Origin: Thermothielavioides terrestris NRRL 8126
Taxonomy: Eukaryota > Ascomycota > Sordariomycetes > Sordariales > Chaetomiaceae
Length of the DNA stretch: 64,000 nt
Reading direction: 5' to 3'
Assembly (NCBI RefSeq): GCF_000226115.1
Contig: NC_016459.1
Location: forward strand, 2,031,501 to 2,095,500
A program made the position numbers and the translations under genes. Positions 1 through 64,000 of this stretch are shown piece after piece (position 1 is the stretch's first letter; every line of letters begins with the position of its first letter). The notes beneath the pieces were generated by a model. The model was not told where the DNA came from. It saw only the letters and a program-made list of their open reading frames with translations, and searched no databases.

Positions 1-3000
1 TCGGTTTGTCTACTAGTAGCCCTTTGTAATATAGACCTCTTAATCAACTTTAAATTCTTCTAGCTGCTAATGCTTATCTATTTACTGCTTTTAGGCTTTC
101 TAGGCTTTCTATATACTTTCCCTAGTAAATTAGATAGTAGAATTGATTCTAGAGAATATCTTCTACGCTTTAGTGCAATTAAGCTTATCTTTAGCGCTAT
201 TGAATTCTCAAGTATACTCCTACTAATCGTAGGTTATCTAGGGGAACGTATTAGTCTCGACCTCGAATAGGGCAAGGCCAATAGATAAATAGGGTAAAAT
301 AGTTTAAGTAAAATCTATTATAGACAATAATTCTAACCAATTGTCTTAGAAATAGTTAATAAAGGGGTATAGACGCTAGTCAAGGTATTAATTTATAATT
401 TTAGTCTACTCGTCTATCTAAGGGTATTCTAAAGAAGAGAGGTATAAGTTAATTCTAAAGATCTTATAAAACTCGTCTTAGAATACTAAAATAAACTAAG
501 GGCCTTAGTCTAAAATAATCGATTCTAAAGCTCTATAGATATACTAAATGTACTAATAGTAGAGTTGTATTATCTCTTTAGCAATAATAGTCTTATAGTA
601 GAAGAGCGAATAGCTATACTTCTCTAGGCGGTCTACTACAACGAAGACTTAGTCGTAGCCCAACTTATTTTAGAGCATTGTATAGAAGTCTATAGTAATA
701 TACTACCAAGGTCTTATAGGGACTTCTAGGGGCTTAAGGAGGCCTAGTAGCTTATTATAAGGTATATAAGAACGTCGATAGGTCTAGCAATTCCTAACGA
801 ACTTATCGATATCTCCTATTTACCTTAGCTAAAAGTATTATCTCTAGACCAACTCTTATATCTTATTCCTACCTAGGTAGGCTATAGAGATTTAGTTATA
901 GATCTTAGCTAATAGGTAGGTTTATAAATAACTATCTAATAGAACTATTAGCCTCTCTCCCTTCAATAGAAGGCTACTATCGCTTAGAGTCTAGTCGGTA
1001 TCATTCTAGCGAGCAAATTCCTAAAAACTCTCTAGGGCTTCACTCTCCTAGTTCGCTTTGAGGATAGTATCTACTAGTTTATATCCTTTAAGTCGTTGTA
1101 GGCGAGATAGCTTAAATTCGTTGGCTTTAATTTAATAGATTATATATCGTAAGTCGTATTTAGTAAGCTCCTTAGGTAGCAACTCTAGCTCCTCTAGGAT
1201 CTATAGATCTAGCTTACTCTTAAAAAGGACTATCTAGGTATAATAAGCTTCTTAGACTTCCTTCTAGGTAGCGAGCTCCTTAGCCTTATAGGACAAAGCA
1301 TTGGCAACAGCGTTCTATTTACTAGGTCGATAGACAATTTGAAAATCTAGAGTAGAGAGGAGCTTGGCCTATTCGGCTTATCGTATATTGAGTTGCCTCT
1401 TCTATATAAAGTATTGCAATATATAGTAGTTAAATAAGATATTAAACTACTACTAGAGGCTAAGTAGCATTAAATACTATTCTTCAATGGTATATATAAT
1501 AGTAAGAAGCTCCTTATTGTAGATAGGGTAATTGCTTTCTAATCTAGACATTGTTCTTAAAAAGAATGTAATAAGGTATTAACTATCGTCGTATTTCTAT
1601 TAGAAGACTCTAGCTACGACTCTACTAGATATATCGACTTCGATTTAGCTCTCTCTAGTAGGATCGTAGTATTTAAAGAGTAGGGTATTGGTCATTCGCC
1701 TTTTAAGTTCTTAGAAGGCTTCTTTACACTCTTTAGTCTACTTAAATGGTTTTCCCTTAATAGTTAAACGCTATAGAGGACGTATAATCCTTCTATATTT
1801 ATAGACAAATTAACGGTAAAAGTTGTAGAATCTAAAGAAAGCTTATACTCCCTATATAGTAGTAGGTCGGTCCTAAGAAACTACCGTCTTAATCTTCTTT
1901 AGGTCTACTTAAACGCCTCTAGTACTAACGATAAACCTAAGGAACTTAGTTTTAGTAGTATAGAATTTATATTTCTTAATATCTACCTAGAGACCTACTT
2001 TATATAGCTTCTAGAGAATAAGTCGTATATACTTATAGTACTCTTCTTTATTCTAAGAGTAGATAATTAGGTTATCGATATAAATAGTTATAAATATATC
2101 GAAGTACTTAAAGAACTAGGAATTAACGAATCGCTAGAAAGTAGTAAGTCCATTATATAGGCCAAATAGTAAGACCTTATAGTAGAATTAACTATATTAG
2201 ATTTAGAAGGTTATTAAGTCTTTGCTTCTAAAGGCAAGTCGGATTCAATAAAAGGCTTACTAGATATCGATCTTAGTAAAGACTTTAGCGTTTCCCAGTT
2301 ATTATAAAGTTTCGTCAATATAGGGTAGTAGGTAGTAGTCTTTAACGATAACCTTATTCAGAGCTTAGTAGTCGATATAAAATCTCTAAGTCCTATCTCC
2401 TTTAATAGCAAAGAGTATAAAGAAGCTATATAAGGCGATACTTAGCTCGATAAAACCCTTCTATAGGTTCTCAACTAGGTACTTTTTTATAGTCTCTAGC
2501 TAGTCGAGGGTATAGGAGTATAGAGGGCTTACTTACTAAGATAATAGTCCAATGAATTTAATCTTATAATCGTATTTATACTTTAATAGCATCTTGTCGA
2601 ATTCCTTTTTCGAAAATATATTAGTAAATTCAATAAGGTAAAAGTACTTTGTAATCGCTTCCTCAACTTAGGCTTAGACCTCTTCGTCCTTATTATTAGA
2701 GAGTTTACTAGTCTTCTTAGCCTCGATAGCTTAGTCGATCTAGGCGATTATAATAAACCTTAGTATAGAATTCCCTCGTTAGTTTCCCTTAAAGAACATT
2801 TTGTCAAAGGCTATAGTAGAGATGACTATAGCTTTGATTAAGTCTTCTAGAATCTATAGTTACTCGCCCTCTTCTACCTAAGAAGCGGCCTATTCCTCCT
2901 CTTCCTTAGGTATTATAGATCGAATATAGGTTCTTAAGGGGATAAATTCCTCGCCCTTTAGTACCTAGTCTATCGTCTAAAGGCTATTGTCCTATACGCC

Positions 3001-4295
3001 TTTAAACGATACTTTCTAAAGGGGTTTCTTAGAGGGTTCAATAAGATTGCTCCTAGTAGTATACGTTTTAGAGACTTCGAGTTATACTAATTAGTATAAT
3101 CCTAGGCTTATCTTAGGTTATATTAATTGATATATTTCTAGATCTTTAGTAGATTACGCTAATTAGTAGGATTTATTAGGTAAAGGTTTAAAGAGTATTT
3201 CTCTATACTTTAATATTTATAGCTACTATTAAGCCTTTTGACACTAATCTTAACGCTCTATTACTTAGTCTCTTTATTCAATATCCTTTTAATATTTAGG
3301 GTTTAGTACCTTAGGAACAAGGGAGTTATAAAGAATCTTAAGAATATAATTCTATTCTAAATTATATAGTTTATCTTTAGGCTAGATTAGTTAATACTAA
3401 TAAGTATCTAGTAAAATATCGTAGTAAACGAGCTACTATTAGCCTAGTAATAGCTAATGCTCCTTCCCTATATCGAGGGCTAAAAATAGAGTGTCCTTCT
3501 ATATTTTTTTATCAATTTGGAGGTCAAGTCTTAGAATCAAGTCGATAAGGTTCGTAGATTAGCCCTAGAAGTCTTTTATAGAGATCAAAGTCTTAAGTAG
3601 TATCCCTTTAATACTAAGTTTCTTAGCGATTCGCTTTATATAAGTTCAATTAAGGAAGGCGTATCTATTTACTCCAAAGTCAATAAATATAATAATAGTA
3701 ATACTAGTTCTATTAATAGCTAATATATAAGGGAAAGAGAGACTCTAACCGTCTATAAGCTACTAAAGGTCTACCTAGGTAACCGCTAACCTAATATTTA
3801 GCTCTAAGCTAAAGTCTACTTTCTTTAAAGCTCTTAGTTTTCTAATTCAGTAGTCTTAGTCTTATTTTCTTTAACCGAGTTCGTTATTTTCTCTAGGTCT
3901 ACCTCTATCTTCTTAATCGTAGCTATAATATATTTTAGGCACTATACCTTTATATAACTAGTCTCCTAGCAATAGAAGTATTTACCCTCCTTTTTCAAGG
4001 TATTACGCTCCTTCTAAAAAAGCCTAGAAGATCCTAATTTAGCTTTACCTCTATTAGAACTATCTAGCTAAAGGGTCTTTTCTTTCTTCTTTATAGGAGC
4101 TAATCCTCTGTTCGATTGTCTAGATCCTAGTAAATTAGATTTTCTATCCTTCTAATCCTTCTTAGCTATCTCCTAGAGTAAGGAGAACTAGTGTCTAAGG
4201 CAAGTAAAGTCGTTAAAGCTAATATTTAGATCAACTAAGTCTTTCGTTATCTAGAAATGTAGGCTCTAAGAGAGTTAAATATAAAATTCTTCTTT

Positions 4296-4541
4296 CTATT
4301 CGTCTTTAAGTTTTTTGGACTTAGTAGTAAGGTAGACAAACTTAGTAAAGAACTTATAGTAGAGCGTAGATCCTATCTTTAGGACTATAAAATCGTTCTT
4401 TGTACAACGGAGTTTAGTAGAATCGGTATAAAATCCGTCTAAGAAGTCGAATAACTCGTTAAAATTAATAATTAGCTTTGCTATATCCTCCTTAAGGTAG
4501 GGTATAAAAGCCTCTATTGCTTCGCTACCAATAAAGGACAC
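4296..4541 (-). pseudogene. Gag capsid remnant of G1
   Basis: An 81-codon open stretch matching the 93-codon stretches at the same place in copies G3, G4, G5 and G6. Shared landmarks are an SFIGSKAIEAFIPY-like start, a leucine/aspartate-rich middle (ELFDFLDGFY) and a KSKKLKDE end. The position just inside the 5' LTR and the zinc-knuckle remnant farther along the element support a Gag capsid domain of a chromovirus. The rest of Gag is interrupted by stops, so no functional protein is expected. Confidence 0.75.
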
Positions 4542-5795
4542 TATATATCCGAATTTTAAATCCTCTATTAGAAATAATTTATAGTTCCCTTTAATCTTCT
4601 AAAGTATAGCTACCTTCTAGACTAAATATTTTAGGTCTTTACTATTGGTAAACTTCTTAAAGTCGGTAATCTTCGTAGTTTTTATATAAATCGTAGGTTT
4701 AGAAGTCTTTTTAGTCGTTAGGATTAGACAATCGAGGTTATATAACTCTATATATATCTCGGTTTATATCGGTTTAATTCGAGTCGAAGGTACGGCTTAG
4801 CCCTATAGATCAACTATATTAGTAATCTTCTTAAGGAGTTCTGTCCTCTCGTCTTCCAATGCTATCTTATCGTATAAGAGTACCTCGACTTAGGTATATA
4901 AAATAGAAAGTTCTTTAAAGTCAAGGATATTGCCTTATTCTTATTTAAACTACTAAACTTTCGTAAGTAGTACTACTATCGAATTGGCTAATATATTATA
5001 AGTAACTTATAGAGCTATAGCCTATCCGATTACTATATTGTACTATATAATGATCGATCGAATTATCTTAATAAGATCGTCGCCTTGTAATTGATCGATC
5101 TATTCAATGCTCAATAGCTAAATCTCTTTAAAAGCAATCGATTCGTTATCCTAAAGGAAATAGACAATAGCAATATACTTATTTTTAAGCCTTAGATAGC
5201 ACTTAATTAAATCTATCTCTTATTCCTTAGCTAAATACTTAATCTAGCTAATTCGGTTAAAAAACTTAGGAATAGGATTTATAAGTTTGTATTCCTTAAT
5301 TAAATCGATAGTCATTTAGGTTTAAGAGCTAAACAGAGTTAAATCGCTAATCTTCGATCGAATTTAGGTACCTTAGTTACCTTCTACGTTAAACTCGTAG
5401 AGATCTATCGGATCAATCTTCTAGGTGTTCTAGCCCTATTCGGTAGGCCTAGGAGTATAACCTACGTTCTTTATCTTATAAGCCATTGTCGATATTATAC
5501 CTCTTTCAAGACTTCTTCTATCGATTGATATAGTTGAATCGCCTCAACGAGGTGATCGCACTGCTTACCGCTAGTCGATCAAAGGTTGCTTCGCTATTGG
5601 CAACTTGTCGTATACTTGACGGTTTGTCCTCGGTACCAATTAGTTCCTAGCTAACCTATCGCACTATACTATTGGCAAGTCGAAGGTTCTATTAGAGATT
5701 TAGGTTCCCTAGCTAACTAAACTAGTCCTATTAGAAAAGACTATATTAGATATTATATCGCCTTCGTAGGCCTATAGTAGAGAGACTTGAAGTAA

Positions 5796-6181
5796 TATTA
5801 CAATAAGGTAAAACAAGTGCTAGATGACTTATAGCTAAATTGATCCTCGATTAACAAAGACTTTAAGTCTAAGGAGAAAGAGGGAAACTATTAATATATA
5901 GGTGGAAAACTGTGCTCAAATACCTTAGGTAGTGTATATAGACAATTTATAGTAGGGCTATAATTTGCAATAGGGCTATAAAGTCTATATATTATAGGGT
6001 AAGACGCAGTTTACCTTATTAGCGTGTTTTTCCTTATCAGTAAGTCAACCCCTCCTTCCTAATCTAGAAGTCGACTCGAATCCTATAAATCCACTAACTC
6101 GGGAGGTCATATAAGTGTGTAGTCACGTGACAGGTCTATACGCGAGTCATGTGACGGTGGTTAGCGTACTATGCTATCACA
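5796..6181 (-). repeat. LTR of copy G1 (5' LTR)
   Basis: 386-bp LTR, same length as the LTRs of G2, G3 and G6. In plus-strand reading the family runs TGTTATAGC...CCGTCACA; here the first G is mutated to A (TATTACAATAAGG) and the end reads GCTATCACA. The complement therefore has the standard TG...CA ends. Confidence 0.9.
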
Positions 6182-6705
6182 ACTACTACCTTAGCGAGTA
6201 AGCCCCCTATACTCCTATATCTTCGATTAGCTAGAGACTATAAAAAAGTACTTAGTTAAGAACCTGTAAAAGGGTTTTATTAAGCTAAGCGCCACTTTAT
6301 ATAGCTCTCCTATACTTTTTGCTATCAAAGGAGATAGGACCTAGAGGTTCTACGTTAACTACCAAGCTCTAAATAAGGTCACTATTAAGGACTGCTACCT
6401 ACTACCCTATATTAACGAAACCTTATAACAACTAAGAAACGTTAAAATCTTTACTAAGATTGATATTTAGCAAGCTTTCTACTAGATCCGACTTACCTCT
6501 AGAAACGAAGACCTAACGACCTTCTAAACCTACTATAGCCAATTCTACTATAAGGTTCTACTATTTAGCTTATATAATAGACCTACCACCTTTTAGCGAT
6601 TTGTTAATTCCTAGTTCTTTAAGTACCTCGATATATTTATAACCGCCTATATCGATAACCTAATTATCTACTCTTAGAATAAAGAAGAACACTATAAATA
6701 TATAC
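6182..6705 (+). pseudogene. Reverse transcriptase remnant of G2 (first part)
   Basis: Translated through its stops, this reads as a Ty3/Gypsy reverse transcriptase: a VDYRALN-like block, TIKDRYPLP, a TKIDI-AFYQIRL block, TTFQTHYGQFYYKVLPFGLYNRPTTFQRFVNS, and YIDNLIIYS, where YIDD has become YIDN by a G-to-A change. Many CAG/TGG codons are now TAG. The same sequence continues after L1 and the solo LTR at 12701. Confidence 0.8.
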
Positions 6706-9700
6706 TATGCCTTATAGGTGGAAAAGAGCGTCTTCGCACTTAAACGCCAATTACGAAGGAACCGTTGAGCTAAAACCGAATCCAACGACGTGAGCGTTCT
6801 TAGTGTACCCAATTACCCCTATCTACGATGTCGTAGAGGGGGCGTAGCGGCTATATAGGTCGTAGTAGCGATAGCGGTAGCCTAGCGTTGGGCACTATAG
6901 GTTACGACACTGCGGCTAATGTATATAAACACCTCGACCAACGCGACCGAAGACTTGGGCTCCCGTCTATAGGAGCTACGAACAATTGGAATATATACAC
7001 TGAGGGCGCTAGTGACAAGCGATCAAGGCTTCTATAGGAATTCTACGCCCTAGTGTCGCTAGAGATATAGCTATATGTATAGGTAGCTATATATATATAC
7101 TACCGCAAGGTGTTCTAAGATAAGCTAAACTGCCTTTACAATATATATAAGCTATATAGGAGCGTCGACTATATTAAAGAGGAGGTTATATAAATTAAAA
7201 ACAAAGTTAGGATATAGACGAGCGTTAAAAGCGTATAAGCGAGGACCTAGGTATAGGTAGTAGGGTAGAGTATAGCTACGATAGTAGCGCCCTAGCTACT
7301 TGAAAGCTATATTTAGTATATACTAAAGAAACTGTTCTATAAGCTTATAGTAGACTTTAGACAAGTACCTATAGATATCGTTAATAGAAGTATAGGTAAT
7401 ATAGTCTAGATAGTTAATATAGCTATAGCGACGATAGGAACAACGATAGGGGGCGGAGGAAGTAGCGTAATTGTAGTACAGAAGCTGTCGAAGAGTAGGA
7501 ATATAGTAGTTACCTTCGAGGAGAACTACTAGGCGTAGTTTACTAATAAGGACAATAAAGTATAGGTTATAGCTATATTTAAAGCGACTACAATACTTAA
7601 ACGCTATACCTTTATAGTGCTTATAAAGGGTGTTTAGCTAGCTACTTTAACAAAGTATAGAAGTAACGCCGACCGCCTAGCAATGGACTTAGCGAAGGAG
7701 AACAAGGTTTAGATTATATATATAAGGCTATAAGCGTTGTAGGGTAGCGCCGAGGACGGTTAGAGGCTATAAACGATATATATACTAGTCGAGCTATATA
7801 TAGTTGAGAAAGTAGTAAAGCTTATCGACTAAGGGGTTCTACTCGATTATATAGTCTACCTTTATAAACGCTTCGAAGGTATAATATATATAATCCTATA
7901 CTTTAAGTATAGGAAGTAGAGATATAAAGCGACGTTCTATAAAGAGGAAGAGGTATACTGCCTAATCTATATCTATATAGTATATAGCAATAGCGATATA
8001 GTAAAGAAGTAAGAGGTAAGATACCTAGTAAAGACCGACCTAGCTAGGAATAGGCTAAAGTGCATTAACTATAGGGGCGCCTACGTAGCCTTTAACGTAA
8101 GCTATAAAATAGCGAAAGAGTAGCGTTAACGTATAAGGGAGCGGTTTAACGACTGTCTATTCACCTTCTATATACCCTAGCCTCAAGTAGTAGTAGCAAT
8201 AGGGGCAAGTATATAGTATAGAAGCTAGGAGGACAAGTCGAGAGAATAGCGCTTAAGGAAACGCTCTACTAAGGTGGGCTAGCCTACTGATATCTAAAAG
8301 GTAGAGCACTCCAATAGTATAGACCTATTCTAATTTAAAGTACTTTTATAAACTTTCTAAAGAGCTAGGGCATAGAATAGGAGCACTATTTATATAGCAC
8401 CTCTATATAACGTAAGTATAGAGCTAATTTTATAACTTAATACAATGATAACTAAGGGCCTTTGTCCTATATTGAATATATAGCTATAACGCTAAGAGTG
8501 CTCTATTAGAATATTAATAGTAGTAGAAACTGCCTTAACTAAGCGCTAGAGAGTAGGGAGGAGTTCGACCTAGTAGTGATTTAAGAGCTATTAATTCGCC
8601 TAGATACAACCCCCCTAGCCTTGCCCTATAGGCAAGGTGGCTAGTATAAGATAGTGTATAGCGCTAGTAGGGTAGCGCTATATATAAGTAAACGCCTCGA
8701 CTATATAATATAGTTGGCTAAGGCGAGAGAAGATTAGGCGGCTATAACGTTTAGAAAAGAAGGATCGAACCCCTTTACAGTATAGTCCATTTATTCACCT
8801 AACTAGGAGCTAGGGTAGCGGTCGTTGCTCTATACCCTAGTAGAGTAGGAGCTAAGAAGACGCAATGTACTTGAAGGCGACTTCAACGCCTATCACCTAA
8901 TATAGGACAAGTACAATAGGACCTCTCGATTAGTGAGTACACTACTCTAGATTATAGTAGAATAGGAGTTTAAGCTTCGTATATTATATAGTACGCCTAC
9001 CTAAGTATAGCAAGGTAATAAAGACAGTACAATCGACTATATCTAGGCAATATAGGGTAGTAGTACCTAGTGGCTAAGACCTTTTAACTTAGTAGGCTTA
9101 GACTATATACCCTAGGTAGCTGAAATACTACTAAAGGGGAGTAGCGATAGAGCTACTATACTATAAGGCTATAGCTAGGCGTTGCTAGACTATAAAAGGT
9201 ATAAGGCTAAAGCCTAGTTTCTAACCCTACTAAAGGAGATCAATATAGTAGAGGAACTTAAGAATATAGTAGATACTCTTATATATAAGCTAACTAATAT
9301 CGTAGACGTAGTAGCTCTACGCTATAAGCTTAACTAGGGGTCCTATATACTATAGTAGAATCTCAAAGTCAACGAGGTAATACGAGAAGCGAGGAGGGCT
9401 AAACGCGCCTAGCAGTTAAGCTATATAGCAAGCTCCTAAACATATTACTATAAAGCGGTATAGCGCTTTAAACGCTATACCCGTTGGTTATAGACACTAT
9501 ACTAGCGCTATTCGCTTACTAAAGCGTCGAGGGAGTAGAAGCTAATATAGGATATTAAGAGGTAGGTATAGCTTCGAAGCTACTAACGCTCTAAGCCTTT
9601 GGCGCTACTAGCGCTCTAGCTAGGACCTAGCGAGCCCTAGAGCGCTATAACGTATACCTAGAAGGCTAAGGCGCTAGTAGGGCGCTTCTTTCCTATACTA

Positions 9701-12305
9701 TAGGTATAGTACAATAGTATCCTCGACCGAGACTAGTTTGAAGGGTCTTTTTATAATACTACGTCTATCGACTAGGAGGTCTATAGAGCTGAGATTATAG
9801 AGATTATAAGCTATATAGGATTGAATAAGGCGTTTGGCGAGGACCTCTTTACTAATAAGTTCCTTAATCTTATAACAAGGAGAGTAAGCTATTAGAGGTG
9901 CTTATAGCGATTATATACGTCTATTTTAAGCTAGAGCACTTCCTATATAAATTCTATACTATATAGGTGGTCGTCTTTAGGAAGCTAGGGAAGTCTCTAG
10001 AACAGCTAATAGTAGTAGGGGTATATCGCCTAATATCGTTGCTTAGTATAGTAGGCAAGATTATTAAGGTGGCTATTATAGATCGAGTAATATATATAGC
10101 TAAGGTGTATAAGCTATTTCTAGAGATGTAGATAGGCTTTCGACAATATAGGTCTATAGAGGTAGCAATCTAGGTAGTGACTAATATAGTGAAGACGGTG
10201 TAGATATATAGCGCTTATACTTCGTTGTTACAATTGGACTTAAAAGGCGCCTTCGACTAGGTCGACTAGATCTAGCTACGATATACGCTTTAGGAACTGG
10301 GCTTTGAGAGGAAGCTAATTATACTCCTAAAGAGCTACTTCGAGGATTGTATAGTATATCTATAGTTTAATAGGGTTATAGCCAAATCTATAACTCTATA
10401 GCAAAGTACACTATAGGGCTCGCCACTATCGCTAGCGCTATTTATCCTCTTTATTACCCCCTTGTTCTACGCCCTCGAGGTATATACTAGGCTTTTAATG
10501 GTTAAGTATATAAATGACATTAACCTTCTTATATTTAGATAGGATACGCTAGTGTACTGCTATATACTAGAGAGGGGGTTTACTAAGTATAAGCAATAGG
10601 CTATAGAACAGGGGATATAGTTTAAACTAGCGAAAAGCGAGCTTATCTACTTTATAAGGGCGTAGCAGCTATATATAGAGGTTGTTAATATCCTTAGCGA
10701 AGGTTAGCTAGGACTTATATCTATAGAGTTAGCGAGGTTCCTAGGTATATAGCTAGACTATAAGCTTTTATTTCAGGTATATAAGAAGGCGGTTGAGGCT
10801 AAGATAGCTATATAGAAGTTTACCTTTATAAGACTTATAGCAAAGACGTATAGGGTATATATTATATAAGTTTAGAAGATCTATACGAAGGTTATTAGGA
10901 GCGTCCTTTTATATAGGGTAGTAGCGTAGTATACTCCAACGTTGATCGGAGGGACTTTCTATAGGATTGTATATAGCTTTAGTGTAATGTAGTTGGGCTA
11001 CCTCTAGGTAGTTGCTAGCGTATATAAGGCTATACTAGTCTATAACCTAGAAAGTAAGACCTAGGTACCCTCTATCGATCTATACCTCAACTACTAGGCG
11101 GCGTATACTAAATAGAGGCTCTAGAAAACTAGGCTTATATAGCTTCTATATAATGTCTATACGAAGGTGACATTAAGGTTGAAGAAACGACGCTATATAT
11201 GCTATGCTCTAGCGCTAGGACTAGCTATAAGGGAGTCTCCTATAGAGTAGAGGCAATAGTAGGCTAAGGACTAGCTCCTTATATACTATTTAGCAATAGT
11301 AGCAGAGGTATAGGACGAGAGCAATAAGGTCGACGATTAGAGACCTTAGGAGCTATAGCTATATACTAACGTAGATATAGCTACAGTAGAGGAGTAGAAG
11401 GTATACAGAGAGATATAGATATACTATATAGACGCTAAGAGGCTAGAGAGGGCGTGCTATAGGGAAGTAGCAAACCTATATAACTTAGAGCCTCCTGCCT
11501 AGGTGCTATAGGTATATAAGGATCTTAGTAAAGCGTAGAGCTCCTTTTTTATATAAGCGTATACTAGGGCTATTGGCCTTAGGCAGTTCCTATTTCGGAA
11601 GGGGGTACTAGATACGTCTATACCGCTTTACCGCTATAGCAAGGCGTTTAAGACTATCGCCTACTTTGTAATATACTATAAAGATCCTATAGTAGTTATA
11701 GGAAGGCCCTATATCTAAGACCGATATACACTACTTACGCTACTTAGAAGTAAGAGAAGCGCCTAAAGGATTATAGGATAGCTAATATACACGAGGCGCC
11801 TATAGGAGTACTAGCTAGCGCTCGAGCTAAACGTCGAGGGCGAGGTAGGGTATAAGGTAGTAGTAGAGAACGCTATAAGTACATAGTAGAAGCGTAGCAG
11901 CTAGGACGACGCGATAGAGGAGCCTCTAGCAGCTAGCTACAGTAGCTTAGGCGTTAACGAGAGGCGTAAAAAGAGGAGGAAAAGGCGTAGGAAGGTCGGC
12001 CTCTAGCCGCTCCTTATAAGTATATAGCGCGCTTAGCGGCTATAGCACCTACGCTAGGAGCGTATTGTATATGTAGGTGGCGTGCAACGAGCTGTATAGG
12101 CCGCTATATCTCTGTCGCTATTAAGCTAGAAAGGTAAGTTCTAGCGAGTTGGAGAGAAGGAATTAAGGAGGCCCGCCCTATATAGTAGGAATATAGTGTA
12201 GGCGCTATATATAAGTGGTGTATATAGAGGTAGAGAGACCGCTTGCCCTTAGTGGCGAGGCACTAAGTGTCTCTTCGGTATAAGATTAATAATAATAATA
12301 ATAAT
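6706..12305 (+). mobile_element. LINE copy L1 (non-LTR retrotransposon), RIPed, near full length
   Basis: About 5.6 kb with a (TAA)n tail. TSD AATATATAC is at 6697-6705 and 12306-12314. The family 5' motif (AGCTTCTTYG...TTAAACGCC) begins near 6726; the first 20 nt are copy-specific. Readable remnants are an ORF1 zinc knuckle near 8,049-8,110 (C-x2-C spacing degraded by RIP, then GAYVAF), an AP-endonuclease motif GDFNAYH at 8876-8896, RT with a PLSLALFILFI-like block near 10,430, and the catalytic box as YIND (RIPed YIDD) at 10507-10518. Sequence beyond RT may hold an RNase H domain, not resolved. Stops throughout. Domain order fits a Tad/I-type LINE with two ORFs. Confidence 0.85.
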
Positions 12306-12310
12306 AATAT
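12257..12310 (+). repeat. LINE L1 3' hairpin and (TAA)n tail
   Basis: GAGGCAC-TAA-GTGTCTC forms a 7-bp stem with one G.U pair, followed shortly by TTAATAATAATAATAATAATA. The same arrangement is at the ends of L3 (reverse) and L4. Confidence 0.8.
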
Positions 12311-12314
12311 ATAC

Positions 12315-12700
12315 TGTTATAGCAAAGCAAAATAAGTGCTAGATAACTTATAGCTAAATTGATCCTCGATTAACGAAGACTTTAAATCTAAGGAGAGAGA
12401 GGAAAACTATCAATATATAGGTGGAAAACTATACTAAAATACCTTAGGTAGTATATATAGACAATTTGCAATAGGGCTGCAATTTGTAGTAGGGCTATAG
12501 AGTCTATACACTATAGGGTAAGACGTAGTTCGCCTTATTAGCGCATTTTTCCTTATTAGCAAGTCAACCCCTCCTTCCTAATCTAGAAGTCGACTTAAAT
12601 CCTATAAATCCACTAACTTAGGAAGTTATATAGGCATATGGTTATATAATAGGTCTGTGCGTAAGTTATATAACAGTAGTTAGCGTGCTATGCTATTATA
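12315..12700. repeat. Solo LTR of the chromovirus family in G2
   Basis: A complete 386-bp LTR with no internal region attached, flanked by perfect 5-bp TSD TATAC (12310-12314 and 12701-12705). Its plus-strand reading TGTTATAGC...GCTATTATA means it lies in minus orientation. It probably arose by LTR-LTR recombination of a full insertion in the RT region of G2. It directly abuts the 3' end of L1. Confidence 0.85.
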
Positions 12701-12809
12701 TATACGATTTATCCTCTAGAAGCTATATAAAGTATATCTCTAAGCGGACATTAAGAAATATAAATTCTATACTACTAAGACTAAGTTCTTTAAGTTTATC
12801 GTTAATATC

Positions 12810-13081
12810 TGTTATACGCAGTTGTAGGTCACCTATAGCCACCTGTGGCCAACTGCGCAAGTGTGGGCCCACTAGGCCCACTGGGCCCACTAGGCCCCGC
12901 AACAGTGCACAGGCCACCTTATACACAGGCTACCACACTCTTGTATTTAGGCAAGCACTTGCCCGCATTCTACACTCTTGCAATATATCTATCTTACACT
13001 CCTCCGAAGCTCCTACTTGGTTTAAGTGCTCTGCTACTTAGTTGACGAGGCTAGGTAGCAACCCACTTTGTTCGTGTAACA
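12810..13081 (+). repeat. TRIM-A 5' LTR
   Basis: 272 bp, beginning TGTTATACGCAG and ending TTCGTGTAACA. It carries the GGGCCCACT short tandem repeat. It differs from the 3' LTR mainly by transitions of RIP type. Confidence 0.9.
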
Positions 13082-13083
13082 AG

Positions 13084-13108
13084 TGGTGCCTACTACTGGA
13101 CTCGAACC
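13084..13108 (+). other. TRIM-A primer-binding site complementary to a tRNA 3' end
   Basis: Starts TGGTGCCTACT. Its complement reads as T-loop TTCGAGT, T-stem side CCAGT, acceptor strand AGTAGGC, discriminator A, CCA: the exact geometry of a mature tRNA 3' end over 25 nt. The tRNA would have GCCTACT as its 5' acceptor strand; its amino acid cannot be told from here. Confidence 0.85.
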
Positions 13109-13357
13109 TGTACGATGAACTATAAGACTCCTTTGTAAGGGAGCCAGTGTTCATTATCAACAGCGTGCCCGAGCAGTACCACGTTATATAGCTTAGGCAA
13201 CTATATATGGGCGCAGGTGCCCCAAGTGCCCTGCTAGGAAGCACTTGTGGTTTTGCTTACTTAGGTGGTCTCCAAGTATTGCGAAGCCCTCGAGCTCCTA
13301 AGGGTAGCTACCCAAAGAGCGTGACCTAACCTAGAGGTCGGTATCTAAGGCAACAAC

Positions 13358-13537
13358 GTCAATCGCGACCTTCAACACTTCGTCGCCGCCCCGGCTCGGC
13401 TCCCAAAGACCAACCGTCAATCGCGACCACTTTTTCTAAGACCTCGTCGCCCCAGCCCGGCTCCCATCCTTCCAACTGTCAATCGCGACCACTTTCCAAG
13501 ACCTCGTCGCCCCGGCCTAGCTCCCATCCTTCCGACC
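13358..13537. repeat. Three ~60-bp tandem repeats inside TRIM-A
   Basis: Units at 13358-13415, 13416-13477 and 13478-13537 each begin GTCAATCGCGACC and contain CTCGTCGCC...GGCTCCCA. They are non-coding as far as can be seen. Confidence 0.8.
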
Positions 13538-13738
13538 GTTCCAACCTCCGACCGATCAATCGCTCCAATCAACCGCCCCGACTAGTCGCCCCGATCAAAG
13601 AACCCAACCGGCCAGTCGCCCCGATCAAGGAACCCGACAGGTGGATTGAATAGTTGAATAGTTAGATGGTTGAGGTGCAAGATACAATGGACTTGCAAGC
13701 TAAGGACAGCTTTTCTGTTTGTTCGTGGGGGGGGCAAT

Positions 13739-14010
13739 TGTTATACGCAGTTGTGGGTCACCTGTGGCCACCTGTGGCCAACTGCGCAAGTGTGGGCCCA
13801 CTGGGCCCACTGGGCCCACTAGGCCCCACAACAGTGCATAGGCCACCTTACGCACAGGCCACTACACTCCTGTATTTAGGCAGGCACTTGCCCGCATTCT
13901 ACACTCTTGCAATACATCCATCTTGCACTCCTCCAAAGCTCCTGCTTGGTTTGAGTGCTCTGCTACCTTGGCTGACGAGGTCGGGTAGCACCCACTTTGT
14001 TCGTATAACA
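13739..14010 (+). repeat. TRIM-A 3' LTR
   Basis: 272 bp, from TGTTATACGCAG to TTCGTATAACA. It contains more GGGCCCACTG repeats intact than the 5' LTR. Confidence 0.9.
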
Positions 14011-14028
14011 ATATCGAAAGCGTCTAAG

Positions 14029-14342
14029 TCTAAGGAGAGAGAGGAAAGCTATTAATATATAGGTAGAAAACTATATTAAAATACCTTAGGTAGTGCGTAT
14101 AGACAATTTATAGTAGAGCTACAATTTGTAGTAGAGCTATAGAGTCTATACGCTATAGGGTAAAACGCAGTTCGCTTTATTAGCGTGTTTTTCCTTATTG
14201 GCAAGTCAACCCCTCCTTCCTAATCTAGAAGTCTACTCGAATCCTATAAATCTACTAACTTAGGAAGTTATATAAGTATATAGTTATGTAACAAGTCTAT
14301 ACGCAAGTTATATAACGGTGGTTAGCGTGCTATGCCGTTATA
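14029..14342. repeat. Partial LTR created by local tandem duplication
   Basis: This LTR lacks its first ~70 bp. It begins at TCTAAGGAGAG, immediately after chromovirus RT sequence ending GCGTCTAAG, and ends normally at GCCGTTATA. The RT sequence following it (14343 on) repeats the RT sequence following the solo LTR (12701-12809). The junction falls on a shared GTCTAAG. A tandem duplication of LTR 3' part plus ~125 bp of RT explains all of this. Confidence 0.75.
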
Positions 14343-15363
14343 TATAGGATTTGTCCTCTAGAAGCTATATAAAGCATATCTCTAGGCGGACATTAAGAAA
14401 TATAAATTCTATACCACTGAGACTAAGTTCCTTAAGTTTATCGTTAATATCGAAGGCGTCTAAGTAGACTTAAAGAAAATTAAGACAGTAGTTTCTTAGA
14501 ACCGACCTACTACTATATAAGGAGTATAAACCTTCCTTAGATTCTACAACTTTTACTACTAATTTATCTATAAGTATAGAAGGATTATATAACCCCTATA
14601 GCGCTTAACTGTTAAAGGAAAACTATTTAAATAGATTAAAGAGTATAAGGAAGCTTTCTAAGAACTTAAAAAGCGAATAACTAATACCCTACTCCTTAAG
14701 TACTACGACCCTACTAAGGAGAGTCGAATTAAAGTCGATATATCTAGCGGAGTTATAGCTAGAGTCTTCTAGTAGAAATACAACGATAGTTAGTACCCTA
14801 TTATATTTTTCTTAAAAACAATATCTAGACTAGAAAGTAATTACCCTATCTATAACAAGGAACTCTTTACTATTGTATATACTATCGAGGAATAGTACCT
14901 AATACTACTTAGTCTCTAATAGTAGTTTAATATCTTACTCAACTACTATATATTGCAATACTTTATATAGAAGAGGCTACTTAATATACAACAAGTAGGA
15001 TAGGCTAAGCTCCTCTCTGCCCTAGATTTTTAAATCGTCTACCAACTTAGTAAGTAGAACGCTATTGCCAACGCCTTGTCCTATAAAGCTAAAGAGCTCG
15101 CTACCTAGAAGGAAGTCTAAGAAGCCTATTATACCTAGACGGTCCTCTATAAGAGCAAACTAGACCTATAGATCCTAGAGGAACTAGAGTTACCGCCTAA
15201 GGAGCCTACTAAATACAATTTATAGTATATAATCTATTAAATCGAAGCTAATAAATCTAAGCTATCTCGCCTATAATGACTTAAAGGATATAAACTAGTA
15301 GATACTATCTTTAAAGTAAACTAGAAAAGTAAAGCCTTAGAGAGCTTCTAAGAGCTTGCCTAC
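14343..15363 (+). pseudogene. RT end and RNase H remnant of G2
   Basis: Reads FVL.KLYKAYL.ADIKKYKFYTTETKFLKFIV, the RT thumb region of Ty3/Gypsy elements. Farther on comes a QKYND.YPIIFFLKTISRLESNYPIYNKELFTIVYTIEE block, which is the RNase H region. Stops are frequent. The frame is cut by TRIM-B at 15364 and continues toward integrase after 15774. Confidence 0.75.
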
Positions 15364-15773
15364 TGTCGCGCATAGTATATAGGGTGCCCCTAGCCTTTGC
15401 AGGGCAAGGATGTCCTTTTGCCCGTTGTGACAGTTATGAGCCCGGTTCGCGCAGTGGTCTTGCATCTCGCCGGCCGTTCCCTGCGCATAGCAGCCACAAC
15501 ACGCAAAGGTCTATGGTTCGAACCACAGTCCGACCGGCTCGGTTTAGACCGTCGACGCCCTAGCGTGCAACGCTGATGGGGACCCTGGTCGGGTTACGGA
15601 AAGCGGAGAGTCTGGGAAAACAGAGACTTGTGCGTTTGGCAGCCCTTATGATTGGTTGTGCGTTTGGCAGCCCTTGTGGTTGACCCCCAAGGTCTGGGGG
15701 GGTGTGTCGCGCATAGTATATAGGGTGCCCCTAGCCTTTGCAGGGCAAGGATGTCCTTTTGCCCGTTGTGACA
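15364..15773 (+). mobile_element. TRIM-B: 410-bp LTR-like element with tRNA-like promoter boxes
   Basis: Identical-length 69-bp direct terminal repeats (15364-15432 and 15705-15773), TGTCGCGC...TTGTGACA, flanked by a perfect 5-bp TSD CCTAC (15359-15363, 15774-15778). A purine tract with seven G precedes the right repeat (about 15693-15704), as expected for a plus-strand LTR element. The 272-bp interior has an A-box-like TCGCGCAGTGG (15447-15457) and a perfect B box GGTTCGAACC (15515-15524). Flanking GAGCCCGG and CCGGCTC could pair like an acceptor stem, but the spacing does not fold into a normal tRNA. A 28-bp unit is present twice (15629-15656, 15657-15684). It is essentially free of RIP. 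It could be a very small TRIM or a tRNA-derived SINE carried between LTR-like repeats. Confidence 0.8.
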
Positions 15774-17537
15774 CCTACTAAAATAATACCAACTAGACTT
15801 TAAGCGACAGTAGCCTCCTACTAAAGGGAGGAAGGCTAACAATTCTATTAGATAGTTACTTATAGACCTACCTATTAGCTAAGATCTATAACCAAATCTC
15901 TATAGCCTACTTAGGTAGGAATAAGATATAAGAGTTAGTCTAAAGACAATACTTCTAGCTAAGGTAAATAGAAGATATCGACAAGTTTATCTAGAATTGC
16001 TAAACCTATTAACGTTCCTATATACTCTACAATAAGCTACTAAGCCTCTTTAAGCCTTTAGAAGTCCCTATAAGACCTTGGCAGTATATTACTATAGACT
16101 TCTATACAATGCTTTAAAATAAATTAGGCTACAACTAAGTCTTCGTTGTAGTAGATCGCTTAGGGAAGTATAGTTACTTACTCTCCTATTATAAGACTAC
16201 TATTGCTAAAGAGATAATATAGCTCTACTATTAATATATTTGATATACTTATAGAGCTCTAGAATCAATTACTTTAGACTAAGGCCCTTAGTTTATCTTA
16301 GTATTCTAGGACAAGTTCTATAAAATCCTTAGAATTAACCTACACCTCTTTTCTTTAGAGTACCTCTAGATAGATAGGTAGACCGAAATTATAAATCAAT
16401 ACCTCGACTAGCGCCTATAAGTATTTATTAACTATTTCTAAGATAATTAGTTAGAATTACTGCCTATAATCGATTTTATTTAAGCTATTTTATTCTATTT
16501 GTCTACTAGCTTCGCTTTATTCGAGGTTAAGACTAGTATACTCCCCTAGATAACCTATAATTAGTAAAAGTATACCTAAGAATTTAGTAGTACTAAAGAT
16601 AAGCTTAATTGTACTAAAGCCTAGGAGATACTCTCTAGAATTAATTCCATTGTCTAATTCGCTAAAGAAAGTATATAGAAAGTCTAAGAAGCCTAAAAGC
16701 GATAAGCGAATAAGTATCAACGACTAGAAGAATTTAAAGTTGACTAAGCGGTCTATATTATAAAGGGCTACTAGTAGATAAACCAACTAAATAACAAGCT
16801 TAATTACCTTATCGCTAGGCCTTTTCTAATTATCGCTAAGAAGGGTTATTCCTATAAGTTAAAGCTACCTAAGATCTAGAAGATATACCTAGTATTTACC
16901 TTAGATCAACTCTAGAAGGTACTAAATAACCTATTACTAGGCTAAGAACCTTAGCCTAAGCTACTGATTAAAGTAGATAGCGAATTAGAATAGTAAGTCG
17001 AAAAGATTCTTATCTCCTAAATATTTAAAGAGAAACTCTAGTACTACGCTAAATAGATTGGTTAAAGTAAGGATCTTAAATAGTATAATACTACTAATTT
17101 TAAAAATATACTATACCGCCTCTAGGAATTCTATATAGTATTCCACTATATAGCTAGACTACTATAACAGTTACTACAATAGCTAAAGGCTTATAAGGAG
17201 AATTACTTTAATAACAAATACCTAGATACTAATCTACTAGTATCTAAAGGACAACGCGACCTAACTTAATCTAGGAGACGTCGTATATATGTATAAACCT
17301 ACTATAAGGTCGTAGGATAACATTTTATCCTAGCTCCCTTATATACCTACTAGCCTAGATACAACGACTTATATAGCTTAGTAGGCTATAGGGCAGATTT
17401 CTAAGTCCTATAGAACTCAATTGTATAGACTTCGTAAAAAATAGGCTTGTAAGCTAATTCTTCTAATTACCAACAGCTAGCAGAGGACTATAACACATCT
17501 ATTGTATAGGTACAACGTTTTTTCGAAGACAGGGTAA
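15774..17537 (+). pseudogene. Integrase and chromodomain remnant of G2
   Basis: Translated through stops, this gives an integrase zinc-finger region (about 15,990-16,050), a core beginning near a PLEVP.RPWQYI-IDFYT block (about 16,060-16,110) with VFVVVDRLGKY (about 16,140-16,175), and toward the end a chromodomain-like string E-VEKIL.S..FK.KL.YY.K..G...L..YN..NFKN (about 16,978-17,112). The chromodomain places the family among chromoviruses. Tryptophans expected in it are TAG, consistent with RIP. The last ~400 bp up to the LTR are more diffuse and end with a G-rich tract. Confidence 0.75.
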
Positions 17538-17923
17538 TATAATAATATAGTACACTAACTACTATTATATAACTTGCGTATAGACTTATTATATAACTAT
17601 ATACCTATATAACTTCCTAAGTTAGTAGATTTATAGGATTTAAGTCGACTTCTAGATTAGGAAGGAGGGGTTAACTTACTAATAAGGAAAAACACGCTAA
17701 TAAGGCGAACTACGTCTTACCCTATAGTGTATAGACTTTGTAGCCCTACTATAAATTGTAGCTCTACTATAAATTGTCTATATATACTACCTAAGGTATT
17801 TTAGTATAGTTTTCTACCTATATATTGATAGTTTTCCTCTCTCTCCTTAGACTTAAAGTCTTCGTCAATCGAAGATCAAGTTAGCTACAAGTCATCTAAT
17901 ACCTGTTTTACCTTGCTATAACA
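17538..17923 (+). repeat. 3' LTR of copy G2
   Basis: 386 bp, plus orientation, starting TATAATAATATAG (RIPed TGTGACGGCATAG) and ending TTGCTATAACA. Confidence 0.9.
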
Positions 17924-18699
17924 GAGGTCGAATCTTAGAATTAAGTCGATAGGGTCTATAGATTAGCCTTAGAAGTCCTTTATAAAGATCAAAGTCTCGA
18001 GTAGTGTCCTTTTAACGCTAAGTTTCTTAGCGATTCGCTTTATATAAGTTCGATTAAAGAAGGTATAACTATTCGCTCTAGAGTTAACAAGTATAATAAT
18101 AGTAATACTAGTTCTATTAATAGCTAATATATAAGGGAAGGAGAGGCTTTAACTACTTATAAGCTATTAAAGGTCTATCTAGGTAACTGCTAACCTAATA
18201 TCTAGCCCTAAACTAGAGTCTACTTTCTTTAAGGCTCTTAGTTTTCTAATTTAATAGTCTTAGTTTTATTTTCTTTAACTAAGCTCGTTATCTTCTCTAG
18301 GTCTACCTCTATTTTCTTAATTATAGCTACAATACGTTTTAGGTACTACGCCTTTATATAACTAGTCTCCTAACAATAGAAGCATTTGCCTTCTTCTTTT
18401 AAGGTATTACGCTCTTTCTAAAAGAGCCTAGAAGATCCTAATTTACCCTTTCCCCTACTAGAACTATCTAGCTAAAGGGTCTTTTCTTTCTTCTTTATAA
18501 AAGCTAATCCTCTATTTAATTGTCTAGATCCTAATTAGTTGGATTTTCTATCTTTCTAGTCCTTCTTAGCTATTTCCTAAAGTAAATAGAACTAATAACT
18601 AAGGTAGGTAAAGTCGTTAAACCTAATATTTAAGTCAACTAGGTCTCTTGCTATCTAGAAATATAGGCTCTAAGAAAGTTGAATATAGAACTCCTCTTT

Positions 18700-18981
18700 C
18701 TATTCGTCTTTAAGCTTCTTAGACTTAGTAGTAAAGTAGACAAACTTAGTAAGGAATTCGCTATAGGGTATAGATCCTATCTTTAAGACTATAAAATCGT
18801 TTTTTATATAGTAGAGCTTAGTAGAGTTAGTATAAAATTCGTCTAGGAAGTCGAACAATTTGTTGAGATTAGTAATTAGTTTAACTATATCTTCTTTAAA
18901 ATAAGGTATAAAAGCCTCTATTGCTTTACTACTAATAAAGGACATTGTATATCTGAATTTTAGGTCCTCTATTAGAAACAA
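18700..18981 (-). pseudogene. Gag capsid remnant of G3
   Basis: A 93-codon open stretch beginning MFLIEDLKFRYTMSFISSKAI and ending KSKKLKDE, the homologue of the stretches in G1, G4, G5 and G6. It is one of the longest surviving open segments of this family because it is poor in codons that RIP turns into stops. Not expected to be functional. Confidence 0.75.
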
Positions 18982-20198
18982 TTTATAGTTCTCTTTAATC
19001 TTCTAGAGTATAGCTACCTTTTAAACTAAATACTTTAAGTCTTTGCTATTAGTAAACTTCTTAAAGTTAGTAATCTTTATAGTTTTTATATAGGCTATAG
19101 GTTTAGAAGTCTTTTTAGTTATTGAGATTAGACAATTAGGATTATATAACTTTATATATATCTTAGTTTATATTAGTTCAATTTAAGTTAAAGGTATAGC
19201 TTAGCCCTATAGATCGATTATATTAGTAATCTTCTTAAGGAGCTCCGTCCTCTCGGCTTCTAATGCTATCTTATTATATAAGAGTACTTCGACTTAGGTA
19301 TATAAAGTAGAAAGTTCTTTAGGGTTAAGGATATTGCTTTGTTCTTACTTAAACTACTAAACTCTTATAAGTAGCACTACTATCGAATTAGCTAGTGCAT
19401 TGTAGGTAACTTATAGGGCTATAACCTATCTAATTGCTATATTGTACTATATAATAATCGATTAGATTATTTTAATAAGATTGTTGCTTTATAACTAATC
19501 GACCTATTTAATATTCAATGGCTAGATCTCTTTAAAAGCGATTAGTTTGTTATCCTAAGAGAAATAGACAATAGCGATATACTTATTTTTAAGCCTTAGA
19601 TAGCATTTAATTAAATCTATCTCCTATTCTTTAGCTAAATACTTAATCTAGCTAATTTAGTTGAAAAACTTAAGAATAAGATTTATAAGTTTATATTCTT
19701 TAATTAAGTTAATAGTCATTTAGATTTAAAAGTTAAACAGAGTTAAATCGCTAATCTTTAATTAAATTTAAGTACCTTAGCTACCTCCTACATTAAACTT
19801 ATAGAGATCTACTAGATTAATCTTCTAAGTGTTCTAGCTCTATTTAGTAGGCCTAGGAGTATAACCTACGTTTTCTATCTCGCGAACTATTATTAGAATT
19901 ATACCTCTTTTAGGACTTCTTTTATTGATCGATATAGTTAAGTCGCCTCAATAAGGTAATTATACTATTTACCGCTAGTCGATTAAAGGTTACTTTGCTA
20001 TTAGCAACCTATTGTACGTTTAACGGTTTGTCCTTAGTGCTAATTAGTTCCTAGCCAACCTGTTGCATTGTACTATTAGCAAGTTAAAGGTTCTATTAGA
20101 GATTTAGGTTCTCTAGCTAACTAAACTAGTCCTATTAAGAAGACTATATTAGATATTATATCACCTTTATAGGCCTATAGTAGTAAGACTTAAAGTAA

Positions 20199-20584
20199 TA
20201 TTACAATAAGGTAAAACAAATGCTAGATAACTTATAGCTAAATTGATCCTCGATTGACAAAGACTTTAAGTCTAAGGAGAGAAAGGAAAACTATCAATAT
20301 ATAGGTAGAAAACTATGTTGAGATACCTTAGGTAGTATATATAAACAATTTATAGTAGAGCTATAATTTGTAGTAGAGCTACAAGGTCTATATACTATAG
20401 GGTAAGACGTAGTTCGCCTTATTAGTATGTTTTTCCTTATTGGCAAGTCAACCCCTCCTTCCTAATCTAGAAGTCGACTTGAATTCTATAAATCTACTAA
20501 CTTAGGAAGTTATATAGGCGTGTAGTTATATAATAGGTCTATACGCAAGTTATATAACAGTGGTTAGCGTACTATACCGTTATA
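20199..20584 (-). repeat. 5' LTR of copy G3
   Basis: 386 bp, plus reading TATTACAATAAGG...ACCGTTATA, with the internal PBS-like sequence just to its left. Confidence 0.9.
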
Positions 20585-22142
20585 GCTAGCCTACCTTAGT
20601 AGAGCACTTCCTTAGACGCTACTCCTTTAATTCGTCTTCCTAGCTTCTATACTATATATTCGCCTCTACTACCGTCGTTATCTAAGGTTAAGGTATATAG
20701 AACGTAAGTAGGCGATTAAGGAACTGCTCCTTTATACGCTTACGCTACTCCTATACAACCTTATAACTTATATCAAAGGCTATATAGGCACCTCTACAGT
20801 TGACGTACTTTGGCTAGTGCCTAGCTAGGTTAGTCTTTATAGAGCACTACGCTTCCTTCTCTTTTACAATATTACTATTGCTATACACTATATAGGTATA
20901 AACTAGATAGTATACCTCCTCCTCTTTATAGAATACCGCCTTATACCCCTATTTTCTATATTTAAAGTATAAGATTGTATACACTATGCTTTTAAAGCGT
21001 TTATAAAGGTAGACTATATAGTTGAATAGAATACTTTAATCGATAAGCCTTATAGCTTCTTTAACTATATAGAGCTCGACTAATATATATATTATCTATA
21101 GCCTTTAACCGCCCTCAGTGCTACCCTACAATATATATAGCCTTATATATATAATCTAGACTTTGTTCTCCCTTACTAGGTCTACTACTAGGCGGCTAAG
21201 GTTATCTCTATACCTCGTTAGAGTAGCTAGCTAAACGCCCTTCGCTAATACTACGAAAGTATAGCGCTTAAGCACTATAGTCGCCCTAAATATAGTAGTA
21301 ACCTATACCTTATTGTCTTTGTCGACGAACTACGCCTAGCGATTCTCTTTAAATATAACTACTACGTTCCCACTCCTTAGCAGCTTCTATACTATAATAG
21401 CGCTACTTCTACTACGTCCTATAGTCGCTTATATCGTAGCTATAGCTATATTGATAGCCTAGACTATATCCTCTATACTCCTATTAACAATATCTATAGG
21501 CGCCTACCCAAGGTCGACTATAAGCTTATAGAATAGCTTCTTTAATATATACTATATATAGCTCTTAAATAGCTAAGACGCCAACGTCGTAGCTATACTC
21601 TACCCTACTACCTAGGCCTAAGTCCTTGTCTAAGCACCCTTAACGCCTACTTATAGCCTAATCTTATTCTTTATCTATATAACCTCCTCTTTTATATAGT
21701 CGACATTCTTATATAGCTCGTATATATTATAGGGGCAGTTTAGCTTATCTTAGAACACCTTATAGTAGTATATATATATAATAGCTTATATATATAGTTA
21801 TATCTCTAGTGACACTAAGGCATAGAATTCTTATAAAAGCCTTGATCTTCTATTGCTAACGCTTTTAATATATATATTTTAATCGTTTATAGCTTCTATA
21901 GAAGGGAGCCTAAGTCTTCGGTCGCGTTGGTTAGGGTACTTACGTACATTAGCTATAGTGTCGCAACTCGCAACGCTTACTATTAGGTCACCGCCATCGC
22001 CACTACGACCTACGTAGCCGCTATGCCCCCTCTACGATATTGTAGACAGGGGTAACTAGGTACGCTAAAAACGTTCACATTGTCGAATTCGATTTTAGCT
22101 CAACGGTTCTTTCGCAATTGGCGTTCAAGTATAAAGAAGCTC
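20585..22142 (-). mobile_element. LINE copy L2, 5' part only, RIPed
   Basis: Reverse complement matches L1 from about 6,726 to 8,277: the 5' untranslated region and most of ORF1. The 5' end (reading leftward from 22142: GAGCTTCTTTATAC) abuts chromovirus copy G4. The 3' two thirds lie left of the window, displaced by the G3/G2/G1 stack inserted at 20584/20585. All frames are interrupted. Confidence 0.85.
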
Positions 22143-23445
22143 TATACAAAGACTTACTAGGTATATCTTCTAAATATTAAGAAACTTTAGCTTATAGAAA
22201 TGTCCTTTCTTAGCAATAATTAGAAAAAGCTTAGTAATAGAGTAGTTAAGCTTGTTACTTAGTCGGTTTATCTACTAGTGGCCCTTTATACTATAGACCT
22301 TCTAACTAACTTTAAACTCCTCTAGCTATTAGTACTTATCCACTTATCGCTTTTAGGCTTCCTAGGCTTTCTATATACTTTCTTTAGCGAATTAGATAAT
22401 AGAATTAACTTAAGAGAGTATCTTCTAGGCTTTAATATAGTTAAGCTTGTCTTTAGCACTATTAAATTCCTAAGTACGCTCTTACCAATTGTAGATTATC
22501 TAGGGGAATATTCCTATCTTGACCTTAAATAGGGTAAAGCTAGTAGTTAAGTAGAGTAAAATAGCTTAAGTAAAATCTATTATAGATAGTAGTTCTAACT
22601 AATTATCTTAGAAGTAATTAATAAATAGATATAGGCGTTAGTTGAGGTATTGATTTATAATTTCGATTTGTCTATCTGTCTAAGGGTACTCTAAAGAAGA
22701 GAGGTATAGATTAATTCTAAAGATCCTATAGAACTTATCCTAGAATACTAAGATAAACTAAGGACCCTTGTCTAAAGTAATTGATTCTAGGGCACTATAA
22801 GTCTATTAGATATATTAGTAGTAGAGTTATACTATTTCTTTAGTATTAGTAGTCTTATAATAGGGGAGTAAATAGCTATACTTCCTTAAATAGTCTACTA
22901 TAATAAAGACTTAGTTATAGCCTAACTTATCTTAGAGTATTATATAGAAATCTATAGTAATATACTACTAAGGTCTTATAGGGACTTCTAAAAGCTTAAA
23001 GAGGCCTAGGAGCTTATTACGAAGTATATAGGAACGTTGGTAGATATAGCAATTCTAGATAAACCTATCGATATCTCCTATTTACCTTAGCTAGAAGTAT
23101 TATCTCTAGACTAACTTATATATCTTATTTCTATCTAAGTAGGCTATTAATATCTAGTTATAGATCTTAGCTAGTAAATAGGTCTATAGGTAGCTATCTA
23201 GTAGGACTATTAGCCTCCTTCTCTTTAGTAGAAGGCTACTATCGCTTAATGTCTAGTCGATATTGTTTTAGTAGACGAGCTCTTAGAAGCTCTCTAGAGC
23301 CTCGCTCTCTTAGTTTACTTTAAAGATAATATCTATTAGTTTATATTCTTTAAGTCGTTATAGTTAAAATAGCTTAGATTTATTAGTCTCAATTTAATAG
23401 ATTATATACTATAAGTTATATTTAGTAAGCTCTTTAGGTAGCAAC
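22143..23445 (-). mobile_element. Chromovirus copy G4, left piece (integrase/RNase H part)
   Basis: Minus-strand sequence matching about 34,240-35,526 of G6, the integrase-side part of pol. It is cut on the left by LINE L2 and on the right by copy G5. Stops are frequent and no open frame of note remains. The likely other half is 43610-46478. Confidence 0.8.
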
Positions 23446-23831
23446 TATAATAGTATAGTACGCTAACCACTGTTATATAACTTATATACAGACTTGTTAC
23501 GTAACTACACGCCTATATAGCTTCCTAAGTTGGTAGATTTATAGGATTCAAGTCGACTTCTAAATTAGGAAGGAGGGGTTGACTTGCTAATAAGGAAAAA
23601 CGCGCTAATAAGGCGAACCGCGTCTTACCCTATAGTATATAGACTTTGTAGCCCTATTGCAAATTGTAGCTCTACTATAAACTGTCTATATATACTACCT
23701 AAGGTATTTTAGTACGGTTTTCTATATATATATTGATAGTTTTCCTCTCTCTCTTTAGACTTAAAGTCTTTGTTAATCGAGGATCAATTTAGCTATAAGT
23801 CATTTAGTACTTGTTTTACCTTATTATAACA
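23446..23831 (+). repeat. 5' LTR of copy G5
   Basis: 386 bp, TATAATAGTATAG...TTATTATAACA. A TATA-like run (about 23,722-23,734) lies ~25-33 nt before AGACTTAAAGT (23757-23767), a plausible transcription start for R. Confidence 0.9.
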
Positions 23832-23833
23832 TT

Positions 23834-23844
23834 ACTTTAAGTCT
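23834..23844 (+). other. Probable self-priming PBS of G5
   Basis: ACTTTAAGTCT, two bases after the 5' LTR, is the exact complement of AGACTTAAAGT inside the LTR (23757-23767). No TGG-type tRNA PBS is present. This matches the self-primed Tf1/sushi-type chromoviruses, whose transcript 5' end anneals to the PBS over about 11 nt. Inference, as the match also rests on a near-palindromic sequence. Confidence 0.5.
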
Positions 23845-25049
23845 TACTACTATAGGCTTATAAAGGCGATATAATATCTAATATAGTCTTTCTCGATAGG
23901 ACTAGTTTAGTTGGCTAGGAAACCTAAATCTTCGATAGAACTTTCGACTTATCGACAATATAGTACAATAGGTTAGCTAGGAACTAATTAGCACTAAGGA
24001 TAAACCGTTAAACGTATAATAGGTTGCTAATAGCGAAGTAACCTCTGATCGACTAGTGGTAAGTAGTATAATTACTTTATTAAAGCAATTTAACTATATT
24101 AATCAATAAAAAAAGTCTTGAAAGAGGTATAATTTCGATAATAGCTTATGAGATAGAAAATGTAGGTTATACTTCTAGGCCTATTGAACAAGGCTAGAAT
24201 ACTTAGAAGATTAATTTGATAGATCTTTATAAGTTCAATATAGGAGGTAACTAAGGTATTTAAATTCGATTAAAGATTAGCGATTTAACTTTGTTTAGCT
24301 CTTGAATCTAAATAATCGCCGACTTAATTAAGGAATATAAACTTATAAATCCTATTCTTAAGTTTTTCAACTAAATTAGCTAGATCGAGTATTTAGCTAA
24401 AGAATAGAAGATAAATTTAATTAAGTGCTATCTAAGGCTTAAAAATAAGTATATCGCTATTGCCTATTTCCCTTAGAATAACGAACCGATTATTCCTAAG
24501 GAGATTTAGCTATTAAGTACTAAATAGGTTAATTAGTTGTAAAACAACGATCTTATTAAGATAATCTAATTGATTATTATATAGTATAATATAGTAATTG
24601 AATAGGCTATAGCTCTATAAGTCACCTATAATATATTAGCTAATTCGATAATAGTGCTATTTATAAGAGTTTAGTAGTTTAAATAAAAATAAGGTAATAT
24701 CCTTGACTCTAAAGAACTTTCTACTTTATATATCTAAGTCGAGGTACTTTTATATAATAAGATAGTATTAGAAGATAAGAAGATGGAGCTCTTTAAGAAG
24801 ATTACTAATATAGTTGATCTATAGAGCTAAGCTATACCTTTGACTTAAACTAAACCGATATAAATTAAGATATATATAGAGTTATATAATCCTAATCATC
24901 TAATTTCAACGATCGAAAAGACTTTTAAACCTATAGCCTATATAAAAACTATAAAGATTGTCAACTCTAAGAAGTTTACTAATAGCAAAAACCTAAAGTA
25001 TTTAGTCTAGAAGGCAACTATATTTTAGAAGATTAAAAGGAAAGATAAA

Positions 25050-25331
25050 TTGTTTCTAATAGAGGACTTGAAATTCGGATATATAGTGTCCTTTATCGGT
25101 AGTAAAGTAATAGAGGCTTTTATACTTTACTTTAAAGAAGATATAGCTAAGCTAATTACTAATTTCAATAAATTATTCGACTTCTTAGATAGATTTTATA
25201 CCAACTCTACTAAGCTCTACTATATAAAAAACAATTTTATAGTTTTAAAGATAAGATCTATACTCTATTATAAATTCTTTACTAAGTTCGTCTACTTTAC
25301 TACTAAGTTTAAAAAGCCTAAAGACAAATAG
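25050..25331 (+). pseudogene. Gag capsid remnant of G5
   Basis: A 93-codon open stretch starting MFLIEDLKFGYIVSFIGSKVI, homologous to those in the other copies. About 320 bp downstream a CYY.ETSYIKV.CLKY string (about 25,648-25,690) is a degraded CCHC nucleocapsid knuckle; the second cysteine is now tyrosine and the histidine is tyrosine, both single transitions. This order, capsid then knuckle, is standard for chromovirus Gag. Confidence 0.78.
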
Positions 25332-25899
25332 AAAGAAGAGTTCTATATTCTACTCTCTTAGAGCTTACGTTTCTAGATAGCAAGAGACCTAGTTGACCTA
25401 AATATTAGCTTTAACGACTTTACCTGCCTTGGTTACTAGTTCTATCTACTTTAGGAAATAGCTAAAAAGGACTAGAAAGATAGAAAATCCAACTAATTAA
25501 GATCTAGACAATTAAATAGAACATTAGCTTTTATAAAAAAGAAAGAAAAGACTCTTTAGCTAGATAGTTTTAATAGAGGAAAAGCTAAATCAAGATCTTT
25601 TAAGCTTTTTTAAAAGAGGTGTAATACCTTAAAAGAAGAAGGTAAATACTTCTATTACTAAGAGACTAGTTATATAAAGGTATAGTGCCTAAAATATATT
25701 ATAGCTATAATTAAGAAAATGGAGGTAGACTTAAAGAAGATAATAAACTTAGTTAAAGAAAATAAGACTAAGACTACTAAATTAAAAAACTAAAAGCCCT
25801 AGAGAAAGTAGACTCTAGCTTAGGGCTAGATATTAGGTTAGTAGTTACCTAGGTAGACCTTTAGTAGCTTATAGGCTATTAGAGCCTCTCCTTCCTTTA

Positions 25900-28800
25900 T
25901 ATATTAATTGTTAATAGAACTAGTATTACTATTACTATATTTATTAACTCTAGAGTAAACGGTTATACCTTCTTTAATTAAACCTATATAAAGTGAATCG
26001 CTAAGAAACTTAGCGTTGAAGGGACACTACTTAAGACTTTGATCTCTATAAAGGACTTCTAAGGCTAATCTATAGACTCTATCGACTTAGTTTTAAGATT
26101 CGACCTCTAAATCGATAGGAGAATATAGAAAGATATTCTATTTTTAACTCTTAATATAGGAAAGGAGTATTAGCTATTACTAGGCTAATAGTAGCTTATT
26201 TACTATAATATTCTACTAGATACTTACTAATATTAATTTATTTAGCTTAAAGATAAACTATATAATCTAGAATAGAGTTATATCCTTAACATTCTTTATA
26301 ACTCTCTTGTTTCTAAGGCACTAAACCTTGAACATTAAAAGGATATTAAGTAAAGAGACTAAACGATAGAGTGTTAAAACTAGCGTTAGAAGGCTTAGTA
26401 GTAGTTATAAATACTAAAGTGTAGAGAGTTACTTTCTAAACCTATATTTAATAAATTCTACTAATTAGTATAGCCTACTAAAGATCTAGGAATATATTAA
26501 TTAGTATAACCTAAAGCAAGCCTAGGATTATATAAATCGGTATAACTCGAAGTTTTTAAAATATATATTAATAGGTATAATTTTACTAAACCTCCTAAGA
26601 AACCTCTTTAGAAAGTATCGTTTAGAGGCGTATAGGACAATAGCCTCTAGAAGATAGACTAGGCATTAAGAGGCGAAGAATTTATTCCCCTAAGAGCTTA
26701 TACTCGACCTATAATACCTAAAGAAGAGGAGGAATAGGCTACCTCCTAGGTAGAAGAGGGTAAGCGACTATAGATTCTTAAAGATCTAATTAAAGCTATA
26801 GTTCTCTCTATTATAGCCTTTAACAAAATGTTCCTTAAGGGAAACTAACAAGGAAATTCTATACTAAGATTTATTACAATTACCTAGATCGACTAAGCTA
26901 TTGAGGCTAAGAAGATTAGTAAACTTCTCGACAACGAGGATAAAGAGGTCTAAGCCTAAGTCGAGGAAGCGATTACAAAGTACCTTTACTTTATTAAATT
27001 TACTAACGTATTTTTAAAGAAAGAATCTAACGAAATATCTCTAAAGCACAAATATAACTATAAGATTAAACTTACTAGACTACTACCCTAGCGAGTAAGC
27101 CCTTTATACTCCTATACCTTTAATTAGCTAGAAACTATAAAGAAGTACCTAGTTAAGAACCTATAAAAGGGTTTTATTAAGCTAAGTACCGCCTTATATA
27201 GCTCTTTTATACTTTTCGCTATTAAAGGAGATAGGATTTAAAGGTTCTATATTAATTACTAAGCTCTAAATGCGGTTACTATTAAGGACTACTACCTACT
27301 ACTTTATATTAATAAAACTTTATAACAACTAGGAAATACTAAAATCTTTATTAAAATTAATATTCGATAAGCTTTCTATTAGATCTAATTTGCCCCTAGA
27401 AACAAAGATCTAATAACCTTCTAAACCCACTATAGCCAATTCTACTATAAGGTCCTATCATAATAGATCTACTACCTTTTAACGATTTGTCAATTGCTAG
27501 TTCTTTAAATACCTTAACGTATTTATAACCACTTATATCGATAACCTAATTATCTACTCTTAGAATAAGGAAGAATATTGTAAATATATACAATTTGTCC
27601 TCTAGAAGCTATATAAAGCAAGTCTCTAGGCGGATATTAAGAAATACGAATTCTATACCACTAAGACTAAGTTCCTTAGGTTTATTATCAGTACTAAAGG
27701 TATTTAAGTAGACCTAAAGAAAATTAAAATAGTAGTTTCTTAGGACTAACCTACTACTATATAAGGAGTATAAGCCTTCCTTAGATTCTACAACTTTTAC
27801 TACCAATTTATCTATAAGTATAGAAGGATTATATAACCTTTATAGCGCTTAACTATTAAAGGAAAACCGTTTAAATAGACTAAAGAGTATAAGGAAGCCT
27901 TATAAAAGTTTAAAAGGCAAATAACTAATACTTTACTCCTTAAGCACTACGACTCTACTAGAGAGAGCTAAATTAAAGTCAATATATCTAGCAAAGTCGT
28001 AGCTAGAGTCTTCTAATAGAAATACAACGATAGTTAGTACCCTATTACGTTTTCCTTAAAAATAATATCTAGACTAGAAAGCAATTACCTTATCTATAAT
28101 AAAGAACTCTTTACTATTGTATATACTATTAAGGAATAGTATTTAATGCTACTTAGTCTCTAGTAATAGTTTAATATCTTATCTAACTACTATACATTGC
28201 AATACTTTATATAGAAGAGGCTATTTAATATACAATAAGCTAAATAGGCTAAGCTCCTCTTTACTCTAGACTTTTAAATTGTCTATCGACTTAGTAAATA
28301 AAACGTTATTACTAACGCTTTATCTTACAAAGCTAAAGAGCTCGCTACCTAGAAAGAAGTCTAAGAGGCCTATTGCACTTAGACGGTCCTCCCTAAGAGC
28401 AAGCTAGACCTATAGATCCTAGAGGAACTAGAGTTATTACCTAAGGAGCCTACTAAGTACAACTTATAGTATATAATCTATTAAATCGAAGCTAATAAAT
28501 CTAAGCTATCTCGCCTATAACGATTTAAAGGATATAAACTAATAGATACTATCCTTAAAGTAAACTAGGAGAATAAAGCTTTAGAAAACTTCTAGAAGCT
28601 TATTCGCTAAAATAATACCAATTAGACTCTAAGCGATAGTAGCCTTTTACTAAAGGGAAAGAGGCTAACAATTCTACTAGATAGTTACCTAAGAACCTAC
28701 CTATTAGCTAAGATCTATAACTAGATCTCTATAGCCTACCTAGGTAGGAATAAGATATAAGAGTTGGTTTAGAGACAATACTTTTAGCTAAGGTAAATAG

Positions 28801-29299
28801 GAGATATCGATAGGTTTATCTAAAATTGCTAGACCTACCGATATTTCTATATACTCTACAATAAGCTACTAGGCCTCCTTAAGCCCTTAGAAGTCTCTAT
28901 AAGACCTTAGTAATATATTACTATAGACTTCTATACAATACTCTAAAATAAGTTAGGCTACAACTAAGTCTTTATTATAATAGACCACTTAAAGAAGTAT
29001 AGTTACTTACTCCTCTATTATAAGACTACTATTGCTAAAGAGATAGTATAACTCTACTATTAGGATATTTAATATATCTATAAAGCTCTAGAATCGATTA
29101 CTTTAGACTAAGGCCCTTAGTTTATCTTAATATTTTAGGACAAGTTCTATAAGATCCTTAGAATTAATTTACACCTCTCTTCTTTAAAGTACCCTTAGAT
29201 AGATAGGTAGACTAAAATTATAAATCAGTACCTTAACTAACGTCTATACTTATTTATTCACCATTTCTAAGACAATTAGTTAGAATTATTGCCTATAAT
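25900..29299 (+). pseudogene. Pol remnant of G5 (protease, RT, RNase H, integrase start)
   Basis: The protease active site reads ITIFINSRVN near 25,931-25,960, where the expected DSG has become NSR by G-to-A changes. RT lies at about 27,080-27,660 with YIDN near 27,535 and a ~13-bp deletion in the FGL block near 27,460. RNase H is at about 27,990-28,170 (ESNYLIYNKELFTIVYTI). Integrase starts near 28,780, with the VFIIIDHLKKY block near 28,970. Coding is destroyed by stops. LINE L3 cuts integrase at 29299/42204. Confidence 0.8.
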
Positions 29300-32200
29300 T
29301 ATTATTATTATTATTAATCTTATACCGAAGAGGCACTTAGCGCCTTGCCACTGAGGGCAAACGGTCCCTCCACCTCTATATACACCACTTATATATAGCG
29401 CCTACGCTACGTTCTTGCTATATAGGGCGGGCCTCCCTAGTTCCTTCTCTCCAACTCGCTAGAACTCACCTTTCTAGCCTAGTAGCGACAGAGATATAGC
29501 GGCCTATATAGCCCGTTGTATACTACTTATATACGTAATATGCTCTTAGCGTAAGTGCTATAGCTACTAGGCACGCTATATACTTAAGGGGAGTGGCTAG
29601 AGGCCAACCTTCCTACGCCTCCTCCTCTTGTTATTACACCTCTCGCTTACGCCCCGGTCCTCGTAGCTAGCCGCTAGAGGCTCCTCTACTACGTTGTCCT
29701 AGTTGCTATGCTCTTGCCGTATATTTGTAGAGCTTTCCGCTAATCCCCTATATTCTACCTTGCCCTCGACGTTTAGCTCGAACGCTAGCTAGTATTCCTA
29801 TAGACGCCTAGTGTACATTAGCTATCCTATAAGCCTCTAAGCGCCTCTTCTACTCCTAAGTAGTATAAGCAATATATATTGATCTTAGATATAAGGCCTT
29901 CCTATAGTAACTGTGGGGTCCCTATAGTATATTGTAAGGTAGGCGATAGTCTTAGGTGCCTCGCTATAGCGACAAAGTGGTATAGGCGTATCTAGTACCC
30001 CCTTCTAGAATAGGAACTACCTAAGGCCAATAGCCCTAGTTTATACCTATATAAGGAGGGAGCTTTGTATTTTACTAAGATTCTTATATATCTATAGCAT
30101 TTAGGTAAAGGGTTCTAAGGTATATAGGTCTACTACTTCTCTATAGTACACCCTCTCTAGCCTCCTAGCGTCTATATAGTATATCTATAGCTCTCTATAT
30201 ACTTTCTACTTCTTTACTATAGCTATATCTATATTAATATATAGCTATAGCTCCTAGGGTCTTTAATCGTCGTCCTTATTGCTCTCGCTCTACGCCTCTA
30301 CTACTATCGCTAGACGGTATATAAGGAGCTAGTCCTTAGCCTATAGTTGCCTCTACTCTATAGAAGACTCCCTTATAGCTAGTCCCGCTACAAAGGTATA
30401 GTATATATAACGCTACTTCTTTAACCTTAACGCTACCTTTATATAGATATTATATAAAAGCTATATAAACCTAGTTTTCTAGAGCCTCTACTTAATATAC
30501 GCTACCTAGCGGTTAAGATATAGATTAATAGGGGGTACCTAAGTCTTACTTTCTAGGTTATAGACTAGTATAGCCTTATATACACTAGTAACTACCTAGA
30601 GGTAGCCCAACTATATTATACTAAAGCTATATATAATCCTATAGAGAGTCTCTCTAATTAGCGTTGAAGTATACTACGCTACTACCCTATATAAAAGGAC
30701 GTTCCTAATAACCTTTATATAGATCTCCTAAGCTTATATAATATATACTCTATACGTCTTTGCTATAAGTCTTATAAAGGCAAACTTCTATATAGCTATC
30801 TTAGCTTTAACCGCCTTCTTATATATCTAAAACGAGAGCTTATAGTCTAGCTATACGCCTAGGAACCTCGTTAACTCTATAGATATAAGTCTTAGCTAAC
30901 CTTCGCTAAGGATATTAACGACCTCTATATATAGCTGCTACGCCCTTATAAAGTGGATAAGCTTACTTTTCGTTAGTTCGAACTATATCTCTTGTTCTAT
31001 AGCCCATTTCTCGTATTTAGTAAACCCCCTCTCTAGTATATAGTAGTACACTAGTATATCCTATCTAAATATAAGAAGGTTAGTATTATCTATATACCTA
31101 ACTATTAAAAGCCTAATATATACCTTAAGGGTATAGAACAAGGGGGTAATAAAGAGGATAAATAGCGCTAGTAATAGCGGCGAGCCCTTAGTATACCTTA
31201 CTATAGAGTTGTAGGCTTGGCTATAATCCTATTAAACTATAGATACGCTATATAATCTTCGAAGTAGCTCTTTAAGAGTATAATTAGCTTCCTTTCAAAG
31301 CCTAGTTCCTAGAATATATATAGTAGCTAGATCTAGTCGACCTAGTCAAAGGCGCCTTTTAGGTCCAATTGCAATAACAAAGTATAGGCGTTATATACCT
31401 ATACTATCTTTACTATATTAGTCACTACCTAGATTACTACCTTTATAGACCTATACTACTAGAAGCCTATCTATATCTCTAGAAGCAGCTTATACGCCTT
31501 AGCTATATATATTACTTAGTCTATAATAGCTACTTCGATAATCTTACTTACTATACTAAATAGCGATATTAGGTAGTACGCCCTAACCTCTGTTAACTAT
31601 TCTAGAGACTTCCCTAGTTTCCTAAGGACGACTACCTATATAGCGTAGAATTTATATAGAAAATGCTCTAGTTTAAAACAAGTATATATAATCGCTATAA
31701 GTACCTTTAACAGCTTGCCCTCCTTATTATAGGCCTTAAGAAACTTATTAGTAAAGAGGTCTTCGCTAAATACTTTATTTGATCCTATATAGCTTATAAT
31801 CTTTGTAATCTTAGCTTTATAGACCTCCTAGTCGATAGGCGTAGTATTACGAAAAGACCTTTTAGGCTAGTCTCGGTTAGGGATACTATTGTACTACACC
31901 TATAGTATAGGAAAGAAGTGCTCTACTAGCGCCTTAGCCTTCTAGGTATATATTATAGCGCTTTAGGGCTCGCTAGGTCCTAGCTAGAGCGCTAGTAGCG
32001 CTAAAGGCTTAGGGCATTAGTAGCTTTAAAGCGATATCTATCTTTTAATGTTTTATATTAGCTTTTGCTCCTTCGACGCTCTAACGAATAAGTAACGTTA
32101 GTATAGTATCTACGACCAATAGGTATAGCGTTTAAAACGCTATACCGCTTTACAGTAATACGTTTAGGAGCTTGCTATATAGCTTAATCGCTAAGCGCGT

Positions 32201-33206
32201 TTAGCCCTCTTCGCTTCTTATATTGCCTTGTCGACTTTAAGGTTCTACTATAGTATATAAGACCCCTAGTTAAGCTTATAGTATAAGGCTACTACGTCTA
32301 TAATGCTAGTTAACTTATATATAAGGGTATCTACTATATCTTTAAGTTCCTTTACTATATTAATCTCCTTTAGTAGAGTTAGGAACTAGGCTTTAGCCTT
32401 ATACCTTTTATAGTCTAATAGCACCTAGCTATAGCCCTATAATATAACAGCTCTATCGCTACTCCCCTTTAGTAGCACTTTAGCTACCTAGGGTATATAG
32501 TCTAAGCCTATTAAGTTAAGAGGTCCTAGCTACTAAGTACCGCTACCCTACGTTGCCTAGATATAGTCGATTATACTATCTCTATTGCTTTACTATACTT
32601 AGGTAGGTATACTATACAATATATAAAGCTTAAGCTTCTATTCTACTATAATCTAAAGTAGTATACTCATTAACTGAGAGGTCCTATTATACTTATCCTA
32701 TATTAGGTAATAGGCGTTGAAGTCGCCTATAAGTATATTATACCCCTTTAGCTTCTACTCTACTAGAGTATAGAGTAGCGACCGCTACCTTAGCTCCTAG
32801 TTAGGCAAGTAAATGGACTATACTATAAAGGGGTCCAATTCTTCTTTTTTAAACGTTATAGCCACCTAATCTTCTCCCGCCTTAGCTAACTATATTATAT
32901 AGTCGAGACGCTTACTTATATATAGCGCCACCCTACTAACGCTATATACTATCTTATACTAGCTACCTCGCCTATAGGGCAGGGCTAGGGGGGTTGTATC
33001 TAGGCGAATTGGCGGCTCCTAAATCGTTACTAGGTCGAACTCCTCTCTACCCTCTAGTAATTAGTTAAAGCAATTTCTACTACTATTGGTATTCTAATAG
33101 AGCACTCTTAGTGTTATAGCTATATACTTAGTATAGGATAGAGGCCCTTAGTTATTACTATATTAGATTATAAAGTTAGCTCTATACTTATACTATATAG
33201 AGGTAC

Positions 33207-33592
33207 TGTTATAGCAAGGCAAAACAAGTGCTAGATGACTCGTAGCTGAATTGATCCTCGATTAACGAAGACTTCAAGTCTGAGGAGAGAGAGGGAAACT
33301 ATCAACATATAGGTAGAAAACTGTGCTCAAATACCTTAGGTAGTATATATAGACAATTTGTAGTAGGGCTACAATTTGCAATAGAGCTACAAAGTCTATA
33401 TGTTATAGGGTAAGACGCAATTCGCCTTATTAGCGCGTTTTTCCTTATCGGTAAGTCAACCCCTCCTTCCTAATCTAGAAGTCGACTCGAATCCTATAAA
33501 TCCACCAACTTGGGAGGTCATATAAGTATATAGTCATGTGATAGGTCCGTATACGAGTTATATAACGGTAGTCAACGTACTATACTGTTATA
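33207..33592 (-). repeat. 3' LTR of copy G6
   Basis: 386 bp; one of the least RIPed LTRs here, with a plus reading of TGTTATAGCAAGG...TACTGTTATA. It preserves GACTTCAAGTCTGAGG, complement of the proposed R start. Confidence 0.92.
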
Positions 33593-34412
33593 TTACCCCC
33601 CCCTTGAAAAAGCGTTATACCTATACGATAGATATATTACGGTCCTCCACTAGCTGTTGATAATTAGAAGAATTGGCTTATAAGCTTATTTTTTACGAAG
33701 TTTATACAATTGAGTTCTATAGGGCTTAGAAATCTGCCCTATAGCCTACTAGGCCGTATAAGATGCTATATCTAAGCCGGTAGGTATACAAGGGAGCTAG
33801 GATAAAACGTTATCCTACGACCTTATAGTAGGTTTATATATATATACAATGTTTCCTAGATCGAGTTAGATTGTATTGTCCTTTAGATACTAGTAGATTA
33901 TTATCCGAGTGTTCATTATCGAAGTAATCCTCCTTATAAGCTTTTAGCTATTATAGCAATCGCCAAGGTGGTCTAGCTATATAGAGGAATTCCTTATAGA
34001 ACTCCCGAAGGCGGTATAGTATATTCTTAAAATTGATAACGTTGTACTATTCGGGGTCCTTGCCCTAACTGATCTATTGAGTGCAATACTAGAGTTTCCC
34101 TTTGAATATCTAAGAAGCAAGAATCTTTTCGACTTACTATTCTAATTCGTCGTCTACTTTAATTGGCGGCTTAAGCTAAGGTTCCTAACCTAGTAACAAG
34201 TTATTCAATACCTTTTATAGTCGATCTAAGGTAAATACCGAGTATATCTTCTAGGTCTTAGGTAGCTTTAGCTTATAGGAATAACCCTTCTTAACAATAA
34301 TTGGAAAAGGCTTAGCGACTAAGTAGTTGAGCTTATCGCTTAGTTGGTTCGTCTACTAACGGCCCTTTATAATATAGACCTCCTAACCAACTTCAAATTC
34401 TTCTAGCCGCTA

Positions 34413-34613
34413 ATGCTTATCCACTTACTACTTTTAGGCTTCCTAAGCTTTCTATATACTTTCTCTAGCGAATTAGATAGTAGAATTGATTCTAGAGAGT
34501 ATCTTCTACGCTTTAGTACGATTAAGCTTATCTTTAGTACTACTAAATTCTTAAGTATACTTCTACCAATTGTAGGTTATCTAAGGGAGTATACTAGTCT
34601 CAACCTTGAATAA
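34413..34613 (+). other. Open stretch antisense to integrase of G6
   Basis: A 66-codon plus-strand open stretch, also seen at 70-270 (G1) and, reversed, 16517-16720 (G2). It is the antisense reading of the integrase C-terminal region. Its recurrence is explained by element homology, and I see no reason to regard it as a gene. Confidence 0.6.
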
Positions 34614-37600
34614 GGCGAAGCTAGTAGACAAATAGGGTAAAATAGCTTAAGTAAAATCTATTGTAGGTAGTAATTCTAACTAATTGTCTTAGAAATAGTT
34701 AACGAAGAGGTGTAGACGCTAGTTGAGGTATTGATTTATAATTTCGATTTGTCTATCTGTCTAAGGGTACTCTAAAAAAGAGAGATATAAGTTAATTCTA
34801 AGGATCTTATAGAACTTATCCTAAAATATCGAGATAAACTAAGGGCCTTAGTCCAAAGTAATCGATTCTAAGGCTCTATAAATATACTAAATATACCGAT
34901 AGTAGAGTTGTACTATCTCTTTAGTAGTAGTAGTCTTATAGTAGAGGAGTAAGTAGCTATACTTCTTTAGACGGTCTACTACGACGAAGACTTAGTTATA
35001 GCCTAACTTATCTTAAGGCATTGTGTAGAAGTCTATAGTAACGTATTGCTAAGGTCTTATAAGGACTTCTAAGGGCTTAAAAAGGCCTAGTAGCTTGTTA
35101 TAGAGTATATAGGAACGTCGGTAGGTCTAGCAATTCCTAATAAATCTATTAATATCTCTTATTTACCTTAGCTAAAAGTATTGTCTCTAGACTAACTCTT
35201 ATATTTTATTCCTACCTAGGTAGGCTATAGAGATCTAGTTATAGATCTCGGCTAATAGGTAGGTTTATAGGTAACTATCTAGTAGAACTATTAGCTTCCC
35301 TCCCTTTAATAGAAGGCTATTATCGCTTAAGGTCTAGTCGATATTATTCTAGTAGGCGAGCTCTTAAAAACTCTCTAGGGCTTCGCTCTTCTAGTTCGCT
35401 TTAAAGATAGTATCTACTAGTTTATATCTTTCAAGTCGTTGTAGGCGAGATAGCTTAGATTTATCGGCTTCGATTTAATAGATTATATACTATAAGTCGT
35501 ACTTAGTAGGCTTTTTAGGTAGTAACTCTAGCTCCTTTAGGATCTATAAGTCTAGCTTGCTCTTAAGGAGGATCATCTAGGTATAATAAGCTTCTTAGAC
35601 TTCCTTCTAGGTAGCGAGCTCCTTGGCCTTATAGAATAGGGTATTAGCAATAGCGTTCTATTTACTAGGTCGATAGACGATTTAAAAATCTAGGGCGAAG
35701 AGGAGCTCGGCCTATCTAGCTTATTATATATTAAGTAGCCTCTTCTATATAAAGTATTACAATATATAGTAGTTAGATAAGATATCAAACTACTACTAGA
35801 GGCTAAATAGCATTAGATACTATTCTTCAACGGTATATACAATGGCAAAGAGCTCCTTGTCGTAGATAGGGTAATTGCTTTCTAGTCTAGACATCGTTCT
35901 TAAGAAGAATATGACGGGGTACCAACTATCGTTATATTTCTACTAGAAGACTCTAGCTACAACTCTACCAAATATATCGACTTCGATTTAGCTCTCTCTA
36001 GTAGGATCGTAGTATTTAAAGAGTAGGGTATTGGTTATTCGCCTTTTAAATTCTTAGAAGGCTTCTTTACACTCTTTAGTCTACTTAAATAGTTTTCCCT
36101 TAACGGTCAAGCACTATAGGGGACATATAATCTTTCTATACTTATAGACAAATTGGCGATAAAAGTTGTAAAATCTAAGGAAGGCTTATACTCCCTATAT
36201 AGTAGTAGGTCGGTCCTAAGAAACTATTGTCTCGATCTTCTTTAGGTCTACTTAGATACCTCTAATACTAACGATAAACCTAAAGAACTTAGTTTTAGTA
36301 GTATAGAATTTATATTTCTTAATATCCGCCTAAAGACCTACTTCGTATAGCTTCTAGAGGACAAGTCGTATATACTTATAGTACTCTTCTTTGTTCTAAA
36401 AGTAGATAATTAGGTTATCGATATAGGCGATTATAAATATATCAAAGTACTTGAAAAACTAGGAATTGACGAATCGCTAGAAGATAGTAAGTCTATTATA
36501 TAGGCTAAATAGTAGGACCTTATAGTAGAATTGACTATATTAGGTTCAAAAGGTTGTTAGGTCTTCGCTTCTAAAGGTAAGTCGGATTCGGTAGAAGGCT
36601 TACTAGATATTAATCTTAGTAAAGACTTTAGCGTTTCCTAGTTATTATAAAGTTTCGTCAATATAAGGTAGTAGGTAGCGGTCTTTAATAGTAACTTTAT
36701 TCAAAGCTTGGTAGTCGACGTAAAATCTCTAGGTCCTATCTCCTTTAATAGCGAAGAGTATAGAGGAGCTATATAAGGCGGTACTTAGCTCGATAAAACC
36801 CTTCTATAGGTTCTTAACTAGATACTTTTTTATAGTCTCTAGCTAGTCGAGGGTATAGGAGTATAAAGGGCTTACTCGCTAAGGTAGCGGTCTAGTAAGT
36901 TCAATCTTATAGTTGTATTTACACTTTAGTAGCATCTTATCGAATTCCTTTTTTAAAAATATATTAGTAAATTCGATAAAGTAAAGGTATTTCGTAATCG
37001 TTTCCTCAACTTAGGCTTAGACCTCTTTGTCTTCGTCGTTAAAGAGTTTATTAGTCTTCTTAGCCTTAATAGCTTAGTCGATCTAGGCGATTGTAATGAA
37101 CCTTAGTATAGAATTCCCTCGTCGGTTTCCTTTAAGAAACATTTTATTAAAGGCTATAGTAGAGATAACTATAGCTTTAATCGAGTCTTCTAAAATCTAT
37201 AGTCGCTCGCCCTCTTCTACCTATAAGGTAGCCTATTCCTCCTCTTCCTTAGGTATTATAGGTCGAGTATAGGTTCTTAAAAGGATAAATTCCTTACCCT
37301 TTAGTGCCTAGTCTATCTTCTAAAGGCTATCGTCCTATACGCCTTTGAACAATACCTTCTAAAGGGGTTTCTTAGGGGGTTCAATAAGATTGCTCCTAAT
37401 AGTATACGTTTTAGAGACTTCGAGTTATACCGATTAGTATAATTCTAGGCTTATTTTAGGTTATACTAATTAATATATTTCTAGATCTTTAGTAGATTAT
37501 ACTAATTAATAGGATTTATTAAATAAAGGTTTAGAGAGTATTTCTCTATACTTTAATATTTATAGTTACTATTAAGCCTTCTAACACTAATTTTAACGCT

Positions 37601-38637
37601 CTATCGTTTAGTCTCTCTATTTAATATCTTTTTAATATTTAAGGTTTAGTGCTTTAAAAATAAAGAAGTTATAAAAAATCTCAAAGATATAATTCTATTC
37701 TAGATTATATAGTTTATCTTTAGACTAAATTAGTCGATACTAACGAGTATCTAATAGAATATTATAGTAAGCGAGCTACTATTAGCCTAGTAATAGCTAA
37801 TACTCCTTCCCTATATTAAGGACTAAGAATAGAGTATCCTTCTATATTCTTCTATTAATTCGAAGGTCGAGTCTTAGGATTAAGTCGATAAGGTCTATAG
37901 ATTAGCCCTAAAAGTCTTTTATAGAGATTAGAGTCTCGAATAGTATCCCTTCAACGCTAAGTTTCTTAGTGATTCGCTTTATATAAGTTTAATTAAAGAA
38001 GGTATATCTATTTACTCTAGAGTCAACGAATATAATAATAGTAATACTAATTCTATTAATAGCTAATATATAAGGGAAGGAGAGACTTCGACTACCTATA
38101 AGCTACTAAAGGTCTACCTAGGTAACTGCTAACCTAATATCTAGCTCTAAGCTAGAATCTACTTTCTTTAAAGCTCTTAGTTTTCTAATTTAGTAGTCTT
38201 AGTCTTATTTTTTTAACTATGTTTATTATTTTCTCTAAGTCTACCTCTATCTTCTTAATTATAGCTATAATACATTTTAGGTACTACGCCTTTATATAAC
38301 TAGTCTTCTAGTAATAGAAGTATTTACCCTCTTCTTTTAGGGCATTACGCTCTTTCTAAAAGAGCCTAGGAGATCCCGATTTAGCCTTACCTCTACTAGA
38401 ACTATCTAGCTAAAGGGTCTTTTCTTTCTTCTTTATAGAAGCTAATCCTCCGTTTAGTTGTCTAGATCCTAGTAAATTAGATTTTCCGTCCTTTCGATCC
38501 TTCTTAGCTATCTCCTAGAGTAAAGAGAACTAGTGTCTAAGGCGAGTAAAGTCGTTAAAGCTAATATTCAGATCGACTAGGTCTCTCGCTATCTAGAAAT
38601 ATAGGTTCTAAGAGAGTCGAATATAGAATTCTTCTTT

Positions 38638-38919
38638 CTATTCGTCTTTAGGTTTCTTAGACTTAGTAGTAAAGTAGATAAACTTAGTAAAGAACTTGTA
38701 ATAGGGTATAGATCTTATCTTTAGGACTATAAAATCGTTTTTTATATAATAGAGTTCGGTAAAATTAGTATAAAATTCGTTTAGAAAGTCGAATAACTTA
38801 TTAAAATTATTAATTAGCTCTACTATATCCTTCTCAAGGTAGGGTATAAGAGCCTCTATTGCTTTACTACTAATAAAAGATATTATATATCTAAATTTCA
38901 AGTCCTCTATTAGAAACAA
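38638..38919 (-). pseudogene. Gag capsid remnant of G6
   Basis: A 93-codon open stretch beginning MFLIEDLKFRYIISFISSKAI and ending KSKKPKDE, same position relative to the 5' LTR as in the other copies. Upstream and downstream codons of the original Gag are interrupted by TAG/TAA. Confidence 0.75.
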
Positions 38920-40137
38920 TTCGTAGTTCCCTTTAATCTTCTAAAGTATAGCTACCTTCTAGACTAAATACTTTAGGTCTTTACTATTGGTAAACTTCTT
39001 AGAGTTAGCAATCTTTATAGTTTTTATATAGATTATAAGTTCAAGAGTCTTTTTAGTCGTTGAGATTAGACGATCGAGGTTATATAACTCTATATATATC
39101 TCGGTTTATATCGGTTTAGTTCAAGTCGAGGGTATAGCTTAGCCCTATAGATCGACTATATTAGCAATCTTCTTAAGGAGTTTTATCCTCTTGTCTTCCA
39201 ATGCTATCTTATTATATAAGAGTGCCTCGACTTAGGTATATAAAGTAGAAAGTTCTTTAAGGTCGAGGATATTGCCTTATTCTTATTTAAACTACTAAAC
39301 CTTTGTAAATAGTACTACTATCGAATTAGCTAGCGCATTATAGGTAACTTATAGAGCTATAGCCTATCTAATTGCTATATTGTACTATACAATAATCGAT
39401 CGAATTATCTTAATAAGATCGTTGCCTTGTAATTGATCGACCTATTCGATACTCAATAGCTAGATCTCCTTAGAAACGATCAGTTCGTTATCCTAAAGGA
39501 AATAGGCAATAGTAATATACTTGTTCTTAAGCCTTAGATAGCGCTTAATTAAATCTATCTCCTATTCCTTAGCTAAATGTTCGATCTAGCTAATTTAGTT
39601 AAAAAACTTAGGAATAGGATTTGTAAATTCGTATTCCTCGATCAAATTAGCGATCATTTAAGTTTAAAAGCTAAACGAAGTCAAATCGCTAATCTTCAAT
39701 CGAATTCGAGTACCTCGGTTACCTCCTACATTAAACTTATAGAGATCTACTAGATCAATCTTCTAGATATTCTAGCCTTGTTTAGTAGGCCTAGAAGTAT
39801 AACCTATATTCTCTATCTTATAAGCTATTGTCGATATTGTATCTTTTTCAAGACTTCTTCTATCGATCAATATAGTTGAATCGCCTCGACGAGGTGATTG
39901 TACTACTTGCTACTAGTTGATCAAAGGTTGCTTCGCTATCAACAACCTATCGTATACTTAATAGTTTGTCCTTAGTGCCAATTGGTTCCTAGCCAACCTA
40001 TTGCACTATACTATTGGTAAGTCGAAGGTTCTATTAGAGATTTAAGTTCCCTAGCCAACTAAACTAGTCCTGTTAAGAAAGACTATATTAGATATTATAT
40101 CGCCTTTGTAGGCCTATAGTAGAGAGACTTAAAATAA

Positions 40138-40523
40138 TGTTATAGTAAAGTAAAATAAGTACTAGATGACTTGTAGCTGAATTAATCTTCGATTGACAAA
40201 GACTTCAAGTCTAAAGAGAGAGAGGGAAACTATTAATATATAGGTAGAAAACTATACTCAAATACCTTAGGTAGTACGTATAGACAATTTGTAGTGGGGC
40301 TACAATTTGCAGTAGGGCTACAAAGTCTATATATTGCAGGGTAAGACACGGTTCGCCTTATTAGCGCGTTTTTCCTTATCGGTAAGTCAACCCCTCCTTC
40401 CTAATCTGGAAGTCGACTCGAATCCTACAAATCTACCAACTCGGGAGGTCACGTGAGTATATAGTCACGTGACAGGTCTGTACACGAGTTATATGACAGT
40501 GGTTAGCGTGCTATGCCGTCATA
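40138..40523 (-). repeat. 5' LTR of copy G6
   Basis: 386 bp, plus reading TGTTATAGTAAAG...ATGCCGTCATA. It differs from its partner LTR mainly by C-to-T and G-to-A changes. Confidence 0.92.
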
Positions 40524-43285
40524 GGTACTATATAAGTAGTACTCCTATTCTATACCCTAGCTCTTTAAAAGGTTTATAAAAGTACTTTAAATTGGAATAG
40601 GTCTATACTATTAGAGCGCTTTGCTCTCTAGATATTAGTAGGCTAGTCCACCTTAATAGGGCGCTTCCTTAGGTGCTATTCTTTCAACTTATTCTCCTAG
40701 CTTCTACGCTATATACTTACCTCTATCGCTACTACTACTTAAGGCTAAGGTATATAGAAAGTAAGTAGGTGGTCGTTAAACTACTCCTTTATATATTAGC
40801 GCTACTCCTTCGCTATTTTATAGCTTATATTAAAGGCTATATAGGCGCCTCTATAGTTAATATACTTTGGCCTATTCCTAGCTAGGTCGGTCTTTACTAA
40901 GCATTTTGCCTCTTACTCATTTACTATATTGCTATTGCTATACGCTATATAGATATAGATTAGATAATATACCTCTTCCTCTTTATAGAACGTCGCTTTA
41001 TATCTCTATTTCCTATATTTAAAGTATAAAACTGTATACGCTATACCTTTAAAGCGTTTATAAAGGTAGACTATATAATTAAGTAAGACCTCTTAGTCAA
41101 TAAGCCTCGCTACTTCCTCGACTATATATAGCTTAACTAGTATATATATCGTTTATAGCCCCTAACCGTCCTTAGTACTACCCTATAGCGCCTATAGCCT
41201 CGTATATATAATCCAAACCTTATTCTCCTTTACTAAGTCTACTGCTAGGTAGCTAGCGTTACCTCTATACCTTATAAAAGCGGCTAGCTAAACACCCTTT
41301 ATAAGTACTACGAAGGTATAGCATTTAAATATTGTAGTTGCTCTAAATATAGCTATAACCTATACTTTATTGTCCTTATTAGCAAACTATACCTAGTAGT
41401 CCTCCTCGAAGGTAACTACTATATTCCTACTCTTTAGTAGCTTCTATACTACGATCGCACTACTTCCGCCGCCCCTTGTCGTTACTCCTATCGTCGCTAT
41501 AGCTATATTAACCGCCTAGACTATATTACCTATACTCCTATTAACGATATTTGTAGATGCCTACCTAAGGTCTATTATAAGCTTATGGAACAGTTTCTTT
41601 AGTATATATTAAACGCGGCTTTTAAGTAGCTAGGGCGCTACTATCGTAGCTACGCCCTACTCTACCACCTATACCTAGGTCCTTGCTTATATACCTCTAA
41701 CGCTTATCTACGTCCTAACCTTGTTCTTAATTTATATAACCTCCTCTTTAATATAGTCGACGCTTCTATATAGCCTATATATATTATAAGGGTAGTTTAG
41801 CTCGTTTTAAAACACCTTGTAGTAGTATATATATATAGCTACCTATATATATAGCTATATCTTTAGCGACACTAGGGCGTAGAATTCCTATAGAAGCCTC
41901 GATCGTTTATCGCTAACGCCCTTAGTATATATATTCCAATCGTTCGTAGCTCCTATAAGAGGGAGCCTAAGTCTTTAGTTATATCGGTCGGGGTATTTAT
42001 ATACATTAGCTACAGTGTCGTAACCTATAGTGCTCAACGCTAGGCTACTGCTATCGCTACTACGACCTACGTAGCTACTACACCCCCTCTACAACATTGT
42101 AGATAGGGGTAATCGAGTATACTAAGAACGTTCGCGTCGTCGAATTCGGTTTTAGTGCAATAGTTCCTTCGTAATCAGCGTTTAAGTACAAAGAAGCTCC
42201 TTTAATTATTGCCTATAATAGATTTTACTTAAGCTATTTTACTCTACTCGTCTATTAGCCTTGCTATATTCGAAGTCGAGACTAGTATATTCCCTTAGAT
42301 AATCTATAATTAATAGAAGTATATTCGAGAATTTAATAGTATTAAAGATAAGCTTAATTATATTAAAGCCTAGGAGATACTCTCTAAAATTAATTCTATT
42401 GTCTAATTTGCTAAAGAAAGTATATAGAAAGCCTAAGAAGTTTAAAAGCGGTAAGCGAATAAGTATTAACGACTAGAAGAGTTTAAAGTTAGCTAAGAGG
42501 TCTATATTACAAAGGGCTATTAATAGACGAACTAACTAAGTGATAAGCTCGATTACCTTATTGCTAAACCTTTTCTAATTATCGCTAAGAAGAGTTATTC
42601 TTATAAGCTAAAGCTACCTAAGACTTAGAAAATATATCTAATGTTTACCCTAGATCGACTTTAGAAGGCACTAAATAACCTATTGCTAGGCTAGGAACCT
42701 TAGCTTAAGCCGCTAATTAAAGTGGACAACAAGTTAGAATAGTAAGTTAAAAAGATTCTTACCTCTTAAATATTTAAAGGGAAACTCTAATACTATACTA
42801 AATAGATTAGTTAAGGCGAGGACCTTAAATAGTATAATACTACTAATTTTAAGAATATACTATATTACCTTTAAGAATTCTATAAAGCATTCTTCTATAT
42901 AGCTAGACTACTGCAATAGTTGTTATAATAGCTAAAAGCTTATAAGGAGGATTACTTTAATAACGAACATCTAGATAATAACCTACTAATACCTAAGAGA
43001 CAACGCGATCTAACTCGATCTAGGAGACGTTGTATATATATATAAACCTACTATAAGGTTGTAGGATAACATTTTATCCTAGCTCTCTTATATACCTACT
43101 GGCCTAGATATAATGACTTATATAGCCCAGTGGGCTATAGGGCAGATTTCTAAGTCCTATAGAACTCAATTATATAAACTTTATAAAAAATAGGCTTGTA
43201 AACTAACTCTTCTAATTACTAATAGCTAGCGAAGGACTATAATATATCTGTTATATAGGTACAACGTTTTTTCAAAAGGGGGTAA

Positions 43286-43609
43286 TATAACAATATAGCA
43301 CGCTAACTACCGTTATATAACTTATATATAGACCTATTATGTGACTATACGCCTACGTGACTTCCTAAGTTGGAAAAACACGCTAATAAGGCGAACTGCG
43401 TCTTACCTTATAGCGTATAGACTTTGTAGCCCTACTGCAAATTGTAGCCCTACTGCAAATTGTCTATATATACTACCTAAGGTATTTTAGTACGGTTTTC
43501 CACCTATATATTGATAGTTTTCCTCTCTCTCCTCAGACTTAAAGTCTTCGTCAATCGAGGATTAATTTAGCTACGAGTTATCTAGCACTTGTTTTGCTTT
43601 ACCGTAATA
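43286..43609 (+). repeat. 3' LTR of copy G5 with internal deletion
   Basis: 324 bp. Compared with the 386-bp family LTR, about 62 bp are missing after CCTAAGTTGG (the segment with the A/G-rich GGAAGGAGGGG motif). Confidence 0.85.
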
Positions 43610-44591
43610 GGAACAAGGAAGTTATAAGGAATCTCAAAGATATAGCTCTATTCTAGATCATATAGTTTGTCTTTAAGCTAGATTAATTAGTATTAGCGAA
43701 TATCTAGTAGAATATTATAGTAGACGAGCTATTATTAGCCTAGTAATAGCTAATGCTCCTTCTCTATATCGAGAGCTAGGAATAGGGTATCCTTCTATAT
43801 TCTTCTATTGATTTAGAGGTCGAACTTTAGAATTAAGTTAATTAGATCTATAGATCTACTTTGGAAGTCCTTTATAGAGATTAGAGTCTCGAGTAATATT
43901 TCCTCAACACTAAGTTTCTTAGCGATTCGCTTTATATAGGTTTAATTAAAAAAGGTATAACTATTTGCTCTAGAGTTAACGAATATAGTAATAGTAATAC
44001 TAGTTCTATTAACAGTTAATATATAAAAGAAGGAAAGGCTTTAACTGCTTATAAGCTACTAAAGGTCTACCTAGGTAACCGCTAACCTAATATCTAGCTC
44101 TAAGCTAGAGTCTACTTTCTCTAGAGCTCTTAGTTTTCTAATTCGATAGTCTTAGTCTTATTTTCTTTAACTAAGTTCGTTATCTTCTCTAGGTCTACCT
44201 CTATCTTCTTAATTATAGCTATAATACGTTTTAAGTACTACGCTTTTATATAACTAGTCTCCTAGTAATAGAAGTACTTACCTTCTTCCTTTAGAGTATT
44301 ATACTCCTTCTAAAAGAGTCTAAAAGAATCTAATTTAGCTTTACCTCTATTAGAACTATCTAGCTAAGGGGTCTTCTCTTTCTTCTTTATAGGAGCTAAT
44401 CCTCTATTCGATTATCTTAACCTCGACTAATTGGATTTTCTATCCTTTTAATCCTTCTTAGCTATCTCCTAAAGTAGGTAAAACTAGTAGCTAAAGCGAA
44501 TAAAGTCGTTAAAGTTAATATTTAGGTTAACTAGATCTCTTACTATCTAGAAATATAGGCTTTAAGAGAGTTGAGTATAAAACTCCTCCTT

Positions 44592-44873
44592 CTACTTGTC
44601 TTTAAGCTTTTTAGACTTAGTAGTAAGATAGATAAACTTAGTAAAGAACTTATAGTAGAGTATAGATCTTATCTTTAAGACTATAAAATGGTTCTTTATA
44701 TAATAGAGTTTAGTAGGGTTAGTATAAAAACTATCTAAAAAGTTAAATAGCTTATTAAGATTGGTAATTAGCTTTATAGTATTTTCTTCAAAGTATAGTA
44801 CAAAGGCCTCTATCGCTTTGCTACTGATAAAGGATACTATATATCTAAATTTCAAATCTTCTATTAAAAACAA
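44592..44873 (-). pseudogene. Gag capsid remnant of G4
   Basis: A 93-codon open stretch beginning MFLIEDLKFRYIVSFISSKAI, homologous to the other four gag remnants. No start-to-stop Gag survives around it. Confidence 0.75.
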
Positions 44874-46091
44874 TTTGTAGTTTCCTTTAATCTTCTAAAG
44901 TATAGCTACCTTCTAGACTAAGTACTTTAGGTCTTTACTATTAATAAACTTCTTAAGGTCAACAATCTTTATAGTTTTTATATAAGTTGTAGATTTAAAA
45001 GTCTTTTTAATCATTGAAATTAGACGATTAGAGTTATATAACTTAGTATATAATTTAGTTTATAGTAGTTTAGTTTAGGTCGAAGGTATAGCTTAGCCCT
45101 ATAAATCGACTATATTAGCAATCTTCTTAAAGAGGTCTATCCTCTTATCTTCTAGTACTATCTTATTATATAAGAGAGCCTTGACTTAGATATATAAAGT
45201 AGAAAGTTCTTTAGAGTTAAGGATATTGCTTTATTCTCGCTTAAATTGCTAGACCTTTATAAGTAGCATTACTATCGAATTAGCTAGTATATTATAGATA
45301 ACTTATAGAGCTATAGCCTATCCAATTACTATATCGCGCTATACAATAATCGATCGAATTATCTTAATAAGATCGTCGCTTTATAACTAATCGACCTATT
45401 TAATACTTAACGGCTAGATCTCTTTAAAAGCAATTAGTTTATTATCCTAAGGGAAATAGGTAATAGCGATATATTTATTCTTAAGCCTTAGATAGCGTTT
45501 AATTAAATCTATCTCCTATTCTTTAGCTAAATACTTAATCTAACTAATTTAATTGAAAAACTTAGGAATAAGATTTATAAGTTTATATTCTTTAATTAAG
45601 TTAGTAGTTATTTAGGTTTAAAAGCTAAATAGAGTTAAATTATTGATTTTCAATTAAATTTAGATACCTTAGTTACCTTCTACATTGAACTTATAGAGAT
45701 CTACTAGATTAATCTTCTAAATGTTCTAGCCCTATTCAATAGGCCTAGGAGTATAACCTATATTCTCTGTCTTATAAGCTATTGTTGGAATTATACCTCT
45801 TTTAAGACTTCTTTTATCGATTAATATAGTTGAATTGCTTTAACAAGGTGATTGTACTACTTGCCACTAGTTGATCGGAGGTTGCTTCGCTATTAGCAAC
45901 CTATTATATACTCGACGGTTTATCCTTAGTGCCAATTGGTTCTTAGCCAACCTATTGTACTATATTGTTAGTAAGTCGAAGGTTCTATTAGAGATTTAAG
46001 TTCCCTAGCTAACTAAACTAGTCCTATTAGGAAAGACTATATTAGATATTATATCGCCTTTATAGGCTTATAGTAGTAAGACTTAAAGTAA

Positions 46092-46478
46092 TATTATAGT
46101 AAAGTAAAATAAATATTAGATAACTCGTAGCTAAATTGATCTTTGATTAACAAAGACTTTAAGTCTAAAGAGAGAGAGGAAAACTATTAATATATAAGTA
46201 GAAAACTATACTTAAATACCTTAGGCAATGCGTATAGACAATTTGCAATAGGGCTACAATTTGCAGTAGAGCTACAAGGTCTATATACTATAGAGTAAGA
46301 CATAGTTTGCCTTATTAGCGCGTTTTTTCCTTATTAGCTAGTCAACCCCTCTTTCCTAATCTAGAAGTCGACTCGAATCCTATAAATCTATTAACTTAGG
46401 AAATCACGTAGGTATATAGTCACGTGACAGGTCCGTGCGCAAGTCATATAACGGTGGTTAGCGTGCTATGCCGTCATA
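46092..46478 (-). repeat. 5' LTR of copy G4
   Basis: 387 bp, plus reading TATTATAGTAAAG...GCCGTCATA. Sequence to its right (46479 on) is not chromovirus. Confidence 0.9.
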
Positions 46479-46658
46479 TCCGCCTTAGAGTTGTGCTAGT
46501 CTCTGTTTAGCAGCGACTCGCGTATATGCTATAATAATAGCCTACACTCCTTCTTTTCTCTCCCTTAAAGTAGCTAAATAGAACATTGTACGCTTATCTA
46601 CAGAACGCTATAAGGCTAGCACATTACATTTACTGCTATAATAGTTCTCTATTAGTGG
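46479..46658. other. Unassigned 180-bp stretch between G4 and the 28S fragment
   Basis: Less AT-rich than the chromovirus sequence. No match seen to the chromovirus, the LINE or conserved 28S core. Being continuous with rDNA it could be rDNA-derived, but I cannot show that. No coding potential seen. Confidence 0.4.
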
Positions 46659-46691
46659 GTGAACAATCTAACGCTTATTAAATTCTACTTT
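46659..46691 (-). pseudogene. 28S rRNA fragment, 3' part (left of L4)
   Basis: On the minus strand this reads as the conserved 28S segment ...GAATT-GGTAAGCG-TGGATTGTTCACCCACTAATAG-GAAC, with a few RIP-type changes. It is contiguous in rRNA terms with 52292-52642, separated only by LINE L4. The match stops abruptly after GAAC. Confidence 0.8.
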
Positions 46692-49600
46692 AATACCGTT
46701 TAGCTAGGGAGCTTCTTCGTATTTAAACGCCGATTACGAAGGAACTATTGCGCTAAAACCGAATCCAATAACACAAGCGTTCTTAGCGTACCCAATTACC
46801 CCTATCTACAATATTGTAGAAGGGGCGTAGTAGCTATATAGGTCGTAGTGGCGATAGCGGTAGCCTAGCGTCGAGCACTGTAGGTCGCAACACTACAGCT
46901 AATATATACGAATACCCCGACCGACACGACTAAAGACTTAGACTCCCTCCTATAGGAGCTATAAACAATTGGAATATATATACTAAGGGCGCTAGTGATA
47001 AGCGATTAAAGCTTCTATAAGAATTCTATACCCTAGTGTTACTAGAGATATAGCTATATATATAGGTAGCTATATATATATACTACTATAAAGTGTTTTA
47101 AGACGAGCTAAAATGCCTTTACAATGTATATAAGCTATATAGAAGCGTCGACTATATTAAAGAGGAGGTTATACAAATTAAGAACAAAGTTAGGATATAG
47201 ACGAGCATTAAAGGTATATAAACGAGGACCTAAGTATAGGTAGTAGGGCAGGGTATAGCTACGACGATAGCGCCTTAGCTACTTAAAAGCCACATTTAGT
47301 ATATATCGAAGAAACTGTTCTACAAGCTTATAGTAGACCTTAGGCAAGTACCTATAGATATCGTTAATAGAAGTATAGGTAATATAGTCTAGGCGATTAA
47401 TATAGCTATAGCGATAATAAGAACAACGATAGGGGGTGATAGAAACGATGTAATTATAGTGTAGAAGCTGCTAAAGAGTAGGAATATAGTAGTTACCTTT
47501 AAAGAGGACCACTAGATATAGTTTACTAATAAGGACAATAAAACGTAGGTTATAGCTACGTTTAAAGCAACTACAATGCTTAAACGCTATACCTTTATAG
47601 TGCTTATAAAGGGTGTTTAGCTAGCCGCTTTAACAAAGTATAGAAGTAACACTAGCCGCTTAGCGGTAGACCTAGCGAAGGAGAACAAGGTTTAGATTAT
47701 ATATATAAGGCTATAGGCGCTATAAGGCAACGCTAAAGATAGTTAGAGGCTACGAACAATATATATACTAGTCGAGCTATATATAGTTGAGGAAGTAGCA
47801 AGGCTTATTAACTAAGGGGTCTTACTCAATTATATAGTCTACCTTTATAAACGCTTTAAAGGTATAGTGTATATAGTCCTATACTTTAAATATAAGAAGT
47901 AGAGATATAAGGCGACGTTCTATAAAGAGGAAGAGGTATACTACCTAATTTATACCTATATAGCGTATAGCGATAGCGATATAGCGAGGGAGCAAAAGGT
48001 AAAATACCTAGTAAAGACTAACCTAGCTAGGAATAGGCTAAAGTATATTAACTATAGAAGCGCCTATATAGCCTTTAATATAAGCTATAAAATAGCGAAG
48101 GAGTAGCGTTAATATATAAGAGAGCGGTTTAACGACCGCCTATTTACCTTCTATATACCCTAGCCTCAAGTAGTAGTAGCGACGGGGGCGAGTATATAGT
48201 ATAGGAGCTTAGAAGATAAGTTAGGAGAATAGCGCCTAAGGAAGCGCCCTACTAAGATAGGCTAGCCTACTAATATCTAAAGGGTAAAGCGCTCTAATAG
48301 CGTAGACCTATTCTAATTTAGAGTACTCTTATAAATCTTTTAAGGAGCTAAAGTATAGAATAGAAGCACTACTTATATAACGCCCCTATATAGTACAAGT
48401 ATAGAGCCAACTTTATAACCTAATATAGTAATGACTAAGGGCCCCTATCCTATACTAAGTATATAGCTATAACGCTAAGAGTATTCTATTAGAACACCGA
48501 TAGTAGTAGAAACTACTTTAACTAAGCGCTAGAGGGTAGGGAGGAGTTCGACCTAATAGTAATTTAGAAGCCGCTAATTTACTTAGATATAACCCCCCTA
48601 GCCCTACCCTATAGACAAGGCGGCTAGTATAAGATAGTGTATAGCGCTAGTAGGGCGGCGTTATATATAAGCAAGCACCTCGACTATACAATATAGTTGG
48701 CTAAGGCGGGGGAAGATTAGGCAGCTATAACATTTAAGAAAGAAGGATCGGACCCCCTTATAGTATAGTCTATTTACTTGTCTAACTAGGAGCTAGGGTA
48801 GCGATCGCTACTCTACGCCCTAGTAGAGCGGGAGCTAAGGGGGCGTAATATACTTATAGGCGACTTCAACGCCTATTACCTAATATAGGACAAGTATAAT
48901 AAGACCTTTTAATTAGCAAGTATACTACTCTAGATTATAATAGAATAGGAGCTTAAGCTTTATATACTATATATTACGTCTACCTAAATATAGCAAAGTA
49001 ATAGAGATAGTATAATCGACTATATCTAAGTAATATAAAGTAGCGATACCTAATAGCTAGGACTTTTTAACTTAGTAGACTTAGACTATATACCCTAGAT
49101 AGCTAAAGTACTACTAAAGGAGAGTAGCAGTAGAACTACTATATTATAGAGCTATAGCTAGGCGCTATTAGACTATAAAAGGTATAAAGCTAAAGCCTAG
49201 TTCTTAACTCTATTAAAGGAGATTAATATAGTAGAGGAACTTAAAGATATAGTAGATACCTTTATATATAAGCTAACTAGTATTATAGACGTAGTAGCCC
49301 TATACTATAAGTTTAACCAAGGGTCCTATACGCTATAGTAGAACTTTAAAGTCGATAAGGCAATATAAGAAGTAAAGAGGGCTAAACGCACCTAGTAGTT
49401 AAGCTATATAGCGAGCTCCTAAAGTTATTACTATAAAGCAGTATAATGTTTTAAGCGCTACGCCTATCGGTTATAGACACTATATTAGCGCTACTCGCTC
49501 GCTAGGGCGTCGAAGGAGCAGAAGCTAATATAGGACATTGAGAAATAGGTATAGCTTTAAAGCTATTAACGCCCTAAGCCTCTAGTGTTGCTAGCGCTCT

Positions 49601-52291
49601 AGCTAAGACCTAGCAAGCCCTAGAGCACTATAACGTATACCTAGAAGGCTAAGGCGCTAGTAGAACGCTTCTTTCCTATACTATAGGCGTAGTACAATAG
49701 TATCCTCGACTAAGACTAGTCTAAAGAGTCTTTTCGCAATACTACGCTTATCGACTAAGAGGTCTATAGAGCCGAGATTATAGAGATTATAAGCTATATA
49801 GGATTAAACAAGACGCTTAGCAAGGACCTCTTTACTAATAAGTTCCTTAAGGCCTATAACAAAGAGGGTAAGCTGTCGAAGGTGCTTATAGCAATTATAT
49901 ATACCTATTTTAAACTAGAGCATTTCCTATATAGATTCTATACTATATAGGTAGTTGTCCTTAGGAAGCTAGGGAAGTCTCTAGAATAGCTAACGGAGGT
50001 TAGAGCGTACTACTTAATATCGCTATTTAGTATAGTAGGCAAGATTATCGAGACGGCTATCGTAGACTAAGTAATATATATAGCTAAGGCGTATAAGCTA
50101 CTCCTAGAGATATAGATAGGCTTCTAGCAATATAGGTCTATAGAGGTAGCAATCTAGGTAGTAACTAATATAGTAAAGATAGTATAGGCGTATAGCGCCT
50201 ATACTTTACTATTGTAATTAGACCTAAAAGGCGCTTTCGACTAGGTCGACTAGATCTAACTACTATATACGCTCTAGGAACTAGGCTTTAAAAGGAAGCT
50301 AATTATACTCCTAAAGAGCTATTTCGAAGATTGTATAGTACACCTATAGTTTAATAGGATTATAGCTAAGCCTACAACTCTATAGTAAAGTACACTATAG
50401 GGCTCGCTATTATCGCTAGTGCTATTTATCCTCTTTATCACCCCTTTATTCTACGCCCTCGAAGTGTATACTAGGCTCCTAATAGTTAGATATATAGATG
50501 ACATTAACCTTCTTACATTTAGATAAGATACACTAGTGTACTACTATATACTAGAGAAGGGGTTTGCTAAATATAAGAAATAGGCTATAGAACAAAGGAT
50601 ATAGTTTAAACTAGCGAAGAGCGAGCTTATCCATTTTATAAAGGTATAGTAGCTATATATAGAGGTCATTAATATCCTTAGCGAAGGTTAGCTAGGACTT
50701 ATACCTATAGAGTTAACGAGGTTCCTAGGCGTATAGCTAGACTATAAGCTCTCGTTTTAGGTATATAAGAAGGCGGTTAAGGCTAAGATAGCTATATAGA
50801 AGTTTACCTTTACAAGACTTATAGCAAAGATATATAAGATATATATTGTATAAGCTTAGGAGATCTATACAAAGGTCATTAGAAGCGTCCTTTTATATAG
50901 GGTAGCGGCGTAGTATACCTTAACGCCAATTAAAAGGACTCTCTATAGGATTATATATAGCTTTAGTATAACGTAGTTAGGCTACCTCTAGGTAGTTGCT
51001 AGTATATATAAAGCTATACTAATCTATAACCTAGAAAGTAAGACCTAGGTACCCCCTATCGATCTATACCTTAACCGCTAGGCGGTATATACTAAGCAGA
51101 GGCTCTAGAAAACTAGGCTTATATAACTTCTATACAATGTCTATACGAAGGTAGTATTAAAGTTGAAGAAGCAGTACTATATACGCTACGCCCTAGTAGT
51201 AGAACTAGCTATAAAGGAGTCTCCTATAGAGTAAAGGCAACTATAGGCCAAGGACTAGCTCCTTGTATACTACCTAGCAATAGTAATAAAGGTATAGAGC
51301 AAGAGCAATAAGGACAACGATTAGAAACCCTAAGAGCTATAGCTATATATCGATATAGACGTAGCTATAGTAAAGGAGTAGAAGGTATATAGAAAGCTAT
51401 AGATATACCATATAGACGCTAAGAGGCTAGAGAGGGTATACTATAGAGAAGTAGTAGACCTATATATCTTAGAACCCCCTACCTAAGTACTATAGATATA
51501 TAAAGATTTTAGTAAAGTGCAAAGCTCTCTCTTTATATAGGTGTAAATTAGGGCTATTAGCCTTAGGCAGTTCCTATTCTAGAAGAAGGTACTAGATACG
51601 TCTATACCGCTTTATCGTTATAGCAAAGTACCTAAGACCATTGTCTACTTTACAATATACTATAGGGACCCTACAGTTACTATAGGAAGGCCTTATATCT
51701 AAGATCAATATATACTATTTACACTACTTAGGAGTAGAAGAGGCGTCTAGAGGCTTATAGGATAGCTAATATATATTAGGCGCCTATAGGAGTACTAGCT
51801 AGCGTTTAAACTAAACGTCGAGGGTAAAGTAGGATATAGGGGATCGGCGGAAAGCTCTATAAGTATATAGTAGGAGTATAGTAGCTAGAACAACGTAGTA
51901 GAGGAGCCTCTAACGGCTAGCTATAAGGACTAAGGCGTAGGCAAGAGGCGCAATAGGAAGAGGAGGAGGCATAGGAAGGTTAGCCTCTAGCCGCTCCCCT
52001 CGAGTATATAGTATACCTAGCGACTACGGCACTCGCACTAGGAGCGTATCGTATACGTAAGTAGTACGCAATAGGCTGTATAGGCCGCGATATCTCCGTC
52101 GCCACTAGGCTAGAAAGGTGAGTTCTAGCGAGTTGGAGAGAAGGAACTAGGGAGGCCCGCCCTATATAGCGGGAACGTAGCATAGGCGCTATACGTAAGT
52201 AGTGTATATAGAGGTGAAGGGACCGTTTGCCCTTAGTAGCGAGGCGCTAAGTGCCTCTTCGGTGTAAGATTAATAATAATAATAATAATAA
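46692..52291 (+). mobile_element. LINE copy L4, full length, inserted in 28S fragment
   Basis: 5.6 kb, TSD AAATTCTACTTT at 46680-46691 and 52292-52303. The family 5' motif begins at about 46708 after 16 copy-specific bases. Remnants include the ORF1 knuckle region near 48,040-48,100, endonuclease GDFNAYY at 48859-48879, RT with PLLSLVLFILFI near 50,405 and an intact YIDD at 50491-50502. The 3' hairpin is GAGGCGC-TAA-GTGCCTC at 52241-52257 and the tail (TAA)n at 52271-52290. RIPed throughout, but it keeps the catalytic aspartates that L1 has lost. Confidence 0.87.
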
Positions 52292-52642
52292 AAATTCTAC
52301 TTTGGTATAATAGGAAGAGCCAACATCGAAAGGATTAAAAAGCGACGTCGCTATAAACGCTTAGTCGCTACAAGCTAGTTACCCCTGTGGTAACTTTTCT
52401 AGCACCTCTAGCCTTAAATTTCGAGGGACTAAAGGATCGATAGGCTACACTTTCATAGTTTATATTCACACTGAAAATCAAAATCAAGGGGACTTTTACC
52501 CTTTGTTCTATTAGAGATTTCTATTCTCTATAAGCCCCCCTTAGGACACCTGCGTTATAGGTTTAACAGATGTGCCGCCCTAGCTAAACTCCCCACCTGA
52601 CAATGTCTTAAGAGAGAGTCATAGTTACTCCCACTGTATACC
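52292..52642 (-). pseudogene. 28S rRNA fragment with internal deletion (right of L4)
   Basis: On the minus strand it follows conserved 28S: GGAGTAACTATGACTCTC-TTAAG, then jumps to ACATTGTCAGGTGGGGAG, GGCGGCACATCTGTTAAA, CAGGTGTCCTAAGGGGG, CTTGATTTTGATTTTCAG, ATCGATCCTTTAGTCCCTC and AAAGTTACCACAGGG. A few hundred bases that normally lie between CTCTTAAGG and GACATTGTCAGG are missing; the join falls on a shared AAG. Scattered C-to-T/G-to-A changes show it is a RIPed non-array copy rather than a working gene. Confidence 0.88.
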
Positions 52643-52910
52643 TTTGTAAAGTAGTTTTTTTTTACACATTTTCTCAAGCCCATCGCTCATTCAATGCAAC
52701 TAGCACAGATGTAGTTTGCCGACCACTGCTAGGGTTTAAAGCTTCCCTCTGCTTAAGAGACGTTGTTTTGCTTGTCTTTCAGCTAATCGGCAGTCCGGGG
52801 TCCGATTGTAGCACCCTAGGTACACGATTTGGGAAGCTCGCAAATCCCACCATCAGATAACTTGCCCTACTTTCTCTCGCAGCCAACAAACAGTAACTGT
52901 GGTATCACAC
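52643..52910. other. Intergenic: 28S fragment to transporter 3' end
   Basis: Composition returns to normal here. Contains a T9 run near 52,656 and presumably the transporter 3' UTR. No gene seen. Confidence 0.6.
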
Positions 52911-55168
52911 CTAAGCAACAACGGCAGTCTCCCCTTCCTTCTTGGCCTTCTTCTCCTGCTCAAACTGGTACAGGGGCCGCAGCTGGGCCTTGCGCTGGAA
53001 GAACACCCAGCGCTTGATGAACCACGGCAGGGCCTCGGTGAGCTGGTAGCGGCCGAAGCGGGCGGTCGGCACGGCGAAGACGTAGTCGAGCTCCTCGAGG
53101 GTGCGCTGCTTGGTCTCGGGCACCCAGAAGAAGATCATGATGAAGGCGACGAAGTTGAAGCCGGCGTAGCAGCCGAAGGCGCCGAGGGTGCCCGTCGAGG
53201 CCAGCAGGAACGGGAAGGTGATGCCCAGCACAGCGGCCCAGAACAGGCAGACGGCGACGGCGAAGCCCATGCCGACCTCTCTGTGCGACAGCGGGAACAC
53301 CTCGGCGCTGTACGCGAACGGCACGGGACCCTCGCCGGGCGAGTAGAAGGCGCCGAAGAGGTAGACGAAGAGCGCGACCAGCGCCGTGCGCGCCGTGCCC
53401 ATGTCCAGCAGCGTGAACAGGCCGGCGGCGAGCAGCGTCCACGTCATCTGCGGGAAGGTGAACAGCAGGAGCGAGCGGCGGCCGAATGTGTCGATGGTCC
53501 AGAAGGCTGGGAAGGCGAAGGCCCAGTTGATGAGGCCGAAGCCGAACGACGCGAGCAGGGCGTGGAACTCGTCGGATCCGTTCTCCTTGAAGACGGTGGT
53601 CCTGTGACCCCAGATGTCAGCGACAGCGTTCTTCCCGCAACACAAGGCTCTTTTTTCTTTTCTTTTTTCTTTCTTTTCTTTTTTTTGATTTTTTCTCCCT
53701 TTCCCCCCCCCCTTTTTTTTAGACTTCGGAGTGGCTGGGAAACCTACGAGTAGAATGCAATGATGTTGATGCCACACATCTGCTGGGCGATCATGACGGT
53801 GAATGCTGCGAGGGTGGCGCGGCGCACGCGGGGGATGGTGAAGAGCTCGATGAAGCGTTGGATGTATGTGCTGTTACGCAGGAGCTGGTACTCGAGCTCG
53901 AGCTGTGAGTGGATGTAGAAGATATCGCGTGCCACCTGCAGCGGGTGGTTCCGGAGCTTCACCATGGAATCCCAGGCGTCCTTGTACCGGTCCTTCTTCA
54001 TGTACCAGCGGGGCGACTCGGGGCAGAGATAGATCAGGCAAAGGAGAGGCACGGCCGGGATGAAGGGGGCGCCTGCACAGGGCCGGAAAATCAGCAAGCT
54101 GGTTTCGAATGGGAAGGGAGAAAATGCGTGAAGCAGAGAGAGAGAGGAAGGATCACTCACCCAGCATCAACCGCCAGTTGATATTGTCCACGCTAAAGAC
54201 GGCTAGGTTGATAGCCGTACCGAGGAGAATGCCGAAAGCCGTCCACATCTCTGGGGTAATCTTGTTAGCATTGCACTCTTCATGCGCCACTGTTGTCCGT
54301 CAAGGTATGGATGGGCCAGGGACTTACGCCATGACATGACGAGGGCACCTCGAATCGCCGCGGGCGAGTTCTCGGCCGCGTAGATGGGCACAGTCGACGC
54401 CTTGACGCCCATGCCGATGCCCATGAGAATGCGGCAGGCCAATTGCTGGCCCCAGGTTTGGCAGAAGGCGGAACCGATGACGGGCCAGAGGCAGAAGTGG
54501 GCGGCGACGAAGATGACGCCGCGGCGGCCGAGATAGTTGTTGATGGGGTCCGAGAGCCAGCAGCCGATGAAGGCGCTGCCGATGTAGGGGCCCGCGTTGA
54601 CGAGGCCCACCAGGATGGTGTCGCGTGTGCTGTTGGTCCCGATGCCGTAGACGTTGGGGAAGAAGATGCTGGCGCCGTTGGAGCCGGTCTGATCCCAGCC
54701 TTGGACGGCAGCGCCGATGGAGCATGTGAAGATGGTCAGATACAGCCGCAAGGGAAGGCGCCACTTGTGCTGGATCTCGTTGCGGAGAACCTCCTTTTCC
54801 TCCTCATCCAGGGCCTCGGGCCCCGTGATGTCCTCGAAGGCATTGGGGTCCTGGGCCACGAGGGCGCCCTTGCGCAGCAGCGCCACGTGCTCAGTCAGGC
54901 CTTTCTCCTGCGCGAACGCGTCGACGCGGCTCATCAGCTCGTCGCGCGGGATGCCCTCGAGCGGGTTCTTGATCCTAGACGGGAAATGGTTCAGTAAGAT
55001 TTGTTCCCCCGGTCCGCAGGCTGGCCGCTGTGTAGCTCACCTGGCCTCGAGATTCCGGTTGAGGTCGACATGCTCGGTGCGTAAGACGCCCTTCTCGAGG
55101 TGGTCCTCGGCAACGCCCTTGGAATCGTTGCCGGCGCGGATGCTGTCGGAGCTCCCGTTGTCCGCCAT
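52911..55168 (-). CDS. MFS sugar transporter, five exons, 626 aa
   Basis: Sugar porter of the major facilitator superfamily, expected in the plasma membrane with 12 helices. Exons (minus): 55168-55041, 54974-54328, 54250-54161, 54072-53748, 53601-52911; all introns GT-AG and phases agree, giving 1,881 bp including TAG. Hallmarks: YLGRR (190-194), PIYAAENSPAAIRG (239-252), PESPRW (306-311), QQMCGIN (385-391), DTFGRR (434-439), GPVPFAYSAEVFP (488-500), PETKQRTLEEL (558-568). About 115 residues precede helix 1 (near LYLTIFTCSIGAAVQGWDQTGSNGA), longer than usual. The ATG at 55168 (-3 G) is chosen because the first exon joins in frame by a good GTGAGC donor. An in-frame ATG at 54934 is an alternative start within exon 2. 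The sugar carried cannot be told; a polyol or hexose carrier is possible. Confidence 0.93.
53602..53747 (-). other. Intron 4 of the transporter, low-complexity purine-rich
   Basis: 146 bp, longest intron of the gene. Donor GTAGGT, branch-like CTGAC 18 nt before acceptor CACAG. Its 5' half is almost pure A/G in the sense strand (a run of A then ten G, then A/G blocks). If retained it would add a stretch of Lys/Gly/Arg and then an in-frame junction, so splicing matters for function. Confidence 0.85.
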
Positions 55169-55729
55169 GGCTGCGGCGGGAGCGACGCAGGGCGTTCGGC
55201 TGCTCGGTTGTTCTGAAGCGATGAATGTGAGTGAGGATGGCGTGTCGCCGCAATTGGCCTCCCCAGGGTCCGTTCTTGGCACAAGGCACTTGTTGTTCTC
55301 GGGAACTGGAGAGCAAAAAGACAGGAGCGCAAAGCAAGAAACAACACAAAAAAGCCGGGGCCGGACCAGCTTAAATATGTGTCATACTGCGAGTACACTG
55401 CAGCCAGGGGGTCTGCCATGGGTACCTGAACGAGCATATGCTCGAGGAGGCCATCTGAACATTTGTTTGGACCTGCACCTGTCGGCTGCAAACACACGGT
55501 ACCTGTGGAGTTGCACCGACTTCGCCCGCAACGGGCAGGAGATGCAAGTGATCGGCGCCTGTGCCAAGGTGGGGAGCATGTGGGCCAGGGTCAAAATCAA
55601 GGTCAGAAGTCCCCGCAGTCGGGGTCCCCACGTCCGGGGCCGAGCTTGCGCCATCCAAAACATTCACAACCTTACGGAGTTTCCGTAGTTACACTCCACT
55701 ACGCTAGTGCATAGCTGCCCATGCGCCAA
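55169..55729 (-). promoter_or_regulatory. Upstream region of the transporter
   Basis: 560 bp between the transporter start codon and MITE-1. A TATTTAAG sequence on the minus strand (about 55,370-55,378) lies ~205 bp before the ATG and could be a TATA element; not tested. No other gene seen. Confidence 0.35.
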
Positions 55730-56182
55730 CGACTTCTTTAAAATGACAACCCCCTTTTTTTTCAGAATGACAACCCCGATGGGCGGCCCGTGCGTCCACC
55801 ACCAAAATCTTGCACCGCGCATCACCAATGGCCTGGCTAAGACGTTGCAAAGCTCAATGTAGCCTCTTATCGATAAGGCAGCACCACGTGACTTGCGGGC
55901 TGCACTACATAGGTAGGCGGTCAAGACAGGCAGTATTCCAGGCTTATGTACCTTACCGTGCTGTGCAAGGCTGATTCTACTGCATCTTTAAGCTTTTCAG
56001 CTAGTTCCGCGTTTTCCACTAAATCTGCATCCTCCCGGCTCTTCAACAACGTCAGGAACATCGTCGATTTGCAGCGATTCTTGTGGCGATTGACATGCGC
56101 TGCAAAACTTGGTGGGAGACGCACGGGCCGCCCATCGGGGTTGTCATTCTAAAAAAAAGGGGTTGTCATTTTAAAGAAGTCG
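55730..56182. mobile_element. MITE-1: 453-bp Mutator-like element with long TIRs
   Basis: Perfect 9-bp TSD ATGCGCCAA (55721-55729, 56183-56191) flanks terminal inverted repeats starting CGACTTCTTTAAAATGAC. The TIRs are nearly identical for about 67 bp (one or two single-base indels) and weakly similar to about 95 bp. Each holds ATGACAACCCC twice around a T-run. A 9-bp TSD with long TIRs is typical of Mutator-like elements. The interior is not RIPed and contains a 67-codon minus-strand open stretch. It lies ~560 bp upstream of the transporter. Confidence 0.85.
55921..56124 (-). other. Open stretch inside MITE-1, possible captured fragment
   Basis: 67 codons ending CLS, with a charged helical segment (LLKSREDADLVENAELAEKLKDAVESALHS). 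Not recognised. Mutator-like elements sometimes carry host gene pieces, and this may be such a piece or a transposase relic. Its ends overlap the TIR, so it is unlikely to be an independent gene. Confidence 0.25.
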
Positions 56183-56191
56183 ATGCGCCAA

Positions 56192-57640
56192 CGGCCCATC
56201 AGCGCCGGGTCAACCGACAAAGGCGGGCAAATGGCAAGTCGCGCCCCAACCCCGCAGCTTACTGCAGCAGGGACGATCCTAGCATGCGACGTTACCATAA
56301 TATTCCGGAGTATTGCCGTCCTGTGCGACGACGGGGGATGGACAGTGTCAAGGTTCCATCTTACAACTGAAAACCGAATGATTCAGTTTCCAGTCAATTT
56401 GGGCCCGGTGCCATGGACCTCCACTATGTAAGTCCCACTGATTACTGGTGAACGTTCATCCGATCTACGCGCGTTGTTTCGCATGCTTCGCGCAAGCCAA
56501 ACCCGCCGGCTCGGCACGGCATTGCCGCGACACAGCATTCTCAAGGGGGATAGTGCGCACGATGCCGAAGTCTTGGCGATCTAGGCTGACGTCGCTAAAC
56601 GCGCCCCCGCTCTCGCTTCCCCGTTTCTTCACGTCGGCTCCTTTGGCGCGGGGTCTGGGGTGAAGTGGGGATATCGGCCCGATAACCCTCAAGGCGTGAG
56701 CTGATGCGAAGGACCCTGAACTGGAACTGTGTACGGAGTTAGGTGAAGTTAAGTTTGGTGCAATTGCGACTCCACACTTGTCAGGTCCAGAATGGTGTAA
56801 CTTGGCGCGTATCTAGTATAGCTGAGTTATGGCCTGATGACAGTCGAGGCCTCGAGGCCTCGTCGGCGAATCCGTGACTGGGTCGCTTTGGAAGAAATTC
56901 GCGCTGTGGCGTTACACTACATCCATGCCACCCTGGACTTCTCTCGAAACCACCGACGAACGACTGCTTCGCTGCTTCCTTGCGAAAAGTGAGCTGCTCT
57001 GCAACGCGATCGCAAATCGATCACAGCCTGAAGGGCTCTGCGGCAATCTTGAGGCTCCCTTGATACTGTATCCGACCCGTCTCTGTACAGTATATATCTA
57101 ATACACATAGAGGCAGGTCCCCATGGCGTACTGTTGCTCGACAACACTGAAGATGAAGTACTTCTGGTGTTGTTTCCCTGTGTCTTCCATCCCACAGTAC
57201 ATCCGTGGATTTCCCCCCAGTTCCCCCCAGACCTAAGGTACTTCAGCTTCTCAGTTGTCATTGGACGACCCCACCCGTGGCTCTAGTGTACCATCGGCAC
57301 AGGGGTGTCATGTGACCTACTGTGAAGGGATCTTCCCTGCCCAAGTTCCCACTGCTAATTCCACAACTCCAAGACGACGCTTCTGCGCACATTTGAGCCA
57401 TGGACTAGGAGATCTCAGTTCAAGGTAAGGATAATCTGTACGCAACAAGCAGTGGAATGTACGAAACCTCAAGATACATAAGCACCATTTGTACATAGGT
57501 ACCTATCTACATGCAATAGCACCTTATGTGATCTGTAGCTGCCTAATGTAATGTAACTCTACACTCGCGTACGTGGAGTACAGAGTTGATGAATCCTTCG
57601 CCTCGGATCCGAGTGTAAAAAATGCGAGGTTGTGGTCTTA
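56192..57640. other. Intergenic region without recognisable gene
   Basis: 1.45 kb of balanced composition. Only short open stretches overlapping on both strands; none shows a recognisable domain or paired splice sites. Contains a short palindromic run of GAGGCCTC units near 56,842-56,862. Confidence 0.5.
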
Positions 57641-57701
57641 CCCCAGGGCAAATGGAGAAGTGGGGATCTCTGTTGAAGTGGGGGGATGTTCGCTACACTT
57701 A

Positions 57702-58098
57702 CCCCAGGGCTGAAGGAAAAGTGGGGATTTTCGCCACCCTCTCTCCTTCTAGGAGAGAGGGGCACAAAATTGCCGGACGTCGCAAAATTGCCGGACAATC
57801 ACCGACATACCAAAATCTACACCAAACTTTGTTAGTGCAGAATTGAACTTCAAATGTCTTAACAACGACTTAACCAAAGTTGATAAAACTTTAAGAGGAT
57901 ATTTCCTAGTATAATAGCTATATATTTTGAGATTTTAGTTTTTTTAAGATAGGGTTAGAGTTATATATATATTTTTTCCTATAGGTTAGGGTTAACTATA
58001 GCTGTCTGGTGAAAAGTGTCTGTCTGGCGATTTTGTGCCTCTCTCTCCTGGAAGGAGAGAGGGCTGCGAAAATCCCCACTTTCCCTTCAGCCCTCGGG
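57702..58098. repeat. Inverted-repeat element with ~75-bp arms
   Basis: Arms 57702-57776 and 58022-58098; each arm contains a small hairpin (CTCTCTCC...GGAGAGAG). The AT-rich middle includes GGTTAGGGTTA. Flanking TA dinucleotides (ACTTA before, TAGAG after) would fit a Tc1/mariner-type MITE, but a 2-bp TSD is weak proof. Confidence 0.65.
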
Positions 58099-58128
58099 TA
58101 GAGAGTTCTTCCAGAACAAAAGAAGAGC

Positions 58129-58586
58129 GACCCCCCTAAATCCACTACGCAGTTTCCCTATTTCCACTACACACCACAGATGGTCCGTGCGCTCCTACCA
58201 AAATGCTGCAGCTCGCGTCGCCATCTTCCCTCTCTGACATACCACAACAGGAATCGCGCCTAAGCGTCCCTAGAGTCACGTGACCTTGCCTTATCGATAA
58301 GCGGCTCCCTGAGCATCCCTGAAGTAACGTGACCTTACGTTATCGATAAGCAGCTCTGGTCAACGCCAACACAGCTTTGTTTCCGTCTTGCAAATGCCCT
58401 CTCCTTTGGTAAGCAACGTGGCAATTGACCGTTTGAATCTCTCAGCAGTTCCTATCGCGATTCCTGTTGTGGCATGTTGGCTGGGGGGCGTGGTGACACT
58501 CGTGGCCAAGTTTTGGTGGGAGCGCACGGACCATCTATGGTGTGTAGTGGAAATAGGGAAACTGCGTAGTGGATTTGAGGGGTCGA
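58129..58586. repeat. Inverted-repeat element with ~130-bp arms
   Basis: Left arm 58129-58258 and right arm 58453-58586 share AAATCCACTACGCAGTTTCC, TTTCCACTACACACCA and GATGGTCCGTGCGCTC, plus the inner CACAACAGGAATCGCG. Between them lie two ~48-bp direct repeats. The GATGG..CCGTGCG..CCAAAA stretch resembles the MITE-1 TIR. Confidence 0.75.
58264..58360. repeat. Two ~48-bp direct repeats with CACGTGAC and TTATCGATAA
   Basis: Units 58264-58312 and 58313-58360. Unit 1 holds CACGTGAC (58277-58284) and TTATCGATAA (58291-58300); unit 2 has TAACGTGAC and TTATCGATAA (58340-58349). Confidence 0.8.
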
Positions 58587-58634
58587 AAGAAGAGAGAGTA
58601 GCGAGAATCCCCCACTTTTCCAGTCGCCCTCGGG

Positions 58635-59872
58635 AGTGTCGGGTAGTGTACACTACACAACACCACTGCGTCGTTCGTTGCCACTCACTTGCTTGCATGG
58701 CGACCCATGCGCACATCTCGTCCATGATGCGCAATGTTGTGTACACTATGGAAGTACACTATCCCTAGCTGGTTCTCCTCACATGCGCAGGTTCCTGCAG
58801 GTACACAAGGGGGTACCCTATTAGTGAGTGGATTCTATGCCGTAAACAATCGCTCCTCAACAACTTCTTCCCCGAGTGGGCGCGAATTTTTACATGGTTT
58901 TGCTAACCAAGATCAGACGATCAAGCGACCTGACAACCTGTCAGTTCAGATGTGCAGCCGAGCCCAGCCTCTCTCGCTTCTTGCTCTTTCCCTGTCATTG
59001 TACACTTCATTTGCTTGATGGGTTCTTCATCTCGATCCGCATACACTGCGGCGTCGGTCTTAGGTTTGGCAACAGATCTTTTATATGGACCGCGTCAGTG
59101 AACGCATAACGTCATGTCAACTCGCACGGTCAGTCCAACTCGCCGCAACCCATCCTTGGTATGGGGGAAGCCGTGGCAGTGACAAGTGGCTCGAGTTAAC
59201 GGAGAACGCACACAACACAAGCACTTTACCAAGAGCTACGTCTCGAGTGCAGGCGACAAGAAAACAGAGCGAGCCGAGACTCAGGGAACTCGAGATCGAT
59301 GTCCCTGCTCTGTGGCTGTGCGTGCCTGATGCCGGTCTGATGCAATGTCGCTGAAATCCTCATCCGCGGCTGGCGCCGACCTTGGAGGCAACTCAAATTG
59401 CGTCAGAAGCTGGTGTACTCATAGGTACTCTAGGTAGGTAGCATCTACCCTAGCCATCGGTGGGATCTGACCACCCAGCAGCTGACAAAAAAGCATACGC
59501 GAGGCGAACAGGCAGGCAGGCAGGTAGAGAGGTAGGAAGGTAGACAGGTCAACTCTTGTAAGTGCGTTATAGGTACGCTTTAATAGGTTAACACGTCCGC
59601 AACCAAATGCAGCGCGTCTCACTACCTGTCCACATCAACCGTCATCTCCCCTCGGCCGTTCCAGTCCTCATACGTCGAACCCTTTGCCCAAACGCCGGAT
59701 CGTCGTCTAGTAGGTAAACGCCAGCAACTGTCTGTATGCCCGTGTATCCGTCTTCCAATCCCGGTCCGAAGGCCGATCCGGCGATAAAAGGATCGGCCCC
59801 ATCCCTCCCAGCTACCACCAGTCCCTTGGCATCCGAACCAACGACAGACTGTGGGTCGCAGTTGGTGTGCCC
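58635..59872. other. Intergenic region downstream of the cyclin
   Basis: 1.2 kb with no supportable gene. Holds an imperfect GGCA/GGTA tetranucleotide run near 59,510-59,550. Part is presumably the cyclin 3' UTR. Confidence 0.5.
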
Positions 59873-61553
59873 TCAGTCAACAGGCCGCGACCTCTGAGCG
59901 ACGACCTCGCGCGCATAGAATTCCACGAGCATGGTAGCGTACGCCTCCAGGTCCTCGACGGGCACGGCCAGGCGAAAGTCGTTGAGGAGAAGGAACTGCA
60001 GCTCCAGGTGGTTCAGTTCAGGGAGAGGAAGACCGCCAACCTGGAACCGGGGAAGGGGTACGTCAGCAGACGGTCTTTTTGAACAACCAAATTACAACTC
60101 TTGACATGGGGGAACGGGTGGAGAAAGGGCAGACCTTTGCGTAACGCGAGTTGGTATAGAACACATCGGAGAAGAATTTGCTGGCACAGGTCACCCCGGC
60201 AATGATTAAGCGGTGGATATTGAAGCTGTCGACAACGAAGTACGTGGCATGCGCAGCCGCGGCGTGAATGTTGGCATGGCTATTCGACGCGACGCTTCCC
60301 GGTTTTCTCCCTGCCTGCCCTACACTCTCGTCGTCGCCGTCTGTCGAATCCGCTAACTCCGAGTCCGTCTCGGTTCCTTCGCTCGAATCATCGTCGTCGT
60401 CACGCATGTCTGTGTCCTTATCCGGGTCGCTCGGCCCTGCCGACGTGTGCGCGGGTTGTGACTGCTGCTGATGCGGCTGGTGTCCTTCGAGCTGCACCCG
60501 CCGAGCCTCTTCGCTCTTCAACACCATATCGTTGACCCGCTCCGTCATCCGATCAAAGTAAACCAGCAGGCTGAGAAATACTTCGTACGTGGTCGGGCAG
60601 TATTTATGGATGCGGCTGAGGTAGCTTAGGATGGTGATAGCGGGCACGTTCTTGCCATGGAAGGCAAGGACACTGCTGCTTAGTGGGCTCATGCTGCTTT
60701 CCCCGGCGCCTTCATCGCCCCTCGCTTGCGCCTGTGCCTGCCTAAGGTGGTGCGCGTTGCGGTTGAGGGCGTCGTGCTGGAGGTCATTTGTGGTCGTGAT
60801 CTTGGTGAGAAGGGCGGCAACCATTTCTATAATATCGCCAATAGGCATACCACTGATATCGTATTTCATTTGTTGTAGGGGTGGATCGCTCAGGACTCCG
60901 GGCCTGGTGCCAGTGAGCAGGTCGGCCCTTGCCAGACTCTGAATGTGCGCAAGATCGCGGACCCGGATTGTTGTCTGCGTCTGAATCGGCGATTCAGGTG
61001 GGTCGTCAAGGGGTGGCGGAGCCAGGGAAGCTCCTGTCATCTGGACGTCGGAGGAGTTCCAGGGCGGCGCACTGTCGGACCCAGGGGAAGGCATGGCCCT
61101 CGACGGAGGCGGTATTACGGTCGCGGCCGTGCTCGCTGACGAGGCGCCAGAGTCGGAGGCAGAGAACGACCCGTGAATGGGGTCCAGCGAACCATCTCGC
61201 GGAATGTCGTGTTGTGGCTGCGTGCTGCCAGATGACGTTTCGGAGGGCGCATACGACGATGGAGGAGGGGAAGGTAGTCGAGCGGTGGTATCGGTGCGGC
61301 CGGGACGGGTCTGCTTGCCGCTTTGCTGTTGTGAATCTAACCTGTTCCGCGACTGGTTTTGCGCGGCTGCGACGGATCCAGATGCCCTCTGTGGACTCGC
61401 GGTCGAGCGTTGCGGGTGGTGAGATTGGGCATCCCGATCGCGGGATCGGCTGACAGAGCGGCTTTGATAGTGGATGTCGTGTGAATGGCCCCCCATCATG
61501 CCGTAAAAGCGCGAGGAGGAGTCAGCGAAAACATCGCCTATGAGGGCAGCCAT
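59873..61553 (-). CDS. PHO80-type cyclin, two exons, 528 aa
   Basis: Cyclin of the PHO80/PCL family, the partner of PHO85-type cyclin-dependent kinases. In fungi these control phosphate response (Neurospora PREG, yeast Pho80) and glycogen metabolism (Pcl6/7/8/10). Exons (minus): 61553-60135 and 60040-59873, joined in phase 0. Residues 1-230 are low-complexity (Ser, Pro, Gln, RS-rich), probably disordered. The cyclin box runs from about 237 (IGDIIEMVAALLTKI) through FHGKNVPAITILSYLSRIHKYCP (298-320), EVFLSLLVYFDRM (324-336), FNIHRLIIAGVTCASKFFSDVFYTNSRYAKVGGL (444-477) to LNHLELQFLLLNDFRLAV (482-499). An acidic Gln/Asp/Ser insert at ~344-437 splits it. The start has A at -3. It most resembles Pho80/Pcl7; the exact paralogue is unsure. 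Confidence 0.92.
60041..60134 (-). other. Intron of the PHO80-type cyclin
   Basis: 94 bp, donor GTCTGC (unusual beyond GT), branch-like GCTGAC about 25 nt before acceptor TTCCAG. Removing it joins YAK to VGGLPLPELN, restoring the conserved cyclin motif, which is the main evidence for this splice. Confidence 0.85.
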
Positions 61554-64000
61554 ACTGTCCTCTTCGGCGGTCTTGCGGGTTGGTCTGAGTGCCGGGGGGC
61601 AGGTGTTTTCGGGTTGATGGCGAGACGCGGATACTATCAGGCGCAGGGTGGCTGTGTGGCAGCCGGCGGGGAATTAGCAAGGGGTTTGCGAAATATTGGG
61701 TCCGCGATAAAGAGCCGGGACTGGCCCGGCGCGACTTTTCTCGCTCAACTCCAGGGCGAACAACGGCGCAAGGGGAGAGAACCACGGGGAGCAGGGGAAA
61801 AAAAAAAAAAAGAAAGAAAGAAAGAAAGAAAAGAAAAGAGAGTTGGGTCCAACTAGCGCTTGTCAACGGCAGGCCGTGTGTTGCGGGATGGAAAAGACGG
61901 CGGGAAAGAGCAGCTGAGGGGATACCGCAGCGATGAGTGTTGGCTGCGAGCGGCACTGGCTTGTGTACTCGCAGCGCGCACGGTCGCCAGCGGAATGTTG
62001 CTGTTGGGAGGTGATGGTGAATGCCTCACAGTCCCCGCACAAGGCAAGTAAGTTTGCGCGCCAGCCGAGACAGGCTTGTTGCTATGCAGACTGGAGAGTC
62101 GAGGCATGGAACTCGAGGCATGGAACGCGCCGTTAAGCTGGTGATGCTTTGTGTCTTGGCGAGCCACAGACTGAATTTGGCATCGACTCGGGGGATGACG
62201 CCACCGAGGCCCTTGCGGTGAACACAACACACGCGCAGGCTATCCAACAGCAAACAAACCAAACCGCAGCGACGCCCAACGAGATAAAAGCAGGAACCGT
62301 TGTCCGTATCGCAGAAAAGCAAAACGCAAACTGTTGGGACGACGAAGACTAACGGCGTCACCCGACGAAAGCTGGACAAACGAGAAAGAATGAAACTTAC
62401 CAGGAGGAGCGATTTGCTGTTCAGCTCATACAAAGCCCCCTTTCCGTAAAAAGACGCGGCTGCAAGAATACCTGGCAGGGACGGACTGTCTGTCGTGGCA
62501 TCCGAGAGGCGAAAGATTGGGTGGATAGGAATGACGCGCCGCGCCTGGCCACGCGATGACGGGCTGCGAAGTCACACAGATATAGAAAGGCTCAAAGCTT
62601 TTTTGTCTAAAGGCCTCGGCGGAATCGCCCGTTGCGAGAAGGCTAGTGGCAAACGCTCGAATGAATGAAAGAACAGCGGCTGGAATATCAGCGACCCCAA
62701 GTCAGACAAGCGGTGGGATGGGATGGCGAGGACTGTCGCTGAACGACCCTTGGCGGATGAAGCAATGCGAAGGAGCGGCCGGAGGGCTGGAGGGCAGCCC
62801 TGGAGGCAAGAACGTTGATCGAAACGACAGCGTGGTCTGCTGTCCAAGTTCGAAAACCGCGCGCTCCAGAATCTCTGCGATCCAGCCCAGGCCGGTTCCA
62901 ACCACAAGCCAAAGAGAAAAAAAAAAAGGGTAACAAAAGGGAAACCAAGGCCGCAGCTCCTGTGAGAAGAAATAGCTTGCTGCCCTGCGGCGGAAGACGG
63001 GCGTTGGGCGGAGCGTCCCGCGTGGGTGAGTTCAGCGGAGCTGCACAGATAACGACGGTCCTGGTCACGATCCGGAGTCTCGCCACGTGTGTGGATAACT
63101 CAGGTACTGTGGTAGCGAAGAGCCGACCAGGGGAGGCGGGCCAAAGCTCAATGTGTGGGCCCAGCCGCTGCACTAACAAGAGCCGAGGCGCCAACTTCCC
63201 GCTCAACCTCCCACTTGCATTCCAGGACAGAATAGGGGGGGATCATTCGAGTCATCTCGAACTCATACCCAAGAGGGATCTTGAATCGTAGTGTAGATTT
63301 ATTTTTCCATCAGAGGATCGGTACGATATTTTTCCAAAATCAGGAACATGCGGCCTCCGGATTTTGGTGCATTGCGACGTTTCGGGTTCCCGTCCACCGT
63401 GCACTGATAACAGAAAGTGGGCTGCTGATCAGATACGGCTAACCCACTCAAGCGGCGGTTGCGACGGCCCCACCGGCTGTTCAGCTTCGTGGGCTGTGTG
63501 GGGTCCAGCCGCGAGCAGCGAGCAAACCTTCCTCCTTATCGAGCTCCAACCTTTTTCAAGATGACCTCGGGGACGAGCCCCTTTGTTGTTGTGTATTCAC
63601 CTGTTATGCTCACCTGTCCCCGATGCAGATAGCTACAGCCATGCCGAGTCCTTTCCGCTTAGCTGCATCAGCCAATCTCTCCCGGCCCAGGGAAACGGGC
63701 ATCCGAGATTGACATTTCTGGTTTTTGCTTGCTCCTGTTCTCATGCAGCATGCCGCGCAGATTTCGTGCGTCTGCTGTTACGAACGGCTACGAACGTGCG
63801 CAGCCCGGCGCTGTACGACAGTGCTCCGTGGCTTCCAGAAATGCGTGCTGTTACACAGTACCCAACTGACCCTCGAGGAATCCAGTTCAAAGCGCATTTC
63901 GAACTTGGACTCCCCCGCGCTTGGGCACAGCCAATCTGAAAGCGTGAGACGAGCACGAGGAGGGGTGTCCTTGGGGGAAGAGCGGGGTAAGGGGGCTTTC
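61554..64000. promoter_or_regulatory. Upstream region of the cyclin, no gene seen
   Basis: 2.4 kb. Contains an A14 run followed by (GAAA)n at about 61,799-61,844, a second A-run near 62,918, and a CACGTG at 63084-63089 (the site type bound by Pho4/NUC-1 bHLH factors; function here unknown). The open stretches overlap on both strands and show no domain, so they are not reported as genes. A long regulatory region or 5' leader is possible. Confidence 0.4.
61799..61844. repeat. Poly-A and GAAA simple repeat
   Basis: A run of 14 A followed by several GAAA units, about 250 bp upstream of the cyclin start codon. Confidence 0.85.

Follow-up and report, generated by a model that had tools for sequence, protein, structure and literature searches.

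A gene-less LTR retrotransposon of the TRIM/SMART type in Thermothielavioides terrestris and its likely Copia partner

The 410-bp element at 15364-15773 in the window (the whole stretch of 64,000 nucleotides of Thermothielavioides terrestris NRRL 8126 DNA analyzed here, C3:2031501-2095500) is very probably a gene-less, non-autonomous LTR retrotransposon of the TRIM/SMART type that would be served by a Copia family of the same genome, with RNA polymerase III (pol III) box-like strings that are probably fortuitous. The initial annotation had seen an LTR retrotransposon in its ends and a tRNA-derived SINE in its middle, and had offered a half-tRNA primer site of the Copia type as an alternative. 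The LTR retrotransposon reading has stood up well: all 13 testable loci show target site duplications (TSDs) of 5 bp, and solo LTRs, a primer-binding site, a polypurine tract (PPT) and a likely autonomous partner are found. Comparison within the genome supports the half-tRNA(Met) primer site as the key to the element.

Anatomy and genomic setting

The element is bounded by direct repeats of 69 nt at 15364-15432 and 15705-15773, which are 100% identical and run from TG to CA, and comparison of the flanks places the TSD CCTAC at 15359-15363 and 15774-15778. The terminal repeats and perfect TSD of the initial annotation are thus borne out, and both recur in other copies. All internal features are given on the forward strand. 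The 5' LTR starts with TGTCGCG, as does the Copia LTR, and contains a TATA-like GTATATAG. It is followed at 15433-15453 by a primer-binding block of 21 nt, GTTATGAGCCCGGTTCGCGCA, all of it common to the Copia family, whose nucleotides 1-13 (15433-15445) are complementary to the anticodon arm of tRNA-Met(CAT). Further along, two interior direct repeats of 27 nt, 93% identical, occupy 15628-15654 and 15656-15682 (span 15628-15682), and a PPT region TCTGGGGGGGTG at 15693-15704, likewise common to the Copia family, stands ahead of the 3' LTR, which shows no difference from the 5' LTR. Chance cannot reasonably account for the LTRs, the TSD or the primer site. A single stop-to-stop frame of at least 80 aa overlaps the element (94 aa, on the minus strand, continuing into the flank), and the element encodes no transposition proteins. 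Short TG...CA LTRs, a length below 1 kb, a fixed TSD and a primer site with PPT, the marks of TRIM/SMART elements, are all present; the remaining mark, an autonomous LTR partner with common cis-signals, is found in the Copia family, from which we infer mobilization in trans.

The insertion lies within a decayed retrotransposon pol (14701-15060 and 15989-16399), recognized by RNase H models upstream (2.9e-12 and 6.5e-12) and by a sub-threshold integrase core downstream (0.0024). Since the element sits inside this relic and has 57.8% GC against 32% in the surrounding DNA, it most likely inserted after the pol had decayed. Elsewhere, the window passes from AT-rich DNA to more than 50% GC near 52 kb, and a fragment at 52396-52627 on its minus strand matches model positions 2423-2812 of eukaryotic LSU rRNA with 193.6 bits and lies outside every full rRNA match there. 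Another minus-strand stretch, 60063-61553, encodes a protein with 100% identity, over 96% of its length, to a protein of strain NRRL 8126.

Copies in the genome

The initial annotation had proposed collecting the genomic copies with their ends and TSD lengths. Match counts in the 36.9 Mb searched (six contigs) are lower bounds: the whole element gave at least 17 matches, which resolve into at least 15 loci, eight with interior (L001-L008) and seven solo LTRs (L010-L016), with L009 counted within the tandem L004 and L017 within L003. The LTR as query gave at least 23 matches, all fitting the same 15 loci. An exact 5-bp TSD is present at every one of the 13 loci having both ends, which leaves out L004 (tandem, 5' side cut) and L008 (3' side cut). 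The duplications are CCTAC, CTAAG, CTTAT, TTATC, CAATC and GGAGA at loci with interior, and CCTTG, TATGT, CCCCC, CAACA, AAAGC, ATTCG and AAGAG at the solo LTRs, four of which (L013-L016) begin with a short variant of the usual LTR start, as judged by eye. A plain SINE would have been recognized by TSDs of variable length and a lack of terminal repeats, and the copies show neither trait.

Some of these copies are very recent. LTR pairs, counted at five loci (L003, L004 and L008 left out), differ at 0 (L001), 1 (L002), 0 (L005), 2 (L006) and 6 (L007) of 69 positions, and three interiors, that of the window copy among them, are 100% identical over 272 nt. Other copies are altered or rearranged. 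At L004/L009 (C1:8562627-8563150) a partial and a full copy stand in tandem with one LTR in common and carry C>T changes, and at L003/L017 (C2:9282089-9282532) the 3' LTR is partly duplicated. C>T at CpA is a hallmark of repeat-induced point mutation: all ten substitutions that separate the tandem copy L004 from the window copy are C>T, nine of them at CpA, and in L007 only 4 among 15 C>T/G>A changes are of this type. The flanks of all seven solo LTRs have 48-61% GC; those of six of the eight loci with interior have 30-40%, and the other two 59% and 54%. Searches of plasmid records for relatives of the element, and of viral contigs for relatives of the 21-nt primer block, found none.

The primer-binding site

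The half-tRNA alternative had pointed to TTATGAGCCC at 15434-15443. It is part of a 13-nt stretch, GTTATGAGCCCGG (15433-15445), that is exactly complementary to the anticodon arm in three of the genome's own tRNA-Met(CAT) genes, and the half-tRNA proposal is therefore right. An 11-nt primer sequence, GTTATGAGCCC, has 29 sites in the genome against five for the reversed control. All 29 could be classed: 22 are Copia-type, four belong to the TRIM and three are the tRNA-Met(CAT) genes themselves (L018, L031 and L042). Among the Copia-type sites, 18 were assigned by a script rule and four by eye (L025, L030, L033 and L041), their surroundings being changed or rearranged. TRIM copies L005-L008 carry substitutions within or beside GTTATGAGCCC; for this reason L005 and L008 escape the exact pattern, and L006 and L007 differ from it at the final base. 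At L033 (near 1501, C2:8138429), one of the sites assigned by eye, 15 nt of primer site come after a Copia LTR and are directly followed by sequence like that LTR in inverted orientation, possibly a product of self-integration.

Where the 13-nt complement ends, the tRNA-Met genes read CGCGC, whereas TRIM and Copia both read TTCGCGCA. This common departure from the tRNA argues for common descent of the two primer blocks.

A recently amplified Copia family as likely partner

The Copia family has LTRs of 182 bp and an interior of about 7.2 kb. Five stretches were examined; with L078 (which starts inside the element) and L077 (whose 3' LTR is slightly different) left out of the TSD reading, the three copies legible at both ends all have TSDs of 5 bp (CAAAT, TATTT and GAATA). 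A PPT junction lies 7.18-7.21 kb from 19 of the 22 Copia-type primer sites, which gives 19 full-length copies, and the 19 stop-free matches to RVT_2 in the genome fall, by coordinates, inside these same elements, although one frame has only 817 aa. The other 77 of the 96 RVT_2 matches contain stops. One copy, L080, has a frame of 1789 codons with RVT_2 (2.2e-33) and an SH3-like domain of retroviral polymerases (4.8e-15); in the Copia pieces compared with profile models, integrase-core and RNase H had no match at E <= 0.001 and gag_pre-integrs fell under its cut-off. Of the 40 LTRs scored among 90 candidates, 37 show 100% identity to the query LTR. The family (for example L079, L080 and L081) thus appears as a recent burst amid the 77 stop-interrupted RVT_2 matches, one that has apparently escaped repeat-induced point mutation.

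TRIM and Copia resemble each other at the primer site, the PPT junction and the LTR start. They are identical over 23 nt across the junction of LTR and primer site, TTCGCGCA included, and 95% identical over 20 nt at the junction of PPT and 3' LTR; both LTRs begin with TGTCGCG and include GTATATAG. The LTR bodies differ, and beyond the common blocks the best match between the TRIM and one Copia copy has an E of 0.49. The pattern TCTGGGGGG(N)TGTGTCGCG occurs at 27 sites in the genome, namely 21 Copia LTRs and six TRIM junctions, and its controls at none. Since the TRIM carries the primer and end signals of an intact, full-size Copia, it is probably copied by that Copia, and the recently amplified family is its likely autonomous partner.

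From this anatomy a life cycle can be proposed. RNA polymerase II would transcribe the TRIM from its LTR, with the TATA-like GTATATAG as a candidate signal, and Copia proteins would package the RNA. Reverse transcription would be primed on the anticodon arm of a half-tRNA-Met(CAT) and plus-strand synthesis at the PPT, after which the Copia integrase would insert the copy, leaving a TSD of 5 bp. Some observations count against a TRIM served by this Copia: the LTR bodies differ, the Copia pieces show no integrase-core or RNase H match at E <= 0.001 and a gag_pre-integrs match under its cut-off, and a good pair of A and B boxes is rare in shuffled interiors.

Could a different helper have moved the element? 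The 77 stop-interrupted RVT_2 matches indicate that other Copia lineages existed, and a now decayed family could have mobilized the TRIM, the intact one being a cousin that holds its cis-signals by descent; the different LTR bodies would fit this. However, an exact match to the primer sequence and PPT junction is found in no other family of the genome, with the proviso that exact patterns miss decayed copies, and TRIM and intact Copia both have very recent, near-identical copies. A lost helper is thus unlikely.

The box-like strings and the pol III question

The A and B boxes that suggested a tRNA-derived SINE are indeed present as letters, 57 nt apart. The A-like TCGCGCAGTGG (15447-15457) has one mismatch to TRGCNNAGTGG, and the B-like palindrome GGTTCGAACC (15515-15524) is exact to GWTCRANNC, with one mismatch to GGTTCRANNCC; for both, a promoter role is putative. 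Taken at face value, they would favor an element whose interior has captured a tRNA, or a SINE of tRNA origin, and with it a working internal pol III promoter (A at 15447, B at 15515), that is, a TRIMp3 with its promoter inside and not in the LTR. At this stringency (A with at most one mismatch, exact GWTCRANNC, spacing of 20-75 nt) the pair occurs once in the 64-kb window, in three of 2000 shuffles of the interior and in six of 5000 with the first 21 interior nt fixed, and a stricter B box, GGTTCGANNC, brings the pair down to 0/2000 and 1/5000, figures that all overstate significance because the patterns were chosen after the sequence was seen. In 97 real control stretches of 272 nt, three definitions found the pair in 0, 0 and 1, and the interior is free of TTTT, which also speaks for this reading. 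Under looser definitions the pair turns up in 31, 40 and 94 of 2000 shuffles, and in 82 and 299 of 5000 with the 21 nt fixed; of these 5000, 490 contain a B box by itself.

Against a captured tRNA stand several results. Folding the interior with a tRNA model had been proposed as a check: ARAGORN returned no tRNA gene for the element, even with introns allowed, and Rfam gave no tRNA match and no 5S at gathering or permissive thresholds up to E 10. The interior finds only family members in the genome at E <= 0.01. Seven of the 11 A-box letters, the first seven, lie in the primer block that Copia also carries, and transcripts begun by pol III near 15440 would lack the 5' LTR. Across eight copies, mostly near-alike, the boxes vary as much as their surroundings, with two of 11 positions variable in the A box, two of 10 in the B box and 25 of 155 in the region 15433-15587; in a set this small and uniform, the figures fail to reveal the constraint expected of a type 2 pol III promoter and say no more than that. 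Lack of conservation of the boxes between copies had been put forward as grounds for refutation, and here the outcome is mixed: the A box is altered in three of the eight copies and the B box in three of the eight, and they are kept in the rest. The pairing flanks claimed for the boxes exist as GAGCC and GGCTC, but the fold they belong to is not clearly better than those of shuffles. An unusual RNA fold was rejected as such (z 0.48 for the interior, z -0.99 for 15433-15545).

Thus ARAGORN, Rfam, folding and the genome search with the interior lend no support to a tRNA or SINE origin, the hybrid of SINE and LTR element in the initial annotation is likewise unsupported, and a captured tRNA appears highly unlikely. 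For the most part, the tRNA-like look of the element's middle is probably coincidental: the two box-like strings would be fortuitous, and the A box is largely primer site. The LTR itself has no B box at one mismatch or fewer and no TRGCNNAGTGG A box at two or fewer, on either strand; a looser A pattern does match it, on both strands.

A further idea, which we regard as a long shot, is that the TRIM has a working pol III promoter laid over its own primer site, so that pol II would make an LTR-to-LTR RNA, and pol III another of about 320 nt that begins near 15440 and stops at the TTTT in the 3' LTR (15757-15760). If so, the pol III RNA might, for instance, compete for priming or regulate it, and promoter and primer site would use common bases; in Helenus, Ajax and Cassandra, by contrast, the promoters are LTR-borne. 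In any case, caution is called for where a primer site is of the anticodon-arm type, since such a site can pass for part of a pol III A box. A plain tRNA-derived SINE with chance flanking repeats would account for the box-like strings only, and is refuted to the point of being negligible by the identical 69-bp LTRs, the solo LTRs and the fixed 5-bp TSDs at 13/13 testable loci.

Relation to known elements

We take the TRIM family to be new and of a known kind. Among the open-licence PMC papers listed by literature searches, no title or abstract opening describes the 410-bp element, and excerpts of a paper on ascomycete Copia diversity (PMC5445492) contain nothing on TRIMs. A close parallel, likened by description and from another kingdom, is the grass SMART FRetro129, which according to excerpts of its report has 292 bp, 85-bp repeats, a 5-bp TSD and no coding region; its partner FRetro64 is a Ty1-copia element with another LTR body and with LTR motif, primer site and PPT in common (PMC3281118). 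In both cases a tiny gene-less element shares cis-signals with a Copia partner of different LTR body, but FRetro129 also has most of its interior in common with FRetro64, at 96% identity, whereas here the likeness is confined to the LTR start and the two junctions (PMC3281118, excerpts). Among ascomycetes, TRIMs related to Copia are described in Cochliobolus heterostrophus, to which the likeness is again by description (PMC4112212, in excerpt).

Helenus is the nearest tRNA-bearing TRIM group. In fungi these small LTR elements have a 5-bp TSD, an anticodon-loop primer site, mostly for tRNA-iMet, and Copia as likely helper, and are reported from Pucciniales and a few Agaricomycetes (PMC10886601). 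The TSD length and the type of primer site recur here, but Helenus (TRIMp3) has tRNA-like A/B boxes in its LTR, whereas here they lie in an interior that matches no tRNA model (PMC10886601). Cassandra is another gene-less LTR element discussed in connection with pol III; it carries 5S sequence in its LTR, and Rfam finds no 5S here (PMC10886601). The primer-site type itself is that of Copia and Ty5, in which half-tRNA priming uses a site complementary to the anticodon region and not to the tRNA 3' end; these are autonomous, unlike the 410-bp element (PMC10886601).

Near-identical, very recent copies exist of the TRIM as well as of its likely partner, so the two form a natural pair in one fungus. 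In this pair the cis-signals for mobilization in trans would come down to some 23 nt at the primer site, together with the PPT junction and the tips of the LTRs, and with such a pair the minimal needs of an LTR element for being copied in trans become testable.
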